Below, piece after piece: positions 1 to 46,023 of a stretch of DNA of 46,023 nt. Both the position numbers and the translations under genes were made by a program. The stretch is from Myxococcales bacterium. GTDB lineage: Bacteria > Myxococcota > Myxococcia > Myxococcales > JAJYLH01. The stretch spans positions 1 through 46,023 of the forward strand of contig JAJYLH010000047.1 of assembly GCA_021787845.1 (NCBI GenBank). The letters run 5' to 3'. The notes under the pieces are model-generated. The model had not been told where the DNA came from, did not search any database, and was given only the letters and a program-made list of their open reading frames with translations. Position 1 is the first letter of the stretch; each line of letters begins with the position of its first letter.

Positions 1-57
1 GCCTGCCAGGCTCCAGGTTTCGGTCGGCGGACGGTCGGGGAGGGGGGCGCGTCGGGG

Positions 58-227
58 CCGAAAACAGTAGGATGGACAGTCCCGACGAGCGCGGTTCTTC
101 GCGCGCGGCGGGCTGTCCGTCCGAGAGCGAGCGTTCGCGCCGTTCCGTCGACCAACATTCGCTCTGGAAGGACGGGCAGCCGGGAATCGCGTTGCGATTC
201 CGCGGACTGCCCATCCTACTGTTTCGG
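58..227. repeat. 170-bp multi-arm palindrome
   Basis: The outer arms (58-82 and 204-227) are about 24 bp and almost perfectly complementary, both carrying CAGTAGGATG. A second nested pair is 111-122 with 170-181 (GGCTGTCCGTCC / GGACGGGCAGCC). A perfect 8-bp hairpin with a 3-nt loop, GGAATCGC-gtt-GCGATTCC, lies at 183-201, and a weaker GC hairpin lies near 90-105. The whole can fold as a branched junction. It lies about 30 bp beyond the stop of the last gene of the minus-strand Glt-like operon, so it could be a 3'-end structure, a small non-autonomous element or a structured RNA. No U-tract follows it on the minus strand, so it is not a typical intrinsic terminator. Confidence 0.6.
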
Positions 228-257
228 TCGAGGGAGCGTCGGGGACGGCGGCGCGAA

Positions 258-986
258 CTAGAACGCGTAGCGGGCGCCGGCGACGAGAGCGAACCGGGGG
301 CCGTTGGTGAAGAGCATCGCGCGTCCGCCGAGGTCGAGGGCGAGGTCCAGCCGGCGCGTGGCCAGCTCGATGCCCGGCGCGACCACCACTCCCGGGCGCC
401 AGACGCTTTCGCCGACCGCGGTGCTCGAGTACGAGAACGCCGGCCCGGCGGCGACGGTCCAGAAGAGGTCCTGCGTCAGCGCTCCGCGGATCGCCGGGCC
501 GAGGGCGCCCGTGATTTCGCTGGACGCCGGATAGGTGCCCGACGGCCCGAGCGTCCAGCCGTCGAAGAGCGCGGCGAGCGACCACCGGCTGTCGGCGAAC
601 CGCAGAGCCGCGGAAAGCTCCATCGACGGCGACGCCCGCCCGGGCGCGACGGCGGCGACGACCCCGGCGTTCACCGCGACGGACGGAGAAAGAGGAGACG
701 CCTCGGCCCGGGCCGGCGCCGCCATAAGAAATAAGGACAAGAGAAAGAGGAGAAGGACCGGCGCGGAACGGGCGGCCTCACGGTCCGCTGCCGCGCGCGT
801 CTCGTCAGCGGAACCATCGCCGACCCGACGACCGATCGGACCGATCGGACCGATCCGACCGATCGGACCGATCGGACGTCGGCGTGGCTCAGCGACGGAC
901 CCGGCCGGTCGTCGGCGATGCCGCGGCAGTTGGAAGCGCGCGTTGCCCGGCACTTCCTTGCGCGCTGCTTCGGTCCTCACCGCCAT
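258..986 (-). CDS. Outer-membrane beta-barrel-like protein (GltH/NfsH-like position)
   Basis: A protein of 242 residues, last gene of the minus-strand Glt-like operon. A hydrophobic stretch (about residues 76-93, VLLLFLLSLFLMAAPARA) ends in an Ala-x-Ala cleavage site. The mature part is rich in alternating hydrophobic/small residues and ends in Phe (GARYAF), as outer-membrane barrels do. The ATG at 986 lies 6 bp after the upstream stop and follows GAGGGAG, so translation is probably coupled. Using this start puts about 75 residues before the signal peptide, including PIG-type tripeptides encoded by the 9-bp array at 832-876. No other standard start with a good ribosome site was seen nearer the signal. 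Its role as the H-like barrel rests on gene order and the barrel-like sequence; the family was not confirmed by search. Confidence 0.7.
   Translation of the reverse strand: MAVRTEAARKEVPGNARFQLPRHRRRPAGSVAEPRRRPIGPIGRIGPIGPIGRRVGDGSADETRAAADREAARSAPVLLLFLLSLFLMAAPARAEASPLSPSVAVNAGVVAAVAPGRASPSMELSAALRFADSRWSLAALFDGWTLGPSGTYPASSEITGALGPAIRGALTQDLFWTVAAGPAFSYSSTAVGESVWRPGVVVAPGIELATRRLDLALDLGGRAMLFTNGPRFALVAGARYAF
832..876. repeat. 9-bp array, copy 1 (five units)
   Basis: Five 9-bp units in the order CCGATCGGA, CCGATCGGA, CCGATCCGA, CCGATCGGA, CCGATCGGA. The central unit is the variant. It lies within the 5' end of the H-like barrel gene, between the upstream stop and the signal peptide, and on the minus strand is read as PIG/RIG tripeptides. 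Confidence 0.9.
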
Positions 987-992
987 GCTCCC

Positions 993-2738
993 TCAATTCA
1001 CCGGCTTGAACAGGAACGGATACGTCACGACGACGACGCCGCCGCCGCGCGGCTTGGGGAAAGTCCAGGTCCGCACCTTCGAGACGATGCATCGGCCGAC
1101 CTCGGGGTCGGGGAGCGTCGAGCGCATCGCGCGGGCGGTGGTGACGCGCCCGTCGGCGCCGATGACGAACTGGATTTTCACCTTGCCGGCGAGGTTCGGG
1201 GTGGCGGAGAGCTGCTTTTCGTAGCAGTAGCGGATTTCGATGCGGTGGCTGAGGATCACCCGCCGAATCACCTCGCGGTCGAGGCCGCCCTGGACGCTCG
1301 CCGGCTCGTCGATGCCGAGGCTCGTCGCGCGCCCGCGCCCCAACCGTCCGACGGCGCCGGCTCCCGCGACCCCGAGCGCTCCCACCGGCCCGACGCCGAC
1401 CGTGTTCGCGCTCAAGCCGCCGCCTCCGCGACCGAGACCGCGCAAGCCCAGGCCCAGCGTCCCCCGGGCGTCGCCGATCGACGTGCCGTCGAGGTGCCCG
1501 ACCGCGCTCGCCGCGGACAGCGCGCCGCCGGAGAAGAGCTGTGCCGTCGCCTTCCCCGAGAGCGCTCGCAGGAGCGCGTGCTCGCGCACGATTTCCGCAG
1601 CGGTCTTCGGTCCGGCGCGACGGCGGTTCCGATCGGGCGCGTTCGGCCGTCCGGCCGCGCCTTCCTCCGCCTCGGCGCGCGCGCGACCGGTCCGCGCGGC
1701 CTTCGCGAGCTTCTCCCGCCAGCGCTCGAGCTCGCGTTTCTTCGCCGGGCTCGCCGGCGGCACGAATTGCGCGAGCTGCTCCGCCACGGTCGGCGCGTTC
1801 GCCTCCTCGATGCCGTTCGGCGGCGGGTCGAGCAGCACGCCCAGAAGCAGAGCGAGGATCATCGCGAAGACGATCGCGCCTTGCCCTTCGCGGGTCGTCC
1901 ACCAGGCGGGCTTCGGCAGCTTGACGAGCGCGTGGCCGTCGGTGCGGGAGAGCTCGATGGCGAGATCGCCGGCGGAGAGCTTCACGCTCGCGCCCGGCGG
2001 CAGCGGCGCCCAGAGCTTGCCCGCGAGCTGATGCCGGCTGAGGCGCGGCCCGTCGGTACGCGCCGCCAGCGTCAGGAGCGGTCGTCCCTCCGCGCTCGAT
2101 TCGATGGCCCGCAGCGGCGCATCGAGCGCGACGTGCCAGACGCCCGAGAGGCACGCGGCCGCAATCCAGGAACCGTTCGCGCCGGGCGCATCCAACGGCA
2201 GCCGGAAGACCGACTCGCGCCGATCGCCGACCGTCAACAGCTCGCCCGGCGCCAGCACCCGCGCATCGAGCCGCGCGCCGCGCCAGGTGAGCGCCGCCAT
2301 CAGCGGACGCTCCCGGCTCGCGAGCCCGCCCGGGTCTGCGCCCGCGCCGTCGTCGTCCGGCCCTTCGGAATCGCTCTCGCTCACCGCGAGCCCAGCCGGC
2401 GGACGTGCCGGCGCGCCGGGCGCGTCCGCAATCGATCCGCCGGCCGCGTCGAGGACGATTTCGTACGAGCCGACGCGCACCCGGTCGCCCGCGCCGACGA
2501 GCGCGCGCACCACGGGCTTGCCGTTGACCTCGACGCCTTCCTTCGCGAGCGCAATCAGCCGGTAGCGCCCGTTGCCGATCGGATCCAGCACGACATGGAC
2601 GGGAAGGAGCGCTCCGTCGCCGAGCGGCAGCGTCGCCCCCGAGAACGAGCCGATGCTGACCGGCCATTCGGCGGCGGCGCACGAGCCGGCCGGCTGATGA
2701 TCCCGTTCCACGCGAACGACGAGCCCCGCTGGTCGCAT
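993..2738 (-). CDS. gltG: FHA / TonB-C (AgmX/PglI) envelope protein, GltG-like
   Basis: A 581-residue inner-membrane protein. The N-terminal ~90 residues look like an FHA-type domain (GSFSG...VHVVLD...VNGK). A middle region is followed by one membrane helix (about 280-300, IVFAMILALLLGVLL), a basic/Ala-rich and then Gly-rich periplasmic linker, and a C-terminal TonB-like domain of the AgmX/PglI type (about 485-581) with RYCYEKQL, GKVKIQFVI and VRTWTFPKP. This FHA-TM-TonBC architecture is that of GltG, which links the cytoplasmic motor side of the Myxococcus gliding machine to the periplasm; NfsG is the sporulation paralogue. The start at 2738 is chosen because GGGAGGGGG precedes that ATG; an upstream TTG at 2759 would add seven residues. 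It sits 52 bp after the F-like gene and 6 bp before the H-like gene. The motor genes (AglQRS) are not in the window. Confidence 0.85.
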   Translation of the reverse strand: MRPAGLVVRVERDHQPAGSCAAAEWPVSIGSFSGATLPLGDGALLPVHVVLDPIGNGRYRLIALAKEGVEVNGKPVVRALVGAGDRVRVGSYEIVLDAAGGSIADAPGAPARPPAGLAVSESDSEGPDDDGAGADPGGLASRERPLMAALTWRGARLDARVLAPGELLTVGDRRESVFRLPLDAPGANGSWIAAACLSGVWHVALDAPLRAIESSAEGRPLLTLAARTDGPRLSRHQLAGKLWAPLPPGASVKLSAGDLAIELSRTDGHALVKLPKPAWWTTREGQGAIVFAMILALLLGVLLDPPPNGIEEANAPTVAEQLAQFVPPASPAKKRELERWREKLAKAARTGRARAEAEEGAAGRPNAPDRNRRRAGPKTAAEIVREHALLRALSGKATAQLFSGGALSAASAVGHLDGTSIGDARGTLGLGLRGLGRGGGGLSANTVGVGPVGALGVAGAGAVGRLGRGRATSLGIDEPASVQGGLDREVIRRVILSHRIEIRYCYEKQLSATPNLAGKVKIQFVIGADGRVTTARAMRSTLPDPEVGRCIVSKVRTWTFPKPRGGGVVVVTYPFLFKPVN

Positions 2739-2790
2739 TGCCCCCTCCCGACGCGCCAAGGGCCGTGCCTGGTCGAGCGCGGATGGCCTT

Positions 2791-3231
2791 TCAGCGCTCC
2801 TTCACGGCGTTCGCCGCGTTCAAGAGGTCCTGTCGTGACGCGCGCGCGAAGGACTTGGGCGGCTTGACGAGGCTCGGCAGATGGAGCCGCGGCCGCGCCG
2901 AGAACAAGTCCTCGTCCGGCCGCATCAGCGTCCCTTCGATGGTGTCGCCGCCGAAATGCACGACGGTCCGCTTCGGCGCGTCGCGCGCGCGCGGCCTCGC
3001 GACGGCGGGAGCGGCGAAGAGGAGCATGGCGACCAGCAAACCGGGCAGGACTGGCCAGCGCGCCGGTCCGATGCCGCGCTCGCGCTCGGTTTCGCCGATC
3101 GGACCGATCGGACCGATCCGACCGATCGGTCTGATCGGCGTCAGCGGGTCACGGTGCCAGGCCCCCGCTGCCGAGGGCGCGGTGGCGGGGGGGGAGGCCG
3201 CGCCGATTCCGCGCGAGCGCGTCGTCGTCAT
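2791..3231 (-). CDS. Small membrane/secreted protein, GltF/CglF-like position
   Basis: A protein of 146 residues. Its ATG overlaps the stop of the giant TPR gene (ATGA, 4 bp), implying translational coupling. Residues 30-46 contain PIG/RIG tripeptides encoded by the 9-bp array at 3095-3138. A hydrophobic segment follows (about 60-78, VLPGLLVAMLLFAAPAVA), ending like a signal peptide. The conserved-looking mature part is only about 65 residues (FGGDTIEGTLMRPDEDLF, then LVKPPKSF). If the array had not been read through, the gene would probably start close to the signal, but no clear ATG with a ribosome site is there. Its position between the E-like end of the TPR protein and GltG matches gltF/nfsF; the assignment is positional. 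Confidence 0.7.
   Translation of the reverse strand: MTTTRSRGIGAASPPATAPSAAGAWHRDPLTPIRPIGRIGPIGPIGETERERGIGPARWPVLPGLLVAMLLFAAPAVARPRARDAPKRTVVHFGGDTIEGTLMRPDEDLFSARPRLHLPSLVKPPKSFARASRQDLLNAANAVKER
3095..3138. repeat. 9-bp array, copy 2 (five units)
   Basis: The units are CCGATCGGA twice, CCGATCCGA (centre), CCGATCGGT and CTGATCGG. The left arm (first 17 bp) and right arm (last 17 bp) pair completely if one G-U wobble is allowed, leaving a loop of about 10 nt. It is in frame in the N-terminus of the F-like gene. Confidence 0.9.
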
Positions 3232-6200
3232 CTTCCGCCTCCGGTCTTCGCGAGCGCCTGGCACGCCGCGAACGCGGCCTGGTACCTCGCGGCGTCGGGC
3301 GCCCGGCCGCCGTGCGAGGTGAACGTCTCGAGCGACTGGAAACCCTCGCTCGGCTTGCCCGCGTCGGCGCAGAGCAGGAGCCCCAAGTCGAGCGACGCGT
3401 CGAGCCGCCCCGGCGCTCGCGCAAGCACCGCGCGCAAGAGCTTCTCCGCCGCCTCCGGCTGGCCCAACGCGCGCTCGGTCACCGCGAGGTCGACGGCGAC
3501 GTCGGAATCGTCCGGGCTCGCCGCGTGGAGCGCGCTCAGCTCCGCCTCGGCGCCCGCGAAGTCGCGCAGGGCGAGCAACCGATCCGCGAGCACCCGGTGC
3601 GCGAGCGGCCGCGCCGGATACGCCCGCGCCAGCGCGAACCACGCCGCCGTCGCCTCGTCGTGCTTTCCCAGAGCGTCGAGCGCGCGCGCCTCGACCTCCG
3701 CGGCGTTGGCGTAGAGCGGGTCCGCGCGATCGATCTTCCCCGCGACGAGCAGCGCCGCTGCCGGCCGGCCCTCCGCCAGGAACGACTCGGCCGCGATGAG
3801 CCACGCGTCCGGCGCGTCCGGCGCTCGCGCGAGAATCGCCTCGGCCCCGACCGCAGGCGCGCGCACCGGCGGCGCGAGCTTCACCTCCGAGTCCGCACGC
3901 TGGCCGTAGAGCTCCGGCCGAAGCCGCGCGAGGGTCGGCAGCGCCGCCCGTACGCAGGCGGGCTCGACTCCGGCATCGCGCGCGCGGGCAAACGCCGCCT
4001 GGAGCGTCGTCACCGCCCGGTCGTCGAGCGGCTGCGCCTTCTTCGCGAGCGCGTCCTCGAAGATCGTCCGCTCGGCGCGCGTGTACCCGCGAGGCGCGCG
4101 AACGTTGGAGAGCGCCTGCGCGAAGTTCGCGTAGAGGAGCCCCGACTGCACGAGCGCGCACGCCGCCGGCGCCGCCCGGCCACGCTGGACGACCCGCGCG
4201 AGCTGGCGATCGGCCCGCGCGAGGAGCGCGAGCTTCCTCGGAATCGTGCGCTGGTACGGCGGACGCAACGGCGCCTTCGCGTACGCCTCGACGAGCGGCT
4301 TCACGAGGAGCAGCGCGGCGTCGGCGGAGGCGTCGAGCGCGGCGCCGTCGTCCTTCCCCACCTTGCGCGAGAGCCACGCCGCCTCGGCCGCGTGCCGCTT
4401 CGCCGACGCCGAGCGGCAGCGGTCCTCGACCCTCGCGAGCCGGTCGAGCAGGCGCGCCCGGTCCGCGAGCGTGCGCGCGAAGCCCAGCGCCTTCGTCCAC
4501 GCGCGCTCCCGCCCCCAACAACCGCCGCGGGCGTGCTCGGCGAGCTGCATCGCGTGCGCCGTCGCGTCCGCGCCCCAGCGGTGCTCGCGCAGATACTTCT
4601 CGCGCAGCGCGTCCGCCTCAGTCCGCCGGCCCGCCGCCTCGGCGAAGACGATGGCGTCGTGAAGCCGCGCCGTCTCTTCCCGCCCCTTCGCCTTCTCTGC
4701 CAGCGCCAAGGCGAGCCGCTCGGCTTGCGCGAACCGTCCCAGGAGGACGAGGTCGTCGAGTTGCCGCTGCCGCGCCCGCCGAACGAGGGGGCTCCTGGGG
4801 AGCTCGGCGAGAAGACGCGCCCGCACAAGGACCGCGCGATCGAGCTCGCCCGCCCGCGTCAGCGCCGCCGCCGCGTTGAACAGCGCCAGGTCGAGCTTCG
4901 GGCTCCGCGGAAAAGCGCGCGCGAAGGCGAGGTAGCGCGCCGCTGCCAGCGCGTCGTCGTCGTGAGCGGTCGCCTGCTCGGCGTTCGCGAGCAGCGCGGC
5001 CTGCCGGGTGCGGTCCAGCTCCTCGCTCATCGCCGCGGCGAGCTTCGGCTGCGCCTCGAACCGCGCCGCCAGCTTCGCGAGGTCGGCGTAGCGCTGCCGC
5101 TGGCGCAGGGAATCGAGCGCGAGGCGCGCCGCGAAGGTCGCCGTCGGGTCCGCCGGATGGTCGAGCGCCAGCGCCGACAACGCCGGGAACGCCTCCGCGA
5201 AACGACGGTGCCGGTAGAAGACCAGCGCGCGCTGATACGCAACCTGGACCGCGTCCGGACCGTGCGGGAGCGCTCTCAGGTAGCGGTCGCACGCGCCGAC
5301 GAAGACCGCTTCGGGAGCCGCCAGCGGAGTTGGGTTCGCAGACGCCGCCAACGTCCGATCGGACCGATCGGTCGGATCGGACTGATCGGTCTTCTCGCGC
5401 ACGGCACGGGGCGCGGCATGGCGCGCGCGGTTTCGGGTCGCGAGCCGAACGGGATGCCGAACCGGAAGCCCCTCCGCTCCGCCAGCGGCAGGGCGGGCCG
5501 AGCTCGCCGCCTGCATCGCGTCCTGAGCGGCGAAGACCGCGCCGTGCGCACTGTCGGCGAGCCACTTGCCGGGCTTCCGGTGGTGCGCGAGCCGGGCCAG
5601 ATCGATCGCCACCGCGGCGGTGTACTGCCGCTCCGCCTCGGCGGGCCGGTGGAGCGACATCAAGAGCTCGCCCGCATGATGGTGGAGGTCGTACGCGTCG
5701 GGGTAGGAATCGAACGCGCGAAAATACGCGCGGTAGAGCGAGAGCGCTGCCCGAAGCCGCGCCGGGTCGTTCGCCGCGCGCCCCTCGCCGTGGATGGTCA
5801 CCGCTGCGACGCGCAACGCGAGCTCGCCGGCGTCCCGCACCGCCTTCGGCACGTGGCCGAGGACTTCGCAAGTGTCCGCGAGCCGCGTCGCGACGCGCAC
5901 GAGCGTCGGCAGGTCCCGCCGCCGGGTCGCGATTTGCAGCTCGGTCGTGAGGATGCCCGCCAGGTCCGCCGCCTTCGCTCCCGGCTCCAACGACGCGAGC
6001 AGCGACGCCGCTTCCGGGTCGCGACCGGCGCCGGAGATCAGCCGCGCGTACGCCTCGAGGTAGCGGCGCCCGCGGTCGCCCGACGCGAGCTCACCGATGC
6101 GCGCGCGAGCCGTCGACGCCGGCACCGAACCGTCGCGCGCGAGCGCGAGCACCAGGTCGCGGCGCGCCTCCTCGCCCAGCGCCAGCGCCTTGCCGCCCTT

Positions 6201-7955
6201 CTCCGCGCCCAGCGCGATCACCTCGGCGAAGAGCGACCGCGCCGCGGCGTACTCCTCGAGATTCAGGTCGCACCAGGCGAGCTTGAAGCTCGCGTATGCC
6301 CGGGCGCCCGCGTCACGCGCATGCGCGCGCGCGAACTGGTAGTCGCGCACGGCGAGGGCGAGACGGTTCGCGTCGAACGCGTCGTCGCCGAGCGCCGTCG
6401 CCGCGCTGACCGCCAGCGGATCGTTCGGCCACTTCGCGACGAGCTCGGTGAGCGGCTGCGCCGCCGCCTCCATCCGCTTACGGGAGCGCCGCAGGTCTCC
6501 CAGCTCGAAGAGCAGCTCCGGTTGGCGCGCTGTCGAGGCGAGCGGCAGCGCTTTCGTAAACGCCGCGTCCGCCGCGTCGAGCCGCGCGTCGATTCGCGCA
6601 TCGCCCGCGTCGTCGCCGCCGTCCGCCTGGCGCAACCGCTCCGCGGCCGACCGGTTCCACGCCCCGAGCCGCAGGAGCGCTTCCGCTTGGTCGTCCCCGC
6701 GCGTCGTGCTCACCAGCTCCTGCAGCGTCGCGCCCTCGGCGGCGAAGAGCCGGGCAACGGCGGCCGCGTTCGCCGATGTCAACCGCACTTGATCGGACCG
6801 ATCGGACCGATCCGACCGATCGGTCCGATCGGCGATGGCGTGCGGCCGGGAAGAGCGCGTCGCCGCCGTCGTCTCCGGGCAGGCGTTCCCGGCGGCGTAG
6901 CGGTAGGTCCCGAGCTCGTCGCGCCAGTAGGTGCCGTCGAAGCTCCAGGCGACCTGGTCGTCGGAAAGCGGCGGCAGCTTCGGCGGGCGCGGCTCGGCGA
7001 TCGTGTAGCCGGCGCCGAGGAGCTTCCGCTCCGAGCGCAGCGACTCGTAGCGCACGTCGAGGGCGCGTTCGGTCAGCCCGCGCGCCGCCTCGCGCTCGCC
7101 GGCGTAGGCATGCATCAGCAGCTTCGCCCCGAGCTCGGCGATCTGCGCGCGCCAGGCTTGCCCCGCCAGGCTCGCCGGCCGGTCCGCGAGCGCCGCCGAC
7201 ACGCGCCCGACGAGCGGCGACGCGAACGCGCGCGCTCCCGCGCTCCCCGCCGGCGGCGTTGCCGCATCGATGGCCTGGAGCGCAGCGGTCTCGGTCAGCG
7301 GCGGCGGTATCGGCCTCACGAGCGGCGCGACGAGGCCCCGCGCTTCCCGATAGCGACACTTCGAGAGCAGCACCGTCGCTTCCAGAAGCCGCGCCTCCGC
7401 CTCGTCCTCGGCCGGGAAGTACGGCGCCGAAAGAGACACCGTCGCGCCCAGGGCCTCGCTCTTCTCGCCGAGAACGAGCAGCGCCCACGCCCGCTCCCGC
7501 AGCGCTTCCGGCCACAGCGGCGAGTCCTTCGTCACCCGCGCGTAGCTCGCCGCGGCGCGAGCCATCTCGTCGTGGGCGTAGCTCTGCCGCGCGGCCTCCA
7601 ACGATTGAAGCGTGCCGTTCGATCGCGGCGTCGCGGCGCGCAGCTCGCCCAGGACTTCGGCTTCGGTCCCGCTCGGCACGGCGAGAACGCCCGCGAGAAT
7701 CGGCAGCGCCCGATCGAGCGCCCACGCCCGACGCGCGTTCGCCGGAAGCTCGGCCAGATGCGCGCCGATGTCCTGGTCGAGCGCCGGAGGCACCGTCGGC
7801 CACGGGAGCGCCGCCGCCTGGGCGAGCAACTCCGTCTTCGCCGCGCCCTGCGCGTGTCCGGCAGCGCTGTCGAGCTCCAGCGCGCGCGCAAACGGCCCCG
7901 GCGCCGCCCGCGCGGCAAGCGGCACCGTCAAAACGATCGCCAGGAGCGCGCGCAT
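3228..7955 (-). CDS. Giant TPR protein, apparent GltC-GltD-GltE composite
   Basis: A secreted protein of 1575 residues, with signal peptide MRALLAIVLTVPLAARA and helical TPR-like repeats throughout. Residues 1-372 resemble GltC, ending in a VAWSFDGTYWRDELGTYRY block. Residues about 374-389 are the [13 protein letters not shown] peptide encoded by the 9-bp array at 6789-6832. About 390-1390 look like the long TPR protein GltD/AgmU, with a second array-encoded linker at about 855-867. The last ~180 residues are a TPR block like GltE (AglT). In Myxococcus these are separate proteins; here the frame is continuous. The E-like part has no lipobox of its own. The start ATG at 7955 overlaps the upstream stop (TGATG), and the stop overlaps the next ATG. 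The periplasmic scaffold role is inferred from the family. An assembly or frame artefact at the junction should be excluded. Confidence 0.8.
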   Translation of the reverse strand: MRALLAIVLTVPLAARAAPGPFARALELDSAAGHAQGAAKTELLAQAAALPWPTVPPALDQDIGAHLAELPANARRAWALDRALPILAGVLAVPSGTEAEVLGELRAATPRSNGTLQSLEAARQSYAHDEMARAAASYARVTKDSPLWPEALRERAWALLVLGEKSEALGATVSLSAPYFPAEDEAEARLLEATVLLSKCRYREARGLVAPLVRPIPPPLTETAALQAIDAATPPAGSAGARAFASPLVGRVSAALADRPASLAGQAWRAQIAELGAKLLMHAYAGEREAARGLTERALDVRYESLRSERKLLGAGYTIAEPRPPKLPPLSDDQVAWSFDGTYWRDELGTYRYAAGNACPETTAATRSSRPHAIADRTDRSDRSDRSDQVRLTSANAAAVARLFAAEGATLQELVSTTRGDDQAEALLRLGAWNRSAAERLRQADGGDDAGDARIDARLDAADAAFTKALPLASTARQPELLFELGDLRRSRKRMEAAAQPLTELVAKWPNDPLAVSAATALGDDAFDANRLALAVRDYQFARAHARDAGARAYASFKLAWCDLNLEEYAAARSLFAEVIALGAEKGGKALALGEEARRDLVLALARDGSVPASTARARIGELASGDRGRRYLEAYARLISGAGRDPEAASLLASLEPGAKAADLAGILTTELQIATRRRDLPTLVRVATRLADTCEVLGHVPKAVRDAGELALRVAAVTIHGEGRAANDPARLRAALSLYRAYFRAFDSYPDAYDLHHHAGELLMSLHRPAEAERQYTAAVAIDLARLAHHRKPGKWLADSAHGAVFAAQDAMQAASSARPAAGGAEGLPVRHPVRLATRNRARHAAPRAVREKTDQSDPTDRSDRTLAASANPTPLAAPEAVFVGACDRYLRALPHGPDAVQVAYQRALVFYRHRRFAEAFPALSALALDHPADPTATFAARLALDSLRQRQRYADLAKLAARFEAQPKLAAAMSEELDRTRQAALLANAEQATAHDDDALAAARYLAFARAFPRSPKLDLALFNAAAALTRAGELDRAVLVRARLLAELPRSPLVRRARQRQLDDLVLLGRFAQAERLALALAEKAKGREETARLHDAIVFAEAAGRRTEADALREKYLREHRWGADATAHAMQLAEHARGGCWGRERAWTKALGFARTLADRARLLDRLARVEDRCRSASAKRHAAEAAWLSRKVGKDDGAALDASADAALLLVKPLVEAYAKAPLRPPYQRTIPRKLALLARADRQLARVVQRGRAAPAACALVQSGLLYANFAQALSNVRAPRGYTRAERTIFEDALAKKAQPLDDRAVTTLQAAFARARDAGVEPACVRAALPTLARLRPELYGQRADSEVKLAPPVRAPAVGAEAILARAPDAPDAWLIAAESFLAEGRPAAALLVAGKIDRADPLYANAAEVEARALDALGKHDEATAAWFALARAYPARPLAHRVLADRLLALRDFAGAEAELSALHAASPDDSDVAVDLAVTERALGQPEAAEKLLRAVLARAPGRLDASLDLGLLLCADAGKPSEGFQSLETFTSHGGRAPDAARYQAAFAACQALAKTGGGR
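5354..5389. repeat. 9-bp array, copy 3 (four units)
   Basis: The units on the plus strand are TCCGATCGG, ACCGATCGG, TCGGATCGG and ACTGATCGG. With flanking bases it forms an almost perfect 30-bp palindrome. It lies in frame in the D-like part of the giant TPR gene, encoding an Asp/Arg/Ser/Thr-rich linker. Confidence 0.9.
6789..6832. repeat. 9-bp array, copy 4 (five units), at the C/D junction
   Basis: The units are TTGATCGGA, CCGATCGGA, CCGATCCGA (centre), CCGATCGGT and CCGATCGG. The right arm carries T where the left arm carries A, so the two arms pair better than in copy 1, which looks compensatory. It is in frame in the TPR gene exactly where the GltC-like part ends and the GltD-like part begins. 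Confidence 0.9.
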
Positions 7956-8659
7956 CACCTTGTTCCCGGCGTCCAGCCGAGCGCGAGCCCGAGGAGAAGC
8001 TGTTGCTCGACGCCGGTCGAGCCGCGGATGGTCGTCGGGTAGACCAGGTCCGAGAGCTCGAGTCGGGCGGCAAGGCTCCTGCTCACCGACGCGCCGACGG
8101 CGACCAGCGCGCGCCCGCCCGCGGTCAAAGTCGAGCGCTCGTGCCCGTCGTTGACCTGCCAGTCGACCGCCGTCACGTCGAGGCCGCCCTCGAGCGTGAA
8201 GCGGACCGCCTCCAACCCCGCGACGCTGACCTTGCCGATGCCGCCGCGCAGGACGGCACCGAAGCCGCCGAGCCAGTCGAACCGGCCCGGCGCGGCGCGC
8301 AGTTGGGTCGCGGTCGGCGAGGTGCACGAGCTCGCTCGCGTGCAGACGTCGAATGCCGGCGCGGCAAAGGCGAAGGCGCGGCCGCCGAAGAGCTCGAGCG
8401 CGAAGGGACCGAGGCCCCGGCGGATGGAGCCGAGCAGCGCGACCTTGTCGAAGAAGGGATCGGCGAGGCCGGTGGCGAGCTCGAGCGAGAGGGACCACGT
8501 CGGCTCGCCGGGAGGCAGCGGCGCAATCGGTTGGGACAACGGAACCCGGCCGGACGGAGCGCTGACGGGTGCCGGGAGCACTTCCGCCGGGCGCAAGCTG
8601 GCCTCGGCCCGTGCCGCCAGCGGCGCCGCGACGAGGCTGGCGACGAGAAGCGCGCGCAT
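7955..8659 (-). CDS. Outer-membrane barrel protein, GltB/NfsB-like
   Basis: A protein of 234 residues with signal peptide MRALLVASLVAAPLAARA, nearly the same as that of the following TPR protein. The mature part alternates short polar and hydrophobic strands (LSLELATGLADPFFDKVALLG, LELFGG, GGLDVTAVDW, LLLGLALGWTPG) and contains two Cys in a short extracellular-looking loop (VCTRASSCTS). This fits a small beta-barrel of the GltA/GltB family. The ATG at 8659 overlaps the upstream stop (TGATG), and its own stop overlaps the ATG of the TPR gene in the same way. Adjacent A-like and B-like barrel genes ahead of a C-like TPR protein are the order seen in the glt and nfs loci. Barrel structure is inferred, not shown. 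Confidence 0.75.
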   Translation of the reverse strand: MRALLVASLVAAPLAARAEASLRPAEVLPAPVSAPSGRVPLSQPIAPLPPGEPTWSLSLELATGLADPFFDKVALLGSIRRGLGPFALELFGGRAFAFAAPAFDVCTRASSCTSPTATQLRAAPGRFDWLGGFGAVLRGGIGKVSVAGLEAVRFTLEGGLDVTAVDWQVNDGHERSTLTAGGRALVAVGASVSRSLAARLELSDLVYPTTIRGSTGVEQQLLLGLALGWTPGTR

Positions 8660-9321
8660 CACCAGCCTCCGAAGCGCAGCGGGAAGCCGACCTGGAAGCT
8701 CACGACCGTGTCGCGGCCGGGCACGAGGCGGCCGTCGATTTCGCGTTCGAGCGAGGCGCTGCGCCAGGCGAAAGCGGTCTCGAGGCCCCAGGCGGGCGAG
8801 AGGAAGAAACGGGCGCCGATGGCGGCGGCGAGCGCGAGCGTCGGGCCGGAATGGATGTCCTCGGTCGAGGTTTCGCCGCCGATGAGACCGCGCAGGACGA
8901 TCTCGAACGGCACCAGCCTCTTGCCGAAGGCAAGCTTCCCGTCGATGGCCGAGACTTCGGCGCCGGCGAGCAGCGCCCAACCGGAGCCGGTCTGGCGCAG
9001 CTCCGCTTTCAGCTCCCGCTGGGCGATGCGCGCCGCCTCGCTCGGCGTCTGGGTCCAGCCGCTCGCCTCGACCGTGAGGCCGACGAGCGCCCGCGGCCAC
9101 CAGACGACGCGCAAGCCCGCGCCGCCGCGGATGAGGAACGGATCGTTCAGCCCGTACCCGGCGAACGGTGACAGCTCCAGCGCTCCTGCCTTGTTCCAGC
9201 CCCGCCGCTGGACGGACTCGATGTAGTCGGCGCTGGAAGCGCGGGTCGGAGCGGCCACGGCGCTCGTCGCGACGAGGGCAAGACCGACCATCGCCGCCGT
9301 CCATCGAACGATTGCCGGCAC
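8659..9321 (-). CDS. Outer-membrane barrel protein, GltA/NfsA-like, first gene of the operon
   Basis: A protein of 220 residues from GTG at 9321, which follows GGAGGGGG by 3-4 nt; an ATG at 9291 would shorten it by 10. The signal peptide ends near ATSAVAAPTRA. The mature sequence has barrel-like strands (GALELSPFAGYGLNDPFLIRG, ALVGLTVEASGW, VPFEIVLRGLIGG, ALAAAIGARFFLS, WGLETAFAWRS) and ends with FPLRFGGW, an aromatic C-terminus typical of outer-membrane barrels. The region 9322-9423 is shared with the divergent CglC-like lipoprotein gene and should hold the promoters for both; no clear -35/-10 pair was recognised. Its place in the outer-membrane channel of a Glt/Nfs complex is inferred from order and fold. 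Confidence 0.75.
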   Translation of the reverse strand: MPAIVRWTAAMVGLALVATSAVAAPTRASSADYIESVQRRGWNKAGALELSPFAGYGLNDPFLIRGGAGLRVVWWPRALVGLTVEASGWTQTPSEAARIAQRELKAELRQTGSGWALLAGAEVSAIDGKLAFGKRLVPFEIVLRGLIGGETSTEDIHSGPTLALAAAIGARFFLSPAWGLETAFAWRSASLEREIDGRLVPGRDTVVSFQVGFPLRFGGW

Positions 9322-9423
9322 CGGCCCCCTCCGCGGTGTGAAGGTGATGTACGGCTCGGGCGCCCGCAACGCTTGGCGCCGGGCAGCCGCACGCCTAAAG
9401 CTCCTGGTCGGGGGGGAGGGCGA

Positions 9424-9843
9424 ATGATGCGGCGGCGCTGGCGGCGCGCATCTTCCATCGGCGGCGCGGCGCTGCTCGCGGCGGCGCTGGTGTCTGCGTG
9501 TGCGCAGACCGACCTCGGAACGCCGTGTCACCTGTTGCGCGCGAACAACACCGAGGCCTCGCCGATGCCGCAGCACGACGTGCTCCAGTCCGGCAGCGGC
9601 GAATGCGCTCAGTTCATCTGCGCCTCGTTCGACGGGGCGAGCCCGGTCTGCACCCGGCCCTGCGCGCACGAAGGCGATCCTTGCGAGAACGGGATGGTCT
9701 GCCGGGCGGCGCTCTTGACTCCGCAAGACCTCGCGCTGGCGCAGCAGCGGATGCAGGGGACCGACCTCGACCACAACGGCGTCGACGATTTCCAAGAGTG
9801 GGCGGCAGGGCTGACGGACAGCTTGTACTGCGCGCCGAAGTGA
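9424..9843 (+). CDS. cglC: Cysteine-rich lipoprotein, CglC/GltK-like
   Basis: A protein of 139 residues from the ATG at 9424, preceded by GGGGGGAGGG. A basic N-terminus (MMRRRWRR), a hydrophobic core and a lipobox-like LVSAC put the lipidated Cys near residue 24. The mature part has about nine Cys spaced like CglC (TDLGTPC, GECAQFIC, VCTRPC, CENGMVCR, LYC at the end) and a DLDHNGVDDFQEW segment that resembles a calcium-binding loop. CglC/GltK is an outer-membrane lipoprotein of the Myxococcus gliding machine encoded beside gltC-gltB-gltA, and here it lies divergent to the A-like barrel, which supports the call. Identification is by pattern and context only. Confidence 0.65.
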   Translation: MMRRRWRRASSIGGAALLAAALVSACAQTDLGTPCHLLRANNTEASPMPQHDVLQSGSGECAQFICASFDGASPVCTRPCAHEGDPCENGMVCRAALLTPQDLALAQQRMQGTDLDHNGVDDFQEWAAGLTDSLYCAPK

Positions 9844-9901
9844 GCCGAGGCGGGGATGTCACCGTGGGGTCGATCGGAATTCCCGGTCCGGGGCGCCTTC
9901 G

Positions 9902-9946
9902 ACGGATCGGTCGGATCGGACGGATCGGACCGATCGGTCGGATCGC
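9902..9946. repeat. 9-bp array, copy 5 (five units)
   Basis: The units on the plus strand are ACGGATCGG, TCGGATCGG, ACGGATCGG, ACCGATCGG and TCGGATCGC. It lies in the 153-bp gap between the CglC-like gene and the dipeptidase gene, both on the plus strand. Folding is weaker than in copies 2 and 4. Confidence 0.85.
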
Positions 9947-9996
9947 GCGAAGCGCCACCGCGGCTCGCCTTCCGCTCGCGCTAGACTCCGCCGCCC

Positions 9997-11055
9997 ATGG
10001 AAGGACCAGGCGATCCGAAGGCATGGGCGAAAGCGCTGGGAATTTCGGAGGCGGCGGTCGACCTCTACCTCGACTGCGACGTCGTCGACCTCCACGTCGA
10101 CTCGTTCATCTGGACCCGGATGTTCGGCTACGACCTGCGGCGCCGGCACGGGCCGGGCGCGTTGCGGACGAAGCTGTTTTCCCAAGTCGACCTGCCCCGG
10201 CTGCGCGAGGCCCGGGTCACCGGCGCCATCTGGTCGATCACGACAAACCCGCTGCGCTCCCGGCCGGCGCGGGCGCTGGCGTTCGAACGCAACGTCGCGC
10301 GGCTCACCGAGATCCTCTCCTCGGTGCCCGGCGACACCGAGCTCGTGCATGACCTCGCGAGCTACCGGGCGGCGCGCGCGCAGAAAAAGCACGCCGCGTT
10401 CCTCGGCATCCAGGGCGGCAACGCCATCGACGCTTCCCGGCTGGACGATCGCATGGTCAAGGTGACCCTGGTCCACCTGACCCGGTCGAACCTGGGGATG
10501 ACGAGCTCGCCCCTGGTCCTCGACAGCGCTGACGGGGGGCTCACGCCGGAAGGGCGCCGCTACGTCGAGGAGCTGGACGCCCGCCGCATCTTCGTCGACC
10601 TCGCGCACGTCAGCCGCAAGGGCTTCTTCGACGCCGTCGAGGCGCACGACCGCCGCCGGCCCCTGCTCGTCTCGCACACGGGCGTGACCGGGGTCCTCCC
10701 GCACTGGCGCAACATCGACGACGCGCAGGTCCGGGCGGTCGCCGACACCGGCGGGGTCGTCGGGGTGATGGCGCAGGCGAGCTTCCTCGCCGCCCCGGGA
10801 CGCGACGCGCGCGCCGAGACGATGGTCCGGCACCTCGAGCACATCGGGAGCGTTGCCGGTTGGCAGGTGCCGGCCCTCGGCACCGATTTCGACGGGCTCA
10901 TCGTCCCCCCGCCGGACCTGCCGACCTGTCTGGAGCTTCCCCGCCTCGTCGACCGGATGCTCGCGCGGGGCTGGACCGAGGACCGCGTCCGCGGCGCCCT
11001 CGGCGGGAATTTCCTCCGAGCGCTCGGCGCCCTGCGCGGCGAGCAGGAGGCATAG
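9997..11055 (+). CDS. Peptidase family M19 (membrane dipeptidase-like)
   Basis: A protein of 352 residues, the usual length for renal/membrane dipeptidase homologues. Metal ligands typical of M19 are present: His33 and Asp35 (DLHVDSF), His204 (DLAHVS) and His227 (LVSHTG), and the substrate-side GTDFDG motif is at 295-300. The bridging glutamate, normally in a ...EG motif, is replaced by Gln139 (FLGIQGGNA). This could leave a weak or altered metal site, or mark a subfamily with another role. No signal peptide is visible, so it is probably cytoplasmic. It follows the 9-bp array and precedes a two-component pair by 73 bp. Confidence 0.85.
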   Translation: MEGPGDPKAWAKALGISEAAVDLYLDCDVVDLHVDSFIWTRMFGYDLRRRHGPGALRTKLFSQVDLPRLREARVTGAIWSITTNPLRSRPARALAFERNVARLTEILSSVPGDTELVHDLASYRAARAQKKHAAFLGIQGGNAIDASRLDDRMVKVTLVHLTRSNLGMTSSPLVLDSADGGLTPEGRRYVEELDARRIFVDLAHVSRKGFFDAVEAHDRRRPLLVSHTGVTGVLPHWRNIDDAQVRAVADTGGVVGVMAQASFLAAPGRDARAETMVRHLEHIGSVAGWQVPALGTDFDGLIVPPPDLPTCLELPRLVDRMLARGWTEDRVRGALGGNFLRALGALRGEQEA

Positions 11056-11128
11056 AGGCGCCGGGCGCGACGCCCCTTTCCCGTGGACGCGATTCTGTGC
11101 TCTCGTCTGCCGCTCGGCAGGTGGACTG

Positions 11129-12565
11129 GTGAAGCTCGCGACGAAATTCACGCTCGCGCTGGTGTCGGTGACGACCGTCGTCCTCGCCGTGAATTCCGCT
11201 CTGCTCATCTCCCGCCAGACGCGCCAGTACGACGAGGGGATGCTCCACGACAACGCTCTTCTCGCGCGGGCGATCGAGGCGGCGCTGATGCGCAACTTCG
11301 AAATCGGCGCGGGCGACGACGGGGCGCGGTCGCTGGTCCGGGCGGTGGCGGCGAAGGAGAGCACCATCCAGGTCCAGTGGCTCCCGGAACGCGAAGCAGG
11401 AGCGCTGGGGCTCAGCGAGGAGGTTCGGCGCGAGATCGACCCCAAGGGCGAGATTCACAGCGCGCGTTCGGCGACGATGTTCAGGAGCTACGCCGGCATC
11501 ACGGTCGGCGGGGTACGCCACGGGGTGCTGGTCCTCGAGGAGCCGCTGAGGTTCGAGCGGCGCTTCGCCAAGGGCGCGCTGTGGCAGGCGATCACCGGCT
11601 TCGTCGCCACCGCGGTCGCCTGTGGGCTACTAGCGCTGCTGCTCGGCTTCTACTTCGTCGGCCGGCCGATGCGGGTCCTCGTCGAGTTCGCCCGCCGGGT
11701 CGGGGCCGGCGACTTCTCGGCCCGCTCGCAGGTCGCCCAACGTGACGAAATCGGCACCCTCGCGGGCGAGCTCAACGCGATGGCGGGGCACCTGGAGGAG
11801 CTCAACCAGCGGGTGAAGCACGAGCACGACGAGCGGGTGGTGACCTTGGAGCAGTTGCGACACGCGGAGCGGCTGACGACGGTGGGCAAGCTCGCCGCGG
11901 GCATCGCGCACGAGCTCGGGACCCCGCTCGCGGTGGTGGCGGGACGGGCGCGGCTGATCCTCGACAAGCCGGACCAGAGCGCCCGCGAGCACGCGCGGCT
12001 GATTCTCGACCAGACGAACGGCATCGCGAAGATCATCCGGCAGCTCATGGACTTCGCCCGCCGGCGGCCGCCGACGAAAGCGCCGGAGGACATGCGTCGG
12101 CTCGCCCAGAGCACGATCGACCTCCTGCGGCCGATGGCGGAGAAGCGCGGAGTCGAGCTGACGGTCGTCCACGGCGAGCCGGTCTTCGCCGCGGTCGACG
12201 CCGGCCAGATCCAACAGGCGCTGACCAACCTCGTGGTCAACGGAATCCAGGCGATGGCAGCCGGCGGGACCCTGACGGTGAACGTCGAGCGGGCCCCCGG
12301 GGCGGTGCCGCCGGAGGGCACCGTGGCTTCGGTCCACGGATACGTGCGCCTTTCCGTACGCGATCAGGGGCCAGGGATAGCGGATGAAATCCGGGAGAGA
12401 ATATTCGAGCCCTTCTTCACGACCAAGGGGGTCGGCGAAGGAACCGGGCTCGGGTTGAGCGTCACGTACGGGATTGTTCAGGAGCACGGCGGCTGGATGG
12501 CCGTCGACAGCCGGGTGGGTGAGGGAGCGCGCTTCGCGGTCCACCTCCCGGTCGGAGGATCGTGA
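11129..12565 (+). CDS. Membrane sensor histidine kinase (HAMP, HisKA, HATPase)
   Basis: A protein of 478 residues from GTG at 11129, preceded by AGGTGG; the frame is open further upstream but only this start places the first membrane helix at the N-terminus. Two helices (about 7-27 and 150-175) flank a ~120-residue periplasmic sensor region. A HAMP linker follows (RVGAGDFSARS...DEIGTLAGELNAMAGHL), then the H-box GIAHELGTPLAVV with phosphoacceptor His261, and an ATPase domain with N-box (NLVVNGIQAM), G1 (DQGPGIAD) and G2 (GEGTGLGLSV). It overlaps or abuts the response regulator gene, so the two form a pair. The stimulus is unknown. Confidence 0.92.
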   Translation: MKLATKFTLALVSVTTVVLAVNSALLISRQTRQYDEGMLHDNALLARAIEAALMRNFEIGAGDDGARSLVRAVAAKESTIQVQWLPEREAGALGLSEEVRREIDPKGEIHSARSATMFRSYAGITVGGVRHGVLVLEEPLRFERRFAKGALWQAITGFVATAVACGLLALLLGFYFVGRPMRVLVEFARRVGAGDFSARSQVAQRDEIGTLAGELNAMAGHLEELNQRVKHEHDERVVTLEQLRHAERLTTVGKLAAGIAHELGTPLAVVAGRARLILDKPDQSAREHARLILDQTNGIAKIIRQLMDFARRRPPTKAPEDMRRLAQSTIDLLRPMAEKRGVELTVVHGEPVFAAVDAGQIQQALTNLVVNGIQAMAAGGTLTVNVERAPGAVPPEGTVASVHGYVRLSVRDQGPGIADEIRERIFEPFFTTKGVGEGTGLGLSVTYGIVQEHGGWMAVDSRVGEGARFAVHLPVGGS

Positions 12566-12567
12566 GG

Positions 12568-13947
12568 ATGGCGACGCGAGTTCTGATCGTGGACGACGAG
12601 AAGGCGTTCGGCGAGACCTTGAGCTTGGACCTCGCGCGGCGGGGCTACACCCCGACCTGGGCGGGCAGCGCCCAGGAGGCCATCGACGAGCTGCAGGCCG
12701 GCGGGTTCGACGTGATGCTCGCCGACGTGCAGATGCGCGGGTCGATGAACGGGCTCGACCTGTGCGCGAAGGCCGCGGCGAGCTACCCGGACATGCCGGT
12801 CATCGTCATCACCGGGTTCGGCTCGATGGAGACCGCGATCCAGGCGATGCGGGCGGGGGCGTACGACTTTCTCTCGAAGCCGTTCGACAACGAGGCGCTG
12901 GCGCTGGCCATCGACCGGGCGGCGCAGCACCGCACGCTCAAGGCGGAGGTCCGAAGGCTGCGCGACGCCTTGAGCGGGCCGGCGCGGATCGAGGAGATCA
13001 TCGGCGAGAGCACGCCGATGAAGAAGCTGTTCGAGCTGGTCGACCGGGTGGCGGACACCGAGGCGAGCGTGCTCATCACGGGGGAGAGCGGCACCGGTAA
13101 AGAGCTGTTCGCGCGGGCGATCCACCGGCGGAGCCGCCGCCAGGGGGGACCGTTCGTGCCCATCAACTGCGCTGCCATCCCCCCGGCGCTGTTGGAGAGC
13201 GAGCTGTTCGGCCACGCCAAGGGGGCGTTCACCGACGCGAGGATGGACTCGCCGGGCATGTTCATGCAGGCGAACGGCGGCACCCTGTTCCTGGACGAGA
13301 TCGCCGACCTGCCGCTGGAGCTGCAGCCGAAGCTCCTGCGAGCTCTCCAGGAGCGCTGCATCCGGCCGGTGGGGAAGGACCACGACGTGCCGGTCGACGT
13401 GCGGGTGATCGCGGCGACGAACCGGGACATCGAGAGCGCGGTCGAGGACAAGCGGTTTCGGGAAGACCTCTTCTTCCGCATCAACGTCATCCGGTTGGAG
13501 CTGCCGCCGCTGAGGGCGCGCGGCAGCGACATGCTCCTCCTCGCCCAGCGGTTCGTGCAGCGGTTCGCGCAGAAGAGCGGGAAGCGGGTGCAGGGCATCT
13601 CGGCGCCGGCGGCGGACCGGCTCGTCAACTACCCGTGGCCGGGGAACGTCCGGGAGCTGGCGAACGCCATCGAGCGGGCGGTGGCGCTGACGAGCTACGA
13701 GCAGATCACGCCGGAGGACCTGCCGCAGCGCGTGCGGGAGCACCGCAAGAGCCACATCCTGGTCGGTGGCGACGACCCGAGCGAGCTGGTGTCGATGGAC
13801 GAGGTCGAGCGGCGGTACGTCCTCAGGGTGTTGGAGGCGGTCGGCGGGAACAAGACCCTGGCCGCGCGCATCCTCGGGTTCGACCGCAAGACGCTCTACC
13901 GCAAGCTCGACCGGTACGAGCAGAGCGGGATGGTCTCGCACGGTTAG
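12568..13947 (+). CDS. NtrC-family response regulator with altered GAFTGA loop
   Basis: About 459 residues with the domain order REC, AAA+ sigma-54 activator, Fis-type HTH. The receiver has IVDDE and phosphoacceptor Asp53 (LADVQM). The AAA+ domain has Walker A GESGTGKE and Walker B GGTLFLDEIAD, and the C-terminus has an HTH (NKTLAARILGFDRKTLYRKL). The sigma-54-contacting loop reads GAFTDA instead of GAFTGA (about 219-224). The ATG at 12568 has GGAGG 9 nt upstream; a GTG at 12562, overlapping the kinase stop, would add two residues. Cognate partner of the upstream kinase. The loop change may alter interaction with sigma-54 or indicate action on other promoters. Confidence 0.92.
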   Translation: MATRVLIVDDEKAFGETLSLDLARRGYTPTWAGSAQEAIDELQAGGFDVMLADVQMRGSMNGLDLCAKAAASYPDMPVIVITGFGSMETAIQAMRAGAYDFLSKPFDNEALALAIDRAAQHRTLKAEVRRLRDALSGPARIEEIIGESTPMKKLFELVDRVADTEASVLITGESGTGKELFARAIHRRSRRQGGPFVPINCAAIPPALLESELFGHAKGAFTDARMDSPGMFMQANGGTLFLDEIADLPLELQPKLLRALQERCIRPVGKDHDVPVDVRVIAATNRDIESAVEDKRFREDLFFRINVIRLELPPLRARGSDMLLLAQRFVQRFAQKSGKRVQGISAPAADRLVNYPWPGNVRELANAIERAVALTSYEQITPEDLPQRVREHRKSHILVGGDDPSELVSMDEVERRYVLRVLEAVGGNKTLAARILGFDRKTLYRKLDRYEQSGMVSHG

Positions 13948-14309
13948 AAGGTGAGCGCGAGCGCTCCCGCACAGCTTTCGAGGGCCGAGCCCTCGCCCGG
14001 GGAGGAGGGGCCGTTGGTTCTCCTGGGCTCCCGACCCGACGAAGTCCGCCGGATGGGTGGAATCCGTTGGACGGGCGACAGCGGAGCCCAGCGGATGACG
14101 ATCGCTCGGGTGCGAGCGGTCGGGCTGAGCTCGACCGGCCTCACGCCTGTCCCAGACCGATGCCGTGCCCCAGCGAAGAACCGCTCATCCCGAGCGCCGT
14201 CGACGAACGAGCGGTTCTTCGCGGCCGCGCCCGTCCCTCGTCGTTCGACGGGCGCTCGGGATGAGCGGAAACCTCCGGCGCGGCATGTCTTGGATGGCCG
14301 TGGACCCGT
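13948..14309. repeat. Gene-free 362 bp with CTCATCC-type palindrome
   Basis: No gene was seen. It contains a compound palindrome at about 14175-14267. A perfect 12-bp stem GAAGAACCGCTC/GAGCGGTTCTTC is at 14175-14186 and 14209-14220. A longer inverted pair, CCGCTCATCCCGAGCGCC near 14181 and its complement near 14250-14267, also exists; the same motif recurs at 31161, 31208-31242 and 43526. It lies between convergent genes, so it could act in transcript ends. Confidence 0.65.
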
Positions 14310-15533
14310 CTACAGCCGCCCATCGCAAGCGGTGCCGAGGGGCTCGTGGTAGACGCCGAGCTCGGTGTACGCGAAGCGCGCTTCGTCCCCGATGTCCAGG
14401 TAGACGAGGGGGGTGACCGTGTCGCCGGCGATCCAGTCGGCCTTGCGCGCCGCCGGGCGGATGCGCAGCCGCCCGTCAGCGGTGATGAACAGCTCGCCGC
14501 CGCGGTCGACGATGGCATCCGAAAGCGCTACCGGTGAGAGCTTGCCCTTCTGCCCGACGAAGAGCCGGTACTCGGGGCGGACGCTCGACTCGCGCCGGCG
14601 GTCGACGAAGAAGTAGGTGCCGCGATCGTCTCTGGCGATGGCGAACGCCTCTCGCTGCCATCGCGGCAAGAAGAGATGCGCGCGGGCGAGCACGGCGCGG
14701 GCGCGCGCGGGCGCGGCCGGATGGAAGGCGATGGTGCGCGTTCCGCATTGGAGCGACAGGCGCCCGTTCTTCCGGTCGAGCTCGGCCTGCCAGCGCTCGC
14801 CAACCCGGGGGTCCCAGAAGACCCGGTCGAAGTCCTGCCCCTCGGAACCGCCGCCGTAGACCCGTTGGGCGTAGAGCTGGCGCGCGTCGCCCGCGTAGAA
14901 CGGGTCGAGAGCGTCGCCCTGCGGGTCGAGCGCCAGGTACCGGCCGTGCCCGTCGGTGAAGAGCCTAAGCCGCGCCCGAACGTCGGGCGCCACGTTCGCC
15001 GGCACGTCCGCGCCCCCGGGGGCCGCCTTCGTCGCCGGAGCGCGCGGCGGGTAGCCCGCCGCTTCAGGCATCTCGGCAGCGCTGCCGAAGAGCTCGGCGG
15101 CCATTGCCGGCAGCACGTCCAAGACGTCGTCGACGGTGCCGCCGCGCAGGCGCCGGTCGGCCTCCTGGACCGCCCGCGCCTTGCGCACGTCGAGCCGCCG
15201 CAGGTGAATGAGCCAGCTCTGGCCCAGCCGCCCGACGCTTCCGGTGACGATCTCGTCGACCCCGAGCGCGCCGCCGACTTCCGCCATGCAGGCGTCGCTC
15301 GTGCAGCCGAGCAACTGCCGGTGCTGCTCGTGCGACAACAGCGTCGCCAGATCCGCCGGGGTGATGACCGATATTCCCGGCACGCGCCGGAGCGCGGCCG
15401 CGACGCTGTCCGAGAGCGCCGTCGCTGTCTTGGCGTCGACGCCGCGCTCCGCGGCGAGGCCCGTGAAGGCAATCGGGCGCGGAGCCGCCGCGGCGAGAAG
15501 AGCCGACCCGAGCAAGGCGAGAAAGGCGCGCAT
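14310..15533 (-). CDS. Secreted protein with TolB/CsgG-like N-terminal region
   Basis: A protein of 407 residues, with signal peptide MRAFLALLGSALLAAAA. Residues about 18-130 resemble the nucleotide-independent alpha/beta domain seen in CsgG/TolB-N-like periplasmic proteins of myxobacteria: a stretch on AERGV, ALRRVPGISVITPADL, a Cys pair in LLGCTSDACMAEVGGALGVDEIVTGSVG, and WLIHLRRLDV. The remainder (about 180-407) is rich in aromatic residues (FDRVFWDPRVGERW, YFFVDRRRES) and has no family I recognise. The start at 15533 is chosen for the signal peptide, since the frame runs on upstream without coding character. It is convergent with the two-component pair and alone on its strand. Confidence 0.75.
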   Translation of the reverse strand: MRAFLALLGSALLAAAAPRPIAFTGLAAERGVDAKTATALSDSVAAALRRVPGISVITPADLATLLSHEQHRQLLGCTSDACMAEVGGALGVDEIVTGSVGRLGQSWLIHLRRLDVRKARAVQEADRRLRGGTVDDVLDVLPAMAAELFGSAAEMPEAAGYPPRAPATKAAPGGADVPANVAPDVRARLRLFTDGHGRYLALDPQGDALDPFYAGDARQLYAQRVYGGGSEGQDFDRVFWDPRVGERWQAELDRKNGRLSLQCGTRTIAFHPAAPARARAVLARAHLFLPRWQREAFAIARDDRGTYFFVDRRRESSVRPEYRLFVGQKGKLSPVALSDAIVDRGGELFITADGRLRIRPAARKADWIAGDTVTPLVYLDIGDEARFAYTELGVYHEPLGTACDGRL

Positions 15534-15590
15534 GCCTCTTCGTAGCACGCCTTGGCGTCCGGGCCGCCCCCGCGCTATCGAGAAGCGGCC

Positions 15591-15863
15591 GTGTCGGCCC
15601 TCATCGCCGTTGCCGCTGTCGCCTTGCTCGGGTCGGTCCTCCTCCTGGTGCCGTCGATCCGTGGAACCCTCCGGCAGCGCCGCCGTAGAGCGGCGGTCCG
15701 CGGCCTGCGCCGCCGCTACCGCAGGATGCTGAACGAGCCTGAGACGGAGGCGGAGCGGGTGATGGCGCGCGAGCTCGCCTCGCTCGCCCAGCGATTCCCC
15801 GCGAAGTCCGAGCTGTGGCGGCTCAAGAAGCTGATCTGGGACCTCGAGCGCGCGCGGAGGTGA
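15591..15863 (+). CDS. Small single-helix membrane protein
   Basis: A protein of 90 residues from GTG at 15591, preceded by GAGAAG. One N-terminal membrane helix (SALIAVAAVALLGSVLLLVPS) is followed by a strongly basic stretch (RQRRRRAAVRGLRRRYRR) and a charged helical tail rich in Glu, Arg and Leu (MLNEPETEAERVMARELASL). A TTG at 15552 would add 13 residues. No known family was recognised. It is convergent with the gene ending at 15872, with only 8 bp between stops. Confidence 0.6.
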   Translation: MSALIAVAAVALLGSVLLLVPSIRGTLRQRRRRAAVRGLRRRYRRMLNEPETEAERVMARELASLAQRFPAKSELWRLKKLIWDLERARR

Positions 15864-15871
15864 TGGGAACG

Positions 15872-16438
15872 TCATCCGGGTCGCGGATCGATTCGGGGGA
15901 AGGTGCGCGTGACGGCCTCGTCGGAGACGTCGACCGGCCGGACGCGCGGCCAGTGGGCGAGAAGCCGGTCGAGCCGATGGATACCGTGCGGATCCACCGC
16001 GTCGCGCACCACCGCCTCGATGGCCTCCCACGACAACGCCACCGGGTGGCCGTGCTGGTCGCCGTATCTCGGAACGATGGCCATCGCGTCGGGCGCGTCC
16101 TGGGTCTCGGCGACGAGAATCTCCAGCGTGTCGTCGTCGACGAGGTCGTTCGTGCTCGGCAGCACCAGTACCGGTCCCCGTCCGAGCGCGAAGAGGCCGA
16201 GCACCAGCGAGTCGAACATCGTCGCCCGCCAGTCCGGCTGAAGGACTACGGTAACGCTGCCGCACCCCGGCGGCACTTCGTGCGCCTCGCCCGCCCAGGC
16301 GATGGCGATCTCCGCCACCTGCGCCCGCCGAAGCGCGCCGACGTGCGCCTCGAGGAGGGTCGTCGAGGCGACGTGGACGAGCGAGCCTTCCTTCTCTTCA
16401 GGTGAGGCCGAGAGAAGGAGCGCACACGGAGGCGGCAC
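15872..16438 (-). CDS. NTP-transferase-like protein (MocA/MobA-type fold, degenerate)
   Basis: A protein of 188 residues from GTG at 16438, 3 bp after the preceding stop and with GAGGTGAA ahead of it. The middle resembles MocA/MobA-type Mo-cofactor nucleotidyltransferases: a hydrophobic strand, then DSLVLGLFAL, PVLVLPSTNDLVDDDTLEILV and VPRYGDQHGHPVALSWEAI, comparable with the PxxxxDxPxV and GxxGHPV segments of that family. The N-terminal nucleotide loop LAAGxSxRMGxxK is missing; the sequence there reads LLLSASPEEKEGSLV. It is the third gene of a coupled trio with FAD-like and [2Fe-2S] proteins, so a role with a molybdenum hydroxylase is inferred, but loss of the loop may mean it no longer transfers nucleotides. 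Confidence 0.65.
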   Translation of the reverse strand: MPPPCALLLSASPEEKEGSLVHVASTTLLEAHVGALRRAQVAEIAIAWAGEAHEVPPGCGSVTVVLQPDWRATMFDSLVLGLFALGRGPVLVLPSTNDLVDDDTLEILVAETQDAPDAMAIVPRYGDQHGHPVALSWEAIEAVVRDAVDPHGIHRLDRLLAHWPRVRPVDVSDEAVTRTFPRIDPRPG

Positions 16439-16441
16439 GCT

Positions 16442-17227
16442 TCACCTCATGCTCGCGAGCGCTTCGGACAGGTGCTGCGCCACCGCGGCCGTCACCGCGA
16501 GCGCCCGCCGCGCGGGCACCAACGGGTCGAGATCCTTGGTGATGGCGTTGGCCCAGCCCCCGCGCCCGAGGGCCATCGCCTGCTCCGTCCGCAAGAGGCG
16601 CAGCGGCCGCGCCTTCTCGCTCGCCGCGAACAGCCGCGCCGCGAGCGGCCGCCGCCGCGCTTTGACCAGCACTCCAGCAACGCTCACGCCCTCCGGCGCC
16701 GCCGCGAAGACCTGCCGCGCGCGCCCGTCGGGAATCGCGATGTGGACGTGGGTCAACAGCTCTGACGGTCCCGGGCGCCGCGCGGTGACGACCGTCTGTC
16801 CCGGCCGAGAACCCAGCGAGGAGCGGACGTCGAAGGTCGCGTCGAGGGCGTAGAGCGCCGCTGGGACCGCTCCCAAGCCCTCGACGAGCGTCCCGCAGAG
16901 CGTGGCCCGGTGCTGGATGGCGAGCGTCGCCTGCGCCCGGGCGGCCGAGGAGAGCAGCGGGAGCTTCTCGCGCACGCCCGCCGAGGTCGCGAGGTCGCGC
17001 AAGGTCGCGAGGGCGCCGGCCCGAAAACGGTGCGCGTCGACGAAGACGAAACGGAGCTCCGGCCGGAGCGACTGGAGCGAGAGGACGTGAGTCGCGCGCG
17101 CCCCGAGGTCGTCGAGCGCGTGGGTGCCGCCCGCCAGGAGGCGCCAGGGACGTCCGTCTGAAAGGAGCAGGAGCGCTTTCTCCAAGTTCGGGGCGCGGAC
17201 GACCTCGAGAGCGCCGTCGCCCTTCAT
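16442..17227 (-). CDS. FAD-binding (CoxM-like) subunit homologue of xanthine dehydrogenase family
   Basis: A protein of 261 residues; family members are usually 260-300. The N-terminal half matches the FAD-binding fold of molybdopterin dehydrogenases: a LEKALLLLSDG helix and RLLAGGTHALDDL in place of the usual AGGTDL loop. A second loop, RATLCGTLVEGLGAVPAALYALDATFDV, stands in for the family's GGN(L) segment. The C-terminal ~80 residues match the CO-dehydrogenase flavoprotein C-terminal domain in length. The start ATG overlaps the stop of the [2Fe-2S] gene (ATGA). Several FAD-contact residues look changed, so flavin binding is uncertain. No catalytic large subunit is encoded nearby. Confidence 0.7.
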   Translation of the reverse strand: MKGDGALEVVRAPNLEKALLLLSDGRPWRLLAGGTHALDDLGARATHVLSLQSLRPELRFVFVDAHRFRAGALATLRDLATSAGVREKLPLLSSAARAQATLAIQHRATLCGTLVEGLGAVPAALYALDATFDVRSSLGSRPGQTVVTARRPGPSELLTHVHIAIPDGRARQVFAAAPEGVSVAGVLVKARRRPLAARLFAASEKARPLRLLRTEQAMALGRGGWANAITKDLDPLVPARRALAVTAAVAQHLSEALASMR

Positions 17228-18000
17228 CGGCGCCTCCGCGGGGCGTGGCGCCGGGCCGGCCTCTTCGCGCGGGAGCCCGAGGAGCGCTTCTTCGCGGCGG
17301 GAGCCTCCGGTGGGCGAGCTTTCGCGGAGCGGCGGCTCGAAACACGGGCTGCCTGGGCGCGGGCCTTCGCCGGGCGAGCCTTGGTTCCCGCCGTCCGCGC
17401 GGCTTTGGGTCTCGCGGCCCGGGCCTTCTTCGCCGCCGGCTTCGCCGATTTCGCGCGGGCGGGGCGGCGCGAGCGGACCGGCCGGGCCAGGGTCTCCACC
17501 ATCTCGACGAAGAACGCAGACCCGTCGCACGTACAGCGGTTCCCCTCCAGGGCTTCGCGAGCGCTCTCGCCTGGCAGGACCGATTCGCCCTCCAGGAACG
17601 CTCTCGTGGTCACGAGGAGCCCCGGCAGGCATCTCTCGCAGGGGCGCGATGCTAGCCGGCGCAAGCCTTCGCGCACCGGTTTGAGCACCCGGTCCGTCTT
17701 GAGCCCCTCGCTCGTCACCACGCTCGCGCCGTCGACGTGGACCATCGGGACCGCGCAGCTTTGGACCAGCTCTCCGTCCAGGAGGACCTGGCAGCCGCCA
17801 CAGGCATGGCCCTCGCAGGAGGTCGGGAGCTTGATCGAAAGCTTCTGCGCGAGCACCCGGGAGAGGCGGTCGAGCGGCGGCGCGGTGACCTCGGCAGCCC
17901 TCCCGTTGAGCTCGAACCGCCATTTCGCGTTCGAACCCCGGCCCGCCGGCGGCCGCCTCGTCGCGCTCCCGTCGCGCGCGTGCTCCTTCGGGTCCGCCAT
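17224..18000 (-). CDS. [2Fe-2S] protein (CoxS-like) with histone-H1-like basic tail
   Basis: A protein of 258 residues. Residues about 27-105 form a plant-type ferredoxin domain with CEGHACGGCQVLLDG and VQSCAVP supplying the first cluster ligands. A second, shortened cluster-like part follows (PCERCLPGL, then NRCTCDG), as in small subunits of molybdenum hydroxylases. From about residue 178 the protein changes to a low-complexity tail of about 80 residues of Lys/Ala/Arg/Pro (AKPAAKKARAARPKAARTAG...), like histone-H1 or AlgP tails, which CoxS proteins do not normally carry. ATG at 18000 is used; an AAAGGAGG site at 18021-18028 is too far away and suits an out-of-frame ATG at 18014 or a GTG at 18021, so the start is uncertain. 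It heads the trio. Confidence 0.75.
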   Translation of the reverse strand: MADPKEHARDGSATRRPPAGRGSNAKWRFELNGRAAEVTAPPLDRLSRVLAQKLSIKLPTSCEGHACGGCQVLLDGELVQSCAVPMVHVDGASVVTSEGLKTDRVLKPVREGLRRLASRPCERCLPGLLVTTRAFLEGESVLPGESAREALEGNRCTCDGSAFFVEMVETLARPVRSRRPARAKSAKPAAKKARAARPKAARTAGTKARPAKARAQAARVSSRRSAKARPPEAPAAKKRSSGSRAKRPARRHAPRRRR

Positions 18001-18273
18001 GCGGGGGGCAGCATACGACACCTCCTTTGTTCGTCCACGGCGAGCGTTCGCCATCGAAGCCACGCCTCGCCTTGGCGGGCGAACGCCAATGGGGCGAAAG
18101 CGCGGGACGCTGACGACAGGTGTGGGCGCCGGGACGCGGGGGAAGAGTTCGGACGATGCGGGTCGGCGTCCAAGGGAAGCTTCCGCTGGCGATCGCGCCG
18201 TCGGCACGGCGGATGCTGAGCGCACATCTCCAGACGGCGCTGGGGCCGTCGCCAGGGAGGAGAAGGGAAAGCC

Positions 18274-19488
18274 ATGCGGAATCTCACGAGGCTCGAAGAG
18301 CTCGGAAGGAAAGCGCTCCGGTACAAGGTCGCAGGAGGGCTGAGCGCGACGCTCATCGCGGTCGGCGGCATCGGGGCGATGGTTGCGATCCATGCCCACG
18401 AGCGGACGCGGCCGGTCTCGGCGCAGAGGGCGGTGCGCCAGCCGGGTGCGGTGCCGGTCCCCGTCTTCGCGCCGGTCGCGATCGATTCAACGCCGCCGGA
18501 GGTCTTCCAGTCGCTCGGCAACTCGCAGTCGGTGCCGCTCTTGTCGCCCGGCAAGACGGAAGCGAAGGTCGCGGTCCACACGGAAGTCCCGAAGGTCGTC
18601 GCCAGCACGCCGGCGAAGAAGCCGTTCGCGCCGACCGGCGCCGTCACCAAGCCGCCGGCGTTCGTGCCGGTCGCGGACCAGGCGCTCGCGCTCGCGCACG
18701 CCGACACCGCGCCGGTCGACCACCTGGCGAAGGCGGACGAGCTGGAGAAGAGCGGCGACGGGAAGGACGCGCTCGCCGAGGCGCGACAGGCGCTCTACGA
18801 CAAGCCCAACGACCCGGCGGCGCTCTGGCGCATCGCCACGCTGGACGGTGGCGCTCTCGGAGAGCGCGCGCTCGCCCGGCTCGTGAAGGTGTCGAAGTCG
18901 GACGCCGAGGCGCCGCTCGAGCTGGCGAAGCGGATGCTCGTGCGAGGGGACGTGCCCGGCGCGATGGCGATGGCGCTTCGGGCCTGCCGGCTGGACCCGA
19001 AGAGCTGGCAGCCGTGGGAGGTCGAGGGACGAGCGTTCCTCTCGCAGGGACAGCTCGGGCCGGCGATCGCCGCGTTCAAGAAGTCGACCGAGCAGAAGGG
19101 CGCGCCGAGCTACCCCTACAACAACCTGGGCCTCGCGCTGATGCTGAGCGGACGCTATGACGGAGCGCTCCAGGCCCTCAACACCGCTGTCGATAAGGGT
19201 CCGGTCAAGGCGTACATGATGAACAACCTCGGGCTCGCGTACGAGAAGCTCGGGGAGCTCGACCAGGCGGAGGTCGCCTACCTCGGCGCGCTCGAGCTGG
19301 AGAGCGACTACGTCAAGGCGCAGGTCAACCTGGAGCGGGTGGGCAACGAGAAGGACGCGCTCGCCCGGAGCGACAAGCGCGAGAAGGGCGAAGACGCGAA
19401 GGCGTCGACGGGCGCGGGCGGCGTCGTGACCCGGTCGCCGTCGAGCGGAGCGCTGGTGACCGAGCCGGGACCGCTGCACGGCGGATGA
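18274..19488 (+). CDS. Membrane-anchored TPR protein
   Basis: A protein of 404 residues. ATG at 18274 follows GGAGGAGAAGG. A single membrane helix (about 20-40, GGLSATLIAVGGIGAMVAIHA) anchors the protein. A Pro/Val/Lys-rich spacer (45-145) leads to a TPR domain (about 148-350) with recognisable repeats (DALAEARQALYDKPNDPAALWR, YPYNNLGLALMLSGRYDGALQAL, AYMMNNLGLAYEKLGELDQAEVAY). The last 50 residues are low complexity. It probably acts as a periplasmic assembly scaffold; the partner is unknown. It is divergent from the [2Fe-2S] gene and separated by 273 bp that should contain promoters for both. Confidence 0.8.
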   Translation: MRNLTRLEELGRKALRYKVAGGLSATLIAVGGIGAMVAIHAHERTRPVSAQRAVRQPGAVPVPVFAPVAIDSTPPEVFQSLGNSQSVPLLSPGKTEAKVAVHTEVPKVVASTPAKKPFAPTGAVTKPPAFVPVADQALALAHADTAPVDHLAKADELEKSGDGKDALAEARQALYDKPNDPAALWRIATLDGGALGERALARLVKVSKSDAEAPLELAKRMLVRGDVPGAMAMALRACRLDPKSWQPWEVEGRAFLSQGQLGPAIAAFKKSTEQKGAPSYPYNNLGLALMLSGRYDGALQALNTAVDKGPVKAYMMNNLGLAYEKLGELDQAEVAYLGALELESDYVKAQVNLERVGNEKDALARSDKREKGEDAKASTGAGGVVTRSPSSGALVTEPGPLHGG

Positions 19489-19620
19489 GCTGGGCGGCAT
19501 GGCACCGGTCAGGCAGTAGCGCTGAAGGAAGATAGAACCGCTCGCCCAGGCCTCGGTCCGGGCGGGCGGTCCTGCCTGCGTCACGCCCTCCGGATTTCGG
19601 GAGGCGCTCGCTCATCGGCG

Positions 19621-19663
19621 CCATCGGACCGATCCGACGGATCCGACCGATCGGTCCGATTGG
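19621..19663. repeat. 9-bp array, copy 6 (about five units)
   Basis: The units are CCATCGGA (one base short), CCGATCCGA, CGGATCCGA, CCGATCGGT and CCGATTGG. A perfect 11-bp stem TCGGACCGATC / GATCGGTCCGA is present. It lies between the TPR gene and the alpha/beta hydrolase gene, both on the plus strand. Confidence 0.85.
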
Positions 19664-19740
19664 CCGGAGGCGAGGGGGCTGGCGACCGGCTTGGCGCGGG
19701 CGCGAAACGGGTCGGCTCTCGGCGCGCGGGTCGTGGTTAG

Positions 19741-20721
19741 ATGCGCTCGATGAAGACGCTCCAGCATTGGGTTCCCAACGGCGCCGGGTGGCTCGTCGCG
19801 CTGACGCAGAGCTTCGACCCCGAACGGCTCGACCCCGCGCGCCGGCCGGTGCTGATCGTGCCGGGGTACGGGATGAACTCGTTCATCTTCAGCTTCCACC
19901 CGCGCGGCACCTCGCTCGAGAGCTACCTCGTGGAGCAGGGGTTCGAGGTCTGGCGGGTCGACCTGCGGGCGAGCGGCGATTCCATCCGCCAGGGCGGCGG
20001 CGAGTCGTTCAGCTTGGAGGACCTGGCGCTCGTCGACCTCACCGTCGCGGTCGATGCCGCTCTGGAGCGCACCCGCTCGACGGCGAAGCGGGTGGACGTC
20101 ATCGGCGCGTCGCTCGGCGGGTCGCTCGTGCTGATGCACGCGGTCCTCCGCCCAGACCACAAGCTCGGAACGCTGGTCGCGATGGGGAGCCCCGTGCGCT
20201 GGGTGAAAGTCCACCCCGTCCTGCGGGCGCTCTTCCTCTCGCCGATGCTCGTGGGGCTGGTGCGCTTTAGGGGGGCGCGGCGGGCGGCGGAGGTTGCGCT
20301 GCCGCTCGCGGCCAAGCACCTGCCGTGGCTCCTGCGCGTCTACCTGAACCCGGCGGCGAGCGACGTCGGCGCCGCGCGGGAGATGGTAAAGACCGTCGAG
20401 AACCCGAACCGCTTCATCAACCGGCAGATCGCGCGCTGGATGCACCAGCGGGACCTGGTGGTCGGCGGGGTGAACGTCTCCCTGGGGCTCCAGCGCCTGA
20501 CGACACCGCTCCTGTGCATCGTCGCGAACGGCGATGGCATCGTGCCCCTCGAAACCGCGCGGTTTCCGTATGAGCAGGCGGGCACGGCCGACAAGGGTCT
20601 CCTGGTGGTCGGGACCGAGGAGATGACGCTCGCGCACGCGGACCTGTTCGTGTCGGACCAGGCGGTGGAAGTGGTCTTCCGGCCCATCGCCGACTGGTTC
20701 CTGCGCCACGAGGCCGCCTGA
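19741..20721 (+). CDS. Alpha/beta-fold hydrolase
   Basis: A protein of 326 residues. An oxyanion/PGYG segment (VLIVPGYGMNS) and the nucleophile elbow GASLGG with Ser at about 119 are present; Asp in VANGDGIVP and His in LAHADLF complete a triad. The lid region (150-230) is hydrophobic and basic. It resembles the PhaC-like/esterase group of alpha/beta hydrolases with a 'retrieve, not secreted' layout, since no signal peptide is present. An ATG at 19750 (MKTLQ) is an equally possible start. It is followed by aldehyde dehydrogenase and M20 peptidase genes in the same direction (gaps of 97 bp and 1 bp). Confidence 0.85.
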   Translation: MRSMKTLQHWVPNGAGWLVALTQSFDPERLDPARRPVLIVPGYGMNSFIFSFHPRGTSLESYLVEQGFEVWRVDLRASGDSIRQGGGESFSLEDLALVDLTVAVDAALERTRSTAKRVDVIGASLGGSLVLMHAVLRPDHKLGTLVAMGSPVRWVKVHPVLRALFLSPMLVGLVRFRGARRAAEVALPLAAKHLPWLLRVYLNPAASDVGAAREMVKTVENPNRFINRQIARWMHQRDLVVGGVNVSLGLQRLTTPLLCIVANGDGIVPLETARFPYEQAGTADKGLLVVGTEEMTLAHADLFVSDQAVEVVFRPIADWFLRHEAA

Positions 20722-20818
20722 ACGGGTCGTGCCCGGGCTGCCGTGGTAGCCGCAGCGAAATCGCGTCGGCGAGAAGACCACATCTGCTAGGTTCCCGCGC
20801 TCGGTCAAGGAGGGCGCG

Positions 20819-22402
20819 ATGCCGGCGGCCGTCAGCGAAATCGAAACGATGTCGATCGAGGTCCGTGCTCCGCGCGACGGGCGGATGCTCGCCCGGGTGG
20901 CGGTGACGCCCGTGTCGGATCTGCCGCGCCTCGTGGCGCGCGCGCGCGCCGCCTCGCGGGGGTGGGCGACGCTGGCGATGAAGGAACGCGTCCGGCGCCT
21001 TGGCGCCATCCGCGACCGGTGGCTCGAGCGCGGGCGCGAGGTGGCGCAGGTCCTGATGGACGAGGGGGGCAAGAGCGAAGCCGAGGCACTGACGAGCGAG
21101 GTCGTCCCCTCGGTCGACCTGTTCAACTACTGGCTCAAGGCGGCGCCGAGATTCCTCGCGCGGGAGCCGGTGAAGCTCAACGCGCTCAACTTCCCGGGGA
21201 AGCGCGCGTTCATCGACTACGAGCCCCGGGGCGTGGTGGCGCTCGTCACGCCCTGGAACTACCCGGCGTCGATTCCGCTGAGAACCCTGGTGCCGGCGCT
21301 GCTCGCGGGCAACGCGGTCGTCTGGAAGCCGAGCGAGCTGTCGCCGCTGTCGGGACGGCTCGTGCACGAAATCTTCGCGCCGGACCTGCCGCCGGACCTC
21401 CTCACCCTGGTGCAGGGCGACGGCGTGGTCGGCGAGGCGCTGGTCGACGCGGACATCGACCTCGTCGCGTTCACCGGCTCGGTCGCGACGGGCAAGCGCA
21501 TCGCCCAGCGGGCGGCGGCGCGGCTGATTCCGGTGTCGCTGGAGCTGGGCGGCAAGAACCCGGCGATCGTCCTCGAGGACGCGGACCTCGACCGGGCGAG
21601 CGCGGGCATCGTCTGGGGCGCGTTCGCCAACGCCGGCCAGAACTGCGCGGCGGTGTCGCGGGTCTACGTCGTCAAGGAGGTCCAGAGCGAATTCGAGAGG
21701 CGGGTGCGCTCCCGGATGGCGCTTCTCCGGTTCGGGCCCGCGGCGGGCGAGGTCTTCGACGTGGGGCCGGTGGTCAACGAGAAGCAGCTCGCGCGAGTCG
21801 AGCGCCAGGTGAACGAGGCGAAGGAAGCGGGAACGCCGGTGTGGAGCGGCGGCGCTCGTGTCGAGGGTGAGGGCACCTGGTTTACGCCGACGGCGGTCGC
21901 GGGGCCGGAGCCGGAGCTGGCGATCGCGCGCGAGGAGACCTTCGGGCCGGCGCTGTCGGTGACGGTGGTGGAGGACGAGGCGGCGGCGGTGCGGCGGGCG
22001 AACGAGAGCGACTACGGGCTGTCGGCGAGCGTGTGGACGAAGGACCTCCGGCGCGGCGAGCGGCTCGCGCGCGCGTTGGAAGCGGGGACGGTGACGGTCA
22101 ACAACACCTCGTTCACCCCGGTGATCCCGAACGCGCCGTGGAGCGGGCGCAAGGCGAGCGGCCATGGCGCGACCAACTCGCACCGGGCGCTGGTGGAGAT
22201 GGTGGCCCCGAAGTTCGTCTTGCTCGACAAGCAGCGGGGCGGCGAGCTGTGGTGGTTTCCACACGACCAGTCGCTGGTCGAAATCGCCCGCGCGCTCCTC
22301 GATTTCCTGCACCGCAGCCTGAGGCGCAAGCTGCGCGCCCTGCCGGTGATCCTGCGGCGGATGCCGGCGCGGCAGAAGCGGCTCAAGGCCCCGGTGCTCT
22401 GA
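20819..22402 (+). CDS. NAD(P)-dependent aldehyde dehydrogenase
   Basis: A protein of 527 residues. The ALDH fold is clear: VTPWNYPA (cofactor binding), FTGSVATGKRI (Rossmann loop), catalytic Glu in LELGGKNPAIV and catalytic Cys in NAGQNCAAVSRVYV, followed by EETFGP. The group is that of succinate-semialdehyde/benzaldehyde-type enzymes; the substrate cannot be told. The C-terminus carries an extra basic tail of about 50 residues (SLRRKLRALPVILRRMPARQKRL) that could be a membrane-association helix. It ends 1 bp before the M20 peptidase start, so the two are probably one transcript. Confidence 0.93.
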   Translation: MPAAVSEIETMSIEVRAPRDGRMLARVAVTPVSDLPRLVARARAASRGWATLAMKERVRRLGAIRDRWLERGREVAQVLMDEGGKSEAEALTSEVVPSVDLFNYWLKAAPRFLAREPVKLNALNFPGKRAFIDYEPRGVVALVTPWNYPASIPLRTLVPALLAGNAVVWKPSELSPLSGRLVHEIFAPDLPPDLLTLVQGDGVVGEALVDADIDLVAFTGSVATGKRIAQRAAARLIPVSLELGGKNPAIVLEDADLDRASAGIVWGAFANAGQNCAAVSRVYVVKEVQSEFERRVRSRMALLRFGPAAGEVFDVGPVVNEKQLARVERQVNEAKEAGTPVWSGGARVEGEGTWFTPTAVAGPEPELAIAREETFGPALSVTVVEDEAAAVRRANESDYGLSASVWTKDLRRGERLARALEAGTVTVNNTSFTPVIPNAPWSGRKASGHGATNSHRALVEMVAPKFVLLDKQRGGELWWFPHDQSLVEIARALLDFLHRSLRRKLRALPVILRRMPARQKRLKAPVL

Positions 22403-22403
22403 C

Positions 22404-23783
22404 ATGGGAAGCTCTGCGATTGGAAATTCTGAGAATGTCATCATCCGGTCCGTCGACTGGACGGCGGCGGAGAAGGAGGCGCTCGAGCTGTTCCAGTCGC
22501 TCGTCCGCGTCGACACCACCAATCCGCCGGGGAACGAGACCGCTGCCGCTGAGCTCTTGGCTGACTTCCACCGCGCGCGCGGGTTCGCTCCGACGCTCCT
22601 CGAGAGCGCTCCCGGCAGGGGAAACCTCATCGTCCGGCTGAAAGGCGACGGGACGAAGCCGCCGCTCGTCCTCACCGCGCATCTGGACGTGGTGCCGGCG
22701 GAGGGGGACGGCTGGAAGCACCCCCCGTTCGGCGCGGAAATCCACGACGGCTATCTCTGGGGCCGCGGCGCGGTCGACATGAAGAACATGGCGGCGATGA
22801 GCGCCGTCGTGTTGCACCTGCTGAAGGAGAGCGGTGCTGCTCTCAAGCGCGACGTCATCTTCGCGGCGGTGGCCGACGAGGAGGCCGGCTCCCGCTGGGG
22901 CGCGAAGTGGCTGGTCGACCACCATCCGGAGCTGGTGCGGGCCGAGTACGCGCTGGGCGAGATCGGCGGTTGGACCCTGCACTTCGGGAAGGTCACCTAC
23001 TATCCGATTCAGGTCGCGGAGAAGGGCACCCTGTGGGGCAAGCTGCGGGCGAAGGGGACGCCCGGGCACGGGTCGATGCCGCGGGAGGACAACGCGGTGG
23101 TGCGGCTTGCGAAAGCGGTCTCGGACCTCGGGCGGGTGCGGCTGCCGCAGCACCCCTCGGCACCGGTCGAGGCGATGGTCAGCGCTCTTGCCAAGGAGCA
23201 GGGCTTCCCGGTGGGGACAGTGCTGAAGCAGGTCTTGCGCCCGGCGCTGGCGCCGCAGGTGTTGAAGGTGATGCCGGCCTCGGTCCGGCGCGGTTTCGCG
23301 GCGCTCTTGTCGAACACGGCGACGCCGACGGTGTTGCGGGCGGGGTCGAAGACCAACGTCATTCCGGGCGTCGCCGAAGCGGAGTTCGACGGTCGCCTCG
23401 CGCCGGGACAGACGAAGGACGACCTTCTGCGCGAGATCCGGGAGGTGGTCGGCCGCGACGTCGAAATCGAGGTGGTCGACACGACGCCGCCGGTGGAGGT
23501 GCCGTACGAGACGGAGCTCTTCGACGCGCTCCAAGCGGCGGTGAAGCGGGCGGACCCGACCGGGGTGCCGATTCCCTACGTCATTCCGGGTTTCACCGAC
23601 GCGCGAGCGTTCACGAAGCTCGGCATCAAGTACTACGGCTTCGCGCCGCTCCAGCTTCCGCGCGAAGGCAACCTCGCCTTCACCGACCTCTATCACGGCA
23701 ACGACGAGCGGGCGCCGGTCGAGGGGTTCAAGTGGGGGCTGAGGCTCCTGTTCGACGCGGTGAAGACGTTCTGCGAGACGTGA
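22404..23783 (+). CDS. M20 family metallopeptidase (ArgE/DapE/CPG2-like)
   Basis: A protein of 459 residues. Zinc-site motifs are intact: TAHLDVVP, GRGAVDMKN, ADEEAGS and the dimerisation segment GTPGHGSMP, with a final His in LYHGND. The length fits M20A carboxypeptidase/acyl-amino-acid hydrolases. No signal peptide, so it is cytoplasmic. The ATG lies 1 bp after the aldehyde dehydrogenase stop, which suggests co-transcription; a possible joint role in using an N-acyl or amide substrate is a guess. Confidence 0.92.
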   Translation: MGSSAIGNSENVIIRSVDWTAAEKEALELFQSLVRVDTTNPPGNETAAAELLADFHRARGFAPTLLESAPGRGNLIVRLKGDGTKPPLVLTAHLDVVPAEGDGWKHPPFGAEIHDGYLWGRGAVDMKNMAAMSAVVLHLLKESGAALKRDVIFAAVADEEAGSRWGAKWLVDHHPELVRAEYALGEIGGWTLHFGKVTYYPIQVAEKGTLWGKLRAKGTPGHGSMPREDNAVVRLAKAVSDLGRVRLPQHPSAPVEAMVSALAKEQGFPVGTVLKQVLRPALAPQVLKVMPASVRRGFAALLSNTATPTVLRAGSKTNVIPGVAEAEFDGRLAPGQTKDDLLREIREVVGRDVEIEVVDTTPPVEVPYETELFDALQAAVKRADPTGVPIPYVIPGFTDARAFTKLGIKYYGFAPLQLPREGNLAFTDLYHGNDERAPVEGFKWGLRLLFDAVKTFCET

Positions 23784-23957
23784 CGGCGCAGGCCGCGGTC
23801 GAGGAGAGGCAGCGCTCTTCCTGGCCGGCAGCGGCACCGGACCTCGGCGGTCGTCGCGGCCAGGCTGCCCCAGCCATCCTCGAGCGCTCGCCGACCGGCG
23901 GGCTCGCGCCTCTTGCGTTGGCTGGCGAATGAGAGAAGGGTCGGTTATTCTCAGGAC

Positions 23958-24254
23958 ATGAGTACCGACGACATCACGGTCCAGATCCTGCGAGAGATAC
24001 GCGACGCGATTCACGAGACCAACGCCCGCATCGACCAAACCAACTCGCGCCTCGACCAAACGAATGCGCGCCTCGACCAAACGAACGTCCGATTGGACGC
24101 GCTGGACGACGCGATGTTGAGCTTGGCCGAGCAGCAGCGTTTCATCGTGCGTCACTTCACCACGTTTCTGCAGCACGACAGCCGGTTCGAGCTGGAGATC
24201 ACCGACCTGAAGCGCCGCGTGGGCGAGCTCGAACGACGCACGTCGACCGGCTAG
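23958..24254 (+). CDS. Small coiled-coil protein with heptad repeats
   Basis: A protein of 98 residues. Residues about 22-50 contain four near-identical heptads (RIDQTNS, RLDQTNA, RLDQTNV, RLDALDD), giving a parallel-type coiled coil, and a second helical part follows. No family was recognised; similar short proteins with RLDQT heptads occur in many bacteria. Its stop codon overlaps that of the convergent MBL-fold gene in the palindrome CTAG (24251-24254). Confidence 0.75.
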   Translation: MSTDDITVQILREIRDAIHETNARIDQTNSRLDQTNARLDQTNVRLDALDDAMLSLAEQQRFIVRHFTTFLQHDSRFELEITDLKRRVGELERRTSTG

Positions 24255-25132
24255 CCAGGTCGAGCCCCTCCCTGCGCGCGCGTCTCCTCGATCAAGTGCT
24301 CCACCACTTCCTGGCGGCTGGAGATGACGCCCAGGTCTCGGTAGGGCTCGCCGCGGGGCCTCTCCATCGCGCGAAGGATAACGGCATCGCTCTCGCCCTG
24401 CGTACGGCGGCGGACGACCTCGTCGCGCAAACCGCGCAGGAAATCGCGGTAGGCGATGAGGTCGGCTTTCGTCGCGAGCGGCCCGTGCCCGGGAATCACC
24501 CGGGTCACGTCGTAGCGGCACATCTCGTCGAGCGCGGCGAGGACGCCCAGCATCGTGCCGCCGTGGAAGGGGTCGATGTGCGGGTAGAAGCCGGCGTTGA
24601 AGATGTCGCCGGTCGCGAGCGCGCGCTCGGCAGGAAAGTAGGCGAAGACGTCGCCGGAGGTGTGGGCGGGTCCCGGGTGGACGACGATCACCTCTTCGCC
24701 GCCGACGTCGAGCGTCACCCGACGGCGAACCGGAAGGAACGGCGCGCCGTCGAACGGCGGCGCCACCTCGCCGACGCGGTCGGTCGCGAGGTAGGCGAGA
24801 GTGCTTTCGCTCGCCACCAGCGTCGCGCCGCGGGCGAGCTCCAGGTCGTCCTCGCCGGCGTGGTCGAAGTGCAGGTGCGAGTTGACGAGGAACAGCGGGC
24901 GGGCGTGCTCCTCGCGCAAGAGGCGGACGATGTCCTCGCCGTAGGGCCACGTCTTCGCGTCGAAGACGAGGGCCCGCCGGCCGCGCACCAGCACCAGGCT
25001 GTTGCCCCCGCCGCCGCGCAGGAAGGTGAGCCCGGGCGCAAGCGGGACCTCGCGGACGTAGAACAGCTCCGCCGGCATGCAGCAGGGAAGCAGCAGGAGG
25101 GCAACGGTGCTGGCGAGCAGGAGACGCCGCAT
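24251..25132 (-). CDS. MBL-fold metallohydrolase lipoprotein
   Basis: A protein of 293 residues. The N-terminus MRRLLLASTVALLLLPCC is a lipoprotein signal, with Cys17 or Cys18 modified. Metallo-beta-lactamase fold motifs are complete: NSHLHFDHAG (HxHxDH), GPAHTSGD, TGDIFNAG and VIPGHGP. This group includes glyoxalase II-like and beta-lactamase-like enzymes; the substrate is unknown. A lipidated, envelope-located member is less common than a cytoplasmic one. Convergent with the coiled-coil gene and divergent from the nusA region. Confidence 0.88.
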   Translation of the reverse strand: MRRLLLASTVALLLLPCCMPAELFYVREVPLAPGLTFLRGGGGNSLVLVRGRRALVFDAKTWPYGEDIVRLLREEHARPLFLVNSHLHFDHAGEDDLELARGATLVASESTLAYLATDRVGEVAPPFDGAPFLPVRRRVTLDVGGEEVIVVHPGPAHTSGDVFAYFPAERALATGDIFNAGFYPHIDPFHGGTMLGVLAALDEMCRYDVTRVIPGHGPLATKADLIAYRDFLRGLRDEVVRRRTQGESDAVILRAMERPRGEPYRDLGVISSRQEVVEHLIEETRAQGGARPG

Positions 25133-25625
25133 CGGTCGAGTCTACGGGTTTCGTCGGCCGGGAGAAAAGCGCGCGGACCAGGACGGCCGTGACCGCCCTG
25201 ATCCGCGTTGGCCTTGCGATCGCCCGCCAGTCACACGCGCGTTGCCTCCCGACGCGCCCGAGCGCAAGTGGCCCGGGTCTCGGTTCGCCGGTCAAAGCTC
25301 GCGCGGCCCCTTTCCGGCTCGTGCCCCCCAGGAGCGTTTAAGCACACCGCCTCATCACGAACCGGCCCCCCTCGAACCAGCGAACGACCTGCAACGCCAC
25401 AAGAGAGGTGGGCACCTCTCCCGCTGGACGCAAGGCCGGCTGCGGGGACCTGCCGCGGGCGCGAGCGTGCCCGCGAGGGGCAGCGAGCGATCGGTCGGGT
25501 CGATGGTCGCCTTGCGGCGACAGAGCGGGTGGGCCGCCGGCTTGCGGCAGGGCTTCCGCCCAGGGCGCCGCTGTCGCCGCCGGAGCAGCAAGGCGAGCCC
25601 GTCCGCCCCATCCGGCGGGATTCGC
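25133..25625. other. About 490 bp without a recognisable gene
   Basis: This stretch between the MBL-fold gene and the nusA promoter has long open frames on both strands only because GC is high. None has a coding-like composition or a family I recognise. rimP, which normally precedes nusA, is not here. Confidence 0.5.
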
Positions 25626-25655
25626 TTGACTTTTCCCCGCTCGGCCTGCTAAACG
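25626..25655 (+). promoter_or_regulatory. Probable sigma-70-type promoter of the nusA operon
   Basis: TTGACT (25626-25631) and TAAACG (25650-25655) are separated by 18 bp in an otherwise very GC-rich region. The downstream leader of about 110 nt holds an intrinsic terminator. Confidence 0.5.
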
Positions 25656-25698
25656 CGCCTCCGACATTTTTGGACGCCGCCCCGCCGGGAGGCATCTG

Positions 25699-25728
25699 AA
25701 AGTGGGCAGCGGTAGGCCCACTTTTTTT
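25699..25728 (+). terminator. Intrinsic terminator/attenuator in the nusA leader
   Basis: A perfect 7-bp stem (AGTGGGC at 25701-25707, GCCCACT at 25716-25722) with an 8-nt loop is followed by seven T. It lies 40 nt before the nusA start and so can only end transcripts coming from the promoter at 25626 or upstream. It has the form of the conserved leader that precedes rimP in many proteobacteria; NusA itself stimulates such terminators, which would give autoregulation (inference). Confidence 0.75.
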
Positions 25729-25768
25729 GTTGCCGGAACCCGCTTTCGGGGCTCTCGAAGGAGACGCC

Positions 25769-27511
25769 ATGCAGCCCGCGATGCCGAACGTGAGCCTGAA
25801 CCTGATTCTCGACCAGGTGGCCAAGGACAAGGGAGTCGAGCGCGCCGTGCTGGTGCGTACGCTCGAGCAAGCGATTCACCAGGCCGCGCTGAAGACCTTC
25901 GGGATGACGCGCAACATCGAGGCGACCTACAGCGAGGAGAAGGGCATCGTCGAGGTCTTCCAGACGCTGACGGTGGTCGAGCAGAAGAGCGAGAACGAGG
26001 AGGAAGCGGTCAACCAGATCACGCTGGAGGAGGCGCGCGCGAAGGGCATCGAGGCGGAGCTGGGAGACGAGCTGCTCTTCCAAATCTTCTACCGCGAGGA
26101 GGAGTCGGAAGAGGCGCGGGTGCAGGACGAGCGCTACGGCGACATCCTCGGCCTGAAGACCTTCCGCCGCGGGTTCGGGCGCATCGCGGCGCAGACGGCG
26201 AAGCAGGTGATCATCCAGCGGGTGCGCGACGCCGAGCGGGAGAACGTCTTCGGCGAGTACAAGGACCGCAAGGGGGAAATCGTCACCGGCATCGTCCGCC
26301 GGTTCGAGCGGGGGAACATCATCGTCGACCTGGGCCGGGCGGAAGCGGTGCTGCCGGTCAGGGAGCAGATGAAGCGGGAGCTGTACCGGCCGGGCGACCG
26401 GGTGCAGGCGTTCGTGCTCGACGTGCTTAGGGAGGCGAAGGGGCCGCAGATCATCCTCTCGCGGACGGCGAACGAGCTGTTGATGAAGCTCTTCGAGCTC
26501 GAGGTGCCGGAGATCGCCGACCGGACGGTGGTGATCGAGGCGGCGGCGCGGGAGCCGGGCATCCGGGCGAAGATCGCGGTCTCGAGCCGGGACTCGGACG
26601 TCGACCCGGTCGGCGCCTGCGTCGGGATGAAGGGGAGCCGCGTCCAGGCGGTGGTGCAGGAGCTCAGGGGCGAGAAGATCGACATCGTGCCGTGGGACGA
26701 CGACCCGGCGCGGTTCGTCTGCAACGCGCTCGCGCCGGCGGAGGTCAGCCGGGTGCTGGTGGACGAGGGCTCGAGGACGATGGAGATCATCGTGCCCGAC
26801 GACCAGCTCTCGCTCGCCATCGGCCGCGGCGGGCAGAACGTGCGGCTCGCGAGCGTCCTCACCGGCTGGAAGCTCGAGATCACGAGCGAGACCAAGGTGC
26901 GCGAGGCGAAGGAGTTCGCCTTCCACTCCTTCGCCCAGCTCGGGCTCGGCGAGACCGCTGCCGAGATGCTCTACAGCCACGGCTTCCACATGGCGCGGGA
27001 CATCCTCGACGCGAACCACGAGCTGTTGGCCGAGGTCACGGGCATCACCGCCGAGAACCTCCTGGACCTGTTGCAGCGGGCGAAGGCGCAGTCGGTGACC
27101 GACGCGACGGAGCTGGCGCAGCGCGACGCCGAGCGGGAGGCCCAGCGGCTGGCGGACGCGCGGCGACACCCCGCCGAGCTGACGCAGACCGAGCGGCTCT
27201 TGCGGGTGCGCGGCCTGGGCGAGCGGATGATCGACTCGCTCGCCAACGCCGGCTACAAGACCGTCGAGGACATCTCCCGCGAGTCGGACCTGATTCGGCT
27301 GGGCGACGCGACCGGCCTGGGCGTCAAGAAGGGCAAGCAGCTCAAGCACGCGGTCGACGAGTACCTGCGCAACGAAGCGCGGCTGCGGGCGGAGCTGGAC
27401 GAGGAGCGGGCTCGCCAAGGGCTGCCGGCGCTCGGCGGGTTGCCGTTGGCGCCGGCGCCGACCGAGAGCGCTACGCCTGTCGAGAGCCCTTCCGCTCCCG
27501 CGCACGGGTAG
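25769..27511 (+). CDS. nusA: Transcription termination/antitermination factor NusA
   Basis: A protein of 580 residues. ATG at 25769 follows GAAGGAG. Domains in order: N-terminal RNA-polymerase-binding domain (1-150), S1 (about 155-220, [20 protein letters not shown]), KH1 with [13 protein letters not shown] and KH2 with [13 protein letters not shown], then C-terminal helix-hairpin-helix repeats ([17 protein letters not shown], and [13 protein letters not shown]). The C-terminal tail is Pro/Ala-rich. It binds RNA polymerase and nascent RNA and works with Rho, antitermination complexes and intrinsic hairpins. It is separated from rnpM by 152 bp that include a 9-bp array. Confidence 0.97.
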
Positions 27512-27566
27512 CGGCTGGCGGGAGCGCTGGCGGCATGCCCCGGGCCGCCCCCGGTGGCATCGAAGA

Positions 27567-27610
27567 CCGATCAGACCGATCGGTCGGATCCGACGGGTCG
27601 GTCCGATCCG
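27567..27610. repeat. 9-bp array, copy 7 (five units), between nusA and rnpM
   Basis: The units are CCGATCAGA, CCGATCGGT, CGGATCCGA, CGGGTCGGT and CCGATCCG, the most diverged of the eight copies. It is in the intergenic gap of the nusA operon, on the same strand as its flanking genes, and contains short hairpins such as GACCGATC/GATCGGTC. Confidence 0.8.
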
Positions 27611-27663
27611 CGCCACCGGTCAGCACCCGCGTTGCGCGGGCGCTTGGAGACGAGGAGCATTCC

Positions 27664-27945
27664 ATGTCCCGCGGCGGACGGCCTCGCGAAGGCGGAGTCG
27701 GGCGGCGCACCTGCCTGGGCTGCCGGGGCGTGTTCGACAAGCACCTGCTCGTGCGCCTCGTGCTCGCGCCGGCGGGCGTCGAGAAGGACGAGCGGCAGGC
27801 GCTCAGAGGGCGCGGCGCCTACGTGTGCCGAAAAGAGCCGTGCGCCGCCAGGGCGGCTGGGCGGCTGGCCAAGGCGCTCAGGGCGCCTCACCTTGCGCTG
27901 GGCAGGCACGACCTGTGGGCCATCGTCTCCGCCGGGAGCTCGTGA
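27664..27945 (+). CDS. rnpM: YlxR/RnpM family RNA-binding protein
   Basis: A protein of 93 residues. ATG at 27664 follows GAGGAG. The family signature is RTCLGCRGVF near the N-terminus and GRGAYVCRKEPC in the middle. YlxR (DUF448) is encoded between nusA and infB in most bacteria, and in Bacillus has been linked to RNase P modulation (RnpM). The surrounding order nusA-rnpM-infB supports the call. Confidence 0.92.
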   Translation: MSRGGRPREGGVGRRTCLGCRGVFDKHLLVRLVLAPAGVEKDERQALRGRGAYVCRKEPCAARAAGRLAKALRAPHLALGRHDLWAIVSAGSS

Positions 27946-28253
27946 AGCTTCCTCGGCGCTGAAGAAAGGCGCCCCAAGCCCCGGCGGAAGCGCTGCTGCT
28001 TCGCCCGTGGCCGAGGGCCTTTCTCGCCGTCGAAATACCGCTGGCGAACGCCGTTGACCTTGCGCACCGCGCGGTTTATGTAGTCCGACCCCGCGGCGGC
28101 CTTGCGGGTGGGTGCGAAGGGCGGCTTTTCGCTGGTCGCTCCCCTTCGCCCTCGAAGGGCTCGCCGCCCCGGCCGCTCCGAGGGCGACGGGCGAAAACTC
28201 TTGCGGGCCAGGCTTGCGTTGGCGGCCTCTAGGCGATGGCAGGTTCAGACGGC
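27946..28253. other. About 300-bp spacer before infB
   Basis: No gene was recognised between rnpM and infB. It is GC-rich with a partial hairpin (GAAGGGC...GCCCTTC type) near 28125-28165. Nothing else is clear. Confidence 0.4.
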
Positions 28254-31100
28254 ATGGCGAAGAAGCGCGTCAACGAGTTGGCCAAGGAGCTCGACCTCTC
28301 GAACCACGAGTTGATCGAGAAGCTCCATGCTTGGGGCTACGCGGGCATCAAGTCGCACTCCTCGTCGCTCGAGGAGGACGAGGTTCGGGCGGTGATGGAC
28401 CGCGTCCAGGCGGAGAAGCGCGGTCCCGAGCCGGCGAAGCCGACGGCGGCGGGCGTGGTCATCCGCCGGTCGAAGAGGAAGGGCGAGACGCTGGGGCCGG
28501 CGGGAGCGGAAGCGCCGCTGCCTTCCGAGCCGATGGTGGTGCCGCTGGCGGCCGCGCCAGCCGAGGCGGCGTCGCCCGTGACCGCGGAAGCGCAGCCGCC
28601 CCCCGAGACCGCTGAGCAGCCGGCAGAAGCGTTGCCTCCCAGCGAGCCGGTCGCGAACCAGGAACCGGCGCCGCTCGAGGCTGGTCAAGAGATGGCGGCC
28701 GCGCCGGAAGCGCCCGCGCCGCCGCGTCCGACGGCGAACCAGGCGGTGCTGGTGCGGAAGGTGCAGTTGCCGCCCCGGCAGGCGCCGCGTCCAGGCGTCT
28801 CGGGAACGGCGGCCCATGTGCACACGGCGCCTCCGGCGGGCCGGGGGCGGCAAGCGCCGGCGGGTGCGCAAGCGCCGGCTCCGGTGCCGGTCGTCGGCGA
28901 CCAGGCGCTCAAGCCGGACGAAGAGATCCGGATGATCAACGGCGTGCCGCACGTGGTGAAGAAGCAGCCGGTGGGAGGCCCGGTGCGGCCGACGGCGAAC
29001 CAGGCGGTGGTGATCAGCCGTCCGGTCTTCGCGCAGCGGCAGTTCGCGGCCCAGAAGCCGAAGGACTCGATCCCGATGGCGCCGGGCATCCAGCCGGGGA
29101 CGCTGGTGCGCGACAACATCCGGGACCTGGTGGTCGTCAACGAGGGCGGGCGGGCGCGCGAGCTCATCGACGTCAAGAAGAAGCGCCCCGGCGCCGCGCG
29201 CAACGAGAAGGTCGAGAACTACTCGAAGCAGGACCTCATCGACCTGGTGCGGGCGCGCTCGTACGTGCCGATGATCGGACGCAAGAAGCGGCCGACGAAG
29301 AAGGGCAAGAAGACCGAAATCACCGAGATGAAGGCCTCGAAGAAGGTGATTCCCATCGAGGAGACCATCACGGTGCGCGAGCTGAGCGAGAAGATGGGGG
29401 TCAAGGGCAACGACCTCATCCGCAAGCTGATGAAGGGCTCGGGGGGCAAGCTCTTCACCATCAACCAGCCGGTCGACTACGACACCGCGGCGGTGATCGC
29501 CGCCGACTACGGCTGGGAGGCGCAGAAGCGCTCGTTCGAGGTGACGGACTTCGTGCCGCCGGCCGAGGACAAGCCGGAAGATCTGAAGCCCCGGCCGCCG
29601 GTGGTGACGGTGATGGGCCACGTCGACCACGGCAAGACGAGCCTGCTGGATGCGCTCCGGCAGACGAACGTGGCCGAGGGCGAGGCGGGCGGCATCACCC
29701 AGCACATCGGCGCGTACACGGTGTCGTTGCCGGGCAAGGGCGATTTGAGCTTCCTCGACACGCCGGGCCACGAGGCGTTCAGCGCGATGCGCTCGCGCGG
29801 CGCGCAGGCGACCGACGTGGTGGTGCTGGTGGTCGCCGCCGACGACGGGGTGCAGCCGCAGACCATCGAGTCGATCAAGCACGCGAAGGAAGCCGAAGTT
29901 CCCATCGTGGTGGCGATCAACAAGATCGACAAGCCGGGCATCAACACCGACAAGATCAAAGGCGACCTCGCGAACCAGGGCTTGCAGCCGGAGGACTGGG
30001 GCGGCGACGTACCGATGATTCCGGTCTCCGCGCGGCAGAAGACGAACCTCGAGCTGCTTTTGGAGAACGTGCTCCTGCAGGCGGAGGTGCTGGATCTCGC
30101 CTCCAACCCGAAGAAGCTCGCGACCGGGGTGGTCATCGAATCGAAGATCGAGCGCGGCCGGGGCCCGGTGGCGACGGTGCTGGTGCAGGATGGCACCCTC
30201 AAGGTCGGCGACGCGATCGTCGTCGGGACGCTCTGGGGCAAGGTCCGCTCGATGACGAACGAGAAGAACAAGGCGCTGAAGGCGGTCGGCGCGGGTTACC
30301 CGGTGCAGGTGGTGGGGCTGACGGGCACGCCGGACGCGGGCGACGAGCTGAACGCGGTGCCCGACGAGATGATTGCAAAGAAGATCTCGGACCACCGGGT
30401 GCTCAAGGCGCGCGAAGCGGATGCGATCAAGACCGCGCGGCGGACGGTGGAGGACCTGGTTCGCCAGGTGGCGGCGGACGCGCCCAAGGCGCTGGTGCTG
30501 GTCGTCAAGGCGGACGTGCAGGGCTCGGTGGAGGCGGTGACCGAGAGCCTCGGGAAGCTGTCGGGGAAGAAGGTCAAGGTCAACATCGTCCAGAGCGGCG
30601 TCGGGACCATCACCGAGAACGACGTCAACCAGGCCAAGGCGTCGAAGGCGCTGATCATCGGCTTCAACACCAAGCCGGACGCGAACGCGGCGGCCGCGGC
30701 GGCGCAGGCCGAAACCAAGGTCAAGACGTTTTCCATCATCTACGACCTCATCGACGACGTGCGGCACGAGATGGAAGACCTCCTGGAGCCGATCTACCGG
30801 GAGAAGGGCATCGGCAAGGCGGAGGTGCGGCAGGTCTTCAGCGTGTCGAAGGTCGGCCAGATCGCGGGCTGCCTCGTCACCGACGGCAAGGTCAACCGCG
30901 CGGCGAACGTGCGGGTCGTGCGCGAGCGCAAGGTGGTCTTCACCGGGAAGGTCGGTTCGCTCAAACACTTCAAGGACGACGTGCGCGAGGTCGCGGCGGG
31001 CACCGAGTGCGGCATCGGCATCGAGGGCTACAACGAAATCGCGGCCGGCGACGTCCTCGACGTGTTCGAAGTGGAGACCATCCGCCAGAAGCTCGAGTAG
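28254..31100 (+). CDS. infB: Translation initiation factor IF-2
   Basis: About 948 residues; an ATG at 28236 would add six. Two IF2-N helical domains are present: [17 protein letters not shown] at the start, and [20 protein letters not shown] ahead of the G domain. They are joined by a long Pro/Ala-rich linker with the repeat PTANQAV. The GTPase has G1 GHVDHGKTS (about residue 454), G3 DTPGHE and G4 NKID. The C-terminal part is the usual IF2 domain III and domain IV, closing with [16 protein letters not shown]. It places initiator tRNA on the 30S subunit. DUF503 and rbfA, which often follow infB, are absent here. Confidence 0.96.
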
Positions 31101-31160
31101 CGCGGGAAGAGTTAGGTGCTGGAACCAAATAACCTGAGCATGTTCGGGCGTCTTCCCGTT

Positions 31161-31242
31161 CCCGCTCATCCTGAGCGCAGTCGAAGGATGGGCGGGAACG
31201 CCCTGGGCCGCTCGCCGTTCGAAGTGCGCTCAGGGTGAGCGG
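31161..31242. repeat. CTCATCC-type palindrome downstream of infB
   Basis: Left arm 31161-31195 and right arm 31208-31242 are largely complementary and share CCGCTCA(T/C)CCTGAGCGCA. The same motif occurs at 14181 and 43526. It may form the 3' end of the infB transcript (inference). Confidence 0.7.
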
Positions 31243-31338
31243 TCCATGGCGGCACAACTTGTCAAGGTCATTCTGTTCCGGGCACTTAGGGCGCGGCAAG
31301 AGATTCGTCGCGGCTCGGGACGCAGAGGTGCGTCCGCG

Positions 31339-31788
31339 ATGAAGAGGATCTCGAAGAGAGTGTCTTTTGTAAAGAATGTCTTCCCATTGCTTTGGGCTGG
31401 CATTTGGACGTCTGGTGCCGTGAGTGCGTTCCGGTCGGCGAGACCAGCAGTGGGGGTCCTGCTGCTGCTGGCGGCGGCGATCGGCGGGTATTTCCTGTTC
31501 CGCAGGCAGATGAAGAATCTGATGGACGAGATCTTCGACGATGGCGACGCGCTCGTGGTGCGTGACGCAGGCAAGGAGGAACGAATCCCGTTCTCGGAAA
31601 TCATGAACGTGAACGCTGTGCAGGGGTTCATCAGCTTGCGCTTGGGGCATCCCCGCAGGTTTGGCGATGAGATTGCCTTCTCGCTGAAGCAACAGCGGTG
31701 GTTCATCTCGAACCCGTTCGCCCGCGACCCGCTGGTCGAGAGTCTCATCGTCCGCGTCGACCAGGCGCGGTCGATGCAGCGGAATTGA
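31339..31788 (+). CDS. Small membrane protein with PH-like C-terminal region
   Basis: A protein of 149 residues with ATG at 31339; upstream in-frame starts (31246) would add a basic extension. Two membrane helices (about 13-30 and 36-55, LLWAGIWTSG; VGVLLLLAAAIGGYFLF) are followed by a soluble part with short strands (ALVVRDAGKEERIPFSEIMNVNAV) like bacterial PH-type domains. Codon use is noticeably less GC-rich than in its neighbours (TTTTGTAAAGAATG), which suggests it came from elsewhere. No precise family. Confidence 0.65.
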   Translation: MKRISKRVSFVKNVFPLLWAGIWTSGAVSAFRSARPAVGVLLLLAAAIGGYFLFRRQMKNLMDEIFDDGDALVVRDAGKEERIPFSEIMNVNAVQGFISLRLGHPRRFGDEIAFSLKQQRWFISNPFARDPLVESLIVRVDQARSMQRN

Positions 31789-31922
31789 TCGGACCTGACG
31801 GCCCGTCCTCGACGCACGCAGCGCACCCGGAATGTGTAGTCCACGCCGAAGCTGCTGGAAGCGTCGTTGCCGAAACTCACGCTCCCAGCGAGGCCGGAAT
31901 CGTAAACGGCGACCAGTACGTC

Positions 31923-32174
31923 GCGCACTCGACCATCGGCGACCCGCACTCGGGCATCGGCGGACCGCACTCGGGCATCGGCGGACCGCACTCGGGCATC
32001 GGCGGACCGCACTCGACCATCGGCGGACCGCACTCGACCATCGGCGGCGCGCACTCGGGCATCGGCGGCGCGCACTCGGGCATCGGCGGCGCGCACTCGG
32101 GCATCGGCGGCGCGCACTCGGGCATCGGCGGCGCGCACTCGGGCATCGGCGGACCGCACTCGGGCATCGGCGAG
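31923..32174. repeat. 21-bp minisatellite, 12 units
   Basis: Twelve exact-length 21-bp units (consensus GGCGGACCGCACTCGGGCATC in cyclic form) with three variant classes: CGACC in units 1, 5 and 6; CCGC in units 2-4 and 12; GCGC in units 7-11. The class order suggests local duplication. Units contain no stop codon in any frame, and the array is open with the lipoprotein gene downstream, reading as PHSGIGG heptads. It is more likely outside the mature protein because the lipoprotein signal begins at 32211. It fills most of the 422-bp gap between genes. Confidence 0.9.
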
Positions 32175-32210
32175 AAGAACCGGGTCGACGGTCTGTGGCA
32201 TGCTGTGCGG

Positions 32211-34172
32211 GTGGACCTCCGGTGCGCCGTCGCCCTCGCGTTGGTCGCAACCGCCTGCGCCCCCGAAGCCATCGGCGGAACCCAGGTGCGCGAGGACTTC
32301 TCGCGCGGTGGCTCGTTCTTCGCCGCGCCGTTTCCGAGCGACGACCTGTTGCGCGCGAGCGGCCACGTCGACCTGAGCGGCTTTCCCAACCCGCGCGACA
32401 ACCCGATTCTCGACCACGCGCTGGCGCTCCTGACGCGGGACGCGCGCGGCTTTTCCGTCGCGGGCGGCGTCTTCTTCGCGCTCACCGATGCCATCGAGCC
32501 CGCGAGCTTGCCGACTCCGGGCGAGTCGCGTGCGATGTCGGCCAACGTCTTTCTCGTGGCGGTCGATCGCGCTTCGCCCGACTTCGGAAGGCCCACGCCG
32601 ATCGACGTCTCCTTCTCCGCGGATGGCGGTCCCTTCGGCGCGCCGAATCTCTTGGCGCTCGTTCCCGTCCAGGGCATTCCGTTGCGCCCGAAGACGACCT
32701 ACGCGGCGGTCGTGCGGCGCTCGATGAAGGACGCGCACGGCGCGAGGCTCGGCATGTCGCTCTCGACCGCGCAGCTTGTCGGCGGCGTGAAACCGGACGG
32801 CCTCTCCGGCCAGGCGTTCGCGACCTACCAGCGCGCCATCGACGCCCTGAGCGCGCTCCATGTCGATGGCTCCGAGGTGGCCGGGCTCGCGGTGTTCACG
32901 ACGGACGATCCGGCTTCGACGCTCGCGCCATTCGTCGCCGCCGCCCGGGGGCTCCCGGTGCCAGTGCCGGCGACCTTCACCGCCGACGAAGTCTTCAGCG
33001 ACTTCTGCGTCTTCCACTCCAGCGTCTCGATGCCCGACTACCAGCGCGGAACGCCGCCGTTCACGAACGCGGGCGGCGATTTCGAGCTCGACAGCACCGG
33101 CGCGCCGAAGCTGCAGCGCCACGAGACGGCCAACGTCTGGGTTACGCTTCCGCGCGCCCGCATGCCCGCCGCGGGCTTTCCCACCGTCGTGCTCATCGGC
33201 ACCGGCGCCGGAGGGACGCGCGCGCTCGTCGATCGCGGCGTCCAAGCGCAAACGGGCGGCCCCGCCATCACCCCCGGCACCGGTCCGGCGATGGAATTCG
33301 CGAAGGTCGGCTTCGCCGGCATCACCGTCGATGGACCGCTCGAGGGCACGCGAAATCCGAACGGCGAGAACGAGGACCTTCTGATCTTCAACTTCGAGAA
33401 CGCGCCGGCGCTGCGCGACAACATCCGCGAGTCGGCGCTGGAGCTGGCGCTGCTGCCGGCGATGCTCAAGCGCCTCTCCTTCGACGCCTCGAGCTGCCCC
33501 GGCCTCGACGCGGGAGGGGAGCTGCGTTTCGACACCACCCACCTCGCGCTCTTCGGACATTCGATGGGCGCCAGCATCGCGCCGCTCGCGCTCGCCGAGG
33601 CGCCGGAGTTTCGCGCGGCCATCTTGAGCGGCGCCGGCGCGAGCTGGCTCGACAACGTCGTCTACAAAGAGCAGCCGCTCCCCATCGCGCCGCTCGCCGA
33701 GGCGCTTCTCGACTACCCGCCGGACGAGCACGTCTCGGTCCACGACCCGGTCGTCTCGCTCGTGCAATGGGCCGTCGAGCCCGCCGACTCGCAGGTGTAC
33801 GCGCGCGCGCTCGTGCGCGAGGTCCCGCGAGGCCAGTCGCCGCGCAATGTTTTGATGCTCCAGGGCATCGTCGATCACTACATCCTTCCGAACATCGCCG
33901 ATGCCGTCAGCGTCCCGCTGGGGCTGTCGCTGGTCGGACCCGCGCTCGACGCCAAAGCGGATCTTCCGGGCGAGCGCACGTTCGTGCAGGTCGATGCTTT
34001 GGCGCCGCGGTTCACGCCGCCGGCCGGAACGGTGGACGCGCTCGAGCAGTTTCCATCCGACGGCGTCGAGGACGGTCACGAGGTCGTCTTCCAGACCGAA
34101 CCGCCCAAGGCCGCGTACCGCTGCTTCCTCGCGTCTTTCGCCAAGGACGAGCCGAGCCTCGACTGCCCGTGA
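32211..34172 (+). CDS. Lipase-like alpha/beta hydrolase lipoprotein
   Basis: A protein of 653 residues from GTG at 32211 (VDLRCAVALALVATAC), chosen because it puts a signal with a lipobox-like end at the N-terminus; the frame is open back to 31698 through the minisatellite. The N-terminal ~230 residues resemble the domain found before bacterial virulence-type lipases (SGFPNPRDNPILDHALALL, FALTDAIEPASLP). The C-terminal catalytic part has nucleophile elbow ALFGHSMGAS (about residue 450), an Asp in GIVDHYI and a C-terminal His. It is probably a surface or periplasmic lipase/esterase. The end is 13 bp from the convergent sigma-54 regulator gene. Confidence 0.75.
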   Translation: MDLRCAVALALVATACAPEAIGGTQVREDFSRGGSFFAAPFPSDDLLRASGHVDLSGFPNPRDNPILDHALALLTRDARGFSVAGGVFFALTDAIEPASLPTPGESRAMSANVFLVAVDRASPDFGRPTPIDVSFSADGGPFGAPNLLALVPVQGIPLRPKTTYAAVVRRSMKDAHGARLGMSLSTAQLVGGVKPDGLSGQAFATYQRAIDALSALHVDGSEVAGLAVFTTDDPASTLAPFVAAARGLPVPVPATFTADEVFSDFCVFHSSVSMPDYQRGTPPFTNAGGDFELDSTGAPKLQRHETANVWVTLPRARMPAAGFPTVVLIGTGAGGTRALVDRGVQAQTGGPAITPGTGPAMEFAKVGFAGITVDGPLEGTRNPNGENEDLLIFNFENAPALRDNIRESALELALLPAMLKRLSFDASSCPGLDAGGELRFDTTHLALFGHSMGASIAPLALAEAPEFRAAILSGAGASWLDNVVYKEQPLPIAPLAEALLDYPPDEHVSVHDPVVSLVQWAVEPADSQVYARALVREVPRGQSPRNVLMLQGIVDHYILPNIADAVSVPLGLSLVGPALDAKADLPGERTFVQVDALAPRFTPPAGTVDALEQFPSDGVEDGHEVVFQTEPPKAAYRCFLASFAKDEPSLDCP

Positions 34173-34185
34173 GGAGAAGCGACAA

Positions 34186-35526
<1,341 letters not shown>

Positions 35527-35773
35527 GGCGACATCCTGCCATCGATCTCGACGCCGCGCCACACGACTGCACTTCGCAGCCCGCGGGAGTCGATTCCTTG
35601 CATTTTGCATGAGGGTCGGCCGCATGACGCGCGTCTTCCTCGGTCCGAGCGCACCTCGCCCGCGGCATCGGGCGTGCAGAGGTTCCAGAGCGGGCAATCC
35701 CCCGGATTGCCATGAGGACCGATGCTGGACGAGCGGCTTTGGTGGAAGCTCCATGCGAATTCCGCTTACAGAC

Positions 35774-36094
35774 GGAGCCGGACACGTGAGTGTCCGGGTA
35801 TTAATCGTTGCGAAAGTATCTGCACCTCGCATCATCAGTCGTGGCACGGGCGTCCCCGCCCGTGTAGCCTTCGTTGTGGCTTTCACAGGCGAGGACGCCT
35901 GTGCCACGAGACCCCGACCGCATACTTTCGCAACGATTAATACAGGCATTGCCCACATCCCGGGGGCCATCGTCAACGCTGCCGAGGCATGCGTGCTCGA
36001 AGAGCGGCTGGCCAAGCTCAGTCTTGTCTCGACATGCGTGGCTGCCGAAGATTGGTGGCGGTGCCTGTACCCGGACACTTACGTGTCCGGCTCC
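35774..36094. repeat. Nested palindrome element A (321 bp)
   Basis: Outer arms 35774-35798 and 36070-36094 begin or end with GGAGCCGGACACGT / ACGTGTCCGGCTCC, and each arm is itself a hairpin. Inside lies a perfect 20-bp inverted pair (35800-35819 and 35922-35941, ATTAATCGTTGCGAAAGTAT), and inside that a GTGGCACGGGCG / CGCCTGTGCCAC pair (35841-35869, 35884-35907). It occupies most of the 731-bp gap between the regulator and kdpF. A small non-autonomous mobile element is likely. Confidence 0.8.
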
Positions 36095-36257
36095 GATCAT
36101 GGGTCCAATTCTGGGTGGCTCCGCGCTGTTTCGAGTGGGAATCGAAAATGGAGTCGGAGCCGAGATGGAGCACGATCATGAACGCCATCTGGTTCCGCAC
36201 TACCCACGCAAGACAGCGCAGAGCCTTCTGGGTTGACCGGATTTCCAGGGAGCTTCG

Positions 36258-36347
36258 ATGACTCTCGACTACCTCGTCGGCGGCGCGATTTCGGTGCTGC
36301 TGCTCGTCTACCTCGCTTACGCGCTCGTCGAGCCGGAGCGGTTCTAG
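36258..36347 (+). CDS. kdpF: KdpF, small subunit of the potassium ATPase
   Basis: A protein of 29 residues, one membrane helix (LVGGAISVLLLVYLAYALV) ending in EPERF, the common KdpF C-terminus. ATG at 36258 follows GGGAG. It lies 4 bp before kdpA. KdpF stabilises the KdpABC complex. Too short for most gene callers, but unmistakable in context. Confidence 0.93.
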   Translation: MTLDYLVGGAISVLLLVYLAYALVEPERF

Positions 36348-36351
36348 AGCC

Positions 36352-38073
36352 ATGACACGCGCAGGCTGGCTGCAAATCGGTTTCTACGCGGTGGTGCTCA
36401 TCGCGCTGACGAGGCCGCTGGGCAAGTACCTTTTCCGGGTCTTCGAAGGCGACCAGCAGCCGCTGCCGAGCGTCTTCGGGCCTGTCGAACGTCTCTTCTT
36501 CCGCCTCTCGGGCGTGAGCGCGAAGGACGAGCAGACCTGGATTGGGTACACTGTGGCGCTGCTCGTCTTCAGCGCCATCGGGTTTCTCGTCACCTACGCC
36601 ATCCTGCGACTGCAAGCGCACCTGCCGCTCAACCCGCAGCACCTGCCGGGCTTGAGCCCGCACCTCGCGTTCAACACCGCGGTGAGCTTCACGACCAACA
36701 CCAACTGGCAGTCGTACGGCGGCGAGACGACCATGTCGTACTTCTCGCAGGCGGTCGGGCTCACCTGGCACAACTTCACCTCCGCCGCGGCCGGCATCGG
36801 GGTCGCGCTGGCGATGGCACGAGGGCTGACGCGCCGGCCCGGGGCCGCCGGCGCGAAGACCGTCGGCAGCTTCTGGGTCGACCTGATTCGCGGCGTCCTC
36901 TACGTGTTCCTGCCGCTCGCGTTCGGGCTGGCGATCGTCCTGGTCGCGTTCGGGGTGATTCAAAACTTCTCGCCCTACGTCGTCGCGCACACGGTCGAGG
37001 GCACGAAGCAGCTCATCGCGATGGGCCCGGTCGCCTCGCAGGAAGCGATCAAGCAGCTCGGCACCAACGGCGGCGGCTTCTTCGCGGCGAACAGCTCGCA
37101 CCCGTTCGAAAACCCGACCGCGATAACCGACTTCCTGGAGATGCTCTCCATCCTGCTGATCCCAGCGGCGCTGACCTACACCTACGGCAAGATGGCCCGC
37201 GACACCCGTCAAGGCTGGGCGATCTTCGCGGCGATGTTCGTGCTCTTCGCGGCGGGCGTCGGCGCCTGTTACTGGGCCGAGTCGCATCCGAATGCGGCGC
37301 TCCAGGGGCTCGACGTCGATCAGACTGCTGGAAACATGGAAGGCAAGGAAGTCCGTTTCGGCGTCGCGAGCAGCGCGCTCTGGGCAGTGGCGACGACGGA
37401 CGCCTCGAACGGCTCGGTGAACGCGATGCACGACAGCTTCACCCCGCTGGGAGGGCTCGTGCCGCTCGTCGACATCGAGTTGGGCGAGGTGATCTTCGGC
37501 GGGGTCGGCGCGGGCCTGTACGGGATGCTGGTGATGGTGCTGCTCGCGGTGTTCATCGCGGGTTTGATGGTCGGGCGCACGCCGGAGTACCTCGGCAAGA
37601 AAATCGAAGCGCACGAGATGAAGCTCGCGATGCTCTACGTTCTCATCTTCCCGCTGCTCATCCTCGGCTTCTCGGCCTGGGCGGCGGTCGAACCGTACGG
37701 CGTGTCGAGCCTGAACAACTTCGGGCCGCACGGCCTGAGCGAAATCCTCTACGCCTTCTCCAGCGCGGCGGGCAACAACGGTTCGGCCTTCGCGGGCCTG
37801 AACGCCAACACTCCCTGGTGGGATACCACGATGGGCTTGGCGATGCTCGCGGGCCGGTTCCTGATGATCATCCCCGCAGTGGGCATCGGGGGATCGATGC
37901 TCAACAAGAAACCCGTGCCCGAAGGCCTCGGCACGTTCCCGACGAACGGGCTGCTGTTCACCGCGCTGCTCGTCGCCGTGGTCATCGTCCTCGGCGCGCT
38001 CACGTTCTTCCCGGCGCTGTCGCTCGGACCCGTCGTCGAGCACTTCCAGGCCCTCGCGGGAAAGGTGTACTGA
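36352..38073 (+). CDS. kdpA: KdpA, potassium-selective channel subunit
   Basis: A protein of 573 residues (E. coli KdpA is 557), with about ten hydrophobic helices. The potassium filter regions are visible: NTAVSFTTNTNWQSYGGE, QLGTNGGGFFAANSSHP, and the later SAAGNNGSAFAGL. It forms the transmembrane channel through which KdpFABC takes up K+ at low external potassium. Its stop is 150 bp before kdpB, longer than usual, with a 9-bp array in the gap. Confidence 0.97.
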   Translation: MTRAGWLQIGFYAVVLIALTRPLGKYLFRVFEGDQQPLPSVFGPVERLFFRLSGVSAKDEQTWIGYTVALLVFSAIGFLVTYAILRLQAHLPLNPQHLPGLSPHLAFNTAVSFTTNTNWQSYGGETTMSYFSQAVGLTWHNFTSAAAGIGVALAMARGLTRRPGAAGAKTVGSFWVDLIRGVLYVFLPLAFGLAIVLVAFGVIQNFSPYVVAHTVEGTKQLIAMGPVASQEAIKQLGTNGGGFFAANSSHPFENPTAITDFLEMLSILLIPAALTYTYGKMARDTRQGWAIFAAMFVLFAAGVGACYWAESHPNAALQGLDVDQTAGNMEGKEVRFGVASSALWAVATTDASNGSVNAMHDSFTPLGGLVPLVDIELGEVIFGGVGAGLYGMLVMVLLAVFIAGLMVGRTPEYLGKKIEAHEMKLAMLYVLIFPLLILGFSAWAAVEPYGVSSLNNFGPHGLSEILYAFSSAAGNNGSAFAGLNANTPWWDTTMGLAMLAGRFLMIIPAVGIGGSMLNKKPVPEGLGTFPTNGLLFTALLVAVVIVLGALTFFPALSLGPVVEHFQALAGKVY

Positions 38074-38130
38074 AAGTGAGCAAAAGCCAGCCGTCGGCGA
38101 TCGCAGTGGTGAACCATCGGGCCGCGCCCG

Positions 38131-38183
38131 TCGATCGGACCGATCGGACCGACCGGACTGATCGGACCGATCGGTCTGATCGG
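38131..38183. repeat. 9-bp array, copy 8 (six units), between kdpA and kdpB
   Basis: The units are TCGATCGGA, CCGATCGGA, CCGACCGGA, CTGATCGGA, CCGATCGGT and CTGATCGG. Its length, 53 bp, is not a multiple of three. A GTG (38076) with a ribosome-site-like GAAAG upstream opens a frame (VSKSQPSAIAVV...) that runs into the array and ends at 38234, out of frame with kdpB. Confidence 0.85.
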
Positions 38184-38223
38184 CGGCGCGCGGCGGGATG
38201 TTGTCACACTGGGAGCCTCACCC

Positions 38224-40275
38224 TTGGCCTCTAAGAAACAGAAAGCCCCGAGCCTCTTCGCGGGCGAGCTGCTCAAGCCGGCGATCGTCGAGAGCTTTCG
38301 CAAGCTATCGCCGCGGCACGTGGCCAAGAACCCGGTGATGTTCGTCGTCGAAATCGGCAGCGCGCTGACGACGCTGGTCCTGGTCCGCGACGTCTTCGTC
38401 CGCGCACCGAACGAACCGCCGCTCTGGTTCACTGTCGCCGTCACGGTCTGGCTCTGGTTCACGGTGCTCTTCGCGAACTTCGCCGAAGCGGTGGCCGAAG
38501 GTCGAGGCAAGGCGCAGGCGCAGTCGCTCCGGCGCATGCGCAAGGATACCGTCGCGCGCAAGCTGGTCGACGGCCAGGAGGTTCCGACTTCTGCCAACGA
38601 TCTGCGCAAGGGCGACGTGGTCGTCATCGAGGCCGGCGAGCTGATTCCCGGTGACGGCGAAATCATCGAGGGCGTCGCGTCGGTGGACGAGTCTGCGATC
38701 ACGGGCGAATCGGCGCCGGTCATTCGCGAGAGCGGCGGCGACCGTTCGGCGGTGACGGGCGGTACCAAGGTCTTGTCCGACCGCATCGTCGTGCGCATCA
38801 CCGCCAACCAAGGCGAGAGCTTCCTCGATCGGATGATCCGCCTCGTCGAGGGCGCCGCGCGACAGAAGACGCCCAACGAAATCGCGCTGCACATCCTGCT
38901 CGTCGGACTGACCATCGTCTTTCTCATCGCTTGCGTGACGCTGGTGCCGCTCGCGATCTACGGAGGCGTGCGGTTGTCCGCGACGGCGGTGGTCGCGCTG
39001 CTCGTCTGCCTCATCCCGACGACCATCGGCGGCCTGCTCTCCGCCATCGGCATCGCGGGAATGGACCGGCTCTTGCGCAAGAACGTCCTCGCGATGAGCG
39101 GCCGGGCGGTGGAGGCTGCCGGCGATGTGGACACTCTACTCTTGGATAAAACCGGCACCATCACCCTCGGCAACCGCATGGCGACCGAGCTGTTAGCGAT
39201 GCCCGGTGTCACTTCCCAGGAGCTCGCCGACGCCGCGCAGCTCGCGAGCCTCGCCGACGAGACGCCGGAAGGTCGGAGCATCGTGGTGCTCGCCAAGGAG
39301 AAGCATGGGCTGCGCGGGCGCAAGGTCCACAAGCTCGGCGCGACGTTCATCCCCTTCAGCGCCACGACCCGCATGAGCGGTTGCGACCTGGGCGAACGGC
39401 ACATCCGCAAGGGCGCGGTGGACGCCATTCGCACCTACGTCATCGGACTGGGCGGCATCGTGCCGGAGGAGCTCGTCACCCTCGCCGGACGCATCGGCGA
39501 CACCGGCGGCACGCCGCTCGCCGTTGCGGAAGGATCGCGGGTCCTGGGGCTCGTTCACCTGAAGGACGTGGTCAAAGGCGGCATCCGCGAGCGGTTCGAC
39601 CGCTTCCGCGCGATGGGTATTCGCACTGTGATGATTACCGGCGACAACCCGCGGACCGCGGCGGCCATCGCGCGCGAGGCGGGAGTCGATGACTACCTGG
39701 CCGAGGCGACGCCGGAAGCGAAGCTCGCGCTGATCCGAGCGGAACAGGCCAAGGGCAAGCTCGTCGCGATGACCGGCGATGGCACGAACGACGCGCCCGC
39801 GCTCGCGCAGGCGGACGTCGGCGTCGCGATGAACACCGGCACCCAGGCGGCGAAAGAAGCCGGCAACATGGTCGACCTCGACTCCAATCCGACCAAGCTC
39901 CTCGAGGTGGTCGAGGTCGGCAAGCAGCTTCTGATGACCCGGGGAACGCTGACGACCTTCTCCATCGCCAACGATGTCGCGAAGTACTTCGCCATCCTCC
40001 CGGCGATGTTCATGGGCGTCTACCCATCGATCGCGCCGCTCAACATCATGCACCTCACCTCGCCTTGGAGCGCCATCCTCTCGGCGGTCATCTTCAACGC
40101 GCTGATCATCGTTGCGTTGATTCCGCTCGCCCTGCGCGGCGTCAAGTACCGCCCGATCGGCGCCGCCGCGCTGTTGCAACGAAGCCTGCTCATCTATGGC
40201 TTGGGCGGCGTCATCACGCCGTTCGTGGGCATCAAGCTCATCGACATGGCGTTGACCGCGTTGAGGCTCGCATGA
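38224..40275 (+). CDS. kdpB: KdpB, P-type ATPase subunit
   Basis: A protein of 683 residues (E. coli 682). Start is TTG at 38224 with GGGAG a few bases upstream; no in-frame ATG is available near. It has [14 protein letters not shown] (A domain), [10 protein letters not shown] with phosphorylated Asp308, and [21 protein letters not shown] (P domain), and N-terminal and C-terminal membrane helices. It hydrolyses ATP to drive K+ import through KdpA. The TTG start and the inserted array upstream may reduce expression relative to kdpA; see findings. Confidence 0.97.
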
Positions 40276-40317
40276 AGATGCGGACAACCGCCAGGACGCC
40301 GGTGCCCGATTGGAAAT

Positions 40318-40466
40318 GGAGCCGGACACGTCAGTGTCCGGGTTGTCTACCGCGCACCTCGAATCCTGGTGGCGTCGGACCGCTGGCCCGGTGGGTGGGC
40401 GAGCCGCCCACCATCGCTGATCGGCAAAGGCCCTGCTTGTACCCGGACACTGACGTGTCCGGCTCC
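40318..40466. repeat. Nested palindrome element B, between kdpB and kdpC
   Basis: Outer hairpin arms at 40318-40341 (GGAGCCGGACACGTCAGTGT...) and 40442-40466. The inside carries its own palindrome around GGTGGGTGGGCGAGCCGCCC. Same outer arms as elements A and C. It occupies most of the 220-bp gap between kdpB and kdpC. Confidence 0.85.
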
Positions 40467-40495
40467 AATCCGGCGACGTGTGCCAAGAGCAATCC

Positions 40496-41110
40496 ATGAC
40501 CCGTCAACTTCTCATTTCTCTGCGCGTGACGCTCTTGACGCTCGTCGTCTGCAGTCTCCTCTACCCGCTGGCGGTCACGGGCATTGCGCAGATTCTCTTC
40601 CCCGGGCAGGCCAATGGGAGCCTCGTGCGGAGCTCCTCGGGAACCATCATCGGCTCGCGGCTTCTCGGCCAGCGGTTCGTCAATGCCGCCTACTTCCAGG
40701 GACGCCCGAGCGCCGCGGGCAATGGCTACGACGCAGCGAACTCGGGCGGCTCGAACGACGGGGTCACCTCCGCCAAGCTGCGGGCGCGCGAGGTCGCCGA
40801 GGTCGCCCGCTTGCGGCGCCAGAATCCGACCGCCCCGATGCCCATCCCCGCTGCGCTCGTCACCGCGTCGGCGAGCGGCCTCGACCCGGACTTGACACCC
40901 GACGCGGCTCGCTGGCAGGTGCCGCGCGTCGCGAAGGCCCGCGGCGTCGCGCCCGGCCGGGTGGAGGCGGTGCTCGACAGCCTCCTCGAAGGCCGCAGCC
41001 TCGGTTTCCTCGGCGAGCCGCATGTCAATGTGCTGATGCTGAACCTCGCCCTCGACCAGCAGTTCGGCGCGCCGCCGCCCGCGACCCTGCCCCCGGAGCC
41101 GACTCGGTGA
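40496..41110 (+). CDS. kdpC: KdpC, chaperone-like subunit of the potassium ATPase
   Basis: A protein of 204 residues (E. coli 190); ATG at 40478 would add six. One N-terminal membrane helix (ISLRVTLLTLVVCSLLYPLAVTGIAQ) is followed by family segments GSRLLGQRF, YFQGRPSAAG, NGYDAANSGGSN and ASASGLDPDLTPDAARWQ. KdpC aids ATP binding by KdpB. It closes the kdpFABC operon. No kdpD/kdpE pair follows; only the sigma-54 regulator at 34186 is near. Confidence 0.96.
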   Translation: MTRQLLISLRVTLLTLVVCSLLYPLAVTGIAQILFPGQANGSLVRSSSGTIIGSRLLGQRFVNAAYFQGRPSAAGNGYDAANSGGSNDGVTSAKLRAREVAEVARLRRQNPTAPMPIPAALVTASASGLDPDLTPDAARWQVPRVAKARGVAPGRVEAVLDSLLEGRSLGFLGEPHVNVLMLNLALDQQFGAPPPATLPPEPTR

Positions 41111-41757
41111 CGCCGTTCGGCTTCCAGCTTTCCGAGGGCACGAACACAAACTAACCGCGGCTGCGGGCGGCGCTCGAGTGGCACGACGCGGTCGCCCTCG
41201 ACGGAGCGGCCTCGACGAGCCGGCCGAAACCTGGTTCTGCACCGCTTCATATGGGTTTGGGCGAACGCAAGAATCGAAAGCCGAGGGGTTGGAACCGGAG
41301 CCGGGCACGGGAGTGCCCGGACAAGGCGCTGGCGACGGAGATCCGCGGGACGGAGCCCTTTGGGTTCCCGGGATTCGACGAGGAGCCGGGAAAAGTTCTG
41401 CGCTGCCTCGCGTGGGTGTGTCCGGTCCAATTCCGGTGACCCACTCGACACAGCGCAGGCGGGGGTATCTCCTTCGTTCAGGTTGGAGCCCGGCTCCCAT
41501 TTTCTTGTGGCACGGGCGTCGTCGCCCGTGGAAGCCCAGCCGAACCGCCGGCATGGCAGATCTCCAAGCGCACACGGGCGAGGACGCCCGTGCCACGGGA
41601 GAAGAGCCCGCGCTGAACCTGAACGAAGCCGATACCCCCATAGCGCAGAGCCCGAAACCTCTGCAACGGCTGGTCCCCCCTGCGAGAGGTGCCAGGAACA
41701 TCTTCGACCGGCGGGACCCCCCGAGCGATGTCAGCGGCGAGAGACCGCATCAAGCGA
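41111..41757. repeat. Nested palindrome region D (gene-free)
   Basis: No gene was recognised. It holds a GGAGCCGGGCACGGGAGTGC hairpin (41297-41320), a short GGAGCCCGGCTCC remnant (41485-41497), an outer inverted pair GGGGGTATC...CCTTCGTTCAGG with CCTGAACGAAG...GATACCCCC (about 41461-41482, 41618-41639), and an inner pair GTGGCACGGGCGTC (41508-41530) / GACGCCCGTGCCAC (41573-41596). The inner module is the same kind as in element A, although the outer frame differs. Confidence 0.75.
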
Positions 41758-43440
41758 CTACAGCGCCCGCGCGAACGCGCGCTTGCCGTCGAAGACCGCC
41801 GCGAGCTGGTACACCGTCCCCGCGCCGCGCTCGCGCAGAGCCGAGGCGTAGTCGCGCTCGCGGAGCTGACTCAGCGCGGACTCCAGCGCCGTTTCCACCG
41901 TCTCGCCTTCGTCGGTCTCGATGACCTTGAGCTCGAGCACGGTCCCGGTCCCACCCGCCTGCCGCGGCGCGACGAGCACGTCGTAGCGCCCGTATCCCGC
42001 CTCGCGATTGCTCGTCACTTCGTGCGTGCGCTCCAGCGTCACCAGTAGCCCGAGGACGAACGCCTGGTACACCGCCTCCGGCTGCCGCACCGCGAGGTCG
42101 TGATAGGAAATCGTCGCCAGCATCAGCTCGCCGAGCAGACGACCGAAGGTCTTCGCATCTGCCTTGAGCAGCGCCGCGCAGAGGTCTTGCACCCGCCCCG
42201 AGCCGTGCAAGCCTTCAACGAGGAACGTGCGGAACATCCGATCCAGCACCCCGCGAACTTCCCGGTTCGGCACGGCGAGCTCGACTTCCCACTGGTCCTC
42301 CGCGGGCCGCGCCGAAATCGGCTTCAGGTATCCCGAGAAGAGCAGGAAGCTCCAGACCGCGTCCGGGTTCTCTCGCACGTCGCGCAAGACGATGTGCTCG
42401 TCGATGACTTTCGTCACCGCGCCGCCTTCGAGCAGCGTCTCGAGATCGGCTTGGCTCACGAGCCCCCGCTGAATCAACAGCTCGCGCAAGATGTCATCGG
42501 AGGAGGTCTGCGCCCAGTACCCTCGCGGAATTCGCGCCTGGCTCATCAGGTAGCTGACCACCGACCAGGGGTTGTAGATGACGGTCTCGCCTCCGAACAC
42601 GTAGCCGTTGTACCACTGCTCGATCTCGCCGAGCTTGTCCTCGGCTTCCGAGGCGATGGCCAGCGCTTTCACCTCGTCGGCGGTGAAGCCGAAATACTGC
42701 GACATCTCCGGCTCGAGCAGGGTGTAGACCGCGAGGTTGTTCAAGCCACTGAAGATGGACTCCTTCGCGACTCGGAGGATGCCCGTCAGCACGCCCTTCT
42801 CCAGGTGCGCGTTATCCTTGAAGGCGCCGGAGAATAGGTTGCGGAACAGCTCGATGACCTGATCGTAGTACCCGTGATGAAAGCCGGCGTGGATCGGCGT
42901 GTCATACTCATCGACCAGCACCACCGCGCGCTCGCCGGTCGCTCGATGCAGCCACTCCGACAGCAGCACGAGCGCCTCCCAGAGAGTCGCGTTGTCGGCT
43001 GTCGCATCGCGGAGCTGGCGGAAGAGCGACGACTCGGCGGGAGAAAGAACCGGCGCGATGACTGCTTCTACGCGTCGACATTCCGCAGCGACCAAGCCGG
43101 CGATCCTGGCTCGGCAGTCGGGCCACTCGTTCGCCTTGACGTCCTTGAACGTCAGGAAGATCACCGGGTAGCGCCCGAAGTGCGCCCGCACGTCGTCGCC
43201 GGCGCGCCAGACTTCGAGGTCGGAAAACACGTCGGTCCGGTCCTCGTCCGTCCGTCCGACGAACGCGGCCAGGGTCGTGATGTTCAGCGTCTTCCCGAAC
43301 CGCCGCGGCCGAGGCACGAGCAGCACCCGCGCGGTCGAGCGCAGCACGTCGACGACGAAGCCCGACTTGTCCACGTAGTGCAGCCCGTCTCGGCGGAGCT
43401 GCAGGAAATCCGACGTGCCGATCGGGAGGCGAGGACGCAT
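41758..43440 (-). CDS. AAA-ATPase-like protein with PD-(D/E)XK nuclease-like C-terminus
   Basis: A protein of 560 residues. N-terminal LPIGTSDFLQLRRDG...YVDKS leads to a Walker-A-like PRPRRFGKTLN and a Walker-B-like VVLVDEYDTPI, as in the AAA-ATPase-like/DUF1703 group. The middle part (ILRVAKESIFSGLNNLAVYTLL) is typical of it, and the C-terminus holds YGRYDVLVAP...TVLELKV, the D...ExK pattern of PDDEXK_9. These proteins are widespread, often in multiple copies and often in mobile regions; function is unclear, maybe phage defence or DNA maintenance. It is isolated on its strand between palindrome-rich gaps. Confidence 0.85.
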   Translation of the reverse strand: MRPRLPIGTSDFLQLRRDGLHYVDKSGFVVDVLRSTARVLLVPRPRRFGKTLNITTLAAFVGRTDEDRTDVFSDLEVWRAGDDVRAHFGRYPVIFLTFKDVKANEWPDCRARIAGLVAAECRRVEAVIAPVLSPAESSLFRQLRDATADNATLWEALVLLSEWLHRATGERAVVLVDEYDTPIHAGFHHGYYDQVIELFRNLFSGAFKDNAHLEKGVLTGILRVAKESIFSGLNNLAVYTLLEPEMSQYFGFTADEVKALAIASEAEDKLGEIEQWYNGYVFGGETVIYNPWSVVSYLMSQARIPRGYWAQTSSDDILRELLIQRGLVSQADLETLLEGGAVTKVIDEHIVLRDVRENPDAVWSFLLFSGYLKPISARPAEDQWEVELAVPNREVRGVLDRMFRTFLVEGLHGSGRVQDLCAALLKADAKTFGRLLGELMLATISYHDLAVRQPEAVYQAFVLGLLVTLERTHEVTSNREAGYGRYDVLVAPRQAGGTGTVLELKVIETDEGETVETALESALSQLRERDYASALRERGAGTVYQLAAVFDGKRAFARAL

Positions 43441-44044
43441 CGGGCGCAGTCTAACGCGCCGTCGGCCGCAAGGGAAGCCGAGTTCTTGGAGGCGGCCGAG
43501 AAGCAGACACAAGGACAGGCCAGAGCCGCTCATCCCGAGCGCTCCAACCCCGCTCCTCGTGAACTGCTAACCCGAAAAGCGGCACTGCGCCGTTTCGCGT
43601 GGGTGGCGGGGAACGAGATGACGTTCATGATCATGCTCCTTCTCGGCCGAAATTGGAGCCGGACACGTCAGTGTCCGGGTGCAGGCACGGCAACGCGAAT
43701 GAGCCTTGTAGGGCAGGTGCTTTCCCCCGCCGTTGGGGGCGGCGTCAGCGTGCGGCGGAGGACAAGCCCCCGCCCTACGGTTCTTGAAGTCCCTGCCTGC
43801 ACCCGGGCACTGACGTGCCCGGCTCCAACGTCGGGCAAGTGTGTCAACCGGATAGGCATGGTCCGATCGATTGGGTTGCGGGCGTCAGCCCGCGCTACGC
43901 GCAGTCGAAGGACGGCGGGTTCTGGCCGGGGGCGATCGGCCCATCCCTCGACGAAGTCTATCCTGAGCTTGCCGAAGGGCTCGGGACGAGCGGAGCGCCG
44001 CGCCAAAGTCATGGCCACGCCTCGTGGACGAAAAGCGTCGTTTC
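43441..44044. repeat. Nested palindrome element C and CTCATCC-type arms (gene-free)
   Basis: No gene was recognised. Element C runs 43655-43826 with outer arms GGAGCCGGACACGTCAGTGT... (43655-43679) and ...GACGTGCCCGGCTCC (43802-43826); inside is a different cargo, GTAGGGCAGG...CCGCCCTAC (about 43708-43778). A CTCATCC-type half palindrome is at 43526-43545, and another degenerate one near 43940-43992. Confidence 0.8.
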
Positions 44045-45151
44045 TCACGCTCCCTTGTAGCTCAGCACGGGACGGAGGACGCGTTCGATGCGGGTGAGCT
44101 CGGCCTCGGCGCGGAGGACGGCGCGCACGTCTTTGTAAGCCGACGGTGCCTCGTCACGCAGGCGTTCGCCCAGGCGATGATCGTAGTAGACCCCGCGCAG
44201 CTCGCCCTCGAACGCCCGCACCGTGATGCGTCGTCGCGCCTCCGAACGACTCATCGCGCGGCCGGCGCCATGCGAGGTCGAGCACAGCGACTCGGCCACG
44301 CCGCGACCCTCGACCAGGTAGCTCTCGGTGCCCATCGAGCCGGGAACGATGCCCGGCTCGCCCTCGCGCGCCCGGATGGCGCCTTTGCGATGAACCCAGA
44401 GCCTCTCGCCGAGATGCTCTTCTGCGCCCACGTGGTTGTGATGGCAGGAGATGAAGCTGCTCTCCTCCGCGCTCGCGCCGAGCACCTGGGCGACGATGCC
44501 GGCGATGGCGCCCACCATCGCACGGCGGCTCTCGTCCGCGTAGGCGAGCGCCCATTGCAGGTCGCCGAGATAGGCTCGTCCGTCCTCGCTGTCCGCGTCG
44601 AGGAACGACGGGCCGCCTCCACGCCAGGCGCGTCGGAGGTGGAAGTCCCGAATCGCCTGCCCCATCGCTCGGGAGCCGGAGTGCAGCATGAGCCAGAGTC
44701 GGTTCTCGGCGTCGCGCTGGAATTCGATGAAGTGGTTGCCCCGTCCGAGGGTCGCGAATTCGACCGCGCCGTCGCGCGCGGCCAGCCGGTCGAGCGATGG
44801 ATCAGACAACCGGCGGTCGGTCAATGCGGCCGGGAGATCCTGCTTGTGCGCATGGCGAACGGTCGGCACCGCACGATAGAGACCCGCGAGCAGCCGCGCC
44901 GCCTGTCGTTCGTCGATCCGCGCGTCGGCCCCGAACCGGACGGCCGCCATGCCGCAGCCGATGTCGCCGCCGACCGCCGCGGGAAACAGCCGGGACCGCG
45001 TCGCCACCACCGTGCCGATGCACACGTCTTCCGCGAGATGAACGTCTGGCATGATCGCGACGTGCGCGACGTCTTCGCTCTGCGCGAGGCGTTCGATGGC
45101 CGCCGCGACCTCGCGCGGGAGCGGCTGCGCAAGCCACATCCGAAGGGTCAT
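44045..45151 (-). CDS. rtcB: RtcB-family RNA ligase
   Basis: A protein of 368 residues, somewhat shorter than E. coli RtcB (408). Mn/GMP-site motifs are visible: PDVHLAEDVCIG (lacking the usual GYG), GGDIGCGMAAV, LGRGNHFIEF, LHSGSRAMG, SCHHNHVG, GSMGTESYLVEG and the guanylylated His region STSHGAGRAMSR. RtcB joins RNA 3'-phosphate (or 2',3'-cyclic phosphate) to 5'-OH ends. The ATG at 45151 overlaps the stop of the RbfA-like gene (ATGA), so the two are translationally coupled. No RtcA or RtcR was found. Confidence 0.92.
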   Translation of the reverse strand: MTLRMWLAQPLPREVAAAIERLAQSEDVAHVAIMPDVHLAEDVCIGTVVATRSRLFPAAVGGDIGCGMAAVRFGADARIDERQAARLLAGLYRAVPTVRHAHKQDLPAALTDRRLSDPSLDRLAARDGAVEFATLGRGNHFIEFQRDAENRLWLMLHSGSRAMGQAIRDFHLRRAWRGGGPSFLDADSEDGRAYLGDLQWALAYADESRRAMVGAIAGIVAQVLGASAEESSFISCHHNHVGAEEHLGERLWVHRKGAIRAREGEPGIVPGSMGTESYLVEGRGVAESLCSTSHGAGRAMSRSEARRRITVRAFEGELRGVYYDHRLGERLRDEAPSAYKDVRAVLRAEAELTRIERVLRPVLSYKGA

Positions 45152-45555
45152 GGCGTCAGCTCCTCGGACCAGCCCACGCAGAACGTCAGCTCGGGGGCGC
45201 GCTTGCGATGAATCGCCGCCGCGACCTCCGCGCGCAGATGTCCCTTGGTCGCCTGCAGGCGTTCGAGCAGGGCCGAGGGATCGACCTCGGCACTCGCCGG
45301 CACCACCGTGACGAGCAGCCGAGAAGCGTCTGGCGCGGGCTGCACGGAATCGATCAGCGCCGCGCGCAGCAGGTCGTCGCGCGAGCCTGCGACGACGAGG
45401 CCGAGCGTGCGTTCGACCTGGCGGCAGAGCTGAAGGGTCTTGCGATCGGGTCCCGGCGACTGGCGCCGGCCGAAGAACAGAGAAGGATCGACGTCGTCGA
45501 GCGCGCCGGGCGTTGCCGGCAGGCCGCGGTCCCGCGGCCGGTGATGACGGGGCAT
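45148..45555 (-). CDS. RbfA-like protein coupled to RtcB
   Basis: A protein of 135 residues. Residues about 36-128 resemble ribosome-binding factor A: TLQLCRQVERTLGLVV, a short acidic loop, PDASRLLVTVVPASAEVD (where RbfA has a DPR...VTVT...S core), a LLERLQATKGHLRAEVAAAI helix and KRAPELTFCV, the usual RbfA C-terminal segment. It is not the copy linked to infB. The start at 45555 has no strong ribosome site; the N-terminal 30 residues are basic and poorly conserved in character. Coupling to RtcB suggests a role in RNA repair or ribosome/16S rRNA handling (inference). Confidence 0.7.
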   Translation of the reverse strand: MPRHHRPRDRGLPATPGALDDVDPSLFFGRRQSPGPDRKTLQLCRQVERTLGLVVAGSRDDLLRAALIDSVQPAPDASRLLVTVVPASAEVDPSALLERLQATKGHLRAEVAAAIHRKRAPELTFCVGWSEELTP

Positions 45556-45625
45556 GGTGGCTCATCGGATGCAAATGGCGCATCCGCCAGAAAAGGAAAC
45601 TCTGGACAGCCCCGTCCGAGCGCGG

Positions 45626-45685
45626 TCAGGTGAGCGCGTCGGCGAGGCCGGTCCGATGGCTGGGGACGATGATCGACACCGACAT
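45626..45685 (-). pseudogene. Short frame resembling the start of a family-2 glycosyltransferase
   Basis: An ATG at 45685 with GGAAGGAGG five bases ahead opens a frame of only 19 codons, MSVSIIVPSHRTGLADALT, then TGA. SIIVPSHR...LADAL is similar to the first strand and turn of glycosyltransferase family 2. No continuation was found in the three frames downstream. It may be a remnant or a chance resemblance; the strong ribosome site is the main support. Confidence 0.3.
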
Positions 45686-45801
45686 GACGGCCTCCTTCCG
45701 ACTCGCAAGCGCACGATGCCAGCGTCGGGCCGGCGTGTCAAGCGGCGCGACCGGCTCCGGCGAAAGCCATCGGGAGAGCCCGCGGCCGCGTGCGGCTTGC
45801 G

Positions 45802-46020
45802 GAGGACCTCGAGGCGTCTCCCGAGGACCTCGAAGCGCCTCCCGAGGACCTCCCGCAGCCTCCCGAGGACCTCGTGCAGCCTCCCGAGGACCTCCCGCAG
45901 CCTCCCGAGGACCTCGTGCAGCCTCCCGAGGACCTCCCGCAGCCTCCCGAGGACCTCCCGCAGCCTCCCGAGGACCTCCCGCAGCCTCCCGAGGACCTCC
46001 CGCAGCCTCCCGAGGACCTC
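45802..46020. repeat. 21-bp tandem repeat at the right edge
   Basis: Ten full units plus 9 bp (consensus GAGGACCTCCCGCAGCCTCCC) run to within three bases of the window end. Early units vary in the middle. Read on the minus strand in one frame it gives EVLGRLR heptads, a leucine-rich amphipathic pattern; on the plus strand it gives PPEDLPQ. The array has no stop codon in any frame. It may be the edge of a coding repeat gene that continues outside. Confidence 0.85.
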
Positions 46021-46023
46021 AGA

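Follow-up and report, generated by a model that had tools for sequence, protein, structure and literature searches.

Six minus-strand genes and one divergent lipoprotein gene lying at the end of a contig raise the question of whether they encode a Glt (A-motility) envelope complex or the related Nfs sporulation complex, and of whether they represent an ancestral or a specialised version of such a machine. The window, that is the whole stretch of DNA analysed, is an entire contig (C10, 46,023 bp long) from a draft genome of 6.24 Mb (153 contigs, 98% complete), and our genome-wide statements are based on family and protein searches and on about 300 kb of the DNA of this genome. The cluster is probably a divergent and condensed Glt envelope complex with an unlinked motor, its role in gliding being proposed by analogy with Myxococcus xanthus. 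We therefore regard it as a known machine in a variant form, the points of interest being the fusion of three of its components and the group of relatives without GltI to which it belongs.

Layout of the cluster

The reading frames computed between positions 258 and 9843 of the window are the seven originally predicted, all of them at the expected place. NCBIfam matches and a one-to-one correspondence of gene order with over 30 related loci (gene maps) identify them as counterparts of the Myxococcus genes gltB-gltA-gltC/D/E-gltF-gltG-gltH and cglC (= gltK), in agreement with the original prediction of a Glt/Nfs-type machine in a merged A to H order:

9424..9843, plus strand: cglC/gltK-like outer-membrane lipoprotein (NCBIfam CglC, E = 1.5e-7, 31.7 bits against a cut-off of 60; lipobox-like LVSAC)
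8659..9291, minus strand: GltB by position, first outer-membrane beta-barrel, exported (OMP_myx_plus, E = 1.2e-4)
7955..8659, minus strand: GltA by position, second outer-membrane beta-barrel, with signal peptide (OMP_myx_plus, E = 6.6e-4)
3228..7955, minus strand: gltC-gltD-gltE', fused periplasmic TPR protein of 1575 aa (NCBIfam GltC, E = 3.6e-25; domain-wise matches; GltE profile)
2791..3231, minus strand: gltF/CglF-like small exported protein (NCBIfam CglF, E = 8.3e-7, 29 bits against a cut-off of 90)
993..2738, minus strand: gltG-like inner-membrane protein (NCBIfam GltG, E = 3.7e-73; myxo_SS_tail, 115 bits against a cut-off of 40)
258..986, minus strand: putative small barrel-like exported protein in the gltH position (directly after gltG; signal peptide)

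The family similarity that profile searches were expected to reveal is thus present, with all Glt equivalog matches (GltG, GltC, CglC and CglF) under the curated NCBI cut-offs and the AgmX/PglI tail domain over its own. This TonB-like domain (Pfam and NCBIfam) forms the C-terminus of the GltG-like protein, which has a single transmembrane segment near residues 290-308 (read off the sequence) and an FHA-like N-terminus (Pfam E = 0.002, just under Pfam's cut-off). TPRs are a further Pfam finding. The barrels had been named A and then B, an order that has to be reversed: in M. xanthus cglC (= gltK = MXAN_2538) lies divergent to gltB-gltA-gltC (PMC4488436), and synteny with this arrangement makes the first barrel GltB and the second GltA. 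The best matches of the first barrel (alternative start: GTG 9321) are the first barrels of the Glt loci of family f8 (56-72 bits), and the second barrel matches the second barrels of Glt loci. The divergent position of cglC is the same in about ten related Glt loci and in M. xanthus.

The A to H assignment holds for all of these genes but is less firm for the last one, which has no family match in NCBIfam or Pfam. The C-terminus of its product weakly matches an Nfs-type H profile (E = 0.0015), the Glt H profile scoring slightly lower, and an AlphaFold model of the protein alone has a pLDDT of 31. Position, signal peptide and this faint C-terminal resemblance hint at a GltH. Similarly, coupling of all the genes by overlaps or short gaps, as first proposed, can be relied on only at the first two junctions of the operon (both TGATG overlaps), the true starts of gltF and gltH being uncertain because repeat arrays precede their signal peptides. 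Finally, neither GltI nor GltJ is seen in the locus, as had been noted, but the first base of the window is the contig end, 257 bp behind gltH, so that their absence at this place says little.

Placement among Glt and Nfs clusters

Some 45 related clusters, compared by gene map, fall into three kinds: Nfs-like A-H operons, Glt-like clusters and a third kind. In family f4, taken as the Myxococcaceae, the Nfs-like operon is contiguous as nfsA-H, and the Glt-like cluster resembles that of M. xanthus in its order D-E-F-G-H followed by a GltI of ~4100 aa and a ZnR-GYF GltJ. A GltD tree (41 rows, 1020 columns) places the window within the Glt clade (support 100/99), in a group with families f8 and f5 (100/100) and nearest to f8 (99/93). 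Placement in the other Glt subclade is rejected (AU p=0.013). The exact sister of the window sequence is less sure than its clade because its branch is long (about 2.15 changes per site); the lineage is without close relatives in the comparison set. The GltG tree agrees weakly (75/95).

An Nfs-type machine, which would use AglRQS to carry polysaccharide around the cell in building the spore coat, is likewise encoded by A-H genes in one operon without a motor, GltI, GltJ or GltK of its own, and it is the Nfs-type H profile that the last gene slightly favours. Such an identity is nevertheless very improbable, as the AU test rejects an Nfs-clade position for the window GltD (p=0.0012), the window contains cglC/gltK, and the genome possesses another complete A-H operon (on C12), with two copies of gltF and with a GltD and a GltG that do belong to the Nfs clade. 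The genome also has a lone gltG of that clade (C56:9.8 kb) and a cluster of the third type (also on C56). Judged by the GltD tree, the presence of cglC/gltK and the separate Nfs-type operon, the cluster is assigned to Glt and not to Nfs, a choice that the original prediction had left to phylogeny. The idea of an ancestral form is not supported: the tree nests the window among the families of the Glt clade, which points to a derived form. The other half of that proposal, a specialised version, is possible in view of the long branch, the fusion and the failure to find GltI.

The fused C-D-E protein

The 1575-aa protein begins with a signal peptide (MRALLAIVLTVPLAARA). Residues ~15-374 match GltC and residues ~405-1383 match GltD, each of which is a separate gene in relatives. 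The tail (residues ~1380-1555) matches positions 196-367 of a profile of 14 GltE proteins from Glt loci (E 3e-15, 45.6 bits) and reaches only 23 bits with an Nfs-type GltE profile; nowhere else in the 1575-aa protein does the GltE profile match significantly. The gene is therefore gltC-gltD-gltE', without the N-terminal part and the lipobox of GltE, and its product, as read from the sequence, is a three-way fusion of GltC, GltD and the C-terminal half of GltE. C, D and E were assigned across loci by single-sequence best scores, iterated TPR profiles having been discarded after spreading to over 100 genes.

Partial fusions occur in relatives: C and D are fused at three loci of family f8 in the Nfs clade (L067, L068 and L072), D and E at Glt-clade loci of the f8 genus g14 (L065, L066 and L186-L188) and of a single f6 genome (L083). 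The triple fusion was seen in none of the ~30 Glt-clade loci inspected. A search with part of GltD across the order gave a match in 138 of 145 genomes, of whose loci a minority was inspected, and the literature search turned up no such fusion. It is the fused core that appears to set this cluster apart from the known machines, where C, D and E are normally separate.

Tandem arrays of a 9-bp unit, (GACCGATCG)n, are associated with this gene. There are 20 such arrays in the 300 kb of genome DNA (the stretches overlap slightly), and under a stricter definition 12 in the source genome and none in 665 kb of relatives. The unit is stop-free in all six frames. Seventeen of the 20 arrays lie wholly outside called genes, though 85% of the DNA is coding, and two of the three intragenic ones are within the fused gene. 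The arrays of the cluster are:

6786..6835, in the fused gene: (GACCGATCG)n array exactly at the C/D junction (aa 375-388)
5352..5397, in the D part of the fused gene: 9-bp array (aa 856-868); relatives have no corresponding stretch
3087-3143: array before the F signal peptide
824-880: array before the H signal peptide

The array at aa 856-868 is close to the point where the GltD of another Myxococcota contig (L059) splits into two genes; the D/E junction has no array. Former intergenic spacers may have turned into in-frame linkers. This proposal, which we offer tentatively and think has perhaps one chance in four, is that stop-free, genome-specific intergenic arrays serve as material for gene fusion, the outcome here being a gliding machine that is independent of GltI and has a single C-D-E transmission chain.

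Two dispersed, stop-free arrays in frame, one of them exactly at a domain junction, could also betray separate gltC, gltD and gltE genes misjoined by the assembly of a 153-contig draft. This seems very improbable: the order of the parts is syntenic, the open frame runs through 1823 codons with no stop, the D/E junction has no repeat at which to misjoin, the arrays are only ~45 bp long, an error in the number of 9-bp copies would leave the frame unchanged, and partial fusions are present in relatives.

Motor, GltI and a model of the machine

The unlinked motor that had been predicted does exist: two AglRQS-type R-Q-S triads, each with one ExbB-like and two ExbD-like genes, are located on C128 (at 137.7 and 194.9 kb), separate from the TolQR-type loci (C73 and C118). 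Its being unlinked is not distinctive, this being the normal state, found in M. xanthus too. The 137.7-kb type of triad is present in 18/18 genomes looked at, and the 194.9-kb type is missing from several genomes with Glt clusters. In the Myxococcaceae (f4), R, Q and S of the 137.7-kb type measure 245/162/192 aa, against 245/162/194 aa for M. xanthus AglR/Q/S, and the R gene of the 137.7-kb triad groups with f5 and f8 (92/94), as GltD does. This triad is accordingly our candidate for the motor of the Glt machine, the pairing of triad and cluster being inferred. The third-type cluster on C56 has two genes upstream of it, one of 195 aa and one of roadblock (MglB) type, the latter being the sole roadblock gene found in the genome; genes of 195 and 159 aa occupy the same place in an f4 genome, and neighbourhood and length make the 195-aa gene a putative MglA.

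A GltJ-like gene likewise exists elsewhere in the genome. A frame with ZnR and GYF-like domains is cut off by the end of C81 (phmmer E 4e-17 vs GltJ), and a frame at the start of C36 combines the same AKRAEEERRAAALKAAEE repeat as the C81 frame with an AgmX/PglI-type tail; the two frames would be halves of one GltJ-like gene broken by assembly and unlinked to glt.

GltI is essential in M. xanthus. We searched for it with a 664-aa C-terminal query, which had positive controls and replaced an N-terminal query of 1336 aa that gave no matches. The C-terminal query had no match in the source genome and matched in 11 of 16 relatives, strongly in eight (families f2, f3, f4, f6, f7 and f9). The three weak matches, to TPR sequences only, came from a pair of f8 genomes and an f6 genome with a divergent GltI of its own, so that a very divergent GltI could be missed; no match was obtained in G004 (f5) or in G007, G013, G018 and G029 (f8). 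GltI therefore does not define the Glt clade, since relatives in f8 and f5 that the tree assigns to Glt are without a clear one. A TIGR04552 gene comes after gltH in the f8 loci and right after GltJ in GltI-bearing loci, which suggests that the GltI-GltJ block is the part missing between. Contig L059, itself of uncertain placement, carries a giant GltI-like frame directly after H, which suggests that loss in the f1/f5/f8 group is likelier than primitive absence.

The lack of a clear GltI in the source genome, six f8 genomes and the f5 genome, together with the long branches, might mean that the cluster descends from Glt but no longer serves gliding, instead moving adhesins or surface polymers on a cell that does not glide; Wartel et al. 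(2013, PMC3858216) have suggested that such machines form a versatile class of transporters. However, Bdellovibrio glides without GltH, GltI, GltJ and GltK (Luciano et al., PMC3169522), and motor, roadblock protein and GltJ-like protein are all kept in our genome. We estimate the odds of a non-gliding descendant at somewhat above one in five and prefer a gliding Glt complex.

By analogy with M. xanthus, AglRQS in the inner membrane would use the proton gradient to drive GltG, a step for which there is precedent in the AglR-GltG two-hybrid contact of that species (Luciano et al. 2011, PMC3169522). The TonB-like periplasmic tail of GltG would then engage the long rod of TPR proteins, in this case a single covalent C-D-E chain, and the rod would reach the GltA/GltB barrels, with GltC binding both directly and CglC helping their insertion. 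The moving complex would push the cell over the surface, its polarity set by MglA/MglB. Fusion would fix GltC:GltD:GltE at 1:1:1 with no need for separate assembly, would deprive the GltE part of its own lipid anchor, and would give a covalent link along a large part of the route between the two membranes. If GltI was lost, cytoplasmic control may have changed or the machine may have been turned to non-gliding transport.

Three features of the data speak against reading the cluster as a gliding Glt machine: Glt matches that all lie under the equivalog cut-offs, the long branches and the GltI that was not found.

If correctly read, the locus is a natural compact design of a gliding machine, in which C, D and E can be fused in that order into one chain within one compartment. 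GltI is apparently dispensable in a whole group of families, and the fusion and the GltI-less group together would constrain models of force transfer from AglRQS and GltG to the outer-membrane barrels.

Among known systems, M. xanthus Glt (gltA-K, aglRQS; Luciano et al. 2011, PMC3169522; PMC4488436 (2015)) shares with the window the divergent cglC, the two barrels, C-D-E-F-G and the position of H, and groups with it in the GltD tree. It differs in having two clusters rather than one and separate rather than fused C, D and E; in addition, the window genome is without a detected GltI, its GltJ-like gene is unlinked, and its sequences are strongly divergent. The Nfs complex (nfsA-H; Wartel et al. 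2013, PMC3858216) resembles the window in being a single A-H cluster without motor, GltI and GltJ, but belongs to a different clade, has no GltK/CglC counterpart and is represented in the source genome by its own operon on C12. The expanded core complex of Bdellovibrio (Bd0828-0838, PMC3169522), compared by description, is a Glt-like set without GltI and GltJ, as in the window, and unlike the window is also without GltH and GltK. The nearest clusters in the GltD tree are the Glt clusters of f8 and f5 (L065, L066, L069, L070, L073 and L090), in which C is a separate gene, GltD is about 32% identical to that of the window and the TIGR04552 gene follows H, a place beyond the end of our contig; they share with the window the gene order, the divergent cglC, the lack of a clear GltI and, in genus g14, the fusion of D and E.

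The downstream end of glt clusters and an apparently split GltJ-like gene

The downstream end of glt clusters carries a gene of the TIGR04552 family (function not known), which lies directly after gltH in clusters lacking gltI/gltJ and after gltJ in those that have them, making it a candidate for an unrecognised gliding gene.

TIGR04552-family genes by locus
L066 (family f8, genus g14): 14846-15937
L113: 10444-11595
L110: 16170-17141

A GltJ-like gene of the window's genome is apparently broken at its coiled-coil repeat, between the end of contig C81 (L109:16705-17600) and the start of contig C36 (L112:3-1457).

Dispersed repeats and contig ends

A 9-bp unit that forms palindromes is repeated in tandem, as (GACCGATCG)n, in dispersed, genome-specific arrays, with 17 of 20 being intergenic in 300 kb of the window's genome and none found, under a stricter array definition, in 665 kb of relatives' DNA. 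All six frames of the unit are free of stops.

Tandem arrays in the window
830-877, 9-bp unit
3095-3138, 9-bp unit
5353-5391, 9-bp unit
6791-6832, 9-bp unit
9901-9945, 9-bp unit
19623-19660, 9-bp unit
27567-27610, 9-bp unit
38132-38183, 9-bp unit
31924-32172, 21-bp unit, ~12 copies
45818-46020, 21-bp unit, ~10 copies, running to the contig end

A MITE-like inverted repeat lies at a contig end (window 61-221); its CAGTAGGATGGRCAGTCC arms, ~150 bp apart, recur in L024 and L021 of the same genome.

A third type of Glt-like cluster and a second motor triad

Third-type clusters and triad
L019/L102 (window's genome, C56:212-229 kb): cluster, C-D-E-F-G plus a 225-aa gene
L095 (genome G054): cluster, likewise C-D-E-F-G plus a 225-aa gene
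L023:8911-10983 (window's genome, C128:194.9 kb): second AglRQS-like triad

This triad, a possible motor for the third-type cluster, is patchy across the order, the close type occurring in 9/18 genomes. The cluster comes immediately after an mglBA-like pair, made up of a roadblock gene and a gene of 195 aa, and this arrangement is conserved in the window's genome and one genome of family f4, taken to be Myxococcaceae.
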